A program made the translations under genes and the position numbers. Source: a virus. From it: 35,661 bases of DNA. Location of the stretch: the IMG/VR virus record IMGVR_UViG_3300030389_001864, positions 1 to 35,661 of that record; one strand, written 5' to 3'. Positions 1 through 35,661 of this stretch are shown piece by piece. Numbering within the stretch: position 1 is the first letter of the stretch; every line of letters begins with the position of its first letter. The notes beneath the pieces are model-generated. The model worked only from the letters and a program-made list of their open reading frames with translations. It had not been told where the DNA came from and did no database searches.

Positions 1-99
1 GCAGACTTGGCAACCTTATCCCTCACTTTGCGGATGGAGGACATGAGTTGATCCTCAGACACTTGCTGCCTTTGTAACGTCTCTGTCTTCCTTAGAGCA
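1..99. repeat. Left copy of terminal redundancy (circular joint)
   Basis: Bases 2-99 are identical to 35564-35661, the last 98 bases of the window. Base 1 is g where its counterpart 35563 is a. A minus-strand gene reads in frame through the joint, so this is best explained as the overlap of a circular assembly or of a circularly permuted genome. The unit genome is then about 35,562 bp. The one-base difference may be a polymorphism or an error. Confidence 0.9.
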
Positions 100-188
100 G
101 GAGAGAACTCCATACGCATTGCATGAATTTCATCTGTAAGACGGGCTATAGACTCAATTAGCTTATTCAGTGTATTTTCTTCTTGCAT
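1..188 (-). CDS. Small hypothetical helical protein, first gene of the replication operon (wraps the joint)
   Basis: The gene starts at ATG 188 and runs leftward off the window edge. It continues at 35563 and stops with TAA at 35559-35561, giving 63 aa. The product is rich in E, K, R and Q, looks wholly helical (it begins MQEENTLNKLIES), and has no Cys or membrane segment. I do not recognise the family. Its stop overlaps the start of the VRR-NUC gene by 17 nt, which suggests coupled translation. It is the first gene after the strong minus-strand promoter at 255-283. A role as a DNA-binding or early regulatory peptide is possible but not shown. Confidence 0.75.
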   Translation of the reverse strand, partial: MQEENTLNKLIESIARLTDEIHAMRMEFSPALRKTETLQRQQVSEDQLMSSIRKVRDKVAKS

Positions 189-192
189 TCTG

Positions 193-262
193 ATTTACGT
201 TTCAATAGTATTGGTAACAGTCGTAAACATCGTAAATAACGTATCAGTGTGAGCACTTTACG
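193..262. promoter_or_regulatory. Operator-like cluster in the lysogeny/replication control region
   Basis: The 119-bp divergent gap holds four CGTAAA elements: ATTTACG at 193-199 (inverted), CGTAAAC at 222-228, CGTAAAT at 231-237 and CTTTACG at 256-262 (inverted). It also holds AACGTATCAG at 238-247. The last CGTAAA copy lies over the -10 of the minus promoter. Two of the CGTAAAC elements and the complement of AACGTATCAG recur in the other divergent control region (27749-27755, 27875-27881, 27911-27920). The natural candidate ligand is the XRE repressor encoded at 1697-2080. That assignment is inference. Confidence 0.5.
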
Positions 263-283
263 CATTAGTAAACTGCGTGTCAA
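255..283 (-). promoter_or_regulatory. Sigma70-type promoter for the replication operon
   Basis: On the minus strand a perfect -35 TTGACA (283-278) is followed after 17 nt by TAAAGT (260-255), which matches the -10 consensus at four of six positions. Transcription would start near 248 and run into the 63-aa gene at 188, then across the circular joint. Operator-like CGTAAA elements overlap the -10 and lie downstream of the start, as expected for a repressed lytic promoter. Confidence 0.65.
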
Positions 284-307
284 TCTTTTTTTTCAACAAG
301 GAGCAGA

Positions 308-1459
308 ATGGCAGGAGGAAGGGGTAAATATGAGTGGTTGTGGTATGACCCATCCAGAGAGCAGTACCGTGCTCTGATCTATATCAACGGGGTCAGGAAG
401 AGACCCAAGTTGATGACACGGAAAGAGGAACTGTCTCTGATTGAGAACGGGGCAGAGGATTGGGAGATTGAGAAGATCCTGAACGAGAGGTATAAAGAGA
501 TCCTAGATCAGTATGTCAACCCTGCAGAGGGGATGACCCTGAATGCTCTCTTGAATGACTACTGGACCCTGCATCTCAGTAATGAGAAACACGGTGCTCA
601 GTATGAGCTTTACCATAATTTCTGGAGGAAGCAGTTAGGAAAGAGACTGATCCAGGAGATTAAGAAGGGAGACATTGCAGTAGCCAGAGACACACTGAAG
701 GACCGTGCTCCCTCCACTAAGAACAAGTATGTCTACAGTCTCAGTTCTGTCTTTGAGTTTGCAGTCGAGAGAGATTGGTTAGAAGACAACCCTTGCAGAC
801 GGGTCAAGTCCCTCAAGGTGAAAAATGAACGAGACCGATGGTTGTCCACAGAAGAGTTGGACAGACTGTATGAGGAGTGTAAGAACTCCAACAACCCACA
901 TCTTTATCTGGCAGTCAGGATATCCATCCAGACAGGGTGCAGACGGGGGGAACTGTTTCCTAAGAAGTCCTATAAGAAGGACAAAGAGGGCAGACCCCTC
1001 AGAGACCCACAGAAGGTCTTTGACAGTTATGTGGGAGGGTTGAAGTGGGAGAACGTGGACCTAGATAAAGGTCTGCTCCTGCTCACCCACACCAAGACAG
1101 GACTGAACCGCAAGGTTGCAGTCACAGGAGATGCTCTCGATATGCTCAGAGACCTCTCCAAGACACCCTGCATCCACGGATATGTATTCCACATAAACGG
1201 TGTACCCGTGGCAGGGCAGACTCCATTGAGGGAGTCTTTTGAACGAGCGTGTCAACGTGCAGGTCTGGAAGACTTTCACTGGCACGATCTCAGGCATTGT
1301 TGTGCATCCTATCTTGCCCAGAGTAAGGCAACCGATCTGGAGATTGCTATCCAGTTAGGTCACTCCGGGACAGATCTGGTGAAACGCTATGCCCACTTGA
1401 GGGAGGACAACTCCCTGAACCTTGTCGAGAAGATCGAAAGGAGAACAGGTAAATTATGA
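308..1459 (+). CDS. int: Tyrosine-family site-specific integrase
   Basis: This 383-aa tyrosine recombinase would integrate the phage at attP (2189-2430). The catalytic set is visible: R212 in TGCRRGEL, K263, H326-x2-R329 in WHDLRH, H352 in LGHSGT and nucleophile Y361 in KRYAHL. Residues about 75-165 form the core-binding SAM-like domain (it includes LLNDYWTLHL and NPCRRVKSLK). The N-terminal ~70 residues would be the arm-binding domain. An extra ~26-residue, lysine-rich stretch (about 217-243) separates GEL from GLKWENVDL, which are normally nearly contiguous. The start is ATG with AAGGAG eight bases upstream. The stop overlaps the next mini-gene as ATGA, so integrase and repressor share an operon. 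Confidence 0.95.
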   Translation: MAGGRGKYEWLWYDPSREQYRALIYINGVRKRPKLMTRKEELSLIENGAEDWEIEKILNERYKEILDQYVNPAEGMTLNALLNDYWTLHLSNEKHGAQYELYHNFWRKQLGKRLIQEIKKGDIAVARDTLKDRAPSTKNKYVYSLSSVFEFAVERDWLEDNPCRRVKSLKVKNERDRWLSTEELDRLYEECKNSNNPHLYLAVRISIQTGCRRGELFPKKSYKKDKEGRPLRDPQKVFDSYVGGLKWENVDLDKGLLLLTHTKTGLNRKVAVTGDALDMLRDLSKTPCIHGYVFHINGVPVAGQTPLRESFERACQRAGLEDFHWHDLRHCCASYLAQSKATDLEIAIQLGHSGTDLVKRYAHLREDNSLNLVEKIERRTGKL

Positions 1460-1542
1460 AAACACAAAGAGGTGTTATAGGTAAGTGGTCAAGAAGTAAT
1501 CAGTTAGTCTATTTTGGACAAACATTTTGGGGGGAAAAATGA
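1456..1542 (+). CDS. 28-aa mini-protein between integrase and repressor
   Basis: The ORF starts at the ATGA that ends the integrase gene and itself ends in ATGA, which starts the next mini-gene. The 28-aa product is basic and aromatic (it begins MKTQRGVIGKWSRSN). There is no separate Shine-Dalgarno, so translation would depend on re-initiation. I recognise no family. The strict overlap on both sides is the main argument that it is translated. It could be a leader peptide that tunes downstream repressor synthesis. Confidence 0.5.
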   Translation: MKTQRGVIGKWSRSNQLVYFGQTFWGEK

Positions 1543-1700
1543 AATGGATTAATTGCCGTGGAGGTTTTGTTCATTACCATCCACCACCCAAATATTTAAT
1601 TACAGATTCGGCCCCAAAGGGTTCAAGTATTAATTACGCCTATACACTTAGGCGTAGGAAAAAATCTACTACGCAGTACCACCCACCACCAGATAAATGA
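1539..1700 (+). CDS. 53-aa mini-protein with two YHPPP motifs
   Basis: The ORF fills the gap between the 28-aa gene and the repressor, with ATGA overlaps at both ends. The product carries YHPPP twice, near residue 13 (HYHPPPKY) and at the C-terminus (QYHPPPDK), separated by a basic LRRRKK stretch near residue 42. I do not know the family. GGGGGGAAAA just upstream gives a weak ribosome site. It may bind the repressor or a host protein, but nothing in the sequence fixes a function. Confidence 0.55.
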   Translation: MKWINCRGGFVHYHPPPKYLITDSAPKGSSINYAYTLRRRKKSTTQYHPPPDK

Positions 1701-2080
1701 AAGCAAAAACAGAAGAGTCCATAGCACTAGGATTACGTCTAAAGGAAGCCAGAAACAGAACTGGACTGAATCAGGCAGAATTCGCAGAAAAGATAGGAGT
1801 TGCCCGTGACACAATCTCAAGGGCAGAGGTGGGAGCACAATCTCCCACAGAAAAATTATTAAGAAAGATCACAGAAGTTCATGGTATTGACTTTGTGTGG
1901 TTACTGACAGGAGATACTTCATCAAGAGAAAAGGAGGAGTATGACACACTAAAAGAAAAGTATGAGAACCAGGTAAAAACTATTACAGAGCAAAAAGCAA
2001 CCATTGCTGCTCTGGAGAAAACAATAACGATTTTGGCAACACAACTTAGAGGATCTTCTAATGACGAAAGGAGTAGTTAG
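1697..2080 (+). CDS. XRE-family (Cro/CI-like) repressor with coiled-coil tail
   Basis: This 127-aa protein has a lambda-repressor-type helix-turn-helix at about residues 12-66 (LKEARNRTGLNQAEFAEKIG, then TISRAEVG). The C-terminal half (about 78-117) is a heptad-rich coiled coil (EEYDTLKEKYENQVKTITEQ) and would supply dimerisation. There is no S24 autoprotease domain, so RecA-driven self-cleavage is not expected. It is the fourth gene of the integrase operon, coupled to the preceding gene by ATGA. It is the likely master repressor, though a Cro-like or activator role cannot be excluded. Confidence 0.85.
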   Translation: MKAKTEESIALGLRLKEARNRTGLNQAEFAEKIGVARDTISRAEVGAQSPTEKLLRKITEVHGIDFVWLLTGDTSSREKEEYDTLKEKYENQVKTITEQKATIAALEKTITILATQLRGSSNDERSS

Positions 2081-2222
2081 CTTAAAAAAGAAGATTCAGA
2101 AGACATCAAATAAGATTGAAGAGCAGGATGAGAAAATCCAATCTTTAATCTATGTGGTCAACCTTCTGATGGGGGAGATCAGTTCCAAAACTGGTCTCAA
2201 AAATGGAAGTGTTTCGCAATAA
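2061..2222 (+). CDS. Small coiled-coil protein downstream of the repressor
   Basis: This 53-aa ORF starts at ATG 2061, 20 nt inside the repressor gene and in another frame, and ends with TAA 2220-2222. GAGG lies about nine bases upstream. The product has a basic N-terminus (LKKKIQK), a heptad-like helix (NKIEEQDEKIQSLIYVVNLL) and a short polar tail. It resembles the repressor's coiled-coil tail in style, so it may hetero-oligomerise with it, for instance as an antirepressor or co-repressor. That is inference. Its 3' end overlaps the left attP arm element, so integration leaves it at one prophage edge. Confidence 0.6.
   Translation: MTKGVVSLKKKIQKTSNKIEEQDEKIQSLIYVVNLLMGEISSKTGLKNGSVSQ
2189..2216 (+). 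repeat. Left arm element of attP
   Basis: AACTGGTCTCA (2189-2199) matches the ACTGGTCCCA repeats on the other side of the tRNA-like core except for one base. TGGAAGTGTTTCGCA begins at 2204 and is followed by a near copy TGGAAGTGTCGCA beginning at 2242. Direct repeats on both sides of a core are typical integrase arm-type or accessory-factor sites. The assignment rests on position and repetition only. Confidence 0.5.
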
Positions 2223-2262
2223 GTGTGTAATTACAGATACATGGAAGTGTCGCACACTCCCT

Positions 2263-2300
2263 CCTAAATCTTGCGTGTCTACCAATTCCACCACTCTCGC
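2263..2300 (-). other. attP core: 5' half of a tRNA-Leu(UAG) gene
   Basis: Read on the minus strand from 2300, the sequence is the 5' half of a leucine tRNA: acceptor strand GCGAGAG, D-arm with AATTGGTAGAC, and anticodon strand CAAGATTTAGG with anticodon TAG. Similarity stops just past the anticodon, because the bases that should pair with CAAGA are absent and there is no T-arm. This is a core of identity with the host gene, with strand exchange at or near the anticodon loop. It is not a working tRNA gene. It lies downstream of the integrase-repressor operon. Confidence 0.75.
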
Positions 2301-2358
2301 AAAAGAGAAATACCGTGGGATTTCAGTCAGATACCCTGATCACAGGGTGTGAAACTAA

Positions 2359-2430
2359 ACTGGTCCCATACTGGTCCCAAAGTCAAATGGACCAGTTTTG
2401 GGACTATCTCAGTCCCAAATGCAGTCCCAG
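2359..2430. repeat. Right arm of attP: repeated ACTGGTCCCA elements
   Basis: ACTGGTCCCA occurs at 2359-2368 and 2370-2379, an inverted ACCAGT at 2391-2396, and AGTCCCA-type half copies near 2411 and 2423. TGGGACT (2399-2405) and AGTCCCA (2411-2417) form a perfect 7-bp inverted repeat around five bases. These are candidate integrase arm-type sites. The hairpin may also help end the two converging transcription units, although no T-run follows. The array reaches the stop of the endolysin gene. Confidence 0.6.
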
Positions 2431-2432
2431 AA

Positions 2433-2924
2433 TTACTCTGGCAACCCCGGTGTATATCGAACCTTACCCTTGACCCTGGATGCAGTAAGAACCTCCATCT
2501 TGTTGTCTTGGTCCAATGAGTCATAACTGACATGGACCCAACCTGAATTTGGCCCCTTCTTAGGGTCATAGAACTCCAAAATTAATTGTGAAAAACGGAG
2601 ATTGTCTCTGATCCAGACCGCAAGTTCAAGGTTGGATATTTCTTCAGAGATCACCTCAAAATCTGCTGCAGCCTTGGTAAAACTGCAACAATGATCTGAG
2701 GTGTCTGACCCCCCTGCAATTTCATTCACTTCGGGATTTCTGAAACAACTCGAAACACGAACCCGTCCAAAGTGATCTCTCACAGGCTGAAGCACGTTCT
2801 GTGTCAGAGCAGTCATGTTCACCAGTGCTTGAGGTGGTGGATTAAACTGTTCTTCTATTCCGTGCCTGACTGCGATGGTTGAAGCAACCAATTCTTTCAG
2901 AGAAAAATTCTTGGACAGGTTCAT
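2433..2924 (-). CDS. Peptidase M15-type endolysin
   Basis: This 163-aa protein resembles peptidase M15A (D-Ala-D-Ala carboxypeptidase/L-Ala-D-Glu endopeptidase) lysins, which cut the peptide stems of peptidoglycan. The N-terminus NFSLKELVAS and the RVSSCFRNPEVN segment are typical. Zinc ligands would be H78, D88 and H131 (GWVHVSY). The frame is open upstream to 3029, but ATG 2924 is chosen because the domain begins there and AGGGA precedes it, directly after the preceding gene's stop. There is no signal peptide, so export would depend on a holin. It is the last gene of the late operon. Confidence 0.85.
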   Translation of the reverse strand: MNLSKNFSLKELVASTIAVRHGIEEQFNPPPQALVNMTALTQNVLQPVRDHFGRVRVSSCFRNPEVNEIAGGSDTSDHCCSFTKAAADFEVISEEISNLELAVWIRDNLRFSQLILEFYDPKKGPNSGWVHVSYDSLDQDNKMEVLTASRVKGKVRYTPGLPE

Positions 2925-2928
2925 ATTA

Positions 2929-3195
2929 CTATCCCTTGATAAGATCCAAGACGGATTTGTGACCATGAGAGTTGTCACCGTCCACAGCACTGTCAAGTGC
3001 TTCTCGTACTTCTTTGGGAAGTTTATCAAGATGTGGTTCTAGGTGTTCTGCTGCTAACGATTGTGCTTTATCAGCGACAATATCTTTCAGCATGTTAGCC
3101 ACGAATGGCAGGACCAGATTGAGCATAACTTCTTCCTTTCTTTGTTTGGGGTTAATGAAGTCATAAAAAGTCTCAATTATTTTTGTTAAGTTCAT
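2929..3195 (-). CDS. Small lysis-cassette protein of unknown function
   Basis: The 88-aa product starts at ATG 3195 behind a very strong GGAGGAGG site and overlaps the preceding holin candidate by 23 nt. A modestly hydrophobic helix (MLNLVLPFVANMLKDIV, residues 24-40) is followed by a polar helical segment with EHLEPHLDKLPKEVREAL. It could be a membrane-associated lysis accessory protein. A shorter start at M24 is possible. I do not recognise the family, and the role is suggested only by its place between holin and endolysin genes. Confidence 0.7.
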   Translation of the reverse strand: MNLTKIIETFYDFINPKQRKEEVMLNLVLPFVANMLKDIVADKAQSLAAEHLEPHLDKLPKEVREALDSAVDGDNSHGHKSVLDLIKG

Positions 3196-3517
3196 TGTTT
3201 ACCTCCTCCTTCTTCTCATCGTTACTATCAGAGGTGTCTGACTTGGGATCTCCATACATGAAAGATCCAATTTGTGAAATCAGAACCGTGAGTGCTCCGA
3301 TCACGGATACCAAAAGTGTAGATGTTTTGTCATCCATCTGAATAGGTTGATACATCAAACTATAGATGGTGAACCCATACAGACCCAAGATCAGGATTGC
3401 TAAGAGAAACCTAAAAGATGCTCTTCTGAGAACAATTTTCTCTGTAACAGTAAACTCACGTTTACCATTTGCTTTGGGTGGGTCTGTCTCTGTAATTTTT
3501 TCTATGGTTTTAGCCAT
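3173..3517 (-). CDS. Two-TM holin candidate
   Basis: The 114-aa product has two predicted membrane helices, at about residues 35-56 (FLLAILILGLYGFTIYSL) and 68-86 (LLVSVIGALTVLISQIGSF), and a strongly charged tail (DSNDEKKEEVNNELNKNN). That layout fits a class II holin. ATG 3517 is preferred over an upstream ATG at 3541 because GGAGG sits five bases before it. The upstream gene ends eight nt inside this one. Confidence 0.65.
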   Translation of the reverse strand: MAKTIEKITETDPPKANGKREFTVTEKIVLRRASFRFLLAILILGLYGFTIYSLMYQPIQMDDKTSTLLVSVIGALTVLISQIGSFMYGDPKSDTSDSNDEKKEEVNNELNKNN

Positions 3518-3962
3518 TTCTACCTCCAATCCTTCCTGCAATCACATATTCTTTTAAACTCTCAACCTCCCTCTCCACATTCTGCATCCTAGTATCCAAC
3601 TGACCAATGGCAGTCTTCACCTCAATCCAATCTGTTTTATCCAGTGATTCTCTGACTAGATCCTCAAACTTGTCTGTGAGTTTGATACGGTCTTGTCGAG
3701 CCTGATTCTCAGTTCTATAGAACCACATACCCAGAATGATCAACATTGCTCCCACAATACCCTGACCCATAATCATGTCCACCAGTTGATTAGGCAGTTC
3801 GTTGATACCAGAGCTTTGTGGTTGCACCACACTAAACTGGTGGTACTGAGGTTCAGGTGGTACTTGCATTTGTTGCATAGTTTGCTGTGCCTTCGTCATG
3901 TGATGACCCATCCCGTATGCAGTACCTATGAGGAAAATGCCTGTCAGTATTAGTTTTCTCAT
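3510..3962 (-). CDS. Membrane-anchored lysis protein (holin or spanin-like)
   Basis: The 150-aa product has a short basic start plus hydrophobic helix (MRKLILTGIFLIGTAYG), a Q/P-rich linker, a second membrane helix at about 69-85 (GIVGAMLIILGMWFY), and a charged heptad-rich C-terminus. Such an arrangement occurs in phage holins and in spanin-like envelope proteins. It overlaps the 773-aa virion gene by four nt and the next lysis gene by eight. Which of the two TM proteins is the actual holin cannot be decided from sequence. Confidence 0.6.
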   Translation of the reverse strand: MRKLILTGIFLIGTAYGMGHHMTKAQQTMQQMQVPPEPQYHQFSVVQPQSSGINELPNQLVDMIMGQGIVGAMLIILGMWFYRTENQARQDRIKLTDKFEDLVRESLDKTDWIEVKTAIGQLDTRMQNVEREVESLKEYVIAGRIGGRNG

Positions 3963-6280
3963 ACGACTCTCTCGATGTCTGTCTGTGCTTGCTCTTTCAG
4001 ACCTTTGATCTTTCTGTCTCTCGTACCCATCTGATCTCCACCCTGATCCATAAAACTCATCTGAAAGTCACGGAGATAGGTCATAGTGGGGTCCACAGGC
4101 TTGCCCAAAAGAATACTGAGTTGGATCTTTTGAGGTAAGGTCATGTCAGGTTCTCCATTTGCCAGACCCTTAAATATTTCACCCTGTATGTTTTGGAAAA
4201 ATTCTGGATAAACAGAAACTATTGCTTCACGGTGCTCAGAAGTCAGTGTCCCATTTATTAAATGACCAAAGATTTTTAGAGGCTCATTTACAATTTCTGA
4301 ATACCTCATAAATTTTGCTAATTCTGCAGGGTTTGGCGTATAAGGTTTTTCTGGTAAAACTAACTGTAAATTTGCAGATGGGTCTTTAGGTAGTTTTGAA
4401 TGTAGAAAATTTACACCTCTTGCTAAGGACTGCATCACTGCACCCTGCACTGCAGTGTTACCTTTCATTGTTGGCATTGACTGCTCAATGCTTGCAAACA
4501 AAGAGTCTTGATTCGTCATCACCTCATTCAGATCTTTTCTCATTTTCTCAAAGTTTTTCATTTGAGACTTCATGCTTACTCGATCTGGATAAGTTCTACC
4601 TGCTACAACCGGGACTCCTTTCAAAGTCCCTTTCATCAAACCTTTTACTGCTTTTGTCATGATGCTTTGAGTTCTGGATATATTTCCCAAAGCACCTGTC
4701 ATGTCTAAAATGTTGTCCAGAGTCCTAGCAGCAATTAGTTCTCCTTTGTCCCTTGCCATTTTTCGGAGCAACATACCTGTCATCAAACCTGCAGTACCAC
4801 CACCTATGCTTCCCAGAATGGACTCTCCTGCAGCAATACCTCCTGCTCCCAGACCTGCACCTAAGTTCATTGATGTCAGACCAAACGTATTGTTGACTGC
4901 ATCTCTACGCACAGATGCAGACATGAGCATCTCTAAGTCTCTAAGATCACCATAGTCATTTTTGAGTTGTTTGAATGTTTCAAAGAGTGCTTTGTCTGGG
5001 TTATTTATCAGACTTTGCTCCACACGTTCCAAAACATTCTCAGACTCCTCTCTGAGCACCTTAGACATAGATCCATAGATTCGGTCCATCCCATCAGAAA
5101 CTGATGTTCCAGGCATGGGTTTAGTCCAGTTCTTGAGCTTGGAATACAGACGTTTCTGTGTCTCTAATCCAAAGAAATCTTGGTCAGGAAGTTTTCTGAT
5201 CTCATCAATCTCTTTGTCTGCTTTATTGATCAGATTCTTTACTGCTTTTGGTAATTGATTTTCTGGTATGAGTTCACCAGAAGGATCTTTAAACTGTGCT
5301 CTGATCTCTAACTTCATTCGGTCTGCTAGATCACTGGTATTGACTAGGAAGTTGTCACCTTGAACCTTTCTGACCTCTTTCAAAACATCGTTGAGCTTCT
5401 GACCTGTCTGGGGTATTAGACTGTCCTGAAGTGTGTTCAGAATGTTTTCATGATCTGAAAGAGATTTGATTGCACCTTGTTGTTGGAGTTCTCTCATCCT
5501 TCTACCAATCTGACCAACTCTCTCCCGATTCATTCCATAACGGGTCAGTTTGTTGTATTCAGGAGTTCTTGCACCTGTAGATCTGAAGTAAAGGTAATCT
5601 GCCAGAGACTTGCCCTTACCCCCAACAAAAGAAAGAGATCGAGATAACAGACCAGAAATACCACCTATTGCACTTCCAAACCCAGATCCTGCTATAATTT
5701 GCTCTGCAGACAGGTTTGGTTTTTCATTTAAGATAGACTCAGAGACTGCCATTGGTGTGGTTGCAATGGCACCCTCGACTGCTCCAGAAGCAATACCTCC
5801 AGTAATCTTACCTTTGAGTCTGCTCTTGACTAAGGAACTACCAATAGCCATTGCTCCACCCACAGGTGTGAAGCGTGGCAGAACCGCAAGAGCTTCACCT
5901 GTTAAGTTAAAACCAGGATTTGCATCACGATAGGCTTTGATAGCATCTGCAGGAATACCTGCATCTGTCAGAAGTTTGTCTGAGTATCCGAATGAGAGGG
6001 ATCTCAGAAAACCAAGTGCTAGAGAAGTTCCAGGTCTTTTAGAAGCAAATGACCTAAGTTTTGCCAACTCAACATCTTTTGCCCCTGCATACTGATACCC
6101 ATCTCTTAGTGCTAAATGTCCATCAGTGGCAGGTATCTCAAAGACATCACCAGTGTCATCTTTGATGTGTACTTTGTCACCTTGGAGAAAAGAATGACTG
6201 CCACTCAAAACTAATTGAGCAACTTCATTATCAGGAACAGTTCTGACTTCCTCTGTCTCGTAATCGTAAAGTCTTGCCAT
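3959..6280 (-). CDS. Internal virion (ejection) protein, 773 aa
   Basis: This is the last of three consecutive long proteins in the position of podovirus ejection proteins. It has several glycine/alanine-rich, membrane-compatible segments: around 130-165, around 190-215 (SGFGSAIGGISGLLSRSL) and around 470-505 (NLGAGLGAGGIAAGES). These are separated by long charged helices. Such proteins are packed inside the capsid and form a conduit through the host envelope during DNA entry. The family call is by context and composition; no catalytic domain such as lytic transglycosylase is evident. The start overlaps the preceding gene's stop. Confidence 0.7.
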   Translation of the reverse strand: MARLYDYETEEVRTVPDNEVAQLVLSGSHSFLQGDKVHIKDDTGDVFEIPATDGHLALRDGYQYAGAKDVELAKLRSFASKRPGTSLALGFLRSLSFGYSDKLLTDAGIPADAIKAYRDANPGFNLTGEALAVLPRFTPVGGAMAIGSSLVKSRLKGKITGGIASGAVEGAIATTPMAVSESILNEKPNLSAEQIIAGSGFGSAIGGISGLLSRSLSFVGGKGKSLADYLYFRSTGARTPEYNKLTRYGMNRERVGQIGRRMRELQQQGAIKSLSDHENILNTLQDSLIPQTGQKLNDVLKEVRKVQGDNFLVNTSDLADRMKLEIRAQFKDPSGELIPENQLPKAVKNLINKADKEIDEIRKLPDQDFFGLETQKRLYSKLKNWTKPMPGTSVSDGMDRIYGSMSKVLREESENVLERVEQSLINNPDKALFETFKQLKNDYGDLRDLEMLMSASVRRDAVNNTFGLTSMNLGAGLGAGGIAAGESILGSIGGGTAGLMTGMLLRKMARDKGELIAARTLDNILDMTGALGNISRTQSIMTKAVKGLMKGTLKGVPVVAGRTYPDRVSMKSQMKNFEKMRKDLNEVMTNQDSLFASIEQSMPTMKGNTAVQGAVMQSLARGVNFLHSKLPKDPSANLQLVLPEKPYTPNPAELAKFMRYSEIVNEPLKIFGHLINGTLTSEHREAIVSVYPEFFQNIQGEIFKGLANGEPDMTLPQKIQLSILLGKPVDPTMTYLRDFQMSFMDQGGDQMGTRDRKIKGLKEQAQTDIERVV

Positions 6281-8436
6281 TATTGACTTATGTTGCCTAC
6301 TTTTTGTGCCTTAGAAGCATCAAATCTTCGTTTTTTCTGTGTCCCTTGTTGGTTTTGTTGACCTCTAGTTCTGATGTTTACAACGTCATTTCTGACTAAA
6401 GAATCTCTGTAAGTTCTTCTCATTTCATTTTGCAGGTTTTTTAGACCAGAGACATAAGTTCCAAATGCCAAATCTTTGACATCAGGATCTCCCACAATAC
6501 GGTCAATAATGACAACCTCAGTACCTGTCAGGTTTGCCCCTGCTTGTGCAATCTCTCTTTGGTAATAACTCTTTAACAATGCGTGTAACTGTCTTACTTT
6601 TTTACCTGCTTCAGTAACACTAATTTTTGCTTGGACGGGTTGTGCTTCTGCTATATCAATAAGTTGTTCTATCAAACCTTTATTTGATTCTTTGTAAGAG
6701 ACCAACCTTTTGTAATCATCATCCATAAGATCGTAATAGGCAGGATTTGAATCTGGATTACCCATGATCTTCATATAACCACCTATAAAAGTATTAAAAT
6801 TTTCAAACACTTTTAATATTTTTTCTTTAGACATTGATTCACCAAACTCACCCACTTGATTACCTACAAGTTTTACAGTTCTCAAACGTCTAAGTTCATC
6901 TTGAGATAATCTGTTTTTAGCTAGGGCAGCATCGTAAGCAAGTCTTGCTTCTTCTTTTTGTTGTTTGAGTCTCTTATCATCTAATTCCAAACCTGCAATG
7001 GTGGTTTGACGTTCAAACAATCTGTCTGCTTCTGCATACAGTTCTGCTTTTCTTTGTGCCAAAATTTCATTCTGTGTAAGCAAAGAAGTCCTCTGTCTTT
7101 CTAACTGCTCTTTCTGGATAGCAAGGTCATCATCGATTGCTTTGTTAATAATATTTAGTGCAAAGTTGGGTGTGCCTGTCATTGCACTAGCATAAGCTCC
7201 CAAACCTGCAGCAATGGCTGCAAGAAACTTACGTCCAGTGTCTTCTTTGCCAAAAAAAGGTTGGATCTTACCCTCTGAGATCTGCAGTAATTTTTCGTTG
7301 TTTGCTTTGATTTCTTCATTAATGTCTTGGAGTGCAGTCACATCAAGACCATCCTCAAACATGAACTCAGTTTCTGCGATTTCAATCACTGCATTCGCAG
7401 CATCCTCATCCTCAATGATCTGCTTAACACCTGACTCATTTGTGACTTTGGTTACAGTAGTGTCTTCAGTTGTGTCAGTTGGTGTTGTAGTTGGCGAGAC
7501 TGCAGGTTTTTGAAGATCAGTGGCTTCTCTTATAGCTATATCTGCTATTTGTTCTGGTACTGCACCACCTTGAGTGGGATCAGGACCTCCAGGTAATATA
7601 AAGTTTTTGACACCATCTATAGTTTTATCAATCAGTGTTTGATCAACATCTTTTTTTTGTTCTTCTGGCAGATTTTTTATAACCTCATTGACTGCCTTCT
7701 TAATATTTTCATTTTCAGTAAAAGGTGGAGTAAACCCCAGTGTTTCTACTGCATTATTAAATGATGCTTTTGCTTCTGTCTGTAAACCTGACATTTCTTC
7801 AGATGACCTATACATAAGATCACCATCTTTACTAAGGGCATAGGGTAATCCTAAAGTGTAGAGTGTATTTTCAAAAACGTAGGTTGTTACAGGATCAGTC
7901 AATCCAATAAAGGTCTGGTCTGAACCAAGTAAAGGTCTTAAACCTGCACCTGGAAACTGTGTCTTTTTACTCTCTGCGGTATCTGTAGCAACAATTTCAC
8001 CCTGACCTTCAAGCACCGTAGAAGGAGTAAGATCTGTTTGGTTTACTGTCTCAGCAACTGGTTCAGGTTGTAAGTTTTGTTGCAATGCAGACTTAATCGA
8101 TTCATCTGTAAGTTCTAGGGTGTCCAAGTCTTGTTGGACAGTGTTTCTGACTATGGGTCTTTGTCTTGGGATGGGTTGTCTGTCAATCTTTGTCTCCTGC
8201 ACAATATCTGCAGGTTTCAGGTCCATTGCAGTCTGGGGTTCAGTCTGTGGCTGAGTATCAGTCGCATCTACTACCTTTCCATCCTCTACAATAATAAATC
8301 TGGGAATGTTACGAGCAGACTCTGCACCTGTGCTCTGTACCAGATTTAAAAGAGATGTCTGGATTCCTCGTTTATTCAAAGTCTGCAGGATTTGATTGCC
8401 TGTCTGCCCACTTACATCAACAATTTCCTGTGCCAT
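6280..8436 (-). CDS. Internal virion (ejection) protein, 718 aa
   Basis: The second of three long proteins behind the tail nozzle. The N-terminal ~350 residues are acidic, T/Q/P-rich and probably disordered. A hydrophobic small-residue segment (FLAAIAAGLGAYASAMTG) lies near residue 405. Long charged helices follow (NEILAQRKAELYAEADRLFE), and the tail is basic. The pattern fits podovirus internal proteins released into the host envelope. No enzyme motif is seen. It ends one nt into the next gene and follows the 618-aa gene after nine nt, consistent with joint expression. Confidence 0.65.
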   Translation of the reverse strand: MAQEIVDVSGQTGNQILQTLNKRGIQTSLLNLVQSTGAESARNIPRFIIVEDGKVVDATDTQPQTEPQTAMDLKPADIVQETKIDRQPIPRQRPIVRNTVQQDLDTLELTDESIKSALQQNLQPEPVAETVNQTDLTPSTVLEGQGEIVATDTAESKKTQFPGAGLRPLLGSDQTFIGLTDPVTTYVFENTLYTLGLPYALSKDGDLMYRSSEEMSGLQTEAKASFNNAVETLGFTPPFTENENIKKAVNEVIKNLPEEQKKDVDQTLIDKTIDGVKNFILPGGPDPTQGGAVPEQIADIAIREATDLQKPAVSPTTTPTDTTEDTTVTKVTNESGVKQIIEDEDAANAVIEIAETEFMFEDGLDVTALQDINEEIKANNEKLLQISEGKIQPFFGKEDTGRKFLAAIAAGLGAYASAMTGTPNFALNIINKAIDDDLAIQKEQLERQRTSLLTQNEILAQRKAELYAEADRLFERQTTIAGLELDDKRLKQQKEEARLAYDAALAKNRLSQDELRRLRTVKLVGNQVGEFGESMSKEKILKVFENFNTFIGGYMKIMGNPDSNPAYYDLMDDDYKRLVSYKESNKGLIEQLIDIAEAQPVQAKISVTEAGKKVRQLHALLKSYYQREIAQAGANLTGTEVVIIDRIVGDPDVKDLAFGTYVSGLKNLQNEMRRTYRDSLVRNDVVNIRTRGQQNQQGTQKKRRFDASKAQKVGNISQ

Positions 8437-8445
8437 GTTTTTCCC

Positions 8446-10302
8446 TTACAATAGACCTGCGATAAATGTTGACATTCCTGAAATATATGCAGCCCTTTCT
8501 GCAGAATCTGCAGCATATCTGGATGCTCCTGCACTCATTTTTGCAATCTCTAATTGAACATCAGCATTTAACTGTGCAATTTTTTCTGCTGACTCAATCC
8601 CCAACTTTGCAAGTGCAGTTCTAACATCTGCATCCATCTCTGCGAGATCGATCTTTACTTCCAAACCTTCCAAAGCCATTTGGCCTTGGTACGCAGCCAA
8701 ACCTAAAGCATCATCGAGTGCTCTGGACCTGAGTGCTAATTCTGCATTTGCTTTAGAAAGGGTGATGTCTTTCTCTAGGTTTGCTAATGCCACTGCAACG
8801 TCTATCCTGCCCTGTGCAAGTGCTCTCTGTCTCCGGGTGTCAAGGTTTGCCAACTCCACATCTCTGTCCAGACTAGCCTGAGTGATCACCCTCTGTAGGT
8901 TGGCTTGTTGGATGGAGAGGTTACGGACCTGATCCAGATCTGCTTGCTTAAATGCTTCTTGCTTCTTGGTCTCCAAGTTGACCATGGCAATCTGCAATTC
9001 CCGATCTCCTTGTTGCTTGTAAAGTTGAACCAGACGGTTCTCTGCATCAATCTGTTCTCTGGATCTGAGTTCTGCAGCCTGTCCTGAGAGGACTTGTGAG
9101 GTCTCTGCAAAGATGTTTCTGATCTGTCTTAGCTTGGCAGGGTCTGCAGTTCCTGCAGTTGCCCCCAGAAGACTTCTCAGGTTCTCTTCTGTGGCACGTT
9201 TAAGTTGTTGTTCTGCTACTGAAGATGCTTCTCCTCTAATTCTTCTTAATATATAATCTGCATATACTTCCTCACCTTCTACTACCTTATCAATTAAGTC
9301 CCTGTTTAGTTCTCCAACCTGCTCTAAAACTACTCTATCAGGAGCACCCACCTCACCTACTGCAACCTGATCTGCAGGAGCAACCTTACCTACTGTTGGT
9401 GCAGTTGCATCATCTACAGGGGCAGCCTGGATTGCAGTTCTAGCAAAGGCATCCACTTCTTCTGGAGTCAGAGTGAACCGTGCTTCTCTGACTGCAGTCT
9501 GCAACATAGAACCAAAGATGTTTCTCTGAGTGTCTTCACTGAGCCTATTGTAGTTTCCTAAACCTTGTGAGATCTGGTCATAAGTCAGGTTCTGAAGTGC
9601 AGTCTGGTCTAAGTTCTGAAATGCCCTGCCAATGTCATCAGACAGATTTTTGGTCTGCAGTTTAGATTCTTCAAAGGCAAGGATTTTCTTTTCGTCAAAC
9701 TTCTTCCTGACTTCATCTTCAGGTAAATCTGCAAAGGAAAATTTATCTGGTTCTTGGAGCTTTAAGGTATCGAACTCTTGGTCTGTAGTGAGGGTATCAA
9801 ATGCAGTTTCAAGTTGTGCTCTTTGAGTATCAATCCGTTGATTAGCAAGATCTGCATCTGCTTGAGATGAGTATTCTCTGCCTAACTTGTCGTAGTATTT
9901 GGGAGGTGGAGGTGGAGGGGGTCTGCGACTTTCAGAACTGTCACCTCCAGTATTTAAAGGTCTGCCAGTTACTGGATCAATTCCACGCTTAGATACTGTT
10001 TCAAAAGCATCATCTGCTCTTTGTTTTGCTTTTGCATCTTTTACTGATTGAGAATCTGGAGCTTGTGATTTTTCCTGTTCTTCACTTTCATCATCAACAT
10101 CATAACTCCGAATCGGCCCCCCACCTACTCCAAACCCCTGAGTTCCAGGGATGGGTTCTCCAGACCCTCCTGCATCACGGAGCATCTGTGCTTCACCAGG
10201 ATTGATAAAGGCCAGACCCTCACCTCTGGTTTGTTGTAGGAGTCTTGCAAGTCTCAGAAGTTCATCGTCTGTGAGACCACCGGGGTTCATTGGATTCATC
10301 AT
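8446..10302 (-). CDS. Internal virion protein with poly-proline and long helical repeats, 618 aa
   Basis: The N-terminal 130 residues are glycine-rich and acidic, and end in a seven-proline run (RRPPPPPPPKYY). Around 295-340 a short motif repeats (VGKVAPADQVAVGEVGAPDR). From about 345 to 600 the protein is one long A/L/D/R/Q-rich helix with recurring LANLD-type units, ending in a small-residue helix (AAYISGMSTFIAGLL). This is typical of podovirus internal core proteins. It overlaps the nozzle gene's end by four nt. Confidence 0.65.
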   Translation of the reverse strand: MMNPMNPGGLTDDELLRLARLLQQTRGEGLAFINPGEAQMLRDAGGSGEPIPGTQGFGVGGGPIRSYDVDDESEEQEKSQAPDSQSVKDAKAKQRADDAFETVSKRGIDPVTGRPLNTGGDSSESRRPPPPPPPKYYDKLGREYSSQADADLANQRIDTQRAQLETAFDTLTTDQEFDTLKLQEPDKFSFADLPEDEVRKKFDEKKILAFEESKLQTKNLSDDIGRAFQNLDQTALQNLTYDQISQGLGNYNRLSEDTQRNIFGSMLQTAVREARFTLTPEEVDAFARTAIQAAPVDDATAPTVGKVAPADQVAVGEVGAPDRVVLEQVGELNRDLIDKVVEGEEVYADYILRRIRGEASSVAEQQLKRATEENLRSLLGATAGTADPAKLRQIRNIFAETSQVLSGQAAELRSREQIDAENRLVQLYKQQGDRELQIAMVNLETKKQEAFKQADLDQVRNLSIQQANLQRVITQASLDRDVELANLDTRRQRALAQGRIDVAVALANLEKDITLSKANAELALRSRALDDALGLAAYQGQMALEGLEVKIDLAEMDADVRTALAKLGIESAEKIAQLNADVQLEIAKMSAGASRYAADSAERAAYISGMSTFIAGLL

Positions 10303-13301
10303 ACTAATTTTTGTTGTGGTAGTTTCATGCCTGTGTCTCTGAGACCCACCTCCAACATCATATTGGAGACACTGTAGGACTGACCCACTTCAGGCTTTGC
10401 AGTCGCAGAGTCTTCTGTGTCCTCTATGGTAAATCTCAAGCACTCACATTTCTGTTTGCCCAAGTGCATTCTGAACTGGTATACCCCGTTTGCTAGATCT
10501 CCACTACTACCTGATGCAAAGGTCTGTGATGCAAAGGGGTTCTCCTCTGCAAACTTAGTCAGGAAGAGGTCACGGGAGTAGTTAAACGTGTGTGTCTCTC
10601 GAAAGAACGGTTCAAAGTCATACCCCACTTGGACCTTGAGGATATGGTCTGACTGATACTCTCCTAAGACAAATGCCTTACGGACCCTCTGCAGACCCTG
10701 TACTGCATCAGTCTTCAACCATGAGGTTGTAAGTTTGAGAGGATAGAAAGCACCGTCATCTGTGTAGGCAGACGATTGCTCCCACACAGACCCGTCTGTT
10801 CTGAGATAAGTGTAGTTTCCTGTCTTCTGCCAGACCGTTGCTCCATTGCCTTGGTGTGAGGTGAATATGGAGTATTTGTTGTAATAGTAGTCATAGCAGA
10901 TGGTGTCACCATTACTGCAGAGGAACCTGACCTGATTCACATCCTGCAGGAGATCTGCAGAGGTGATGATGTTGGAGTTGAACCTCTCCACAGGTGCTCC
11001 AATGTAGACAGTCTCCAGAGAACGATTGAGCAGATAGATCCCTTTGTTGGACTTAAACAGGATGCCTTGAGGGATCAAGACTATAGATCTGGGGTCCACA
11101 CACCCTGCATCTGAGGTGATCAGTTGTGCATCACTAAAATCATTGTTATCCCCGGTGGGTGTAGGTCCATTACCTGTGATGAGAAAGATCCTGTTATCCT
11201 CAAAGAGAATCAGTTTCTCGTCCATTTGCTGAATACCAGTAATGGACTTTGCTTCGTTGACTGTAATCTTGAACGAGTCATTGAACTCAATAGCACTGTC
11301 ACCCAATCTCTGTTTAGAGAAATACAGAACCTGTGGATCTTCTGAGGAGACCACAAACATCCTGTTTTTAAACGTACCCAGAACAGACTGAGCAGGAGGT
11401 GCAATGTTGTCCAGAACCCCTCCGTTGGTATAGAGAGACTCTAGACCAATCAGATTTGCATCAGTGATTGATGAATCCACAAAGGTCACTGTGTCTGCAG
11501 ACTCATCATTGGAGACAGACCCCACCTTGAAATACAGAGTCCCGTTGTTAGTGGTCCTGTAAATCTCCACATCCACTGCACTGTGATCTGTAATCCTGAG
11601 TGTGGGTATTGTCAGTGTGTTCTTGGAGGTGCTTCCTGTGGTGGTTTGTTGGACTCCAGAGGATGGTGCAGATCTGTGTATCCTGCCATTTGCATCTGTG
11701 AAGACATAGATCACTTTGTAACTGTATGTTCCTGCAGCCAGTGACCCACTGGACGTTGCAGTTGCACAGGACACGTTCTCAGGAAAGATGTGGAATCCTA
11801 ACTCTGCAATTTCTTGGGTGTCATACAGAGATGTGAATCCTCCACCAGTGAGCAGAGACTTACCCAACTGCTTCGTCAAGAAGGTTCTGTTACCCTCAAA
11901 GTCCACAGATAATCGAGATATACCTTTCAGACTGTAGACGTTGTTTCCTGTACTGGTCAGTCTGGTCTGTACTTGTGCAGGACATTCAAAGATCCCTGAT
12001 GCAGTGTTCAAAATACTTGTGGTTACACCACGGGTCAGGTGTGCTCCTGCTAAACCCTGTTTGTACTTTGCGAGTACCAGACCTGAAGAGTCGATGAGGA
12101 AGTATGTAGGTTGCAGAACACTCTCATGAATCACCCACAGATAGGTGGTACTAGAGAACTGGAAAGGTCTGGAAACCAATCCTACTGACCTCATGACCAC
12201 TGTGGCAGAAGTGATCGAGTTTGAGGTGGTGGTGTAAGTCCTCTTGTTCAGTAGATGATCATAGGTATTAGAGTCATCATGCTCGTAATACACCTCCAAA
12301 GTAGAAGCATCAGACAGGATCATGGAGATCCGATTGATCTTGGTAGAATCTGCAGAGGTGGTGGACCCATCTGTGGTCAGATCCTCATTGAGATGAAAGA
12401 CCTTCAGACCTGTTCCAGAAGTGCTTTTACCAAATGCCACATAGATGTCTGTGTCTATAGTTTTGTCTGCAGTGATGGTGAGAGAGTCCTCTGCCTGTGC
12501 AGAGATTGTAATCTGATCAGGAAAACCTGTAGACAGTGAACCCCTGGCTGCAGAAGAATCTATGTAACAGACCTTAACTGTGTTTGAGGTGTCTGCATAA
12601 GCCATGACACAGGAGTCAATTGTGGTGTCATACTTCACCACATCAAACAGAAATGAGGTAGTATTGATGTCAGATGCAATAGTGACGATAGACCCCAAAC
12701 TTGTAGGTTGCTCCACATTGATCTGTCTGGCAGCAAGTTTCTCTACACCTGTGTCTGTGTCTGCATAGAATATCGTGATGTTCTTTCCTTGAGAAACCAC
12801 TCTGGGACTTCTGCCATTGTTATCTACCAGTGCATCCTCTAATACCACTACACCATTGTCTGAGTCCAAGACACTGCAACGTACTCCTCCAGAGGTGTCC
12901 TCCCAAGCATAGACGATGATGTTCTCACTGAGAGCACAATCGACTGCACTTTGCTGATTCTCATTTCTGATGAGGTCTGTAGAGGTTGCATCTACTGATC
13001 TGAACCCTCCACGGTCCACCCACTTGGTCAGACCTGAAGCATACGAATAGAGTTTGTTGGAACCAAAGACCAGGAGTTCATCCTCCAAGGATGTCAGTGC
13101 TTCTCCAGTGGGGAGTGTGGACCCATCTACCAACTCTGTACCCAGAGCAGAATAGCCAAACCTCTTCTCCACAGATTTGCCCTTGGTGAAGACTGCATTC
13201 TCCAGTTCTACCAGTTTGGAAGAGAGAACTAACTTCTCATCTGTCTTGGTGTCTAAAGACCCAGAGAGGTCAATTGGGACGAGTGCTTTTTGGAGTGGCA
13301 T
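10299..13301 (-). CDS. Large tail nozzle/stabilisation protein (gp12-like), 1000 aa
   Basis: The N-terminus carries the pattern usual for podovirus tail-nozzle proteins: a short start followed by LENAVFTKGKSVEKRFGYSA. A fibronectin-III-like segment lies at about 515-620 (AGTYSYKVIYVFTDANGRIH). A beta-propeller-like region follows at about 640-900 (LGTFKNRMFVVSSEDP and EKLILFEDNRIFLITGNG). It would form the distal tube under the portal and adaptor, and its place just before the ejection proteins agrees. The family call is from architecture, not alignment. Its first 32 nt overlap the small coiled-coil gene upstream. Confidence 0.65.
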   Translation of the reverse strand: MPLQKALVPIDLSGSLDTKTDEKLVLSSKLVELENAVFTKGKSVEKRFGYSALGTELVDGSTLPTGEALTSLEDELLVFGSNKLYSYASGLTKWVDRGGFRSVDATSTDLIRNENQQSAVDCALSENIIVYAWEDTSGGVRCSVLDSDNGVVVLEDALVDNNGRSPRVVSQGKNITIFYADTDTGVEKLAARQINVEQPTSLGSIVTIASDINTTSFLFDVVKYDTTIDSCVMAYADTSNTVKVCYIDSSAARGSLSTGFPDQITISAQAEDSLTITADKTIDTDIYVAFGKSTSGTGLKVFHLNEDLTTDGSTTSADSTKINRISMILSDASTLEVYYEHDDSNTYDHLLNKRTYTTTSNSITSATVVMRSVGLVSRPFQFSSTTYLWVIHESVLQPTYFLIDSSGLVLAKYKQGLAGAHLTRGVTTSILNTASGIFECPAQVQTRLTSTGNNVYSLKGISRLSVDFEGNRTFLTKQLGKSLLTGGGFTSLYDTQEIAELGFHIFPENVSCATATSSGSLAAGTYSYKVIYVFTDANGRIHRSAPSSGVQQTTTGSTSKNTLTIPTLRITDHSAVDVEIYRTTNNGTLYFKVGSVSNDESADTVTFVDSSITDANLIGLESLYTNGGVLDNIAPPAQSVLGTFKNRMFVVSSEDPQVLYFSKQRLGDSAIEFNDSFKITVNEAKSITGIQQMDEKLILFEDNRIFLITGNGPTPTGDNNDFSDAQLITSDAGCVDPRSIVLIPQGILFKSNKGIYLLNRSLETVYIGAPVERFNSNIITSADLLQDVNQVRFLCSNGDTICYDYYYNKYSIFTSHQGNGATVWQKTGNYTYLRTDGSVWEQSSAYTDDGAFYPLKLTTSWLKTDAVQGLQRVRKAFVLGEYQSDHILKVQVGYDFEPFFRETHTFNYSRDLFLTKFAEENPFASQTFASGSSGDLANGVYQFRMHLGKQKCECLRFTIEDTEDSATAKPEVGQSYSVSNMMLEVGLRDTGMKLPQQKLV

Positions 13302-13428
13302 TCTTAGAGTTATCTAAATCCAATAGGGCTTGTCTGTAACCTAACAACCGTTGTTGTTCTACTGAGAAATGGTTTAACTTTTCCTGGATTTGTATTAACT
13401 CTTGGTCTATCTCTTTTAACGTCTTCAT
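13270..13428 (-). CDS. 52-aa coiled-coil protein before the nozzle gene
   Basis: The ORF starts at ATG 13428, directly after the TAG of the fibre chaperone gene, and stops at TGA 13270-13272, inside the start of the nozzle gene. The helical product (it begins MKTLKEIDQELIQIQEK) is mostly a coiled coil with a polar tail. Small coiled-coil proteins of this kind occur between tail genes in related phages, but the function is unknown to me. It fills a gap that would otherwise be 127 nt. Confidence 0.65.
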   Translation of the reverse strand: MKTLKEIDQELIQIQEKLNHFSVEQQRLLGYRQALLDLDNSKNATPKSTRPN

Positions 13429-13722
13429 CTAAGGCTTTGGATATTTGTCTTTTACTGCTTTAATTTTAGCTTTCCAGCCATCCATATCGTGATAAATTTG
13501 GTCAAGCTGTTCAGGAATTGGGTCGTAAGATTCGGCACGGTCTCGTTGGTATTGATTTGCTTCGTATTCTGCTAATGCAGAATTAAAATCAGATTCCGAA
13601 CATTTTTTAGTATCTTTGACCCAAATAATGTCGAAAAATGATTCAGAATTTGGTGGAACGATATACTCATCACAATTCAATATTGTCTCTAATATGTAAC
13701 TAATTTTTTCCGCCTGATTCAT
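13429..13722 (-). CDS. Tail-fibre chaperone-like small protein (cassette C)
   Basis: This 97-aa acidic protein ends in PEQLDQIYHDMDGWKAKIKA followed by VKDKYPKP. The pattern of D-W-K, a spacer and KYPK also closes the protein at 15205-15543. Small proteins with this C-terminus follow tail-fibre genes in many phages and are thought to assist fibre assembly. The start overlaps the stop of the fibre gene 13719-14270 by four nt. The N-terminal half (EKISYILETILNCDEYIVPP) is unlike the other chaperones. Confidence 0.6.
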   Translation of the reverse strand: MNQAEKISYILETILNCDEYIVPPNSESFFDIIWVKDTKKCSESDFNSALAEYEANQYQRDRAESYDPIPEQLDQIYHDMDGWKAKIKAVKDKYPKP

Positions 13723-14270
13723 TGTTTAATCTCCATTGCTGTTATACGTATCGGTGTAGTAGTAGTTACATCCCATTGCCCGCTAGAGGTGTCATATCTT
13801 CCGCATCTGCAACTAATCACGATATCGTTAGTCCCATCACTTGTGTATTCTGCAAATGCGACTCCAGGTGCGCTTGAAAAGGAACCTGCTGAATTGTTAT
13901 GAGCTTCTGTCCCACCAGAAAAATAGAAATTTGGCGTACCAGATGCCCCTGATTGGGCAAAATTAAGACCGCATTTTGTTTTGCGACTTGTACCATTTGA
14001 TACGAGTACTGCTTTTCCACCAAGCGCCCAAGCTACAATCTTTGACCCATTTTGCGGACTTGAAAGAGTAAGAGTTGTTCCAAATGTGGACCCATCATCG
14101 GTAGCAATAACTCCAGATCCAGAGGTGTTTATAACAGAAACATATTGGATAACATGACCTGCAGGAAAAGTAACATCCGAATGCAAAGTAACCGCACTGG
14201 AACTAAGTGTTGCTAGGGTCTTAGTCGCTGAAGCATCTTTAATATTGTCTACTTGAAGGTCGCTAGGCAT
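13719..14270 (-). CDS. Tail-fibre/receptor-binding protein, cassette C
   Basis: This 183-aa protein begins with a segment shared with the fibre at 14600-15199: IKDASATKTLATLSSSAVTL here, against IKDKSGTKTLATLSSSAVTL there. After residue ~40 (FPAG) the two proteins diverge. The rest is a beta-rich, S/T/G-rich domain. A conserved virion-attachment end plus a variable tip suggests an alternative receptor-binding fibre. A chaperone-like gene follows with an ATGA overlap. Confidence 0.65.
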   Translation of the reverse strand: MPSDLQVDNIKDASATKTLATLSSSAVTLHSDVTFPAGHVIQYVSVINTSGSGVIATDDGSTFGTTLTLSSPQNGSKIVAWALGGKAVLVSNGTSRKTKCGLNFAQSGASGTPNFYFSGGTEAHNNSAGSFSSAPGVAFAEYTSDGTNDIVISCRCGRYDTSSGQWDVTTTTPIRITAMEIKQ

Positions 14271-14273
14271 GAT

Positions 14274-14597
14274 TTATTCTGGTTTAGTGGGAAATACTAT
14301 CTTACTAGGATCACTATTAGATGCAGGTAGGTCACGCAAATCCTGTCTGTATTTTTTCATTGCATCAGTAATATTTCTGTCGCTTAAAGCGTGAACGTCT
14401 GTTTCTGTTAATAGCTGATCTCTTTTAAAACGTACTTCATCAAATAACTGCTCATTAGTTTTAGGTGGATTGCTAAAAGTTCCATCTTCATTCTGAATCA
14501 TCCCACAACAAACATCATCTGATATTTCTGTTAATGTTGTGTCTGTTTCATACGTCTTAAAAACAACAATACTATTTTCAATCTTTGCGTATGCCAT
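14274..14597 (-). CDS. Tail-fibre assembly chaperone-like protein (cassette B)
   Basis: This 107-aa protein has a C-terminal half typical of phage tail assembly chaperone-like domains: VRFKRDQLLTETDVHALSDR, then YRQDLRDLP and VFPTKPE. The N-terminus (YAKIENSIVVFKTYETDTTL) is short and beta-like. It sits between the two paralogous fibre genes, two nt after the first and three before the second, and would assist folding or trimerisation of the fibre next to it. Confidence 0.7.
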   Translation of the reverse strand: MAYAKIENSIVVFKTYETDTTLTEISDDVCCGMIQNEDGTFSNPPKTNEQLFDEVRFKRDQLLTETDVHALSDRNITDAMKKYRQDLRDLPASNSDPSKIVFPTKPE

Positions 14598-14599
14598 TT

Positions 14600-15199
14600 T
14601 TATTTAAGTTTTGTTATTTTAACAATAGTATATATGCTAACTACTGATGCTCCAGTATTTTCTGGAGCAACACCTAAACCGATAGTTGTCTTTGCAGTAG
14701 CAGTAAAATGCTTGATTCTGTAAATATTATTTGAGGTTAATGTGACGATTACAGCACCGAAACTTCTAGTTTGTGTTGAATCACCAAATGCGCTTAATTC
14801 AGATGACCCAATACCATTACTAACATATGCCCCTGCGGTTTGATCCCACAAGCGAGCATGGTGACGGTCTACTGATAAACCAGGAGCAGAAAATTCAATT
14901 AAATAAGTCCCTGCCCCTATTGTAAATTGTTTATTCCCAGAATCTACTGATACAATGCTATCGTCATCTTTGATAACAGTGTTTAAGTCCCTATCTTGAT
15001 AACCATTCCCAGTAGAAGTACCACCATCTACATCTAAGGCTTTTTCATCACAAATTATAGCTACCGAAATAGCATTACCAGTACCACCAGCAGGGAAAAT
15101 TACTAAAGAATCTAAAGTAACTGCACTAGATGACAATGTTGCTAGAGTTTTAGTGCCAGATTTATCTTTAATTAAATCAGCTTTTATTTCAGAACTCAT
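14600..15199 (-). CDS. Tail-fibre/receptor-binding protein, cassette B
   Basis: This 199-aa protein has the same N-terminal ~40-residue attachment segment as the fibre at 13719-14270. It is followed by a different domain that looks like a jelly-roll of the C1q/TNF type found in fibres (QFTIGAGTYLIEFSAPGLSV, then NIYRIKHFTATAKTTIGLGV). The conserved segment is also recognisable in DNA. It is followed two nt later by a chaperone gene. Likely a receptor-binding tip; the receptor is unknown. Confidence 0.7.
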   Translation of the reverse strand: MSSEIKADLIKDKSGTKTLATLSSSAVTLDSLVIFPAGGTGNAISVAIICDEKALDVDGGTSTGNGYQDRDLNTVIKDDDSIVSVDSGNKQFTIGAGTYLIEFSAPGLSVDRHHARLWDQTAGAYVSNGIGSSELSAFGDSTQTRSFGAVIVTLTSNNIYRIKHFTATAKTTIGLGVAPENTGASVVSIYTIVKITKLK

Positions 15200-15204
15200 G
15201 ATGC

Positions 15205-15543
15205 CTACTCTTTAGGGTATTTTTTCTTGATTTCATCAACATTAGTTTTCCAAGCATCTAAACCTTTTTCTGTAATAAATTCTATTTGTTCTTCTGCAGA
15301 TCCATACTCTTTTAAACGTCTATCTTTGTAAGTTTCTACATAAGGTTCTGGTTTTTCTTCTTTTGGAGGATCTGGAATTTTAGTTGTCACCCATTTTGAT
15401 CCATCAAATTTACAAGTATGAGTTTTAGAATCAAAATCTGGAGGTTCTACATCAGTACAATTCCCAGGCATTAAATAACCACCACCTAGCGGATCTTTTT
15501 GTCTTTCTCTTGGTGATGCGTTGTCTTTGTTGTATGCAATCAT
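15205..15543 (-). CDS. Tail-fibre chaperone-like protein (cassette A)
   Basis: The 112-aa product has a G/P-rich N-terminus, a central proline/lysine/glutamate-rich linker (KIPDPPKEEKPEPY), and a C-terminal helix-rich segment with YKDRRLKEYGSAEEQ and DAWKTNVDEIKKKYPKE. That end resembles the end of the protein at 13429-13722. It directly follows the collar-type tail protein. The DNA here looks more AT-rich by eye than the flanking virion genes, suggesting acquisition with the fibre block. Confidence 0.6.
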   Translation of the reverse strand: MIAYNKDNASPRERQKDPLGGGYLMPGNCTDVEPPDFDSKTHTCKFDGSKWVTTKIPDPPKEEKPEPYVETYKDRRLKEYGSAEEQIEFITEKGLDAWKTNVDEIKKKYPKE

Positions 15544-15545
15544 TT

Positions 15546-16058
15546 TCAGTATTTTATGCAGTATTTTACACCAGCGTTAAAGGGTCTTGTTTCATCACCT
15601 GTTCTTGGGGTTCCGTTGGTTCCGTCAGTTATGGGGTCAAAAACTCTGCCAGTAATAACATCACTACCATTAGCCACGTTAGTTTTATCCACATTTATGC
15701 TTCCAGAGGGAGTCCCAAAAGTGTTAACGGTTTTAAATTCATGTCTATGACCTTGGAACTGGTCATTTTCAAAGCTACCGACTGACGGACCAGCAAAGTC
15801 GTTACCATCTGCCATATTGCTTGTGCCATGTGAACCAGTACCCCTTAAAAAAGCACCTTGTAAATCTGGTAAAGCAAACGTGCTTGATCCATCTCCTGCA
15901 CCCCATGTTGTTCCTATAGCAGTAAACAAATCTGCATAAGTTGTTCTTGAAACTGTAGAACCATCACAAGCAAGCCAACCAGTAGGGACTGAAGACATAC
16001 CAAATGGGGCAATCATACCTACTAATATGTCTATTTTGTTTTGTGTTATAACTGTCAT
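15546..16058 (-). CDS. Phage tail collar-domain protein
   Basis: The 170-aa product has a tail-collar (microcystin-dependent-like) domain at about 14-75: GMIAPFGMSSVPTGWLACDG followed by FALPDLQGAFLRG. It has an H-x-H pair in GHRHEF near residue 104, a metal-binding motif seen in T4 short-tail-fibre tips, and a typical C-terminal ETRPFNAGVKYCIKY. It is likely a receptor-contacting tip. The start overlaps the cupredoxin-like gene by four nt, and a chaperone gene follows. Confidence 0.85.
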   Translation of the reverse strand: MTVITQNKIDILVGMIAPFGMSSVPTGWLACDGSTVSRTTYADLFTAIGTTWGAGDGSSTFALPDLQGAFLRGTGSHGTSNMADGNDFAGPSVGSFENDQFQGHRHEFKTVNTFGTPSGSINVDKTNVANGSDVITGRVFDPITDGTNGTPRTGDETRPFNAGVKYCIKY

Positions 16059-16618
16059 ACGATCACCAATGTTCCATGTACTGCCAGTGACCCGGCACTG
16101 GCTTCAATGTCGATCAGATTGCCCATGTCATTTCCATGCGTGGTGCATTTATATCTGAGTTGCGGAGCAGATGCTGCAACTACAATAGTAATGATGCCTG
16201 TGCTTGATTGGTTGTCCGTTACTCCAGTGGTGTATGCTGATCCTGTGCTTGCATTAATAAATGAGATTGGATGACTAGAGTAAGCAGGGTTACTAAAGTT
16301 GTAAGTTGACCCTTCTATCATCCTTAGTCTTGGGTTATTGACTCCATCAATGACAAATATGTTTGTGCCATTGACTGAGCCTATGGTCACCGTGTAGGTC
16401 AGATTCTCAGCACCCACTGAGATCGGTCCTGCTATCGCAGCGTTCTCTCCTGCACGGATGATGACATCATCATTGATGGTGCTTGCATTGCGGAACATAA
16501 ACTCCGTGGACATCCCACCTGTTCCCCCTTTGGCAACGGTTTGCCCTCCTGCACGGATCTCAACCTCACCCTTTTGGGTGACTTGAGTCCCATCTTCTAC
16601 TGATCCAATTGATTTCAT
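16055..16618 (-). CDS. Tail protein with cupredoxin-like domain
   Basis: In this 187-aa protein, residues about 70-172 look like a cupredoxin fold, with residues placed as in type-1 copper sites: H116 (SSHPISF), C158, H161 and M165 (YKCTTHGNDMG). In plastocyanins the corresponding block is C-x2-H-x4-M, against C-x2-H-x3-M here. The N-terminal part (residues 1-65) is a separate beta-rich segment, probably the virion attachment. Copper binding, receptor binding or a purely structural use are all possible. The gene lies between a fibre-like pair and the collar gene. Confidence 0.6.
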   Translation of the reverse strand: MKSIGSVEDGTQVTQKGEVEIRAGGQTVAKGGTGGMSTEFMFRNASTINDDVIIRAGENAAIAGPISVGAENLTYTVTIGSVNGTNIFVIDGVNNPRLRMIEGSTYNFSNPAYSSHPISFINASTGSAYTTGVTDNQSSTGIITIVVAASAPQLRYKCTTHGNDMGNLIDIEASAGSLAVHGTLVIV

Positions 16619-16620
16619 TA

Positions 16621-16908
16621 CTAACTCGCTGAATCTAAGACTGATGCGTAGACTGCTACTGAACCATCCACGTTTGCTATTGCCAGAGCATCCCCACTCT
16701 CTGCGACAAGTTTACCCTGGACCAATTCCACAGATCCTCCAACGGGTATTCTGAGGTTTTTTGCAATGTCCTGACTAGCAAGGGTGATGTCACACTCTGA
16801 GGTCTGAGTCGCATGAGTGTTACAGACCAGAATACCAATGATGACATCTGTGCTATTTGCAGTTAGAACTGTGCCAGATGTTGCTTTGTATCGATTAAAT
16901 GTTGCCAT
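16621..16908 (-). CDS. Small beta-rich virion protein
   Basis: This 95-aa protein is rich in V, A, T and S with alternating hydrophobic strands (STDVIIGILVCNTHATQTSE, then VELVQGKLVAESGDALAI). It follows the long fibre gene after one nt and precedes the cupredoxin-like gene. Similar small all-beta proteins occur among tail and vertex genes of other phages. I cannot name the family. Confidence 0.6.
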   Translation of the reverse strand: MATFNRYKATSGTVLTANSTDVIIGILVCNTHATQTSECDITLASQDIAKNLRIPVGGSVELVQGKLVAESGDALAIANVDGSVAVYASVLDSAS

Positions 16909-16909
16909 A

Positions 16910-18028
16910 TCAACCTAACGCAATGCTGAAGATTATTGCCTGTGAATCAGCGTATGATTTAGTCGCTGCTTGAAGTGCAGATGACGGGTCTGCATTGAGT
17001 GTGACGGTTCCTGCAAAAGTCGCATTTGCACCACTCATGGTAAGGACCGTTGCACCAGAAGACTTAATATCGTTTCCTGTTACAGTCAGATCTCCTCCTA
17101 TGGTCACATTATCTGAGGTGTCCATAGTGATCGCAGTCCCACCATCTGATGCGAGAATCTCGTTTCCTGTGACCTTGAGCTTGGTTCCTACAGTGACAGT
17201 TCCTGTCCCATTCGGAGTCAGGGTGATGTCACCATCTGCACCATCTGTCAGTGTGACGTTTCCTGTGGTGGAGTTTCCTGTCTCGAGGACCAGATCAAAG
17301 TTTCCTGAACTGGAGATCTTGCCTGATGCACCACCATTCCCAACCACCACCTCACCTGTTCCATGAGGACTGAGGGTGATGTTGGAGTTGCCAGAGGATG
17401 TTCCAATACTGATTGCACCACCAAATGAGGTTGCAGTAGTCAGTACCGTCCCTGTCTCATCTGGCAGAGTCAGAGTCCCTGAAGTCCCGGTTCCTGTGTA
17501 CTGGACAGTGACGAAGTAGTTGACCCCACTACTGGAGTCATCAGTCCTGTAGTTGTAAAGTTGGAACGAGGAGAATGCCATTTTCGCATACTCTGAAAAG
17601 GTAGAGTTATGCTGAAATGTGAAGATGTCTGAACTTGCTACATAATTAACTGCTGCAGGAGAAGACAGATTGGTGATAGACCCTCCTGCATTGACAGATC
17701 CTCCTGTGGTCAACTGGACCTGATTTCCAGAAGCATCTCTGTAGTAAAGTTCTCCTCCAAACGAATACAGTGCTCTCAACTGATCTGTGGGTTGTGAGGA
17801 CTGATTCTGAAATGCAGACTGCTTAACCTCTGTGATTGCATTGTCATTGAACTCCAGTGTCCCATTGATGTTCATGGCACTTGGAGTAATCCTCACCCCC
17901 TTGTTAGAGGTGTGGTCATGAGCATCTACGGCATCCAGAGAGGTATTGAGATTAGTACCCCAATCTGGTGCAGGAGTGACTGCAACGGTGGATTTCGTAA
18001 TCCCTGTAATATTCGTTCCGCTAGACAT
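16910..18028 (-). CDS. Tail-fibre protein with beta-repeats
   Basis: This 372-aa protein has an N-terminal attachment region (about 1-110), then about 200 residues of repeating beta segments (ITLSPHGTGEVVVGNG, NVTLTDGADGDITLTPNG, ILASDGGTAITMDTSD). It ends with the fibre signature PSSALQAATKSYADSQ. The repeats suggest a trimeric beta-helical shaft. It is the first tail gene after the connector genes and may be the fibre to which the downstream tip proteins attach. Confidence 0.75.
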   Translation of the reverse strand: MSSGTNITGITKSTVAVTPAPDWGTNLNTSLDAVDAHDHTSNKGVRITPSAMNINGTLEFNDNAITEVKQSAFQNQSSQPTDQLRALYSFGGELYYRDASGNQVQLTTGGSVNAGGSITNLSSPAAVNYVASSDIFTFQHNSTFSEYAKMAFSSFQLYNYRTDDSSSGVNYFVTVQYTGTGTSGTLTLPDETGTVLTTATSFGGAISIGTSSGNSNITLSPHGTGEVVVGNGGASGKISSSGNFDLVLETGNSTTGNVTLTDGADGDITLTPNGTGTVTVGTKLKVTGNEILASDGGTAITMDTSDNVTIGGDLTVTGNDIKSSGATVLTMSGANATFAGTVTLNADPSSALQAATKSYADSQAIIFSIALG

Positions 18029-18031
18029 ATC

Positions 18032-18346
18032 TCAAAAGAAGAAAAGGTCTACAATGACCGTTGCTCCTGCCTTCAGAATGATCTGAGTGTCAGGAAAATC
18101 ATTCGTTGTTGTGGACACAAACACACTGGTATCTGCATTCTGTTTAGTGACGATGTATCCCACAAAGTTCCTTCCTAGTCCGTGATCCACAAGGGTGTCT
18201 GATGTCCCAAGTTGAACGTCTGTCTTATGCACCCCGTCTGCAAAGGGGAGTGACAGGAGAGGACTGATTGCAGTCCTGATGTTGCTTTGGAGTTGGTCAA
18301 TTCGTGCATCACCTGTGTGAATCTCCGTAAAGTTGACTCTGCTCAT
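18032..18346 (-). CDS. Virion protein next to head-tail adaptor
   Basis: The 104-aa product begins MSRVNFTEIHTGDARIDQLQ and contains VDHGLGRNFVGYIVTKQNAD, a pattern I associate with small structural proteins adjacent to connectors in podoviruses. The C-terminus is beta-rich and ends LFFF. It is coupled to the adaptor gene by ATGA. It may form the fibre-docking or tail-completion layer; the exact role is unknown. Confidence 0.65.
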   Translation of the reverse strand: MSRVNFTEIHTGDARIDQLQSNIRTAISPLLSLPFADGVHKTDVQLGTSDTLVDHGLGRNFVGYIVTKQNADTSVFVSTTTNDFPDTQIILKAGATVIVDLFFF

Positions 18347-19209
18347 GCGTAATAGAACTTATGATAACTGACCACATCTGTGACGGTTTGTGGCTCACCT
18401 GCATCACGGTTCTGAGACTCAGTAATGATCCGTTCACGCATTTGGTTTTTCTGCAGAAGCAATGCAGTCACATCTGCTTCTTCTTTGATCAGTATCTTGA
18501 TTGCTGAGTCTATAATAACGTACTCATCCCACCCTGAGTAAAAGTCAAACACAGATTCTACTGTACCGATCAGAGTAGGATCTGAGAGTGCAGAGGAGTT
18601 CAAATCCGTGACAATCGTAGTGTTTGTAACAGACTGCACGGTTTGTTGAGAGTTGTAATCATCTGCCAAAAACCCTGAAACATTTACCACATCATCTGCA
18701 ACGAAGGAGTGACTGCTCACCGTGTAGGTGGTAGTGGTTCCTCTGGTGACTCCAGATGGAGTGACAGACTCCAGTTTTCTTGGATCAGGGATGTAGAAGA
18801 TCTTGATACTGTCATTTGTTGAGGGGAGTGGTGTAAAGATGATAGACCCCTTCTGAATGCGGTATCGGTAGTCCCTTGCCCGGACGGTTACTGAGTTTCT
18901 GGTTCTCTCAGCCCAATTGTAACGTCTAAGAGGTACAGACTCAGTGTTAGTCACCACCAAGTCCACACCTCTCGACTTGTAGAAATCTGATGGAAGACTG
19001 TAGGAATCAGTTCCAGAGGTCAGAGAAAACGAGTGGGAGGTTGTGAAGTAGTCCTCATTAAAGTTCTCGATAATGAGGTTATACAACTCCCCCCAACTGT
19101 TATTCAGATAACGTGTCAACTCTGTGTCTGTAACGAACTGTGAATTTTCGTTATCGGCACGTTGACGAGTCAACTGTCTCAACTCTGAAAGAGATACCAA
19201 ATCAGTCAT
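18343..19209 (-). CDS. Head-tail adaptor/connector protein with inserted domain
   Basis: This 288-aa protein has a helical N-terminus (LSELRQLTRQRADNENSQFV, LTRYLNNSWGELYNLI), a central SLPSDFYKSR block and a C-terminal SGWDEYVIIDSAIKILIKEE, an order typical of adaptor proteins binding under the portal. Between IFYIPDPRKLE and FDFYSGWDEYV, residues about 149-217 form an extra beta domain (YTVSSHSFVADDVVNVSGF). That unit recurs in other phage proteins as a small Ig-like domain. It overlaps the preceding acidic gene by eight nt. Confidence 0.75.
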   Translation of the reverse strand: MTDLVSLSELRQLTRQRADNENSQFVTDTELTRYLNNSWGELYNLIIENFNEDYFTTSHSFSLTSGTDSYSLPSDFYKSRGVDLVVTNTESVPLRRYNWAERTRNSVTVRARDYRYRIQKGSIIFTPLPSTNDSIKIFYIPDPRKLESVTPSGVTRGTTTTYTVSSHSFVADDVVNVSGFLADDYNSQQTVQSVTNTTIVTDLNSSALSDPTLIGTVESVFDFYSGWDEYVIIDSAIKILIKEEADVTALLLQKNQMRERIITESQNRDAGEPQTVTDVVSYHKFYYA

Positions 19210-19420
19210 AGCTCATCACAATTCCATGCATTGCCATTAAGACCGCTTCCTCATCTCCGCTTTTGACTGCATCAACAAGTTCTTTAGCCATCTCTTTTTG
19301 CTCATCAGAGTATTCATACTCCTCCATCTCTTCTTCTGAGACCTCTTCAGTCTCACTGGACCCCCCCATTTTGGATTTGAGGGGGCCAAGAATGATGGTT
19401 GCTGCTTCAGATCCCATCAT
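19202..19420 (-). CDS. Small acidic protein between capsid and connector genes
   Basis: The 72-aa product has a very acidic centre (SSETEEVSEEEMEEYEYSDE) and a helical C-terminus (QKEMAKELVDAVKSGDEEAV). The start is the first of two ATGs, with AAGGAG seven bases upstream. Its place after the decoration-like gene suggests a head-completion or assembly role. I do not recognise a named family. Confidence 0.65.
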   Translation of the reverse strand: MMGSEAATIILGPLKSKMGGSSETEEVSEEEMEEYEYSDEQKEMAKELVDAVKSGDEEAVLMAMHGIVMSYD

Positions 19421-19429
19421 GTGATCTCC

Positions 19430-19807
19430 TTACGTGATGTCCGTATTTCGGAGAAACAGTGCAAAATGGACCTGATTGTTGGCATTGGCAGCAATGTCTG
19501 CTGCACTGGTGCCTGTAATCGTGCGGATCACCACAGTCTTTGCACTGGTGACATCGATTGCCCCAAACTGAACTTTGCTATCTCCTGCAGCATTGAGTGC
19601 AAGAGAGCACTGTCCAGAGATGAGACCTCCGTAGGTGTCTTCCAGTGTGACCGTGAGTTCACCCGTCCCGGTTCGTGCAACACTCCATCCCTTGCCAGTG
19701 TTATTGGCAGAGACAGGATCGCTTGAACCGTTGGTGGTGAATGATCCTGCAACGATCTTCATTTCAGGATTCAGGGCTTGTACGTCCCTGAAAACTCGAC
19801 TTGCCAT
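19430..19807 (-). CDS. Capsid decoration-like protein
   Basis: This 125-aa beta-rich protein (it begins MASRVFRDVQALNPEMKIVA, then GKGWSVARTGTGELTVTLED) lies nine nt downstream of the major capsid gene behind a strong AAGGAGG. Proteins of this style directly after the capsid gene are often decoration or head-fibre proteins. No enzymatic motif is visible. The assignment is by position and fold impression only. Confidence 0.6.
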   Translation of the reverse strand: MASRVFRDVQALNPEMKIVAGSFTTNGSSDPVSANNTGKGWSVARTGTGELTVTLEDTYGGLISGQCSLALNAAGDSKVQFGAIDVTSAKTVVIRTITGTSAADIAANANNQVHFALFLRNTDIT

Positions 19808-19816
19808 AATTCCTCC

Positions 19817-21028
19817 TTATGTCAATGCGATACGTGCGTTGAACCCAGGAGCATTACAGGCAAGTTGTCCATAGAATCCTACACGAATCTCTACACCATC
19901 GTCTGATGACTGACGAAGCATTCGGTTCCCATCGACATCAATGATGCTGACAGGTTCTCCAATGGTATTGAGAGACCATGTGTCCAGTTGAAGTGCATAG
20001 GCAATTCCTGCAGGACAGTCCTTGTCAGGAATGATCTTGGCAACTCCATAAGGGGCATACATCTCCAAGGATCTGTAACCCATTCCTGTCTCATCATCAA
20101 CCTCACGTTGGACGGTTGACTCAAGCTCTTTTTCAAGAGCAATGAAATCGGTCATGGACACAAAGATGTGATCTGGAGCACCACCCTCTCTGGCTGCTCT
20201 GCCAAGTCCTGAGATGAGTGATTCCTCACGGGTTGCAGATGCAGCAACTCTCTGCCCTGCTAAACGTGTGGGATCAGTGCTTCTGTTCTGTCCAAAGAAA
20301 CTGTCTGAACCTCCGGGGGCCGATGCAGGAAGCCAATCTGCAAGACCTGCAATCCCGTTGTCATAGTTACCTTCGACATAGATGAAGTCATTCTGAGCAA
20401 TACCAGTAATACCACTGAGGTTTCCACTGGTAGTGATCTGATTGGATGTAGCATCACGGTCCACTGCAGAAACAGTAAGGGTTCCTGAACGAACTGATCC
20501 ACCAGACTGAGTGCCGGATGTCACCAACTTCATGTTGACCTCAAAGTTGAGGGCATCTCCATCTGTTACCAGATCAAGTGAAGTGGTGGAGAATGAACTG
20601 TTATTCACTCGTCCGATGCTCATGTCAGAGGTTCTGAACAAGGACCGGGAGAGTGCATCACCTACACTCTTGGCAGTCTGATCAATCTCTGTGGTAGCAG
20701 CATCAAGGAATGCGAATTCGTTCCCCTGTGAGGCTAAAAGTGTCTCACCATCGATGGTTGCAACTCCATAATGTTTCTTACGAGTGAGCAGGAACTCTGC
20801 AATCTGAGTTGCAGTTGCATTGCTCTGAGCATTACTGAAGGTTGCTGATACACCCTGCGGTCTCCCGGTAATGATCGGGATAGGCATGGATTTGCCCCTG
20901 AAGTTTGGATTCTTCGGGACTAGGGTTAAGAACGGATGGTTCTTATATACTAAATCTTGTACTGGACGGTCTTCATAATAAATTTTGAGACTATTGTCCC
21001 ATGCCGTCATATCGGTGGCAGATGCCAT
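19817..21028 (-). CDS. Major capsid protein
   Basis: The 403-aa protein follows the scaffold gene. It begins with a helix (MTAWDNSLKIYYEDRPVQDL), then FLTLVPKNPNFRGKSMPIPI and HYGVATIDGETLLAS, and ends ADGVEIRV-like (SSDDGVEIRVGFYGQLACNA). The arrangement of N-arm, long helix (ATTEIDQTAKSVGDALSRSL) and beta domains is consistent with an HK97-fold capsid protein of marine and Bcep22-like podoviruses. A beta insert at about 150-215 could be a surface domain. The family assignment rests on order, length and these segments. Confidence 0.8.
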   Translation of the reverse strand: MASATDMTAWDNSLKIYYEDRPVQDLVYKNHPFLTLVPKNPNFRGKSMPIPIITGRPQGVSATFSNAQSNATATQIAEFLLTRKKHYGVATIDGETLLASQGNEFAFLDAATTEIDQTAKSVGDALSRSLFRTSDMSIGRVNNSSFSTTSLDLVTDGDALNFEVNMKLVTSGTQSGGSVRSGTLTVSAVDRDATSNQITTSGNLSGITGIAQNDFIYVEGNYDNGIAGLADWLPASAPGGSDSFFGQNRSTDPTRLAGQRVAASATREESLISGLGRAAREGGAPDHIFVSMTDFIALEKELESTVQREVDDETGMGYRSLEMYAPYGVAKIIPDKDCPAGIAYALQLDTWSLNTIGEPVSIIDVDGNRMLRQSSDDGVEIRVGFYGQLACNAPGFNARIALT

Positions 21029-21058
21029 AGTAAGTCAACTCCAAATAGAAAGTCATTG

Positions 21059-21970
21059 TCATACTCCCTGTCTGGATTCGCGCAGAGTTCTTGCTGCTCT
21101 TTCGAGTGCATCAAGTCTTGATATTGGACCCTTCTTCTCTGCCTTCACCGGACGGGAAGTGCCTTTGTTAGAAAGTGTCCTCTGATGACTTTTTTGGACT
21201 TCACCCTGCTCTGCCTTTTCTGAGGGTGATGCGATATTATAAATCTTTTTGACTTTTTCGTTCTGTACTGCCTTATCCATGAAATCACGGTAGGTCTGTT
21301 CAACCTGCTTGAGAACTTCCTCATTGGTGAGGGGTTCTTGGTCATTCATGGCATAGTGTTTCTGAATGTCCAAAACGCTTTGTTGTGCTTCATCCCAGAA
21401 GGATGAAACCAATGGATACTGTTCACTCTCATCTACCACACTCTTCAACTCAGAAACGTAGGACTGCACCTCCTGGGAAGCCATTTCCTTCTGTCTCTGC
21501 TTGTCTGCTTCAAACTTTTCTTTCTTCAACTGTGAGATTTCTTCCTGCATCTTCTGCAGTGCAGTCTTCTCACTGGATCTGTTAAGCACCTGATCTGTCA
21601 TGGACTCATAAGATGAGCCTAACAGTTCAGATGCTTCCAGATGTTTGCCTTCCTCAATGAGAGTCTGTGCTTCTCTGAGTTTACTTAGATCGTCATTCTT
21701 CTCCTTGAGTTCCTGTTCCTGCTTAAACAGTTCTCTCTTCTTCTTCGCAACCTCACTGAAGATCTTGGAAACCTTGGGTTCCTGCTTCTGAGGTTCTGGT
21801 TCTGGTGTCTCTTCTGCTACAGGTTCTGCTTCTACTTCAGGTTCTGCTTGAGCTTCATGGGAAGTGATCCCTTTCTGTCTGAAAAACTCTTTTGCAGAAT
21901 CTGACAGTTGTGGAGTCTCCTCCACTACGGTTTCTTCTACGGTCTCTTCGACTACAGTCTCTTCGGTCAT
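21059..21970 (-). CDS. Capsid scaffolding protein
   Basis: The 303-aa product is highly charged. The first 75 residues are E/V/P-rich repeats (EETVVEETPQ, AEPEVEAEPVAEETPE). A long coiled coil follows at about 75-180 (KRELFKQEQELKEKNDD), and the C-terminus is basic (SRPVKAEKKGPISRLDALER), as expected for capsid contact. It lies between portal and major capsid genes, with ATGA coupling to the portal gene. No protease motif is seen, so removal would not be by self-cleavage. Confidence 0.8.
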   Translation of the reverse strand: MTEETVVEETVEETVVEETPQLSDSAKEFFRQKGITSHEAQAEPEVEAEPVAEETPEPEPQKQEPKVSKIFSEVAKKKRELFKQEQELKEKNDDLSKLREAQTLIEEGKHLEASELLGSSYESMTDQVLNRSSEKTALQKMQEEISQLKKEKFEADKQRQKEMASQEVQSYVSELKSVVDESEQYPLVSSFWDEAQQSVLDIQKHYAMNDQEPLTNEEVLKQVEQTYRDFMDKAVQNEKVKKIYNIASPSEKAEQGEVQKSHQRTLSNKGTSRPVKAEKKGPISRLDALERAARTLRESRQGV

Positions 21971-23805
21971 ACGGGTAATGGCGATTCTGGGGTTTCTGGA
22001 GTCTCAGGCATCTCAGGCATTAAACCCGTTGGTGCAGGAGTCTCCCCTGCAGGAGAAGCAACTGCAGGTGATTCTGGAGACCCCTGCGGTTGTGCCTGTA
22101 GTTGTCTGAGCATGGTATTGCACTGGACAATAAAATCATCCAAGAGTGCAATCTTTTCGGGTTCTACACCCTTCTGTCTTGCTTCCAGATAGGCCAACTG
22201 AAACCTCTGTCTGGCAAGACTAAGATCCATGTACGGTTCTGGACCTATGTACTCTCCTTCATCCAAGATCTTGGAGATCCTCCACTCAATATCATTTTCT
22301 GCTGCTTCATAAATCTGTGTTACTGCATTCAGATCTGGGAAGTCGAGCAGTCTGGTGATCTGTTCCTTACTGTCTATGAGATTGATGTTGATCAACTCCT
22401 GGACGGTCTGCAGTTTTCCTGCAGGAAGTGACGGGAGAATGGACACAGGATAAGGTTCAAGAATGAACTCCTCCCGTGCCACACGGATCTTCTCAAAGTC
22501 CACTTTGGTGATCTCCCGTCTGAAAGTGGTCTGGACAGGGAATGATCCCTGCTCTGAGATAATCTCTTCTGCTAAGTCAAAGTAGTGTTCTGCAGCATTC
22601 ATGAATGCTTGCTCATAACGTCTTCCAATGAGGATGAACCTCTCTGTCTCAATGTCATGGTAGATTCTGAGGGCTGCCCCTGATTCCAGACCTGCAGGTT
22701 TTTTCCCTGTGGCAGACAACTCTGAGATCCCTGAGATCTCGTATGCCCTCTGATACAGTCTGTCCAGATGGTTGTAGACTTCAGGGTGCATGGCTGCAGG
22801 AGTGTAAACCGTTGGTGGTTGACCGTTGTAGTGAATGATCGTTCCAGGTTGGTTCCTAATGTGAGAGGGTGCCACCTTGGACCCTGCCTGTAAAAACACT
22901 AAAGGAACACTCAGAAGGTGCATGGACTGCTGAATCCTGACACACAGGGCATTGATCTCTCTCTGGACAGGGTACAGTTGCTCTGCTAAAGGTATCCCAC
23001 CAAATCCCACGATGGAATCACTCCATTTCAGGAACAAAAACGGAAACTGAGACCGTGTGTACTCCTCATCCACCAGTGTGACGTTCTCGATACAGATTAC
23101 GTGTCTTCCATCACCTGATGTGGGAGATGTGGGCAGGTGCCATGCTTCCACACACTCAATCATGTCTGAATCTTCCGTTTCATACTGTTTTGAAGACCCA
23201 AAACTGTTTATTTGGTTGGCAAAACCCGGAAAACGGTCCAAAAGGAACGATTTGTGGACTTTTTTGACCTGATAGAGATTCTGAGGTTCTCCATACAGTG
23301 CATCATCCATGTCCCAGAGGATTTCATTTGCAAAAACCCTCTCGACATAGATTTTTCCGCTTTCTTGGTAGATTTTGAGCACCCCAAGGTCAAAAATGCA
23401 GGAATCCTGGAAGATTTTGGGCATCACCTCATACAGTTTTGTCTGCATGAACAGACCCTCCATCATCCTGCCCATCATCTTGGCTTTGTTACGGAGTGCA
23501 TAGTCTCCACCTTCTGTAAGGTACATGGGTCTGGGTCTGTTCTTACCAATCTTGGAAGTGATGGTGTCAATCATGGACTGAGTGACATTCAACCTCATCT
23601 TCATGTCATCTTTACGGTGCATGGAGTACCCTGCAGACTTCACCACACCCTGTCTGAAGTCCTCTAACGAGTATGTCCTCTGTGAATACACCCTCAGATG
23701 CTCCAGATTCGCAATCATGCGGTCATAGTGATTGTTATTGAGTTCATGGATCACTCCCATCAACTCTGCATGACAATCATCTAACTCAGATTCCCACCAA
23801 AACAT
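21967..23805 (-). CDS. Portal protein
   Basis: This 612-aa protein fits a podovirus portal by length and by order (terminase, portal, scaffold, capsid). Recognisable segments are NVTQSMIDTITSKIGKNRPR near residue 75, FQDSCIFDLGVLKIY, QREINALCVRIQQSMHL in the stem/clip region, and ISGISELSATG-type sequence in the crown-proximal part. The last ~60 residues are P/E-rich with repeated MPETPETPESP and probably disordered. It would form the dodecameric DNA channel and contact terminase. The start overlaps the upstream small gene as TGATG. Confidence 0.85.
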   Translation of the reverse strand: MFWWESELDDCHAELMGVIHELNNNHYDRMIANLEHLRVYSQRTYSLEDFRQGVVKSAGYSMHRKDDMKMRLNVTQSMIDTITSKIGKNRPRPMYLTEGGDYALRNKAKMMGRMMEGLFMQTKLYEVMPKIFQDSCIFDLGVLKIYQESGKIYVERVFANEILWDMDDALYGEPQNLYQVKKVHKSFLLDRFPGFANQINSFGSSKQYETEDSDMIECVEAWHLPTSPTSGDGRHVICIENVTLVDEEYTRSQFPFLFLKWSDSIVGFGGIPLAEQLYPVQREINALCVRIQQSMHLLSVPLVFLQAGSKVAPSHIRNQPGTIIHYNGQPPTVYTPAAMHPEVYNHLDRLYQRAYEISGISELSATGKKPAGLESGAALRIYHDIETERFILIGRRYEQAFMNAAEHYFDLAEEIISEQGSFPVQTTFRREITKVDFEKIRVAREEFILEPYPVSILPSLPAGKLQTVQELININLIDSKEQITRLLDFPDLNAVTQIYEAAENDIEWRISKILDEGEYIGPEPYMDLSLARQRFQLAYLEARQKGVEPEKIALLDDFIVQCNTMLRQLQAQPQGSPESPAVASPAGETPAPTGLMPEMPETPETPESPLPV

Positions 23806-24026
23806 CAGCTTCTAAAATGTGAGTTTACCATTGTGTCCTGATCCACAGGATCTCTAAATTGAGGAATCACCTGTGGTTGCTCATCCATCTCCATGTTGAA
23901 CTCCACACTGATTCCCATTCCCTCAAACGTCTTCACATTAGACTCCTTGAGGAATGTAATCATCTCCCTGATCTCTCTCAGGTTCATCTCATCTCTGAGC
24001 ATTTGCTTTTCTTCTTTTAGAAACAT
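23805..24026 (-). CDS. Small acidic helical protein upstream of portal
   Basis: The 73-aa product starts at ATG 24026 within TGATG, overlapping the preceding gene by one nt (a GTG at 24029 is an alternative start). The N-terminal half is a charged helix (EEKQMLRDEMNLREIREMIT), and the C-terminal half is acidic and Q/P-rich. Unlike the four genes before it, it is acidic. It may pair with the basic neighbours or with the portal; no family is recognised. Confidence 0.65.
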   Translation of the reverse strand: MFLKEEKQMLRDEMNLREIREMITFLKESNVKTFEGMGISVEFNMEMDEQPQVIPQFRDPVDQDTMVNSHFRS

Positions 24027-24268
24027 CACCAGTTCTTACAACTCCAGTATCTTGCTTTGGTCTTTGGACCGGGAGAGTCACAGTTGTGCCGTGCTCTGAA
24101 GGACTTCCGTGCTGCAGGATTGGACTTCCTGATCTTCATGTTTGGATCTCCAAATCTCACAATCTTCACCTTGTTTCCATCCTTCACAAACACCTTGAAC
24201 TTTTTAGACTCACCAGGAGTCCTGATGGGTTTGTTCAGAGTGACTTTCTTCCCTCTGTACGTTGCCAC
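24026..24268 (-). CDS. Conserved small basic phage protein, 80 aa
   Basis: The product begins MATYRGKKVTLNKPIRTPGE and continues with KIVRFGDPNMKIRKSNPAAR, SFRARHNC and YWSCKNW. I recognise this as a type conserved in marine phages, of unassigned function. It has two Cys (C63 and C77), usable for metal or disulfide, and many K/R. The GTG start overlaps the previous TAG (TAGTG). The position next to the portal suggests a head-assembly or DNA-packaging accessory role. Confidence 0.75.
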   Translation of the reverse strand: MATYRGKKVTLNKPIRTPGESKKFKVFVKDGNKVKIVRFGDPNMKIRKSNPAARKSFRARHNCDSPGPKTKARYWSCKNW

Positions 24269-24420
24269 TACTTCCCCACCTTCTTCATTGCCTGTTTGTG
24301 TGCTTCTGTAAACGTTTTCCCTCCACGCATCAACTTCCTCATCATTGCCATGTGCTTCTGAGTGTGATGCTTGGAGTGCCTAGACAGAGTATCCTTCTGT
24401 CTTTTGGTCAACTGTTTCAC
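24268..24420 (-). CDS. 50-aa very basic protein (LTKRQKDTL family style)
   Basis: The ORF starts at GTG 24420 inside GTGA, shared with the stop of the 21-aa gene, and ends in TAGTG with the next gene. The product (it begins MKQLTKRQKDTLSRHSKHHT) has about fifteen K/R and six His, and a middle MAMMRKLMRGGKTF. It resembles a small lysine/histidine-rich protein type seen in marine phages. It likely binds nucleic acid or the acidic neighbour; no function is established. Confidence 0.7.
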   Translation of the reverse strand: MKQLTKRQKDTLSRHSKHHTQKHMAMMRKLMRGGKTFTEAHKQAMKKVGK

Positions 24421-24482
24421 TTCTTCTTTTTCTTTTTTTTCTTCTTACCGTAATTGACCTTCAACCCACCATACTTCTTCAT
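24417..24482 (-). CDS. 21-aa poly-lysine peptide
   Basis: The ORF starts at ATG 24482 with AAGGAG six bases upstream, inside the end of the 89-aa gene (ATGA overlap), and stops in GTGA with the next gene. The peptide is MKKYGGLKVNYG followed by nine lysines. The exact coupling on both sides and its own good ribosome site argue that it is made. Its poly-Lys tail comes from an A/AG tract that could also slip during transcription or translation. Confidence 0.6.
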   Translation of the reverse strand: MKKYGGLKVNYGKKKKKKKKK

Positions 24483-24748
24483 GCAACTCTCCTTGCCAGT
24501 GTTTTCACATTTGTGGGCTTTCCTGCCACTCCCTGACGTTTCGACTGCTTTCTTTTGACTGCAGACCTCTTCTGTGATGCAGTCATCTTTGCAGCCTTGG
24601 CTGCAGGGACACACTTCGGATAACCCTTAGAACTGAGCGTGGCCTTTCGTCTACCACACTTGGGATGACCTCCTCCCTTCTTCTTTCGGGAGATGTCTAC
24701 CCAATTCTCAGAGAACCACTTGGTTAAACCTCCTTGTGCTCGACTCAC
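24479..24748 (-). CDS. DUF5872-like small basic protein, 89 aa
   Basis: The sequence MSRAQGGLTKWFSENWVDIS, then KKKGGGHPKCGR and YPKCVPAAKAAKMTASQKRS, ending KPTNVKTLARR, matches what I know as the DUF5872 type. It has two Cys in KCG and KCVP and is strongly basic. It starts at GTG in GTGA overlap with the 55-aa gene; AAGGAGG lies at the start of its own coding region. Function unknown. Conserved in large-virus and phage genomes. Confidence 0.75.
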   Translation of the reverse strand: MSRAQGGLTKWFSENWVDISRKKKGGGHPKCGRRKATLSSKGYPKCVPAAKAAKMTASQKRSAVKRKQSKRQGVAGKPTNVKTLARRVA

Positions 24749-24912
24749 TTCTTACTCGATTTCTGGACCCTGTATCCACCCCCACGTTTCTTGTACTCAC
24801 GGACCAACCAGGCGTTTGCATACGCTGAAGGATAGACCTTGAACTTCCTCTTCGCTGCAGCCTTGACCCTGCTATAGAGTGCTTTGTTCGTAGGGACGTT
24901 CTTGGAAGCCAT
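24745..24912 (-). CDS. 55-aa basic protein (YPSAYANAWLVREYKKRGGGY type)
   Basis: The ORF starts at ATG 24912 in TAATG with the 16-aa gene and ends in GTGA with the 89-aa gene. The product contains KNVPTNKALYSRVKAAAKRK and VYPSAYANAWLVREYKKRGG, a pattern I recognise from marine viruses. It is related in style to the C-terminal part of DUF5872-type proteins. It is basic and probably helical, with no known function. Confidence 0.75.
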   Translation of the reverse strand: MASKNVPTNKALYSRVKAAAKRKFKVYPSAYANAWLVREYKKRGGGYRVQKSSKK

Positions 24913-24962
24913 TACTTCTTCTTCTTGCCCTTCTTTTTCATTTTCTTGTGGTATCCTGGCAT
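24912..24962 (-). CDS. 16-aa lysine-rich peptide behind an optimal ribosome site
   Basis: ATG 24962 is preceded by TAAGGAGGTGAT, an essentially full complement of the 16S rRNA tail, and the TAA in it is the stop of the large terminase. The peptide MPGYHKKMKKKGKKKK has nine lysines of 16 residues and ends in TAATG with the next gene. It may be a functional peptide or mainly a landing site that loads ribosomes onto the downstream chain. Confidence 0.6.
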   Translation of the reverse strand: MPGYHKKMKKKGKKKK

Positions 24963-24971
24963 ATCACCTCC

Positions 24972-26486
24972 TTAGTTAAGTTCCCACCATTCCAATTCAT
25001 CTTCTTCCTCCACCCTCTGTACCTTTGCCAACATATCGGACTCCATCTCCCTCTCCAGAGCATCAAAGTAGTCCTGTGACCCAAACTCAGGCTTTGGAGT
25101 CTGCTCCCTGTGGAGGTAGTGCAGTGCTTCTCTCCACGCATAGAGAGCAGCATCACAACAATGGTTCTCATTGTTCTCATTCTCAATGAACCTGCCCTTC
25201 TCCATCTGGTTCTGATCCCACTCCAAGAGCACCAACTCATCCACATACTGCTCCGTCTTCGGACCATGACAGATCTGAATCCTCCCCCTCTCAAAGTCTG
25301 AGTTCATCAACCGTATGTGATCTAACTTCCTCGACTTCTCTGCAGGGAACAGATTCAACTCAAACCTTTTGTTCATCTCCTCACAAACCATTTTACCGAG
25401 ACCCCCGGTGTCTACGACACTCCTCACGAACCTGTACCTTTCTTCGAGTCTCTTAATCTTTTCCGCAATCTCTGCAATGGAGAGATGTGGAGCTTTTTCG
25501 GCATGTACTGCATAGACCTCTGGGACATCCTCTGAAAACGCAAATACCACGAAAGCAGTGCTATCCTCATATCCCAGATCCACTCCGAGTACGAAATCCC
25601 AGTGACTCTCTTCCAAGTCTGCTTCCACCAAGTTCTTCTCAGGAGAGAACCTGTAAACCATGCTCTCTTCATCCCTTGTCCACTCTCCAAGATACTCCCT
25701 CCTGAATATTGGTGTCTCATCACTCCACCCATTCTCCTCCTTCCTCCGTGCTAACCAATCTCCTGCACCCGGAAGATGGGGGTTGTCCAAAAGTGTCCAG
25801 TTGTGCCTACTCCAAGACGATGCTTCAAAAACATCTGCATCATAGAAGTACCCAGAACTGGAAGCATTCGGTGTCCCAAACATCCAAATAGACCCATCCA
25901 AGTCCAATGTCGCAGGTTCCAATACATCCTCAATCAACGTGTGTAAAATAGAAGTTCTCATACTCTGGGCTTCGTCTATCACACATAGCGAATACTTCGG
26001 TCCTCTCCACTTATCCACCTCATCCCTGTCCTGTGCTCCACCAAGTACAATCGAACTCCCATTACTCAACTTCACCGTCAGATCGTTCTGCCTGAACTCT
26101 AAGTCTAACCCAAATGCCCTGTCCATCTCTCCCAAAGTGTTCCACAAGATCCTCCTCGCATTCTTGATCGAGAGGGTTATGTAAGGACACATGATCCCTG
26201 GAGTTGAGATTGCTGCACTGAGTAACCCCACTGCTGCCAAATGTGTCTTTCCTGCTCTCCTTGAACACCGTGCTAACTTCTTCTTCCTCTCATCTCCAAT
26301 AAAACCCGTTTGTGAAGGAAACAGACTCCTCTGCAACCCCTCACCCTTTAGCCTTAGCTCCTCCTGCTTTCTTTGCTTTTCCCGACTTCTGAACAACATC
26401 TGCTCCAGAAGTGCTCTTTGCTGTGGACTGAACCCCAGATCGTTCTTGACTGCCCTCTTCTTCTTTGACCCTGACTTTGTAGGCAT
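24972..26486 (-). CDS. terL: Terminase large subunit
   Basis: This 504-aa protein is the ATP-driven DNA packaging motor and nuclease. Walker A is CSRRAGKT (74-81), Walker B is LCVIDE (167-172), and the coupling motif is MFGTPN (202-207). RNase H-like nuclease acidic residues are D303 (LGVDLG), D359 (VVDTGG) and D445 (NHCCDAALYAW). GGAG lies seven bases before ATG 26486. The first 146 nt overlap the upstream gene in another frame. The subtype suggests a headful packager, consistent with circular permutation. Confidence 0.95.
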   Translation of the reverse strand: MPTKSGSKKKRAVKNDLGFSPQQRALLEQMLFRSREKQRKQEELRLKGEGLQRSLFPSQTGFIGDERKKKLARCSRRAGKTHLAAVGLLSAAISTPGIMCPYITLSIKNARRILWNTLGEMDRAFGLDLEFRQNDLTVKLSNGSSIVLGGAQDRDEVDKWRGPKYSLCVIDEAQSMRTSILHTLIEDVLEPATLDLDGSIWMFGTPNASSSGYFYDADVFEASSWSRHNWTLLDNPHLPGAGDWLARRKEENGWSDETPIFRREYLGEWTRDEESMVYRFSPEKNLVEADLEESHWDFVLGVDLGYEDSTAFVVFAFSEDVPEVYAVHAEKAPHLSIAEIAEKIKRLEERYRFVRSVVDTGGLGKMVCEEMNKRFELNLFPAEKSRKLDHIRLMNSDFERGRIQICHGPKTEQYVDELVLLEWDQNQMEKGRFIENENNENHCCDAALYAWREALHYLHREQTPKPEFGSQDYFDALEREMESDMLAKVQRVEEEDELEWWELN

Positions 26487-26691
26487 CCTCAGACTCCATC
26501 ATCAATATATTCCCCACAGGGATCATGTAACTCACCATCCTCCCATCTAACTGCGGAGGTGCTCCGTGTACCCTCAACATCCCATCCTTGAACTCCATCA
26601 TCACCCCATGGTCTGTCTGACTCAATCCCCTACCAGACTCCACCCCAGGAAGACTCACTGAATTTGCAAATACCACTCTCTCAATCTTCAT
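26341..26691 (-). CDS. Hypothetical protein overlapping terL
   Basis: This 116-aa product starts at ATG 26691 (ATGA with the GNAT-like gene, AGGA seven bases upstream; a GTG at 26697 is less likely). The N-terminal ~75 residues look folded (MKIERVVFANSVSLPGVESG, then GRMVSYMIPVGNILMMESED). The C-terminal 45 are low-complexity, K/G/S/A-rich, and lie over the terL start. Similar proteins sit beside terL in related phages, but I know no function. Confidence 0.65.
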   Translation of the reverse strand: MKIERVVFANSVSLPGVESGRGLSQTDHGVMMEFKDGMLRVHGAPPQLDGRMVSYMIPVGNILMMESEDAYKVRVKEEEGSQERSGVQSTAKSTSGADVVQKSGKAKKAGGAKAKG

Positions 26692-27239
26692 ATCCACATC
26701 CTGTAAGGGTTCCAGACAAACTTCTTGTCCCTAAAATGATTCAACGCAGGTGTTCTATGAGAAACCTCCACATTGCCCTCTAAATACCGTAATCGAGGAA
26801 ACCCATCCTCCTGGTCTGGTACCTCATCTCCCAACCCTGTACGGGCCAATAAATAACTCCCCAGACCCATTCTCCGTAAGTCCTTCTTCACATACACCCA
26901 GTGCAGACAGTCCTTCTCAAACACACAGTACCCAAACACATGGTCATCCTCCTCCGGGTCTGATGCCACAAGGACCAGACTGCGGTCTAAAATTTTTTTT
27001 AGGATTGACTGATGTTGGGAATAGAGGGGGGTACCCCCACCGGGGGGTAGGTTGATCGATGGGCTGCCGATCCTGCCTTCGTGCCAGATTGGGAACTGCA
27101 GAGCACTCCGCAGCCAGGAGGAAAGGATCAGGTTTCGATCTCCTGATCTCTCTGATCTGATCCAAACTGAGGACTCAAGAGATTCAGAATCTGTTGTGTC
27201 TGCTCTGTGATCCGTTCCGATCACTGATTCTATGTCCAT
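26688..27239 (-). CDS. GNAT-type acetyltransferase-like protein in the terminase module
   Basis: The 183-aa product has the GNAT core at about 85-131: VLVASDP, VFGYCVFE and the acetyl-CoA pyrophosphate loop VYVKKDLRRMGLGSYLL (R/Q-x2-G-x-G form). The N-terminal segment WLRSALQFPIW is typical of phage copies encoded between terminase subunits. Start ATG 27239 lies in TGATG with the terS stop; a TTG codon just upstream is not needed. The substrate is unknown. A GGGGGTACCCCC palindrome lies inside the gene. Confidence 0.75.
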   Translation of the reverse strand: MDIESVIGTDHRADTTDSESLESSVWIRSERSGDRNLILSSWLRSALQFPIWHEGRIGSPSINLPPGGGTPLYSQHQSILKKILDRSLVLVASDPEEDDHVFGYCVFEKDCLHWVYVKKDLRRMGLGSYLLARTGLGDEVPDQEDGFPRLRYLEGNVEVSHRTPALNHFRDKKFVWNPYRMWI

Positions 27240-27718
27240 CAAGTTTGATCTTGGGTCTGAGATTGGGACTGCATGGGCAGCACTCCTGAGACTTGGGAGG
27301 ATATGTCCTGATCTTTGCGGATCTCATCGAGCAACTGTGTATCAGACAGTTTATGAATAGCTTCAACCGTGAATTTATTCTGAATTACATCTTGATACAT
27401 CTCAGGTGCTCTGTTCTTCAGATAGAATATTTGAGCGGTGACGTTACCAGACAGAGCAGAATCGAAAAGTGCATTGGAGACTTTGCCAATTGCAGACAAT
27501 TTCCCCTTTTTTATAGCCTGATCAAACTGAGAGAAAGCTGCTTTCTTCGCATAGACTGTGCGCTCATCCACTCCAAGCACAGTGGCAATCTGTGACATAT
27601 TGAACCCAAGACCTGAATACTTCTCAACCTGCTCCAAGACAGACGGTGTAATTTCAAACCGTTTGCGTCCCGTTTTCTGCGGTTTTCTCTCAATCTCAAC
27701 AATCTCGCCTGAACTCAT
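27239..27718 (-). CDS. terS: Terminase small subunit
   Basis: This 159-aa protein has an N-terminal helix-turn-helix (about 25-60: YSGLGFNMSQIATVLGVDER TVYAKK-type spacing) and a central oligomerisation part with LFDSALSGNVTAQIFYLKNR, a signature of small terminases. It ends in a Q/S-rich tail (MQSQSQTQDQT). It recognises the packaging start and hands DNA to TerL. It is the first gene of the 25-kb late operon and starts at ATG 27718. Confidence 0.85.
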   Translation of the reverse strand: MSSGEIVEIERKPQKTGRKRFEITPSVLEQVEKYSGLGFNMSQIATVLGVDERTVYAKKAAFSQFDQAIKKGKLSAIGKVSNALFDSALSGNVTAQIFYLKNRAPEMYQDVIQNKFTVEAIHKLSDTQLLDEIRKDQDISSQVSGVLPMQSQSQTQDQT

Positions 27719-27944
27719 ACCCTCTATTGTCTCCAGATCTGTCTCATTCGTAAACTTAGTGAACTATGTCCAAACGTATTGGGTAAGCACTATTTGTCTC
27801 ACTGTGTAAGATCTGAGCATTCAACTTTTTTTCTGTCAAGCAAAAAAAGTCTCACTTTTAACTTGTGTATACATCGTAAACCCCTCATTATTCTCATATC
27901 AGGAATGAGCCTGATACGTTTAGCACTCAATTAAGGAGATCAAA
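27719..27944. promoter_or_regulatory. Divergent late/early control region
   Basis: The 226-bp gap holds no ORF I accept. It contains CGTAAAC at 27749-27755 and 27875-27881, and CTGATACGTT at 27911-27920, motifs shared with 193-262. A palindrome ACTTTTTTT...AAAAAAAGT spans about 27824-27850. For the plus strand, TATACA at 27868-27873 and CATTAT at 27886-27891 are possible -10 elements, but no convincing -35 is present. Confidence 0.5.
27811..27839 (-). promoter_or_regulatory. Candidate late-operon promoter
   Basis: On the minus strand TTGACA (27839-27834) is followed after 17 nt by TCAGAT (27816-27811), a weak -10. It points toward terS, 93 nt away. A weak -10 could mean that an activator is needed for late expression, but no late activator gene is recognised. 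Confidence 0.35.
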
Positions 27945-28253
27945 ATGCTAGTTGATACAGTAACAGAATACACTTTCGCAGATGCATTCAGGCAGGTCAG
28001 ACCTGAGAATTTCAGTGATGAGGGACTGAGAGCACTCTTTCAGTATCTTGATGACTTATCGGAGGACATCGGAGAACCGATTGAATTAGATGTGATTGCT
28101 CTGTGTTGTGAGTATTCAGAGTATGAAAACTTTGAAGAAATCAGAGACTACTATTCATGCTCCCATGACTTCACAGATATTGATGATCTGAGAGACTATA
28201 CAACAGTGATAGAGATTGAAGGTTCTGAAAGTCTAATTATTCAGGACTTCTAA
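27945..28253 (+). CDS. Very acidic small early protein, 102 aa
   Basis: First gene of the plus-strand early unit, behind AAGGAGATCAAAATG. The product has about thirty D/E, only five Arg and no Lys (it contains YLDDLSEDIGEPIELDVIAL, then CCEYSEYENFEEIRDYY). I recall similar short acidic proteins as unnamed conserved phage genes. The charge pattern would fit a DNA mimic that blocks host nucleases, but this is inference and no named anti-restriction family is recognised. Confidence 0.75.
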   Translation: MLVDTVTEYTFADAFRQVRPENFSDEGLRALFQYLDDLSEDIGEPIELDVIALCCEYSEYENFEEIRDYYSCSHDFTDIDDLRDYTTVIEIEGSESLIIQDF

Positions 28254-28254
28254 G

Positions 28255-28350
28255 ATGGCTGACTTCATCAACCGCAGACGCAAAATGAGGAGACTCCAAA
28301 AGAGGGGTTTCCTCTCCTCAATAATCCAGTATTTCAGGAGACAGAAATGA
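28255..28350 (+). CDS. 31-aa basic peptide, early unit
   Basis: The ORF starts one base after the previous stop, with AGGA nine bases upstream, and ends in ATGA with the next gene. The peptide is strongly basic (it begins MADFINRRRKMRRLQKRG) and ends FRRQK. Its last codons AGG AGA CAG AAA double as the ribosome site of the following gene. It may be a coupling device more than a functional peptide. Confidence 0.5.
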   Translation: MADFINRRRKMRRLQKRGFLSSIIQYFRRQK

Positions 28351-28544
28351 AACATCCTAACTTTAAGCAAACTATGGATCTGTACGTCCATGTTTTAAAC
28401 AATCCAAATGCAGACAGAGAAACAGTATTTGAGATTTTCGATTCACTTAAAGAAATGGGCGATTTCTTAGACTTTCTGAGCAAAGAAAACAAATCTTGGT
28501 TTAAGAGCAAATTAAACCAACACAATGAAATCTATAAGAAATAA
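28347..28544 (+). CDS. Small early protein, 65 aa
   Basis: The start is ATG in the AGGAGACAGAAATGA cassette. The helical product (MKHPNFKQTMDLYVHVLNNP, then FEIFDSLKEMGDFLDFLSKE) is amphipathic, with no Cys and a basic end. No family is recognised. It lies in a run of small early genes likely to act on host functions. Confidence 0.7.
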   Translation: MKHPNFKQTMDLYVHVLNNPNADRETVFEIFDSLKEMGDFLDFLSKENKSWFKSKLNQHNEIYKK

Positions 28545-28554
28545 GGAGACAGAA

Positions 28555-28881
28555 ATGACAAAAAGAGAAGCTTATTTAATTGGCAGAGAAACAGGCAATA
28601 GCATTGCAGAACATAATTTTCATGACTTCATTAATCAGACTGATGAAGTGATTGATTTCATATCAACCAATCTCTATCAGGATGATGAACCTGTCTATCA
28701 GTTTCAGTGCTTAGTTTCACAGATTGAAAGTGAGCACTATAGACAGTTTTCTCCTTTTGAATTCACTGCACAGAACTTCAACGAATCCCATGATCCTGAT
28801 GGAATGTGGTCTGAATATGAAAAAGGAGTTTGGAATGGATCAAAACAAACTTTTCACAAACTTAACAGGAGACAGAAATGA
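28555..28881 (+). CDS. Small early protein, 108 aa
   Basis: ATG 28555 is chosen because it carries the repeated AAGGAGACAGAAATG cassette; an in-frame ATG at 28525 lies within the previous gene and has no ribosome site. The product (MTKREAYLIGRETGNSIAEH, then FDPDGMWSEYEKGVWNGSKQ-like end) is acidic and ends NRRQK. Its final codons are again the ribosome site of the next gene (ATGA overlap). Function unknown. Confidence 0.75.
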   Translation: MTKREAYLIGRETGNSIAEHNFHDFINQTDEVIDFISTNLYQDDEPVYQFQCLVSQIESEHYRQFSPFEFTAQNFNESHDPDGMWSEYEKGVWNGSKQTFHKLNRRQK

Positions 28882-29507
28882 ACAGAACAGAACTTAAAAC
28901 TTGGATTGAAGAAAACTTGGATTGGTATGAAATGAGCCATGATTACAGTGAACCGGGATATTCACTTGATGAAGGAAAAGATCTGATCTTTTTCGCTGAT
29001 TGGAATCAGGTGAAGGATCAGGAAATCATGGATCAAATTGAAGAAAATTTCATGGTTGAGTGGTCTGATGAGTGGTATCAATGCGAAGACTGCGGAAAGT
29101 CTATCAGGACTTCTCCTGATTGCTACCAATGGCAGCCCTATTATCACTTATTCAATGAATGTGAACCTGTCTGTTTTGATTGTATCAGTGACAATGCAGG
29201 ACTTCAGGAAACTTTAATTGAAGACTTTGTGATTAAAGGAAATGAAATAGATCCTGAAAAAGACAGTGTAAATTTCAGGCTTTTGCAAATCGATAACTTT
29301 GAACTGGAAAAGCACTGTTTTGAGGTGATGAATAATGAGCACTATGAGAGTGGTTTTCATCCTGGACAGAATGATGATCCCGTCAAAATATTTAAAAACA
29401 TGAATCAATCTTTTTTGGAATCAAATCATTTTATTTTTAAACAGTCTGAACAGAGTCAATTTTACATGAAGTTTGATCTTTATTTCAGACCTATAGAAAC
29501 AAGATAG
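28878..29507 (+). CDS. Early zinc-finger protein, 209 aa
   Basis: The protein is acidic, with a probable zinc site made by C69-x2-C72 (YQCEDCGKSIRT) and C99-x2-C102 (CFDCI); C82 and C95 are extra. N-terminal ~60 residues are helical and acidic, and the C-terminal 100 residues are mixed alpha/beta (NFELEKHCFEVMNNEHYESG). I recall such zinc ribbons in unnamed phage early proteins. A rho-independent terminator follows at once. Confidence 0.75.
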   Translation: MNRTELKTWIEENLDWYEMSHDYSEPGYSLDEGKDLIFFADWNQVKDQEIMDQIEENFMVEWSDEWYQCEDCGKSIRTSPDCYQWQPYYHLFNECEPVCFDCISDNAGLQETLIEDFVIKGNEIDPEKDSVNFRLLQIDNFELEKHCFEVMNNEHYESGFHPGQNDDPVKIFKNMNQSFLESNHFIFKQSEQSQFYMKFDLYFRPIETR

Positions 29508-29556
29508 CCCATCACAAAGAGCATTCTTCGGAGTGCTCTTGATGATGGTCTTTTTT
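29508..29556 (+). terminator. Rho-independent terminator with UUCG tetraloop
   Basis: AAGAGCATTC, loop TTCG, then GAGTGCTCTT forms a near-perfect stem with one G-U pair. Flanking CCATCA and TGATGG extend it, and six T follow from 29551. It lies just after the zinc-finger gene stop at 29507, so it would limit read-through into the second half of the early unit. Confidence 0.8.
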
Positions 29557-29589
29557 GGATCATCTTTTAACTTAATCAGGAGATCAGAA

Positions 29590-29745
29590 ATGAAACTTGA
29601 ATATAATCAAGATTGGCAAACTAAAGCACGGGGAAATAATGATGATGAATATCAGATTTATTTATCCTGTGCAGACGATGGGACTGGTCATGAAATCATG
29701 ACAGGTAAACCGTTGAAAACTTATGATGAATGGTTAAATAGTTAA
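29590..29745 (+). CDS. Small early protein, 51 aa
   Basis: ATG 29590 follows AGGAGATCAGAA, the cassette seen at other early genes. The open frame extends upstream to 29533, but that part covers the terminator. The acidic product (MKLEYNQDWQTKARGNNDDE, then GKPLKTYDEWLNS) has no recognised family. It lies after a terminator, so it may be expressed at a lower level or from its own promoter. Confidence 0.65.
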   Translation: MKLEYNQDWQTKARGNNDDEYQIYLSCADDGTGHEIMTGKPLKTYDEWLNS

Positions 29746-29762
29746 CTCAATCAGGAGACAGA

Positions 29763-30047
29763 ATGGATAATATCAAACTGTTAAGAATGGACAACTTTGA
29801 GGATGATCTTTGCGGTGTTGTCTGTAAATTAACTGATGAAGAAATTGAGTATCTAAAAAAGATCAATGAATTTGAAGGGATGTTTTTTGTTGATCTGATG
29901 TCAGGAGGTGACAACTTAATTTCAGAATTTTTTACAGATTATGAAAGTGCAGTAAATCAATTGATTAACTTTGTTTCATGCACTCCATGGAAGAAAGATA
30001 AAACTGTACTTGCTTGGGATATTCTCAGAGATAAAATCGTAGCTTAA
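29763..30047 (+). CDS. Small early protein, 94 aa
   Basis: It starts with the cassette AGGAGACAGAATG. The product is acidic with a mixed alpha/beta appearance (MDNIKLLRMDNFEDDLCGVV, KLTDEEIEYLKKINEFEGMF) and has aromatic-rich strands. No family is recognised. Confidence 0.7.
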   Translation: MDNIKLLRMDNFEDDLCGVVCKLTDEEIEYLKKINEFEGMFFVDLMSGGDNLISEFFTDYESAVNQLINFVSCTPWKKDKTVLAWDILRDKIVA

Positions 30048-30060
30048 CAAAGGAGACAGA

Positions 30061-30219
30061 ATGCAAATATCAGAAAAGCACTTAAAACGAATCAAGAAAA
30101 GAAATGAAAAGTTTCCATTAATGGAATACTTTCTTGATGGGAAAAAGTTGGAAGACTGCTCCAAAAAATGTCAGGAGCAAGTTAAGTGGATAAAAAATTT
30201 ATCTGATGAAGATTATTAG
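30061..30219 (+). CDS. Small basic early protein, 52 aa
   Basis: It starts with the cassette AAGGAGACAGAATG and ends TAG 30217-30219, just before a terminator. The product (MQISEKHLKRIKKRNEKFPL, then YFLDGKKLEDCSKKCQEQVK) is lysine-rich with two Cys. It contrasts in charge with its acidic neighbours. Function unknown. Confidence 0.65.
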   Translation: MQISEKHLKRIKKRNEKFPLMEYFLDGKKLEDCSKKCQEQVKWIKNLSDEDY

Positions 30220-30228
30220 TTATCACAG

Positions 30229-30268
30229 ACTCCCACTCTGCCCCGTGCAGTTTGGGAGTTTTTTTTTG
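30229..30268 (+). terminator. Rho-independent terminator
   Basis: ACTCCCA (30229-30235) pairs with TGGGAGT (30253-30259) around a GC-containing loop, followed by nine T. It ends the second early sub-block, ten bases after the 52-aa gene. Confidence 0.85.
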
Positions 30269-30291
30269 TCTCAAAATCCGGGGTGAAAATC

Positions 30292-30345
30292 CACTGGCAG
30301 AAAATCAATGGGTTTTGAATCAATGGGTTTTGAAAATCCAATTAA
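30292..30345 (+). repeat. AATCAATGGGTTTTGAA tandem repeats with inverted partner
   Basis: AATCAATGGGTTTTGAA occurs twice in a row (about 30304-30337) and runs into AAAATCCAAT, which is its near inverted complement, giving an imperfect palindrome. GAAAATCCA also occurs just before. The same words recur at about 31128-31180. They flank the two genes at 30367-30971. A regulatory, recombination or terminator role is possible. Confidence 0.6.
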
Positions 30346-30366
30346 ACTAAATCAATGGAGATCAGA

Positions 30367-30603
30367 ATGGATGATATTCAGAAGATACAAGCAGCAGGTA
30401 TTAAGCCATTAGACATAATGTTAGATGGTTTTGCAGAAGCTTGTTTTAATGAGAACAGTGTGGATGAATTATGTGAAGCATTAGAAAGTGGTTTTGATAC
30501 CACTGATTCCAGAAATTGGAAAATCAATGAAACTGAATGGTACGAGTCAATCATTAATGCATTATCAGTTAAACTTTTTTACTTAGAACAGGAGACAGAA
30601 TGA
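30367..30603 (+). CDS. Small acidic early protein, 78 aa
   Basis: ATG 30367 is chosen. It follows GGAGATCAGA, the conserved early cassette, whereas the ATG at 30355 is part of that ribosome site. The product (MDDIQKIQAAGIKPLDIMLD, then CEALESGFDTTDSRNWKINE) is acidic and helical. It overlaps the next gene by four nt, and its own last codons form that gene's ribosome site. No family is recognised. Confidence 0.7.
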   Translation: MDDIQKIQAAGIKPLDIMLDGFAEACFNENSVDELCEALESGFDTTDSRNWKINETEWYESIINALSVKLFYLEQETE

Positions 30604-30971
30604 CACAGACTAAAGCAGAACTTCAGGCAAGAGTAACTGAGTTAGAAACAAAGGTTAAGGAGTTGAAAGAAGAACTCCAAGAACGACAAGCCAGAATAAA
30701 TAACATATCAGGCCGAGAATTATTTGTTTCTGGTTTAATTTATGATGCAAGCATAGCAGTGTTTGAGCATGATGAAGATGAGCCTACCTGTGTTTTTCAT
30801 ACCATGGATGATAATTGGTTATCTGAAGAAAGTTTAGTATCTGCAATTAGGGGCATGGATGTAGTAGATCCCTACATGGATGACAGGGAAATGAGGGTTC
30901 AATTCAGAGTATCGACTTTTGAAAGAGAGGAACAGAAAGCAGACAGAGAATTATCTGATTCATCAAACTAA
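30600..30971 (+). CDS. Coiled-coil early protein, 123 aa
   Basis: It starts in ATGA after AGGAGACAGA. Residues 1-38 are a strong coiled coil (TQTKAELQARVTELETKVKE), followed by an acidic alpha/beta part (FVSGLIYDASIAVFEHDEDE, then MDVVDPYMDDREMRVQFRVS). It is the last gene of the plus early unit. It could be an oligomeric host-interaction protein; not recognised. Confidence 0.7.
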   Translation: MTQTKAELQARVTELETKVKELKEELQERQARINNISGRELFVSGLIYDASIAVFEHDEDEPTCVFHTMDDNWLSEESLVSAIRGMDVVDPYMDDREMRVQFRVSTFEREEQKADRELSDSSN

Positions 30972-31165
30972 TCTCACACTTCAGGGGGAGCACTCTGCTC
31001 CCTCTCCCACCCAATTGTGCTAAAAACGCATCTCTTTCGCAAAGAAACACACCCACCCTACACACTTGTACCCCCAGACCCTTTTCTTCTCACTACGTCC
31101 AATCTAAGAATCCTGTGAGGTACGCTCAATGGATTTCGGATGTCTGAAAATCCAAATCTCAGAAA
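30972..31165. other. Convergent intergenic region with hairpin and repeats
   Basis: The gap lies between the ends of the plus early unit and the minus replication operon. GGGAGCA...TGCTCCC (about 30986-31002) can form a stem that would serve both strands, although no T-run follows. At 31128-31180 GGATTT...AAAATCC and AATCAATGGGTTT repeat the words at 30292-30345. I see no supportable gene here. Confidence 0.6.
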
Positions 31166-31390
31166 TCAATGGGTTTCATCTTCTACCATCCTCCAGGCTC
31201 TCTCTGCATCATTGAGCATCTTTTCCTCAAAGGATTGTCTGAGGATGTACCACTGTCCACCCACCTTCTCTGCTCTGACGGTGCCTTTCGTACACCATCT
31301 GCAGACTGCAGCCTTTGAGACTATGAATCCTCGCTTGTGCATTTCGTAGATCACCTCTTTCGTGGTGAGGAGTTGTTGATTTTCGTTCAT
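31166..31390 (-). CDS. Excisionase-like MerR/HTH_17 DNA-binding protein
   Basis: The 74-aa product has a winged-helix DNA-binding fold of the excisionase type: LLTTKEVIYEMHKRGFIVSK, then VCRWCTKGTVRAEKVGGQWY and ILRQSFEEKM. ATG 31390 is preferred, with AAAGGAA before it; the frame is open to a TTG at 31408. As last gene of the replication operon it would be made only on lytic induction, which suits an Xis directing excision, though a regulator is also possible. Confidence 0.65.
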   Translation of the reverse strand: MNENQQLLTTKEVIYEMHKRGFIVSKAAVCRWCTKGTVRAEKVGGQWYILRQSFEEKMLNDAERAWRMVEDETH

Positions 31391-31401
31391 TGGTTCCTTT
31401 C

Positions 31402-31929
31402 TTACCAAGTGTGTCTGTTAAGTTTGGGGATCAATTCCCCCTCTGAGTTCTGCTCTGCTTCAACACATTCGTATTCAATCCCATCAATCACTTTGTAAAA
31501 AATCTTCATCGTGCTCCCATCCTCCATCGAAACAGTGAACGGGTATCTGGTGGGTTGAGGTTTCACTTTCTTCTCCTCGACTTCAGTCATCAGTTCCTCC
31601 AGTTTCCTCCGCATCTCCCCCTCCTCTGGGACGTAGCGTTCCTTCTCTGGTCCCTCCAAGAGTTTCTGATTGGGATCTGCCTTCCACCCTGCTTTCTCTC
31701 TGGAGACATGGCAGAGGTCTCTGAACCTCGCTATCGAGGGCATGAACTTCTGTTCCTTCAGACAGGTTCTCAGACCGTGTGCCAGTGCATCCTCAGTAAG
31801 ATCCTGCAGTGAGGTCATCCAGTTCCCCCGGTCTAAGTCTGAGATCTCAATCGGATCTCCGTTGGGTTTGCGGTAGTTACTGCTCAGACTCTTGAGCACA
31901 GCATCAATGGTTTGGTTTTTTGCACTCAT
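31402..31929 (-). CDS. Lambda P-like helicase loader
   Basis: This 175-aa protein has NWMTSLQDLTEDALAHGLRT followed by FMPSIARFRDLC near residues 35-70, the signature of phage replication protein P. The remainder is charged and linker-rich. It would bring the host DnaB helicase to the O-like initiator. The gene starts in TGATG with the initiator's stop, reproducing the lambda O-P order. No phage helicase is encoded. Confidence 0.7.
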   Translation of the reverse strand: MSAKNQTIDAVLKSLSSNYRKPNGDPIEISDLDRGNWMTSLQDLTEDALAHGLRTCLKEQKFMPSIARFRDLCHVSREKAGWKADPNQKLLEGPEKERYVPEEGEMRRKLEELMTEVEEKKVKPQPTRYPFTVSMEDGSTMKIFYKVIDGIEYECVEAEQNSEGELIPKLNRHTW

Positions 31930-32696
31930 CAGTTCAGTTGTTTGTTGAGTCCACGTTGAAGGAGGTTCAGATTGATCAGTGCTTCTTTAGTCTCAGGTGC
32001 ATTCATCTTTTCCTCATTTGCACTTTTTTCAATTTCATCTTTTGTTCTTTGTGCTCGATATTCTTTAAAGTTTGGCCCGTACAATGTTTTGGGTCTTAGA
32101 TATTGATCCATCTTGGGATTGTTCAACCACTCTTCAGTTTTCACTTTATTAACATAAATAAAATCTTCTAAAGTAAATCCCTCATTGAACCGTGCCTTAA
32201 TTTTTTTCTTTGTGTCCTCTGCCCACCACTGATGTTTTCTTTTTGATCTGTTATTCAAATCTTCAATGATGTCCTGATAAGGTGGAGGTGGAGACTTAAC
32301 GACTGCACTATCTATATCTCTATTACTCAATACTGTAATATTTTCTATATAGTGTGCTTGGGTACCATGGGTGGTACCTGTGTCAAGTTTGGTACCCTCT
32401 TTTTGGGACCCTGTGTCAAGTTTGGTACGTACCACGGGTGGTACCCTGTCAGGGTTCAATTCGTAGGTGCAGACCCCCTCAGAGTAATCTCTGGAAAGAT
32501 AACCTTTTTTCTCCAGATTTGATGTGGTTCTGGAGATATGTTGTTCCTGTATTTGAAGCAGTTCTGAGAGGTACCTGCGTTTGATCTGCTTCTTTTGTTT
32601 TCTGGAGAAACTTAATATAGCAAGCAGGACTCTAATCTCGTTTTTACTTAAATCAGAGTCCTTTACTATCAGTTTCATCACTTCCATGTGATTCAT
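31929..32696 (-). CDS. O-like replication initiator with internal origin
   Basis: In this 255-aa protein the N-terminal winged helix (about 12-80: LSKNEIRVLLAILSFSRKQK, LLQIQEQHISRTTSNLEKKG) would bind origin repeats. A linker at 81-135 is encoded by the repeats themselves (RTKLDTG and GTKLDTG). The C-terminus (about 140-215) matches the conserved phage replication C-terminal domain: DIIEDLNNRS, IKARFNEGFTLEDF, EEWLNNPKMDQYLRPKTLYG. AGGAG lies about nine bases before ATG 32696. The P-like gene follows directly. Confidence 0.8.
   Translation of the reverse strand: MNHMEVMKLIVKDSDLSKNEIRVLLAILSFSRKQKKQIKRRYLSELLQIQEQHISRTTSNLEKKGYLSRDYSEGVCTYELNPDRVPPVVRTKLDTGSQKEGTKLDTGTTHGTQAHYIENITVLSNRDIDSAVVKSPPPPYQDIIEDLNNRSKRKHQWWAEDTKKKIKARFNEGFTLEDFIYVNKVKTEEWLNNPKMDQYLRPKTLYGPNFKEYRAQRTKDEIEKSANEEKMNAPETKEALINLNLLQRGLNKQLN
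32308..32445 (-). other. Candidate replication origin: iterons plus AT-rich stretch
   Basis: Two TGTGTCAAGTTTGGTAC(C/G) direct repeats (32379-32396, 32412-32429) alternate with two near-palindromes, GGTACCATGGGTGGTACC (32361-32378) and GTACCACGGGTGGTACC (32429-32445). In gene direction they are followed by an AT-rich stretch (about 32352-32308), a likely unwinding element. Repeats in the middle of the initiator gene, then AT-rich DNA, is the layout of lambda ori. Confidence 0.75.
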
Positions 32697-32708
32697 GAAA
32701 CTAAACTC

Positions 32709-33245
32709 CTAGAAAGGCATCCCGTCAAAGGGGTCACCCCCGGTAAACAGTTCCTTCATCTTTATGTGGATGAGTTCTGTATCGATCACACTCTGAACCT
32801 CCTTGGAGAAATCAGACTTGGGGAGTGGCTTGATGTTGTAGGCAGTATCAAATCCATCCCCTGTCCGTGACACTTTAATGTCATAGTGGTTAGGGTTTCC
32901 AAAGTCCTCATCTCCTGCTAATGCGGAGATCTGATCCCTGATCGTCTTCTGAGTGATCTCCCAGACCTTGAGAGTCTCATCCTCATAATGGTAGACAGGC
33001 AATGCCCAGAAGAACTTAACATTCTCCTCACTCTTGGCCTGAGTGGTGCCTTTCTGGTCCTCAGTTCCTCTGATGGGTTTTCTGCTCCCATCATCCTGTG
33101 TGGTCCAACCCTGCCACCCCATGATCCCGGTACTGTCCTCAAATGATCCCAGGATACGGATCTTAACGGTCTCATCCTTCTGCAGTCTCAGATAACGGTT
33201 GTTGCCTGAAGACGGTTCTTTATAGTCCTGTGGTAAAAATCCCAT
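32709..33245 (-). CDS. Single-stranded DNA-binding protein
   Basis: The 178-aa product has an OB-like N-terminal half (YLRLQKDETVKIRILGSFED, then KFFWALPVYHYEDETLKVWE) as in phage SSB/gp32-like proteins. It ends DPFDGMPF, an acidic-hydrophobic tip like the bacterial SSB partner-binding DDIPF. It would coat ssDNA and recruit replication partners. It lies between the nuclease and O-like genes, behind AAGGAAGAG. Confidence 0.75.
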   Translation of the reverse strand: MGFLPQDYKEPSSGNNRYLRLQKDETVKIRILGSFEDSTGIMGWQGWTTQDDGSRKPIRGTEDQKGTTQAKSEENVKFFWALPVYHYEDETLKVWEITQKTIRDQISALAGDEDFGNPNHYDIKVSRTGDGFDTAYNIKPLPKSDFSKEVQSVIDTELIHIKMKELFTGGDPFDGMPF

Positions 33246-33256
33246 ACTCTTCCTTT

Positions 33257-34129
33257 CTAAAATGGGATGTGATCCTGCTTCTCAAGTTTCCCTGCTTCAT
33301 TGCAGAAAGAACGTGCAGGACAGTAGCTCATACACCTGACTGCTTCTCCCTCCCGTGTCTCGATTGAGAGATTGTCTGATGGTTTTTCATTAATGTATTC
33401 CTGTGCTTCCTCCTTGGTCTGGCAGACTTTGACTGCTCTCTTGGCACCCTCCTTCTTGACTGCATAGGTAGTTTCTCTCTGCCATTTATCTCTTGGGGTA
33501 CACACAGGTGGATCTGAGTTGAGGTGCAGTTGAATCCTAGTCTCAATGTACTCTTCAACAATATCATCTCCCCAGATCGGGATCTCCCTGACTGCAACGG
33601 AATGAGGGGGGTATCCATTCCCCCTTCTCATTCTCTCCAAACGGGACCAATCTCGCAGGATTGCAACCACTTCCAGGGTTTCGGCCTCCATCCCGTTTTT
33701 CTTTGCTAACCACCTATAAATGTTAAGTTGCTTCTCCCAATCACCTTTGTAGCTTTCATCTTTAACAGACCAGACTGAGGTGACCTTCCAATCCTGTATC
33801 GTCCTTCTCTCCACATCGTAAAGATCCATCTGTCCTGAAATCCTCTTGCCCATGATGTCTGCATAAAGTCTTTGCTCTATCTGATACTTGCCTGTGCTGC
33901 ACTGAGCAGATCTCTCGATGATTGCATGGACTGACTGACCAAAGAGACTCCAGATCCTCTCTGAGACATCCTCAGTGATCTTCTCTCCATATTCCCCCAT
34001 CAGCTTTCTTTGATGAGGTGGTGCAATCAGACCAGTAACTGAGAAGTCTGCATTGCCCTTGGTGTACCCATCGTTTCTGACTGCATCCACCAGAGGTTCT
34101 GGCAGACCTAATTCATTTGTGATTTTCAT
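33257..34129 (-). CDS. PD-(D/E)XK (Cas4/RecB-like) nuclease
   Basis: This 290-aa protein shows H68 (FGQSVHAIIE), D102 (SGQMDLYD), D113-x-K115 (IQDWKVTS) and the Q134/Y138 motif (QLNIYRWL), the RecB-type nuclease set. C266, C270 and C276 (RCMSYCPARSFC), perhaps with C77, could hold a 4Fe-4S cluster as in Cas4/AddB. It ends DHIPF, like an SSB tip. The likely role is exonucleolytic processing for recombination or replication with the neighbouring SSB. No annealase gene is recognised. Confidence 0.8.
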   Translation of the reverse strand: MKITNELGLPEPLVDAVRNDGYTKGNADFSVTGLIAPPHQRKLMGEYGEKITEDVSERIWSLFGQSVHAIIERSAQCSTGKYQIEQRLYADIMGKRISGQMDLYDVERRTIQDWKVTSVWSVKDESYKGDWEKQLNIYRWLAKKNGMEAETLEVVAILRDWSRLERMRRGNGYPPHSVAVREIPIWGDDIVEEYIETRIQLHLNSDPPVCTPRDKWQRETTYAVKKEGAKRAVKVCQTKEEAQEYINEKPSDNLSIETREGEAVRCMSYCPARSFCNEAGKLEKQDHIPF

Positions 34130-34159
34130 GGCTTTTCTACTTGTTTCTACTAAACGCTA

Positions 34160-34525
34160 CTAAACGCTACTTGTGACCCCGTAATAGATTTCTGCTAACT
34201 GCTGATCGTCCACATAGCGGATCTTCCCGTTCTGTGTAATCCGCACCTTCCCCTTGTTAAATGGGATGCACCCCTTCTTTCTCCCGGCCTTGTTGCCATT
34301 TGCTGCCAGTTTTTGAGAGTGCAGTTTTCTTGCGTTCTCCAATCTCAGGCACCCACAACTAAAAACTGAGTTGGGATTAGTAGACTTAACTGATGCCCTC
34401 CTTTTCACCACTTCCTTACCGCATTCACACCTGTAGACATCAAAGGGGATCTTCTCTGTGTAGCTCTTTCTGGTGTAATGCTGAAAATGGTGGAATCTGA
34501 CGAAAGTTAATCTATTGTGTGGCAT
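34160..34525 (-). CDS. Zinc-finger protein, possibly homing-endonuclease related
   Basis: The 121-aa product has C-x-C-G (YRCECGKEV) and CGCL (FSCGCLRLEN) pairs about 28 residues apart, a zinc ribbon usual in phage AP2/HNH proteins. GCIPFNKGK near residue 85 resembles small DNA-binding repeats of such proteins. No catalytic HNH or GIY-YIG motif is seen. ATG 34525 is used; a GTG at 34528 is an alternative. The 3' end carries a short tandem AGTAGCGTTT duplication. Confidence 0.6.
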   Translation of the reverse strand: MPHNRLTFVRFHHFQHYTRKSYTEKIPFDVYRCECGKEVVKRRASVKSTNPNSVFSCGCLRLENARKLHSQKLAANGNKAGRKKGCIPFNKGKVRITQNGKIRYVDDQQLAEIYYGVTSSV

Positions 34526-34685
34526 CACATCTCTCTAACAGACATTGACTGTGAAACTGGAGATCAAAGTCCTCCTCCCACTCATCACCCTGCTCAATCA
34601 ACTGATTGCAGATGGAGCAGTATGGTTCTTTGATCCCGAATCTAACTAGATTGTATTCCTCTGGTGTACCGATGAAATCTTCCAT
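34512..34685 (-). CDS. Small zinc-ribbon protein, 57 aa
   Basis: ATG 34685 lies three nt after the previous stop (TAG TC ATG), suggesting re-initiation; upstream in-frame codons give only a TTG at 34715. The product has C-x2-C (YCSICNQL) and H-x2-C (FHSQCL) ligands for one zinc, and an acidic centre (EQGDEWEEDFDLQ). Possibly a nucleic-acid or protein adaptor in the replication operon. Confidence 0.65.
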   Translation of the reverse strand: MEDFIGTPEEYNLVRFGIKEPYCSICNQLIEQGDEWEEDFDLQFHSQCLLERCDATQ

Positions 34686-34687
34686 GA

Positions 34688-34870
34688 CTAACCATTGACT
34701 TGATTTCTCACCCAAGACTCTGCTTGAGCTTTAGAATGAAAAGGTCTGATTGCCACAGACCCTCCCTGTCCTTTGTGGTTTTTTTTTACCACCTCCCACA
34801 TCTGGTGAAACCCACTGTACTTAATCGTGTAACCCTTATATTGGTACTTCCTGATCCAGTCGTTTTTCAC
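34688..34870 (-). CDS. Small protein overlapping csrA, 60 aa
   Basis: GTG 34870 is preceded by AAGGAGTGGG within the end of csrA; the frame is open further to an ATG at 34939 deep inside csrA, which is less likely. The product (starts VKNDWIRKYQYKGYTIKYSG) is basic, with beta strands and a helix AQAESWVRNQV, similar in style to small double-strand-binding or viral accessory proteins. Overlap with csrA is 35 nt. No named family. Confidence 0.6.
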   Translation of the reverse strand: MKNDWIRKYQYKGYTIKYSGFHQMWEVVKKNHKGQGGSVAIRPFHSKAQAESWVRNQVNG

Positions 34871-35030
34871 CCCACTCCTTATCTCTGGTAATTCGCAGAT
34901 TCTCGTCTGCATCGATATGTAGCCAGACGGTCTTTCCACTGACTTTTTTTATTTCAACCTCTGCTATCACACGGTCACCCCGTTTAATGAAAATACCCTG
35001 CTTTACTTTTCTACTGATTACTAAACCCAT
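34836..35030 (-). CDS. csrA: CsrA-family RNA-binding regulator
   Basis: The 64-aa product follows the CsrA pattern: MGLVISRKVKQGIFIKRGDR, then VAEVEIK-like strands, VWLHIDADENLRITRDKEW. The conserved beginning with R7 (the L4/R6 region of CsrA) and the R48-equivalent at the ITRDKEW end are present. CsrA dimers bind GGA in mRNA leaders and repress or alter translation. A strong AAAGGAGTGAT precedes ATG 35030, itself a possible autoregulatory GGA. It may reprogramme host metabolism or phage translation. Confidence 0.8.
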   Translation of the reverse strand: MGLVISRKVKQGIFIKRGDRVIAEVEIKKVSGKTVWLHIDADENLRITRDKEWGEKRLDQEVPI

Positions 35031-35173
35031 ATCACTCCTTTGATTGGGAGACAGGCAGGACTCCAGTGTGTGTCTGTCCTTTGAGAGTCAAAATGAAGGT
35101 GCAAAATGAACCTACCTACACGCTTTGCGAGAGGAGACCTGTAAGGATAGAACAGGTGGTGTAGGAATCTCTC
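35031..35173 (-). other. csrA leader/intergenic region
   Basis: No ATG-started ORF is present in this 143-nt gap on the coding strand. It contains several GGA triplets (for example in CACTGGAGTCC and the AAAGGAG ribosome site), which are the core of CsrA targets, and a small GGAC/GTCC hairpin possibility near 35065. It is long for this compact operon and may be a regulated leader. Confidence 0.4.
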
Positions 35174-35575
35174 TTAACCTGCCTCGTATTGATTTAACTC
35201 GTTGCGTAATTTTTTAATCTTCTTCCAAGTGTCATCACGGATAATTCTGACCACCTCCTGAACGTCCTCGATGGATCTCACAATGAAGTACCACCCGTTC
35301 TGGTCTTTGACTTTCCTCTCAAACTCTTTTTGAGTTTTGCTTTGCCCCTTACCTTTCCGTTTCACTTCCAACCACACACCGATACTGATGCCCTCTGTCA
35401 TCACGCTCATGTGGATGTCTGCCATGCCCACATTGGTGGAGGGTCTGAATCTTCCATCTTTCATTGGGACTCCGATCACATTGATTCTGAACATCTGGAC
35501 CCCCTCCTGCCACTGACCCCATGAGAGGATGGATGCCTGGATCTGTCCCTCAGAAGGATTAAACAGACTTGGCAA
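35174..35575 (-). CDS. VRR-NUC domain nuclease
   Basis: The 133-aa product has the VRR-NUC core: E9-x-Q (SEGQIQASILSW), G-x-x-D53 (VGMADIHMS), E70-x-K72 (WLEVKRKG), then S79-x2-Q82 (SKTQKEFERK). This is a PD-(D/E)XK fold related to Holliday-junction and structure-specific nucleases. The start appears to be TTG 35575, as no in-frame ATG precedes the domain; GAGG is a few bases upstream. It probably resolves replication or packaging intermediates. Confidence 0.8.
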   Translation of the reverse strand: MPSLFNPSEGQIQASILSWGQWQEGVQMFRINVIGVPMKDGRFRPSTNVGMADIHMSVMTEGISIGVWLEVKRKGKGQSKTQKEFERKVKDQNGWYFIVRSIEDVQEVVRIIRDDTWKKIKKLRNELNQYEAG

Positions 35576-35661
35576 CCTTATCCCTCACTTTGCGGATGGA
35601 GGACATGAGTTGATCCTCAGACACTTGCTGCCTTTGTAACGTCTCTGTCTTCCTTAGAGCA
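35559..35661 (-). CDS. Right-end part of the 63-aa joint-spanning gene
   Basis: This is the 3' part of the gene listed at 1-188, read at the right end: ...KVRDKVAKSV with TAA at 35559-35561. The full gene is read only if the ends are joined. In this copy the penultimate codon region has a at 35563 where the left end has g; only this copy includes the stop. Confidence 0.75.
   Translation of the reverse strand, partial: ALRKTETLQRQQVSEDQLMSSIRKVRDKVAKSV
35564..35661. repeat. Right copy of terminal redundancy
   Basis: These 98 bases are identical to bases 2-99. See the left copy. They lie within coding sequence and show no special structure, which fits an assembly overlap of a circular molecule better than a dedicated terminal repeat. 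Confidence 0.9.

Follow-up and report, generated by a model that had tools for sequence, protein, structure and literature searches.

Phage 186 has an annotated lysogenic operon of the form pL-cI-int-orf69-attP, in which cI shares 1 nt with int; downstream come Orf69 and then attP, which has arm sites and lies in a tRNA remnant. The int gene of this phage has been used as a reporter of lysogenic transcription (PMC7708051). In mycobacteriophage BPs, the repressor and the integrase are made from one leftward transcript originating at Prep (PMC4557955). Given these two precedents, integration and immunity that rise together are an established design. Two further types of system bear comparison with the locus described here. 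Integrases of the pTN3 type use attachment sites in the 5’-half of tRNA genes, and are archaeal and rare in bacteria (PMC8371274), the 3’-half being the typical case (PMC10865867). TF-smORF antirepressor modules encode small proteins shown to inactivate cI (PMC10432266).

The DNA analysed, referred to below as the window, is the 35,661-nt virus record IMGVR_UViG_3300030389_001864. It carries 98-bp direct terminal repeats at its ends and is therefore apparently the complete genome, about 35.56 kb, of a small temperate phage. In this phage, as in 186 and P2-like phages, a repressor and a tyrosine integrase gene overlap or abut neighbouring genes in one direction, opposite to an early lytic operon, a small ORF separates the last large gene from attP, and arm sites and a tRNA-derived attP are located at the operon end. 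It differs from 186 in that int (308–1459) comes first and the XRE repressor gene (1697–2080) after it, whereas cI precedes int in 186; in having mini-ORFs between these two genes; and in an attP that is the 5’ half of tRNA-Leu rather than the 3’ end of a tRNA-Ile gene. The two integrases are only about 25% identical. The preliminary description of the locus had presented the coupling of integrase and repressor as a departure from the usual arrangement, but joint control is already known from the cI-int overlap of 186; co-expression of the two genes is not new, and the locus is best regarded as an instance of this known type in which the genes stand in reverse order.

Like BPs and its relatives, the phage would have a common repressor/integrase transcript, and its attP adjoins the repressor. 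In BPs, however, attP is inside the repressor ORF, so that integration shortens the protein, while here the core (2262–2300) is beyond the repressor stop and the protein is unchanged; integration-dependent immunity of the BPs type was rejected for this reason. The pTN3-type systems are similar in that the att identity is the 5’ half of a tRNA, so that the restored tRNA receives new upstream DNA, and differ in that here the element is a bacterial phage and the integrase gene is intact, not split by integration. The TF-smORF modules, too, combine an XRE regulator with nearby proteins that are very small and without homologues, but theirs are divergent from or counter-oriented to the regulator, and those described here are upstream of the repressor in its own operon. 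The repressor neighbourhood of Burkholderia phage Mana was also considered and set aside, as no int is found beside the repressor. The int-then-repressor order, a repressor start lacking a Shine-Dalgarno (SD) site and reached via mini-ORFs, and integration at the 5’-half of a tRNA would be testable variations on the textbook switch.

Phage genome and host group

The terminase, portal, head, tail-fibre and internal virion genes are on the minus strand. The replication genes (helicase-loader/initiator-like, SSB and exonuclease) share that strand; they extend leftward of the int promoter region and past the joined ends, so that the int-XRE and early operons are divergent. A lysogeny switch is classically located at such a point of divergence.

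The 39 bp of the attP common core (2262–2300, minus strand) are identical to the 5’ half of a tRNA-Leu(TAG) gene, spanning its 7-nt anticodon loop (TCCTAAA, antisense) and all bases back to the first. Exact matches to a 38-mer of attP were found in three genomes of the genome collection, all SAR324 (two titled SAR324 cluster and one Deltaproteobacteria), and a shorter attP pattern detected the same three only among 52 genomes of the phylum. As attP matches the tRNA-Leu of SAR324, these deep-ocean bacteria appear to be the host group. The window thereby adds an apparently complete temperate phage whose attachment site is defined and points to a host group; a literature search of limited scope disclosed no described temperate SAR324 phage. 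ARAGORN and Rfam found no RNA gene over the window, the expected outcome for an attP that is half a tRNA.

Two large genes (3959–6280, 773 aa, and 6280–8436, 718 aa) had no PHROG match. The former, which belongs to the virion block, is kept in all relatives found that span the region and includes a 43-nt stretch (5479–5521) that is 82% identical to a part of int (853–895, E 4e-4). A 41-kb contig, G063 (IMGVR_UViG_3300030102_001222), has only the virion-gene block, about 3.5–15 kb, in common with the window, with 93–95% identity over most of it and no detectable similarity in the fetched parts beyond, and the two appear strongly mosaic relative to each other.

Structure of the proposed lysogeny operon

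A divergent control region (189–307) separates the early/replication operon on the minus strand from the lysogeny operon on the plus strand. The first gene of the latter, int (308–1459, stop codon TGA), has a good SD site (-7.7 kcal/mol), and its product matches Phage_integrase (PF00589, 1.1e-21; catalytic domain) in Pfam and the integrase PHROG (7.8e-59). It is followed by a 28-aa ORF (1456–1542), a 53-aa ORF (1539–1700) and the XRE gene (1697–2080), all on the plus strand and joined by three ATGA overlaps, one at the start of each. A 53-aa helical, coiled-coil ORF (2061–2222, plus strand) then overlaps the repressor end by 20 nt, an ordinary overlap and not ATGA. On recomputation, the junctions and the final overlap were as the preliminary description gave them. 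At its far end the operon reaches attP, which is flanked on either side by arm-type repeats; the repressor stop (2080) is 181 nt before the core. This position of attP, the divergent early promoter region and the absence of the mini-genes from a sister phage (see below) were not part of the preliminary description.

When the int-XRE spacer was subjected to 20,000 dinucleotide shuffles, with the ATGA of int held as given, an ATGA chain bridged the shuffled spacer to the XRE start in 0.07% of trials. The chain is therefore more than chance, even allowing for its selection from a whole window.

The sole sigma70-like match in positions 1–3200 was a leftward promoter candidate on the minus strand (TTGACA, 283–278; TAAAGT, 260–255); no plus-strand site was detected there, none ahead of int either, so the scan is uninformative about a promoter between int and XRE. 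An inverted repeat in the promoter spacer, ACGCA-N9-TGCGT, is a candidate operator only. The control region also includes an element, TTGACACGCA, that is present in the sister phage, the intergenic sequence of which is otherwise diverged.

The probable repressor and its translation

The XRE product matches HTH_3 (3.6e-13) and a PHROG of transcriptional repressors (1.5e-17), and its predicted model has a long C-terminal helix (residues 76–125). On these grounds it is taken as the probable lysogeny repressor, with the early promoter as its putative target. Its start has no SD site, with an SD energy of 0 both here and in the sister phage; that of the coiled-coil ORF is -5.8 kcal/mol. An SD is likewise lacking at about half of the ATGs of the window. 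Among the 32 assigned minus-strand genes of the window, SD-less starts were found in 11 of the 17 genes abutting an upstream stop (start within 4 nt of it) and in one of the 14 others (Fisher p=0.002). Since the repressor start is SD-less, and such starts mostly abut an upstream stop, the repressor is probably translated by re-initiation.

Related phages

In the sister phage L003 (IMGVR_UViG_3300030329_004562), the integrase has 94% amino acid identity, the coiled-coil ORF 87%, and attP is the same. L003 keeps the order int-XRE-coiled-coil-attP, and its int-XRE gap is 30 nt, with both mini-genes missing. Its arrangement, the ATGA chain and the SD-less repressor start together favour the earlier proposal of one coupled operon. 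Disruption of the mini-ORFs in relatives had been named as evidence against the earlier reading, and this was found in part: as the sister phage is without both, the mini-genes are not needed for an int-repressor operon. The comparison covers two complete operons, one with the mini-genes and one without.

Against L003, dS was 0.54 for int, 0.29 for XRE residues 1–12, saturated for residues 13–77, 0.39 for residues 78–120 and 0.31–0.36 for the coiled-coil ORF. The low values on either side of the saturated stretch (1733–1927, plus strand; flanks 0.29–0.39) thus indicate that the DNA-binding (HTH) segment of the repressor, like the operator region, has been exchanged or has diverged far beyond its surroundings, as in heteroimmune phages. 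The dN/dS was 0.07 for int and 0.15–0.21 for the coiled-coil ORF, which also has coding-like codon usage and, judged by its conservation, is a real gene. Matches to it in SAR324 (E about 0.001) were discarded, as they are inside 265-aa frames and reflect weak coiled-coil similarity.

A further relative, G006, shares attP and the arm sites, but in it the stretch from a repressor-like C-terminal end to attP is occupied by another ORF, of 105 aa. L062, about 94% identical elsewhere, lacks the whole cassette: 295 bp take the place of all DNA between the endolysin gene end and the early operon. It is possibly a virulent form. The lysogeny cassette is thus a discrete mosaic module with two variable slots, a compact 2-kb unit that relatives gain, lose and remodel. 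A 71-aa frame is present in the L062 segment that stands in its place (13845–14143), together with a perfect inverted repeat of 10 bp, GTTTACGATT/AATCGTAAAC.

The int-XRE order is not a general feature of SAR324, as the distant integrases of L004 and L005 and the SAR324 chromosomal integrases have no XRE behind int, as judged by eye.

The mini-ORFs and the proposed mechanism

Both mini-ORFs have a strong SD (-8.7 kcal/mol for the 28-aa and -9.3 kcal/mol for the 53-aa ORF), of a strength found at 4–5% of the ATGs in the window. The 28-aa ORF had no Pfam match and no significant PHROG match, and searches of IMG/VR viral contigs, SAR324 genomes and phage records gave no homologue of the 53-aa peptide; an apparent relative in G063 (L074, E 0.001) proved spurious, being antisense to a large gene and containing stops. 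The codon usage of the 53-aa ORF is atypical, with a score below that of 99.3% of equally long coding stretches, and AlphaFold, run on the single sequence without alignment, predicted an unstructured peptide (pLDDT 57). The paired YHPPP motifs noted earlier in this ORF are present and correspond to a 17-nt direct DNA repeat (1572–1588 and 1674–1690, 88%). The last PPP is two codons before the stop and, as a speculation, a stall there could modulate re-initiation.

That the two peptides are functional proteins, for instance an antirepressor, an excisionase or a repressor-tuning factor, forming a specificity module swapped together with the DNA-binding segment of the repressor, would fit the coincidence of mini-gene absence and HTH divergence between the two phages and the strength of the SDs, and repressor-inactivating phage proteins that are small and have no homologues have been described (PMC10432266). 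The lack of homologues in all three collections, the non-coding-like codons of the 53-aa ORF, the disorder predicted from its single sequence and a sister phage that manages without either peptide make this rather unlikely. In particular, as the searches gave no relative of the 53-aa peptide, the earlier suggestion that the peptides tune the repressor level is unsupported in the sense of a dedicated protein, and stays plausible in the sense of a cis-acting effect on translation.

The same codon usage would also fit a 240-nt spacer that acted mainly as DNA or RNA, as an internal promoter, as an operator at 1635–1656 or through a fold sequestering an SD (GGGGGG with CCACCC of the first YHPPP repeat), with the ORFs incidental. 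Indeed, the 53-aa ORF contains a perfect 8-bp palindrome or hairpin, TACGCCTA-N6-TAGGCGTA (1635–1656), besides the direct repeat, and the spacer has a 9-nt SD/anti-SD-like pair. Nevertheless, the spacer RNA folds no better than shuffles (z -0.6), nor is the overall fold at the hairpin significant (z -1.3), the plus strand has no promoter-like site, and an ATGA chain is improbable without selection for translation; we regard this alternative as quite unlikely. It is improbable, too, that the mini-genes are neutral leftovers of a recent recombination with no effect on the repressor. Their absence from the sister phage and their AT-richness (34% and 40% GC, against 49% for int) agree with such an origin, and the start of the 28-aa ORF resembles that of XRE (81% over 16 nt), as an insertion with duplication might leave. 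The chain probability of 0.0007 and the SD strengths argue against it.

The mini-genes are most likely non-conserved translation links that act in cis as a ribosome relay. With moderate confidence, the locus is interpreted as the lysogenic operon of a temperate SAR324 phage, in which one transcript runs from int to attP and the SD-less repressor start is served by re-initiation via the mini-ORFs. A single transcript from the control region (189–307) would cover int, both mini-ORFs, XRE and the small helical protein as far as attP, and the repressor would shut off the leftward early (replication) promoter, so that one transcription event would supply integration and immunity together, as in phage 186. 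Ribosomes terminating just upstream would re-initiate at the repressor start. The mini-ORFs, each with its own strong SD, would feed ribosomes to it, so that repressor synthesis would be set by the initiation rate of the 53-aa ORF and not by that of int, and the sequences of the mini-peptides would probably be of little importance. In L003, the start would have to be served from the int stop 30 nt upstream, a less direct, looser form of re-initiation across the gap before its SD-less XRE. If this relay is true, the phage ties immunity to integration and yet sets the rate of repressor translation separately.

The attachment site

The arm-type repeat of the P arm, ACTGGTCTCAAA (2190–2201, plus strand, one mismatch), is inside the coiled-coil ORF. 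Those of the P’ arm (2353–2432) are at 2359–2370 and 2370–2381, with an inverted copy at 2390–2405, and are kept in L003, L008 and L030. All copies of the ACTGGTCCCAAA-like 12-mer in the window with at most one mismatch flank attP, and from their position and symmetry the repeats are expected to be arm-type integrase sites. A 49-aa ORF across attP (2203–2352) was not accepted as a gene; its frame is open in L003 and G006 too, as the conservation of the attP DNA explains.

An attP carrying the 5’ half of a tRNA is the less usual case, and reportedly very few recombinant tRNA genes in bacteria are expressed from a promoter other than the original one (PMC8371274). After integration, the restored tRNA-Leu would be preceded by the segment 2301–2432 (minus strand), from which its promoter should come; no consensus promoter was recognised in this segment. 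Because attP carries the 5’ half, the host tRNA promoter would be left at the operon end, and a role for it in the switch can be imagined: in the prophage only, it would fire antisense into the coiled-coil ORF, the repressor gene and int, the restored tRNA would rely on a promoter in phage DNA, and integration would reset the repressor and integrase levels for which the mini-ORF relay sets the baseline. We consider this very unlikely.

A second group of viral contigs (L007, L009, L011, L012 and L013) encodes distant integrases and has other arm repeats (aggccacat), yet carries the same SAR324 tRNA-Leu 5’ half, in this case including the whole anticodon stem-loop. The unusual attachment site is thus common to two phage lineages.

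Follow-up and report, generated by a model that had tools for sequence, protein, structure and literature searches.

A candidate phage attachment site with the 5′ half of a tRNA-Leu(UAG) gene, matched to the SAR324 lineage

The stretch of marine viral DNA analyzed here (35,661 nucleotides of an IMG/VR record, referred to as the window) carries a 39-nt segment on its minus strand, at positions 2262..2300, that matches the 5′ half of a bacterial tRNA-Leu(UAG) gene. We give a probability of roughly 85% to the reading that a temperate phage of SAR324 uses this site as its attP, with strand exchange by its tyrosine integrase in the anticodon loop of the host tRNA-Leu(UAG) and the tRNA being rebuilt behind the phage endolysin gene. 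The phage would retain the 5′ half of the host gene. After integration, the host promoter would be followed by a non-functional 5′ half, adjoining the phage repressor and integrase genes in antisense, and at the other end of the prophage the whole tRNA would be rebuilt behind the endolysin gene and arm sites. Transcription of the rebuilt tRNA would then start from phage DNA, either at a non-consensus promoter in 2301-2432 or by read-through from the late genes. We infer the occurrence of integration, the place of strand crossing and this transcription from phage DNA.

The ends of the window (1-99 and 35563-35661) share an overlap of 98 identical bases (99 if a single mismatch at base 1 is allowed); the assembly is therefore probably circular and complete, at about 35.56 kb. 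Close to the core lies an integrase of the tyrosine-recombinase family with 383 aa (308..1459, plus strand; PF00589 E 1.1e-21, phrog_1 E 7.8e-59), followed by an HTH repressor-like protein of 127 aa (1697..2080, plus strand; HTH_3 E 3.6e-13, phrog_2328). The integrase is encoded on the strand opposite to the core and on its anticodon side. On the upstream side, the last minus-strand gene before attP encodes a Peptidase M15-like endolysin (2433..3029; phrog_894 E 6.1e-34, PF08291 E 7.5e-11), which would sit upstream of the rebuilt tRNA. Beyond the endolysin, more minus-strand ORFs, including structural and packaging genes, extend to TerL at 24972-26486. An SU10-type adaptor was matched above the cut-off (PF24175, E 5e-11), and the SU10-type portal and major capsid protein (MCP) matches fall below curated cut-offs.

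An earlier note on this DNA had read minus-strand positions 2300-2263 as the 5′ half of tRNA-Leu(UAG) within an attP-like site, and comparison with bacterial genomes bore this out, with one base more of identity than had been claimed. The core runs from acceptor base 1 through the anticodon loop and is identical at 39/39 positions to the tRNA-Leu(TAG) genes of three SAR324 loci (L012, L013 and L014). In all three, the identity stops exactly at the end of the 7-nt anticodon loop, a usual crossover place, and thus short of the tRNA 3′ end. The loop itself, TTTAGGA (2262..2268, minus strand), is the presumed 7-bp overlap region for crossover, judging from the end of identity and the usual overlap length of tyrosine recombinases. 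ARAGORN identified no complete tRNA gene in the window. The match of the core to the SAR324 tRNA-Leu(UAG) is not a product of chance, since an exact scan of the 38-nt core in genome_contigs (84,980 species) returned only these three genomes, each time within a complete and uninterrupted tRNA-Leu(UAG), which provides a host attB. Two of the matched records are titled SAR324. The third, L012, is titled Deltaproteobacteria SP68; its genome (G001) and the SAR324 genome G002 are grouped in one phylum set, and the gene neighborhood of L012 matches that of L013.

Among 52 genomes of the SAR324 phylum, 18 match the core within 2 mismatches, with one copy each. Three of these are exact, one (G014) has a single change in the D-arm region, and 14 carry a CCAGA anticodon stem; by eye, all 18 run on into a normal 3′ half. 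The other 34 genomes, which are partial or diverged, gave no attB match within 2 mismatches. In nine of the 52, which were screened for further leucine tRNAs, a single UAG gene was present each time (G003, for example, also has GAG, CAG and UAA). Were a CAAGA core to integrate into a CCAGA host, the rebuilt anticodon stem would contain one mismatch; the phage host is therefore probably of the CAAGA type.

The earlier note had also proposed a search for prophages with this integrase; it was carried out in the SAR324 genomes and returned none. A second core copy within 2 mismatches, as expected of a lysogen, was seen in 0/52 of these partial or diverged genomes. Close relatives of the integrase were likewise absent from the 52 (the best-scoring segment has 43% identity), as were matches to the window MCP, and TerL matched weakly in 3 of the 52. 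Use of the att site is presumptive, because no prophage was found. Literature titles combining SAR324 with phage, prophage, integrase, host prediction or tRNA included none on such a phage. One SAR324 locus (L065; G026:C12:17467-17829) has a decayed integrase fragment, interrupted by two stops, on the strand opposite to tRNA-Leu(UAG) and about 100 nt beyond its 3′ end; from this fragment, another element may have used the same tRNA gene.

Two scans of viral_contigs for the core identified the same 5′ half in ten other viral contigs, with two architectures. A tRNA 3′ half follows the core in 0/10, and ARAGORN predicted no tRNA at any of the ten core sites, with one tRNA-Tyr elsewhere in L010. 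The attP layout of the window is common to two of them, L008 (the same contig as L002) and L006, a 4.2-kb fragment with no integrase match. The other eight (L005, L007, L009, L010, L011, L066, L067 and L068) have an integrase or its remnant followed by the core on the same strand; in seven of these T7-like contigs the integrase ends 68-97 nt upstream of the core. L009 has only an integrase remnant of 62-64 aa; this C-terminal piece of about 62 aa lies at 2156-2344 of its minus strand, and the core of L009 is intact. A T7-like RNA polymerase after the core was recognized by Pfam in L005, L067 and L068; for L007, L009, L011 and L066 it was assigned from ORF size or reading. The T7-like contigs with a SAR324-type core resemble the window in carrying just the 5′ half of that same tRNA-Leu(UAG), whereas the window integrase is about 24% identical to theirs, where matched. 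The core variants of the viral contigs follow host alleles: L067 and L068 carry the CCAGA stem, the allele of 14/18 SAR324 matches, and L066 carries the one-base variant of G014.

Comparison within the first architecture indicates how far the constraint on the core reaches. The core is identical in the alignment of the window, L008 and L006. Upstream of it, the window has 49/50 nt in common with L008, which is a near copy here and little informative, and 22/50 nt, or 39/70, in common with L006. The rough chance of 39 identical bases at this upstream identity level is 1.2e-10, a figure that assumes independent sites and serves as a guide only. As the core is identical while the upstream flank diverges between the window and L006, constraint extends to acceptor base 1, well past the presumed crossover. 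The acceptor end lies about 30 nt away from the presumed crossover, and identity reaching that far is the pattern expected if selection maintains a functional rebuilt tRNA.

The earlier note had also described repeats on both sides of the core, and this holds. On the P side, two copies of TGGGACCAGT are placed 11 nt apart on the minus strand (2357..2379); these are the only exact copies in the window (2359-2368 and 2370-2379), one helical turn apart. A copy with one mismatch lies across the core at 2190-2199, within the P′-side arm-like sites TGAGACCAGTTTTGGAACT (2181..2199, minus strand), which were identified by repeat search and conservation. One-mismatch matches to TGGGACCAGT number 7 in the whole window against 4.79 expected, which is unremarkable by number alone; the repeats are taken as supported because the exact copies cluster at the core and are kept in both L008 and L006. 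Further P-side arm-like sites, GGACCAGTTTTGGGACT, AGTCCCAAA and AGTCCCAGA, occur in both orientations at 2389..2432 as inverted repeats (I1, I4, I9 and I10) and are conserved in the same two contigs. By position and conservation, these repeats are putative integrase arm sites. Other elements surround the core as well. A short conserved hairpin, GGGAGTGTGCGACACTTCC (2243..2261, minus strand), directly follows the anticodon loop in attP and is small (z -2.17 for 2244-2262). The motif TGAAATCCC at 2317-2325 (minus strand) keeps the same 16-nt distance upstream of the core in the window, L008 and L006, and its surroundings differ in L006. A palindrome, ACCCTGTGATCAGGGT, occurs once in the window, at 2333-2348 between the arm sites and the core; it is present in L008 with one change and absent from L006.

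The earlier note had predicted that the hybrid tRNA would be read from the phage side, and tRNA prediction across the junctions agrees with this. Joining the phage 5′ part to the host 3′ part in silico yielded a complete tRNA-Leu(tag) with 3/3 hosts (ARAGORN), and joining the host 5′ part to phage DNA yielded no tRNA with 3/3. The sole junction that rebuilds the tRNA in silico has phage DNA as its upstream flank, so the native promoter would give way to the 132 bp that separate the core from the endolysin stop (2301..2432, minus strand), the prospective 5′ flank of the rebuilt host tRNA. The further suggestion that the phage supplies a promoter did not gain support. In the region 1440-2600, neither a sigma-70-like consensus promoter nor a terminator-like pattern was found. 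When the 70 nt ahead of the core were given a simple -35/-10 score, 0/11 viral rows exceeded their shuffles (P < 0.05); since only 4/18 host rows exceeded theirs, the score has low power and is uninformative, not negative. By eye and without statistics, TCGACA-N17-TAnnAT stands ahead of the tRNA in many host rows, and none was seen by eye in the phage rows. Codon use gives no sign of the phage needing more of tRNA-Leu(UAG), with CTA+CTG at 25.7 per 1000 codons across 15 selected late ORFs versus 23.0 in six L013 host genes and 47.1 in one L014 gene. With neither a sigma-70-like promoter nor, in the SAR324 genomes searched, a lysogen found, promoter supply by the phage is put forward as a reasonable supposition, to which the codon count adds nothing.

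The window integrase has relatives that use the ordinary tRNA half, as judged from their gene neighborhoods. Integrases similar to it in SAR324 genomes were collected as eight regions of high-scoring matches (L057-L064) together with L065. In 6/8 of the regions L057-L064 the integrase is closely preceded on its own strand by a complete tRNA (Arg 2, Ser 1, Lys 3), the ordinary 3′-fragment layout, and no tRNA was found upstream of the integrase in L062 and L064. In the viral sequence L004, whose integrase is 27% identical, an apparent tRNA 3′ half adjoins the integrase. An integrase tree of 25 rows required 3 changes of the 5′-half label, a label that is flawed for 2/10 labelled rows, as the pelagiphages HTVC011P and HTVC041P were labelled 5′-half and carry complete tRNAs. 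Grouping the window with the SAR324 T7-like contigs as one clade was not rejected (p-AU 0.186), and neither was grouping it with the integrases of SAR324 genomes, which are mostly of the 3′ type (p-AU 0.264). An independent origin of the 5′-half habit was considered and set aside, the tree being compatible with one origin or more. The P-SSP7 branch is long, and the tool issued a warning on its join with the pelagiphages.

Other explanations of the site need to be weighed against an attP that rebuilds a working tRNA. It is possible, if on balance unlikely, that the rebuilt tRNA is not meaningfully expressed, with integration being transient or rare as in T7-like cyanophages and the 5′ half serving as a recombination target only. 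The lack of a lysogen in the 52 SAR324 genomes and of a promoter pattern near the core is in keeping with this, as is the report that cyanophages with first-half tRNA-Leu sites integrate and that stable lysogens were not obtained (PMC8776855). The repressor-like gene beside attP speaks against it, and the identity reaches acceptor base 1, beyond what recombination should need, while the flanks diverge.

A role of the 5′ half as an RNA during infection, as a tRNA-half decoy or regulator instead of an att site, appears very improbable. Late transcripts could enter the core, where no terminator pattern was found, and a conserved hairpin follows it; the predicted RNA fold is nevertheless unremarkable (z -1.22, -1.99 and -0.85). 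Such a role also fits poorly with arm-like repeats on both sides, an adjacent integrase, an exact match to one host group, and the presence of the same half directly downstream of integrases in the T7-like contigs. We find it hardly credible that the half is the decayed remnant of a once-complete phage tRNA gene; HTVC011P and HTVC041P do carry a complete tRNA-Leu(UAG) next to the integrase, but here the half shows no damage, and the identity in the three relatives stops precisely with the anticodon loop.

An extension of the attP reading, which we regard as improbable, is that the prophage, with the 5′ half kept behind its lysis gene, would put the apparently sole host tRNA-Leu(UAG) under late phage transcription; the phage would then set the supply during lysogeny, and induction would bring a surge. 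If this were true, the phage would take over a host tRNA by promoter exchange, its integrase being kept at the opposite end of the prophage. A question open to experiment follows from sites of this kind, namely how a lysogen expresses a tRNA that has phage DNA in place of its promoter. Through the exact att match, a group of uncultured phages is tied to SAR324, which is widespread in the ocean, and one more phage group joins the users of the tRNA-Leu 5′ half.

Carriage of the 5′ half is not new; it is a documented minority arrangement, uncommon but less rare than the earlier note had supposed. The Islander collection lists 159 islands with a 5′ tDNA fragment versus 3,760 with a 3′ fragment, according to PMC4383910; as a class, the 5′-fragment islands share the outcome predicted for the window. 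In bacteria, the rebuilt tRNA is described as expressed from its original promoter with very few exceptions (PMC8371274). Archaeal pTN3-like integrases, whose arrangement is described as seldom met in bacteria, use the 5′ half of tRNA-Leu (41 bp) and, as in the window, the tRNA is rebuilt but parted from its promoter (PMC8371274, PMC5495485). In contrast to the window, those systems reportedly transcribe the tRNA from the integrase promoter, and their integrase gene is split on integration. In tRNA-dependent lysogeny of mycobacteriophages, integration likewise threatens the host tRNA gene; there, the stretch common to attP and attB is described as about 10 bp, and the tRNA is not rebuilt, the phage bringing its own (PMC10865867). 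The window has 0 tRNA genes, and so lacks the complete phage tRNA of the same isotype that marks this system. The pelagiphages HTVC011P and HTVC041P at first looked like 5′-half carriers and were rejected as such when a complete tRNA-Leu(UAG) was found, unannotated there, next to the integrase (L015 1997-2081 and L016 1997-2080). A further likeness is to cyanophages, whose attP motifs are reported to match the first half of tRNA-Leu, with PCR-shown integration for the T7-like S-TIP37 and P-SSP7 (PMC8776855). The P-SSP7 half also ends in the anticodon loop, and belongs to tRNA-Leu(UAA) versus UAG in the window. In P-SSP7 the gene that PMC8776855 names as the integrase, and that the record calls 'conserved hypothetical', is oriented towards the tRNA half; in the window the integrase flanks the core on its other side, on the opposite strand, and a repressor-like gene and apparently SU10-like structural proteins are present. 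The window lacks the same-strand integrase directly upstream of the rebuilt tRNA that marks the P-SSP7 and pTN3 types. The distinguishing point is the geometry, with the rebuilt tRNA behind the endolysin gene and the integrase and repressor at the other junction; P-SSP7 and 7/8 T7-like contigs have the integrase directly upstream of the tRNA half.

Follow-up and report, generated by a model that had tools for sequence, protein, structure and literature searches.

A swappable cassette of small basic genes between terminase and portal in a probable marine phage: candidate internal head proteins

Phage DNA is usually considered to be neutralised by cations and polyamines. The internal proteins of T4 are small and basic; a head contains about 300 copies of each of them, and at low salt they bind DNA (PMC9026906). 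The chlorovirus PBCV-1 also has basic virion proteins associated with its packaged DNA; the paper that describes them sees no evidence for a large contribution of basic proteins to the neutralisation of phage DNA (PMC3281028). Tlr6F (OLV2; DUF5754, PF19058) is a small orphan protein described since 2013–2015. Nearly every polinton-like virus has kept it, as have several virophages, many giant viruses and some phages, and neither its structure nor its function is known (PMC4642659, PMC3671162); viruses without tailed-phage portals are among those that carry it (PMC4642659). Lastly, DUF5872 (PF19197) is a domain listed in the algal giant virus CpV-BQ1.

The window, that is, the whole stretch of 35,661 nucleotides analysed here, comes from an uncultured virus that infects bacteria and is probably marine. 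No tRNA genes were found within it, and a search of GTDB genomes for prophages with a related terminase large subunit (TerL), which could have pointed to the host, found none. The interval between TerL and the portal gene is filled by seven minus-strand ORFs, g1 to g7, of 16, 55, 89, 21, 50, 80 and 73/74 aa:

24972..26486, minus strand: TerL, terminase large subunit, upstream flank (phrog_2, E 2.7e-38)
24963..24973, minus strand: full-length Shine-Dalgarno sequence AAGGAGGTGAT ahead of g1, read from the sequence
24912..24962, minus strand: g1, 16 aa, MPGYHKKMKKKGKKKK, net charge +9; post-TerL position kept in relatives
24745..24912, minus strand: g2, 55 aa, net charge +15, first half of DUF5872 (PF19197 match)
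24479..24748, minus strand: g3, 89 aa, net charge +23, second half of DUF5872 with two invariant Cys (weak PF19197 match; phrog_23735)
24417..24482, minus strand: g4, 21 aa, MKKYGGLKVNYG followed by nine Lys, net charge +12; assigned by position, its start overlapping the g3 stop (ATGA)
24268..24420, minus strand: g5, 50 aa, net charge +13 (phrog_31838)
24026..24268, minus strand: g6, 80 aa, net charge +19, Tlr6F-like domain (phrog_7595)
23805..24029, minus strand: g7, acidic pre-portal gene, 74 aa (GTG start) or 73 aa (ATG at 24026), net charge -6, abutting the portal gene
21967..23805, minus strand: portal protein, downstream flank, TGATG junction with g7 (phrog_156, E 4e-10)

An earlier note on this DNA had described a chain of seven such ORFs between terminase and portal, joined by TAATG, GTGA, ATGA, GTGA, TAGTG and TGATG. 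The ORFs are present with the sizes given there, every junction is exact, and the profile matches bear out both flanks. The full-length ribosome site that it placed ahead of the first ORF is likewise seen, the TerL stop codon lying within it (TAAGGAGGTGAT-ATG), and the nine-lysine tail that it mentioned is located on g4. Six very basic products and a last acidic one, also as described, correspond to net charges of +9 to +23 and of -6. The junction between g7 and the portal gene is a further TGATG, absent from that note, which extends the chain.

Linked ORFs could also be chance or decaying frames in a spacer that is A-rich and lysine-rich. Among 500 first-order Markov sequences matched in composition (linked ORFs of at least 15 codons), chains of at least six arose in 7 (about 1.4%) and chains of at least seven in 2; by itself, the chain is only moderately improbable. 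As it is conservation and not the layout of the chain that settles the matter, pN/pS was considered, with values of 0.024 for g1, 0.25 for g2, 0.27 for g3, 0.14 for g5, 0.11 for g6 and 0.28 for g7. Comparison with relatives thus confirms these six as real, evolutionarily maintained genes: with relatives numbering in the hundreds and purifying selection that is strong, chance ORFs are ruled out for them, and as an account of the locus we judge chance or decay to be barely credible. The exception is g4: when IMG/VR was scanned at the DNA level for degenerate encodings of KYGGLKVNYG, no relatives came up, and g4 is therefore assigned from its position only. A longer frame of 65 aa at g4 was dropped, as it runs over g3 in a different frame and matches DUF7202 only weakly (E 0.61). 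Wherever the genes occur in relatives their frames are intact, a point on which the earlier proposal could have failed; g2 to g6 are nonetheless gained and lost.

As judged from these relatives, g1 and g7 are a fixed frame around a swappable basic cassette, g2 to g6. Each of the 10 nearest interval-spanning relatives has g1 directly after TerL, nearly all of the relatives that cover the interval having an AGGAG-type site ahead of it; poly-lysine mini-proteins of the g1 type also occur in the cassettes of other phages. With its 16 aa and its pN/pS value, g1 is a good example of a genuine micro-gene under strong purifying selection. At the other end, g7 abuts the portal gene in 14 of 14 relatives, including those without g2 to g6. 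The idea of one seven-gene set therefore holds for the junctions but not for the membership of g7, which we rejected as a part of the cassette: it is acidic and is kept before the portal gene with or without g2 to g6. These last genes are gone from five loci (L256–L259 and L261) and, as they can be lost, are not essential.

Two of the basic proteins correspond to the halves of DUF5872. The first half (profile positions 1–46) is matched by g2 with 39.6 bits, above the curated cut-off of 27.5 bits, and the second (positions 52–104) by g3 with 20.1 bits, under that cut-off; 16 of 29 g3 homologs match DUF5872 at E ≤0.01. In the window the halves are split over the overlapping genes g2 and g3, whereas phage S-BM3 has a single protein with both domains in reversed order, g3-like before g2-like, adjoining the small terminase gene. 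They are probably also joined in a 300-aa protein of another locus (L099) that has g2-, g3- and g6-like domains. Over most of the family length, g3 matches phrog_23735 (6.6e-21) and g5 matches phrog_31838 (6.3e-12), with 289 and 87 relatives in IMG/VR, respectively. The AF2 model of g3 (pLDDT 63) was left unused. Sequence searches with g2, g3 and g6 found no relatives of solved structure, the Erlin and myosin-binding matches being at E 0.1 or worse.

The remaining domain, g6, resembles Tlr6F/DUF5754. It matches phrog_7595 over most of the family length (3.9e-19) and has about 600 candidate relatives in IMG/VR. Its match to PF19058 (E 0.0044, 17.5 bits) lies under the curated cut-off of 27.4 bits, as do those of the whole family where shown: 20 of 34 g6-family domains match DUF5754 at E ≤0.1 (best 1.3e-4), and none of 20 records is above the cut-off. 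The phage domain exceeds Tlr6F/OLV2 of polinton-like viruses, virophages and Nucleocytoviricota in size and ends in RARHxC...YWSCxxW. A Foldseek search with the AF2 model of g6 (pLDDT 93) retrieved V9SE36 of Tunisvirus, a marseillevirus (probability 0.91, TMq 0.54), and F2Y0K8 (probability 0.99), neither of which is established as Tlr6F; no solved structure related by fold and no DNA-binding fold were found. We also considered, as a relative of g6, the MC1-type chromosomal protein of archaea that is listed for virions of PBCV-1, and dropped it, there being no match in sequence or fold.

Outside the window, g2, g3, g5 and g6 co-occur in unrelated phages in shuffled order, mostly by terminase or portal genes, and the domains are conserved across phages of Vibrio, Pelagibacter, Roseobacter and cyanobacteria. 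In 79 of 80 g3 loci g2 adjoins g3, on the same strand and always upstream, and g6 is present in 55 of the 80. TerL proteins of these loci are only 25–28% identical where matched. Among g3 loci 7 kb or longer, 27 of 31 showed TerL, portal or MCP. In L020 the cassette lies between TerL and a portal gene from another family; in L011 and L019 TerL follows it directly; in L001 it is upstream of MCP, and in the T7-like P-SCSP2 it is between scaffold and MCP. Cultured phages with the genes in free form include P-SCSP2 of Prochlorococcus, HTVC202P of Pelagibacter and CRP-2 of Roseobacter. Some g6 genes sit elsewhere: of the 57 long g6 loci just 8 show a head gene, and the g6 gene neighbours an M15 peptidase away from head genes in HTVC106P and lies in the DNA-replication region in Melnitz.

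Such settings, with some g6 genes by lysis or replication genes, together with the basic nature of all the proteins, would suit late intracellular proteins that bind nucleic acids or ribosomes and never enter virions. We consider this very improbable in view of what is found at the protein level. The g6 domain is fused to Portal_Mu and Phage_Mu_F in one protein (L127, residues 800–880) and to a head protease in another (L143), and the ICP1 capsid protease gp125 has the full domain at residues 184–261; what is a free 80-aa protein in the window is thus, in ICP1 and L127, a domain of a large head protein. Of 40 extended proteins, 21 have the motif [IL]xE|[AGS] two residues ahead of the g6 domain, where about 0.85 would be expected; these 21 are not independent events, because they are related to one another. 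L/I-X-E is the specificity of gp21, the T4 prohead protease (PMC9026906). T4-CTS-like starts occur in 5 of 33 extended g6 proteins and in 19 of 967 other ORFs (p 0.0008). Finally, the CL131 portal ORF012 bears a g6 domain (8.7e-13), and LC-MS/MS of purified virions detected this portal as one of the structural proteins (PMC6293099). The window proteins have neither propeptide nor CTS, and among the genes of the window's head module none was recognised as a prohead protease.

The fusions to portal, MuF and protease could also point to prohead assembly factors, which would bridge an acidic scaffold, the portal and the shell, would leave or be incidental in the mature head, and would not have DNA as their target. 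The position in P-SCSP2, that in S-H1 just before scaffold/coat, the acidic putative scaffold of the window (net -18) and the head-assembly defects of T4 IPIII mutants (PMC9026906) agree with such a role. Against it, close relatives with the same head genes do without the cassette. Because viruses that have no tailed-phage portal also carry Tlr6F (PMC4642659), we favour a DNA-linked over a portal-specific role, and take assembly factors to be rather unlikely.

We therefore propose that g1 to g6 are probably small basic proteins of the head interior that accompany the packaged DNA, probably bind it and are possibly injected; for the phage of the window, presence in the virion, DNA binding and injection are inferred. 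The proteins would be made late, alongside the head genes, would enter the prohead as free small proteins, and would stay with the packaged DNA, which they would probably bind and help to neutralise or organise before, perhaps, being injected together with it. In other phages the same domains would reach the head through portal or head-protease fusions, or may enter as precursors trimmed by the prohead protease. Of the roles suggested in the earlier note, the second, in which DNA-binding peptides are packaged into the head, gains substantial indirect backing as regards head entry (location in the head module across unrelated phages, fusions, protease site, CL131 mass spectrometry), and nothing specific was found in favour of DNA condensation at the portal. 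The third, modulation of host nucleic acids, may apply by analogy, because T4 internal proteins are injected.

Effectors of host takeover or anti-defence, carried in the head and injected, with DNA affinity serving as a packaging aid only, would follow the example of T4 IPI, an inhibitor of a restriction system (PMC9026906). That close relatives differ in the presence of the genes, and swap them, is typical of accessory effectors. The very wide host range and the similar domains in eukaryotic viruses are unlike host-specific effectors, and the portal, a fusion partner of g6, is not injected, so that we find this explanation improbable.

Internal head proteins of the kind proposed would share with T4 IPI, IPII and IPIII their small size, their basic charge and their coding alongside late head genes, and the T4-like g6 homologs share with them the L/I-X-E site before the domain and sometimes a CTS-like N-terminal start. 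Sequence homology to the T4 proteins was not seen, the window proteins are without CTS or cleavage site, and theirs is a multi-gene cassette common to unrelated tailed-phage types. The basic proteins of PBCV-1 are like g1 to g6 in the proposed association with packaged DNA, but belong to a eukaryotic virus, and no homology to g1 to g6 was seen here. As points against the role we count the statement on neutralisation in the Chlorella-virus paper, the best cultured TerL match, of about 25%, the loss of g2 to g6 from some loci, the g6 genes that sit away from head genes, the lack of propeptide and CTS in the window proteins, and the negative search for a DNA-binding fold.

If the proposal is true, many aquatic phages carry a basic internal-protein kit that routine gene calling has missed or left as "hypothetical", and which would run counter to the usual view of cations and polyamines. 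The phage fusions, the protease-type site and the one virion detection give Tlr6F-class domains a direct, testable placement inside the head. More tentatively, free basic domains (Tlr6F-like proteins, DUF5872 halves and poly-lysine peptides) might constitute a virus-wide kit of DNA companions, serving genome packaging or delivery in tailed phages and in the polinton-like and giant viruses of eukaryotes. On this reading, protein-assisted DNA, usually assumed not to matter in tailed-phage heads, would be common there, and the long-orphan Tlr6F family would be a virion DNA-associated protein.

Between the genes for the large terminase (TerL) and the portal, the identity of both of which was confirmed, the minus strand carries seven ORFs, g1 to g7, of 16, 55, 89, 21, 50, 80 and 73/74 aa in that order. 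The junctions that the earlier note had described between these successive ORFs were borne out in the window sequence; the ribosome site of g1 contains the stop of TerL, TGATG couples g7 to the portal gene and, counting TerL and portal, the whole chain comprises nine genes. Net charges range from +9 to +23 for g1-g6, that of g7 being -6.

Features of the window (minus-strand features belong to the same co-directional block)
308-1459, plus strand: tyrosine-integrase-like ORF
1697-2080, plus strand: HTH-repressor-like ORF
2433-3029, minus strand: endolysin (phrog_894)
21967-23805, minus strand: portal
24972-26486, minus strand: TerL
26688-27242, minus strand: acetyltransferase-like ORF
27239-27718, minus strand: small terminase (phrog_309)

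The integrase-like and repressor-like ORFs suggest a temperate phage; neither a tRNA in the window nor a matching prophage was found. The nine-lysine tail of g4 (24417-24450) is encoded by DNA including a run of eight A, a possible site of transcription or translation slippage that could yield variant tails.

In Markov sequences, chains of at least six ORFs arose by chance in 7/500 cases and of at least seven in 2/500. As equally long chains are possible by chance, the case depends on conservation. Changes are overwhelmingly synonymous (pN/pS: g1, 0.024; g6, 0.11; g5, 0.14; g2, 0.25; g3, 0.27; g7, 0.28). The nearest relatives have portals about 78-98% identical to that of the window; each of their 10 contigs spanning TerL to portal has g1, reading MPGYHKKMKKKGKGKKK or MPGYHKKKKGKGKKK and nearly always preceded by an AGGAG-type site, and g7 directly precedes the portal gene in 14/14 relatives. 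Hence g1-g3 and g5-g7 are real genes; for g4, the search detected no relatives.

The content of the interval varies among these close relatives. The order is TerL-g1-g7-portal in contigs L256-L259 and L261; in L262, both g1 and g7 are kept, flanked and separated by other small ORFs; L252 and L254 show TerL-g1-60-aa basic gene-g6-g7-portal, and L253 and L255 contain g5 as well. Therefore, g2-g6 are gained and lost as a swappable cassette, and g7 goes with the portal and not with the basic set. The 60-aa basic gene (GLYRNINLKK..KPGQKGAPTNAAFRKAAKTAKKK) replaces g2-g4, and the MPLP/MPIP-type fusions L102, L103, L116 and L123 have a comparable stretch, GLWENIRKKK..KPA, upstream of their g6 domain. 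Some close relatives have an extra ORF of about 94-99 aa (EEYLDSLKDIVGKKWY..) between TerL and g1.

ORFs of close relatives
L252:2312-2494, L253:459-641, L254:1400-1582, L255:197-379: 60-aa basic gene in place of g2-g4
L253:141-425, L262:4537-4836: extra ORF between TerL and g1

The cassette recurs in phages whose TerL, where it matches at all, is merely 25-28% identical to that of the window. The 80 g3 loci found in IMG/VR, which include many near-duplicates and collapse to about 30 distinct g3 groups, contain g2 in 79 cases (on the strand of g3 and invariably upstream of it, with a median gap of 170 nt), g6 in 55 and g5 in 14. Gene order varies widely, and poly-lysine mini-proteins of the g1 type recur in many such cassettes. 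Of the 31 g3 loci that reach 7 kb or more, 27 proved to contain a TerL, portal or capsid gene. In the T7-like isolate P-SCSP2, the scaffold and capsid genes are separated by g2, a lysine-rich 41-aa gene, g5 and g3. A C-terminal tail of the GGxVxVQGRGCGAxMxSKRKKTRVPRG type, common to g2 homologs of L036, L044, L048, L053, L061 and L065 and to the g3 homolog of L036, may be a sorting or packaging tag.

Surroundings of the cassette in related loci (PHROG searches)
L020: TerL-cassette-portal
L011: cassette, then TerL
L019: cassette-TerL-portal
L001: cassette upstream of capsid gene
L002: portal upstream
L185: TerL upstream

Against DUF5872, g2 scores above the cut-off over the first half and g3 aligns weakly with the second; by these matches, the DUF5872 of the window is split over two overlapping genes. 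The family matches of g6 are phrog_7595 (3.9e-19) and, with weak support, DUF5754 (Tlr6F); 20 of the 34 g6 domains compared with DUF5754 reach E 0.1 or better, the strongest at 1.3e-4. None of the 20 records searched passed the DUF5754 cut-off; g6 is Tlr6F-like, with a score under the curated cut-off. Its AF2 model is confident (pLDDT 93); Foldseek retrieved phage XkdF proteins and ICP1 ORF125, plus a weak match to a Tunisvirus protein, and a fold search of the PDB gave no match. Tlr6F is described as a family without known function that is conserved across almost all polinton-like viruses, in several virophages, in many giant viruses and in some phages (PMC4642659; PMC3671162). DUF5872 and DUF5754 are both listed for the algal virus CpV-BQ1 (PMC12085832).

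Fusions point to the head as the probable destination of cassette domains. An 889-aa protein of L127 combines Portal_Mu (1.5e-40), Phage_Mu_F (6e-8) and g6 (3e-37), and a 388-aa protein of L143, with a portal nearby, combines g6, Hva1_TUDOR and a Peptidase_S78_2 head protease. The g6 domain also forms the C-terminal end of ICP1 gp125 (9e-18), a capsid protease encoded between portal and scaffold. Domains like g2, g3 and g6 share a single 300-aa protein in L099, and g3- and g2-like domains one protein adjoining the small terminase gene in S-BM3. In Aphanizomenon phage CL131, a g6 domain occupies residues 528-604 of the 1393-aa portal (8.7e-13); LC-MS/MS of purified CL131 particles detected 23 structural proteins, this portal (ORF012) among them (PMC6293099), which is the sole virion-level evidence and concerns g6 as a fusion.

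T4 gp21 cuts after L/I-X-E (PMC9026906). In N-terminally extended g6 proteins (extensions of 49-864 aa), the motif [IL]xE/[AGS], the slash marking the cut, lies two residues before the g6 domain in 21 of 40 distinct proteins, 0.85 being expected from its density elsewhere in the same extensions; as the 40 proteins are mutually related, the 21 occurrences are not independent events. E-A-E is constant within the motif, the first two residues being variable. Starts resembling the T4 capsid targeting sequence (CTS) occur in 5/33 extended g6 proteins vs 19/967 other ORFs (p 0.0008), and phage C48C1 has start and site together (MKKFKQYIDE/G...LTE/AEYQGKKV). In the MPLP/MPIP-type fusions, a second group, the site is mostly absent. 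A 650-aa protein of Melnitz-2 (L265:5330-7282) has a CTS-like start (MKKFSEIIEA..), a cytidyltransferase-looking N-terminal part and g6 as its C-terminal part.

The main rival explanation, a pure assembly role, appears rather improbable to us; a role linked to DNA accounts for the full distribution better than one tied to the portal, given that Tlr6F is also present in viruses that have no tailed-phage portals. The best reading of g1-g6 is that they are internal head proteins, which would be made late, then enter the prohead and remain with the packaged DNA, probably binding it, and might possibly be injected. The functional parallel is with the T4 internal proteins, which are basic, present in about 300 copies each, bind DNA at low salt and are not needed for growth on standard hosts (PMC9026906); that g2-g6 are gained and lost agrees with such dispensability. 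However, the window proteins lack the defining T4 feature, CTS plus cleavage, and for that reason are not classed as T4 internal proteins, a similar working being proposed by analogy.

The PHROG families of the cassette were already known, with no assigned function. As far as searched, what is new is the swappable cassette with its head-module context, the DUF5872 split over two genes, the putative head location argued from fusions and cleavage site, and a 16-aa gene supported by selection. If confirmed, the cassette would matter in view of the statement, made in a Chlorella-virus paper, that there is no evidence that basic proteins contribute much to the neutralisation of phage DNA (PMC3281028).

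Follow-up and report, generated by a model that had tools for sequence, protein, structure and literature searches.

Organization of the replication locus

The window, i.e. the whole stretch of DNA analysed, comprises 35,661 nt (positions 1-35,661 of IMGVR_UViG_3300030389_001864) and derives from an uncultivated phage. It contains a gene for a predicted replication initiator with an internal repeat array, followed by a P-like gene (Table 1). As a correction to an earlier note, the initiator gene bearing the array is read on the minus strand. An SSB-like gene and a PD-(D/E)XK exonuclease gene are located upstream of it. A small CsrA-like gene (34836-35030, minus strand; PF02599, 28.6 bits, cut-off 27) also lies upstream of the replication genes.

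Table 1. Features of the window discussed in the text.
Feature	Position	Strand	Basis or remark
Integrase gene	308-1459		
P-like gene, candidate helicase loader	31402-31929	-	N-terminal aa 1-81, fold match to lambda P; PHROG 109
Initiator gene, 255 aa: winged helix, disordered linker, Phg_2220_C	31929-32696	-	Pfam PF09524, E 1.9e-19; PHROG 428, E 8e-30
Phg_2220_C codons (aa 143-213)	32058-32270	-	PF09524 match; pLDDT >87
AT-rich tract past the iterons, putative DNA unwinding element	32300-32350	-	AT 0.80 at 32320-32349; order as in lambda O
Near-palindrome P2, 18 bp, GGTACC ends	32361-32378	-	Sequence; + strand reading GGTACCATGGGTGGTACC
Direct repeat R2, 19 bp, GTACCAAACTTGACACAGG	32377-32395	-	
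Degenerate half-site GGTCCCAAA	32402-32410	-	GGTACCAAA in relative L002
Direct repeat R1, 19 bp, GTACCAAACTTGACACAGG	32410-32428	-	
Near-palindrome P1, 18 bp, GGTACC ends	32428-32445	-	Sequence; + strand reading CGTACCACGGGTGGTACC
Winged-helix codons (aa 1-80)	32457-32696	-	AlphaFold2 model, pLDDT mostly 74-90 past the first ten residues

Repeat array and chance expectation

A sequence-only reading had described two 18-bp direct repeats alternating with two near-palindromes within 32308-32445. The direct repeats are present and exact over 19 bp, but the order is palindrome-repeat-repeat-palindrome, and the array itself covers 32361-32445, whereas 32308-32360 belongs to the AT-rich side. The array is found about 250-340 bp inside the initiator gene, away from the gene start. 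R1 and R2 share a reading frame at a distance of 33 bp, and a third copy is absent from the window when up to 3 mismatches are allowed (0.02 matches expected).

GGTACC by itself is not rare (7 sites in the window, 3.5 expected); unusual is its clustering. Ten matches to GTACC/GGTAC fall within 90 bp, compared to a mean maximum of 2.4 and a largest value of 4 when the window was shuffled 300 times with a first-order Markov model. The initiator gene as a whole has 12, compared to a mean of 3.0 and a largest value of 10 in 5000 synonymous-codon shuffles, in which protein and codon use were kept (p = 0.0002). Identical codons in both copies of the encoded TKLDTG peptide occurred in 0.5% of codon shuffles. 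Since the motif was chosen after viewing the sequence, a motif-free coverage test is fairer: in local 8-mer repeat coverage, the array bin ranks first in the window with 75 of 100 nt, the largest value in 60 shuffled windows being 59. Three further bins (14931, 21981 and 28841) also exceeded the shuffle maximum, corresponding to local repeat clusters at 14931-15040, 21981-22090 and 28841-28950.

The spacing and common frame of the two copies would also be expected if a 33-bp unit had been duplicated in frame by chance and had no DNA function. Disordered linkers can accommodate this kind of event, but one duplication yields neither the palindromes nor the number of half-sites.

A cumulative GC-skew minimum near 32.4 kb had been proposed as a check; the minimum was found at the window end instead. 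The check is of no help because cumulative skew tracks gene strand. GC skew was therefore dropped as an origin marker; following the direction of transcription, it neither supports nor refutes the location.

Initiator protein

The initiator matches PHROG 428 ('replication initiation protein') over aa 8-233. The Pfam gathering score for Phg_2220_C was clearly passed (69.9 bits, cut-off 27), while TIGR02220 was slightly missed (66.2 of 66.65 bits). The C-terminal domain is accordingly of the replisome-organiser type, as had been claimed, and the lambda O C-terminal domain is absent. In the N-terminal region, matches to Phage_rep_O, DnaD_N and HTH_36 were weak and below threshold. The score was 19.5 bits for PF04492 (cut-off 28.7) and 21.2 bits for TIGR01610 (cut-off 45.5), and the match to PHROG 277, the family of lambda O, is restricted to aa 12-69.

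Both the winged helix and the disordered linker of Phg_2220_C initiators are present in the AlphaFold2 model, in which aa 91-133 (linker) have pLDDT values <50. The assignment of the repeats to linker codons, between the winged helix and the Phg_2220_C domain, was confirmed. As this linker is without predicted structure, protein structure does not explain the repeats, and the linker, being disordered, would tolerate the repeated TKLDTG peptide.

The best Foldseek matches of the initiator were winged helices, mostly MarR/ArsR-type regulators; only generic winged helices were obtained, none below E 0.02. A sequence search of solved structures gave nothing notable for either the initiator or the P-like protein. 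Since repressors, too, show a winged helix and palindromic sites, the repeats might be operators, bound by the initiator for autoregulation while replication starts elsewhere. However, the sites are far inside the gene instead of at its start, and homologues have their origin at that very place (PMC5499656, PMC6316719). Hence, we consider a purely regulatory role unlikely, although binding of the initiator may serve both autoregulation and replication.

AT-rich tract and P-like gene

AT-rich DNA and then a P-like gene follow the array, in agreement with the sequence-only reading. The tract is short, its AT content being 80% at 32320-32349 and 60% just beyond. The N-terminal domain of the next gene product (aa 1-81) has a fold match to lambda P as seen in its complex with DnaB (9oa1; Z 9.7, rmsd 2.2, 76 residues, 21% identity); the next-best match had Z 5.4. 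Confidence of the model is low (mean pLDDT 60), with values of 76-88 for the first 70 residues and low values in the C-terminal half. The lambda P family, PHROG 109 ('P-like helicase loader'), was matched weakly (E 1.6e-4, aa 35-81), and a tblastn search of the protein against phage records gave zero matches.

The gene also matches PHROG 9804 weakly. In Aeromonas phage 4_D05 (L125, 2306-2887), the gene after a Phg_2220_C initiator matches the same PHROG; the pairing of such an initiator with a PHROG 9804-type gene may recur in Gram-negative phages.

Comparison with a close relative

A single close relative was found (L002, IMG/VR). When viral contigs were scanned for the repeat pattern, L002 was recovered along with a single chance match in unrelated, repeat-rich DNA, and a search with the C-terminal half of the initiator alone returned no relative. 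The two initiator proteins are 65% identical, unevenly spread. In blocks of 60 nt, DNA identity is 0.88-1.00 in the winged helix, 0.95 at 32390-32449, 0.80 at 32330-32389, 0.53 at 32210-32329 and 0.58-0.75 in the C-domain codons. Both 19-bp repeats of L002 carry the same two-base change (AAACTTGAC to AAAACTGAC), L002 has GGTACC where the window has the degenerate GGTCCC, and the arms of its second palindrome, GGTACCAC and GTGGTACC, match perfectly. For the single pair compared, the pattern is compatible with sites that stay alike because one protein uses them, and also with a recent recombination of the block in place of constraint. That the half-sites are kept while the adjoining C-domain codons are not speaks against a functionless duplication.

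Survey of Phg_2220_C initiators

The survey set, drawn from viral contigs, genomes, phages and plasmids, consisted of 32 initiators with <80% mutual identity. The 240 nt preceding the C-domain were scored for local-repeat coverage and compared with synonymous-codon shuffles. Of the homologous genes, whose comparison had been proposed earlier, 20 of 32 have significant linker repeats (p < 0.05; 14 below 0.01) and 12 do not, several Bacillaceae members being without any; for the rest of the gene the number is 3 of 32. Lambda O served as positive control (p = 0.007) and lambda P as negative control (p = 0.59). Other genes of the window, which are not thought to be origins, reach p ≤ 0.01; thus, the test detects repeats, not origins. 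The repeat sequence varies by phage (GGAACC in r1t, AAAACCGTTAAYGG in 80alpha, GATTCCCACTTAGGA in L008). Considering this recurrence across the family together with the palindromes and the pattern in L002, we regard a chance duplication as very unlikely.

Two further elements were observed in the relatives. A short hairpin whose loop is A-rich or TGA directly precedes the C-domain codons in L003, L008, L068, L109, L114, L117, L122, L123, L129 and others. Its forms include GTCGGG-caa-CCCGAC, GTCAGG-taaa-CCTGAC and GTCTGGC-tga-GCCAGAC, in which both arms change together. Compared with codon shuffles, the best hairpin reaches p < 0.05 in 14 of the 32 relatives; a search of the window for it found none. 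The hairpin may serve in priming or loading, or may mark a boundary of recombination. An AT-rich element close to AGAGATTACTACAGAG (peptide TEITTE) follows the iterons in the linker of L092, L104, L117, L120, L123 and L124. It spans records of Bacillaceae, Staphylococcus, Klebsiella and Providencia despite differing iterons; codon shuffles of the most repetitive members sometimes approach it.

Association of the repeats with the winged helix

A small, hand-picked set of staphylococcal phages was used for a domain-swap comparison. Phages phi92 and BE21 have the N-domain (83/95) and the repeat type in common, while their C-domains are unrelated. In 80alpha and phiSa2wa_st5, the C-domain is common (99/105), and N-domain and repeats differ. 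BE20 has an 80alpha-like N-domain (77/95) and keeps the GGAAAAACC frame with altered cores. The AT-rich tract is common to phi92, 80alpha, BE20 and BE21 despite two unrelated kinds of C-domain. In this small set, judged by sequence, the repeats go with the winged-helix DNA-binding domain and not with the C-domain. On a tentative and rather doubtful extension of this, winged helix, iterons and AT-rich tract would form one exchangeable cassette of origin specificity, and recombination immediately downstream of the AT tract would place the whole cassette on one loader-contacting C-terminal domain or another; in the window, it would be joined to a Phg_2220_C domain that works with a lambda P-like loader.

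Repeats near the integrase gene

Direct and inverted copies of CTGGTCCCA/CAGTCCCA are found at 2351-2430, flanked by genes for a repressor-like HTH protein and an M15 peptidase. The adjoining minus-strand stretch at 2255-2300, GCGAGAGTGGTGGAATTGGTAGACACGCAAGATTTAGGAG, resembles the 5' part of a tRNA-Leu; ARAGORN detected no whole tRNA there. This stretch, near the integrase gene, is possibly an attP core.

If the main origin were at another repeat cluster of the window, 2351-2430 would be an example, as it contains several CTGGTCCCA/CAGTCCCA copies and has the 9-mer GGTCCCAAA in common with the degenerate site of the array. Yet, one common 9-mer is weak and the cluster is far from the replication genes. 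Its position near the integrase gene and the tRNA-Leu-like stretch makes integrase arm sites the likelier reading, for which reason it was also rejected as a second origin. A main origin outside the initiator gene at such a cluster appears the least likely of the alternatives weighed here, with very little probability left to it.

Proposed origin of replication

The computed basis of the origin reading consists of the repeats, the domain layout, the gene order, the family pattern and the conservation of the array DNA alongside the winged helix. From these sequence features, 32361-32445 together with the AT-rich DNA at about 32300-32350 is predicted to be a theta origin inside its own initiator gene, with a probability of roughly 0.87. 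The winged helix of the initiator would bind the iterons at their GGTACC half-sites, the resulting complex would melt the AT-rich tract, and the C-terminal domain and the P-like protein would bring in the host replicative helicase.

The uncultivated phage now has a short candidate origin. As the family comparison suggests, the repeats may reveal which DNA sequence a given phage winged helix binds, and the origins of such phages may be found via repeats in linker codons. The occurrence of a Phg_2220_C initiator next to a putative P-like loader would be of use in asking which part of the initiator chooses the loader.

Comparison with known systems

In lambda and Stx phages, iterons and AT-rich tract lie in the middle of O (PMC7466680). 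As in lambda, the iterons of the window are in the initiator linker, and the AT-rich tract is on the C-terminal side; the next gene is P in lambda and one with a P-like N-terminal fold in the window. Unlike lambda O, the window's initiator has a Phg_2220_C domain; its winged helix matches lambda O below threshold only, and its iteron sequence is unrelated.

The initiator is homologous to ORF20 of 80alpha (32% identity over 89%, tblastn) and has the same domain layout. Deletion of ORF20 could not be complemented in trans and a plasmid with ORF20-21 replicates autonomously, which led the authors to propose an embedded origin (PMC5499656); NC_009526 has a rep_origin annotated at 9674-9899. Linker repeats are likewise followed by an AT-rich tract, and a loader gene is next, where the window has its candidate loader gene. 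The repeat is AAAACCGTTAAYGG, the loader is DnaC-like rather than P-like, and the C-domain is preceded by a GC-rich hairpin that is absent from the window.

In Bacillus phage SPP1, gp38 binds the direct repeats of oriL inside gene 38, beside an AT-rich unwinding element (PMC6316719). By this published description, the replisome organiser's own gene holds direct repeats and an AT-rich element as in the window; SPP1 differs in its loader G39P, its own helicase G40P and a second origin, oriR (PMC6316719).

ORF11 of Lactococcus phage r1t (NC_004302) has a Phg_2220_C-type C-domain (40% identity over aa 139-216), and its linker contains four GGAACC hexamers followed by repeated AT-rich DNA. It differs from the window by GGAACC instead of GGTACC and by a DnaC-like loader, and its N-domain was unmatched in the search used. 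In Francisella phage KIRK, internal repeats of the Phg_2220_C gene Fhv_0043 were proposed as a lambda-like origin (PMC7924643). This in-gene origin is a prediction like that of the window, and the next gene of KIRK is G39P-like.

The sequence-only reading had suggested a lambda-type origin plan kept or re-invented with a different initiator. This combination is not new, an origin inside a replisome-organiser gene being described for SPP1 and, in the homologous gene, for 80alpha, and proposed for KIRK; with these precedents, the plan found in the window is already established, including this type of C-terminal domain.
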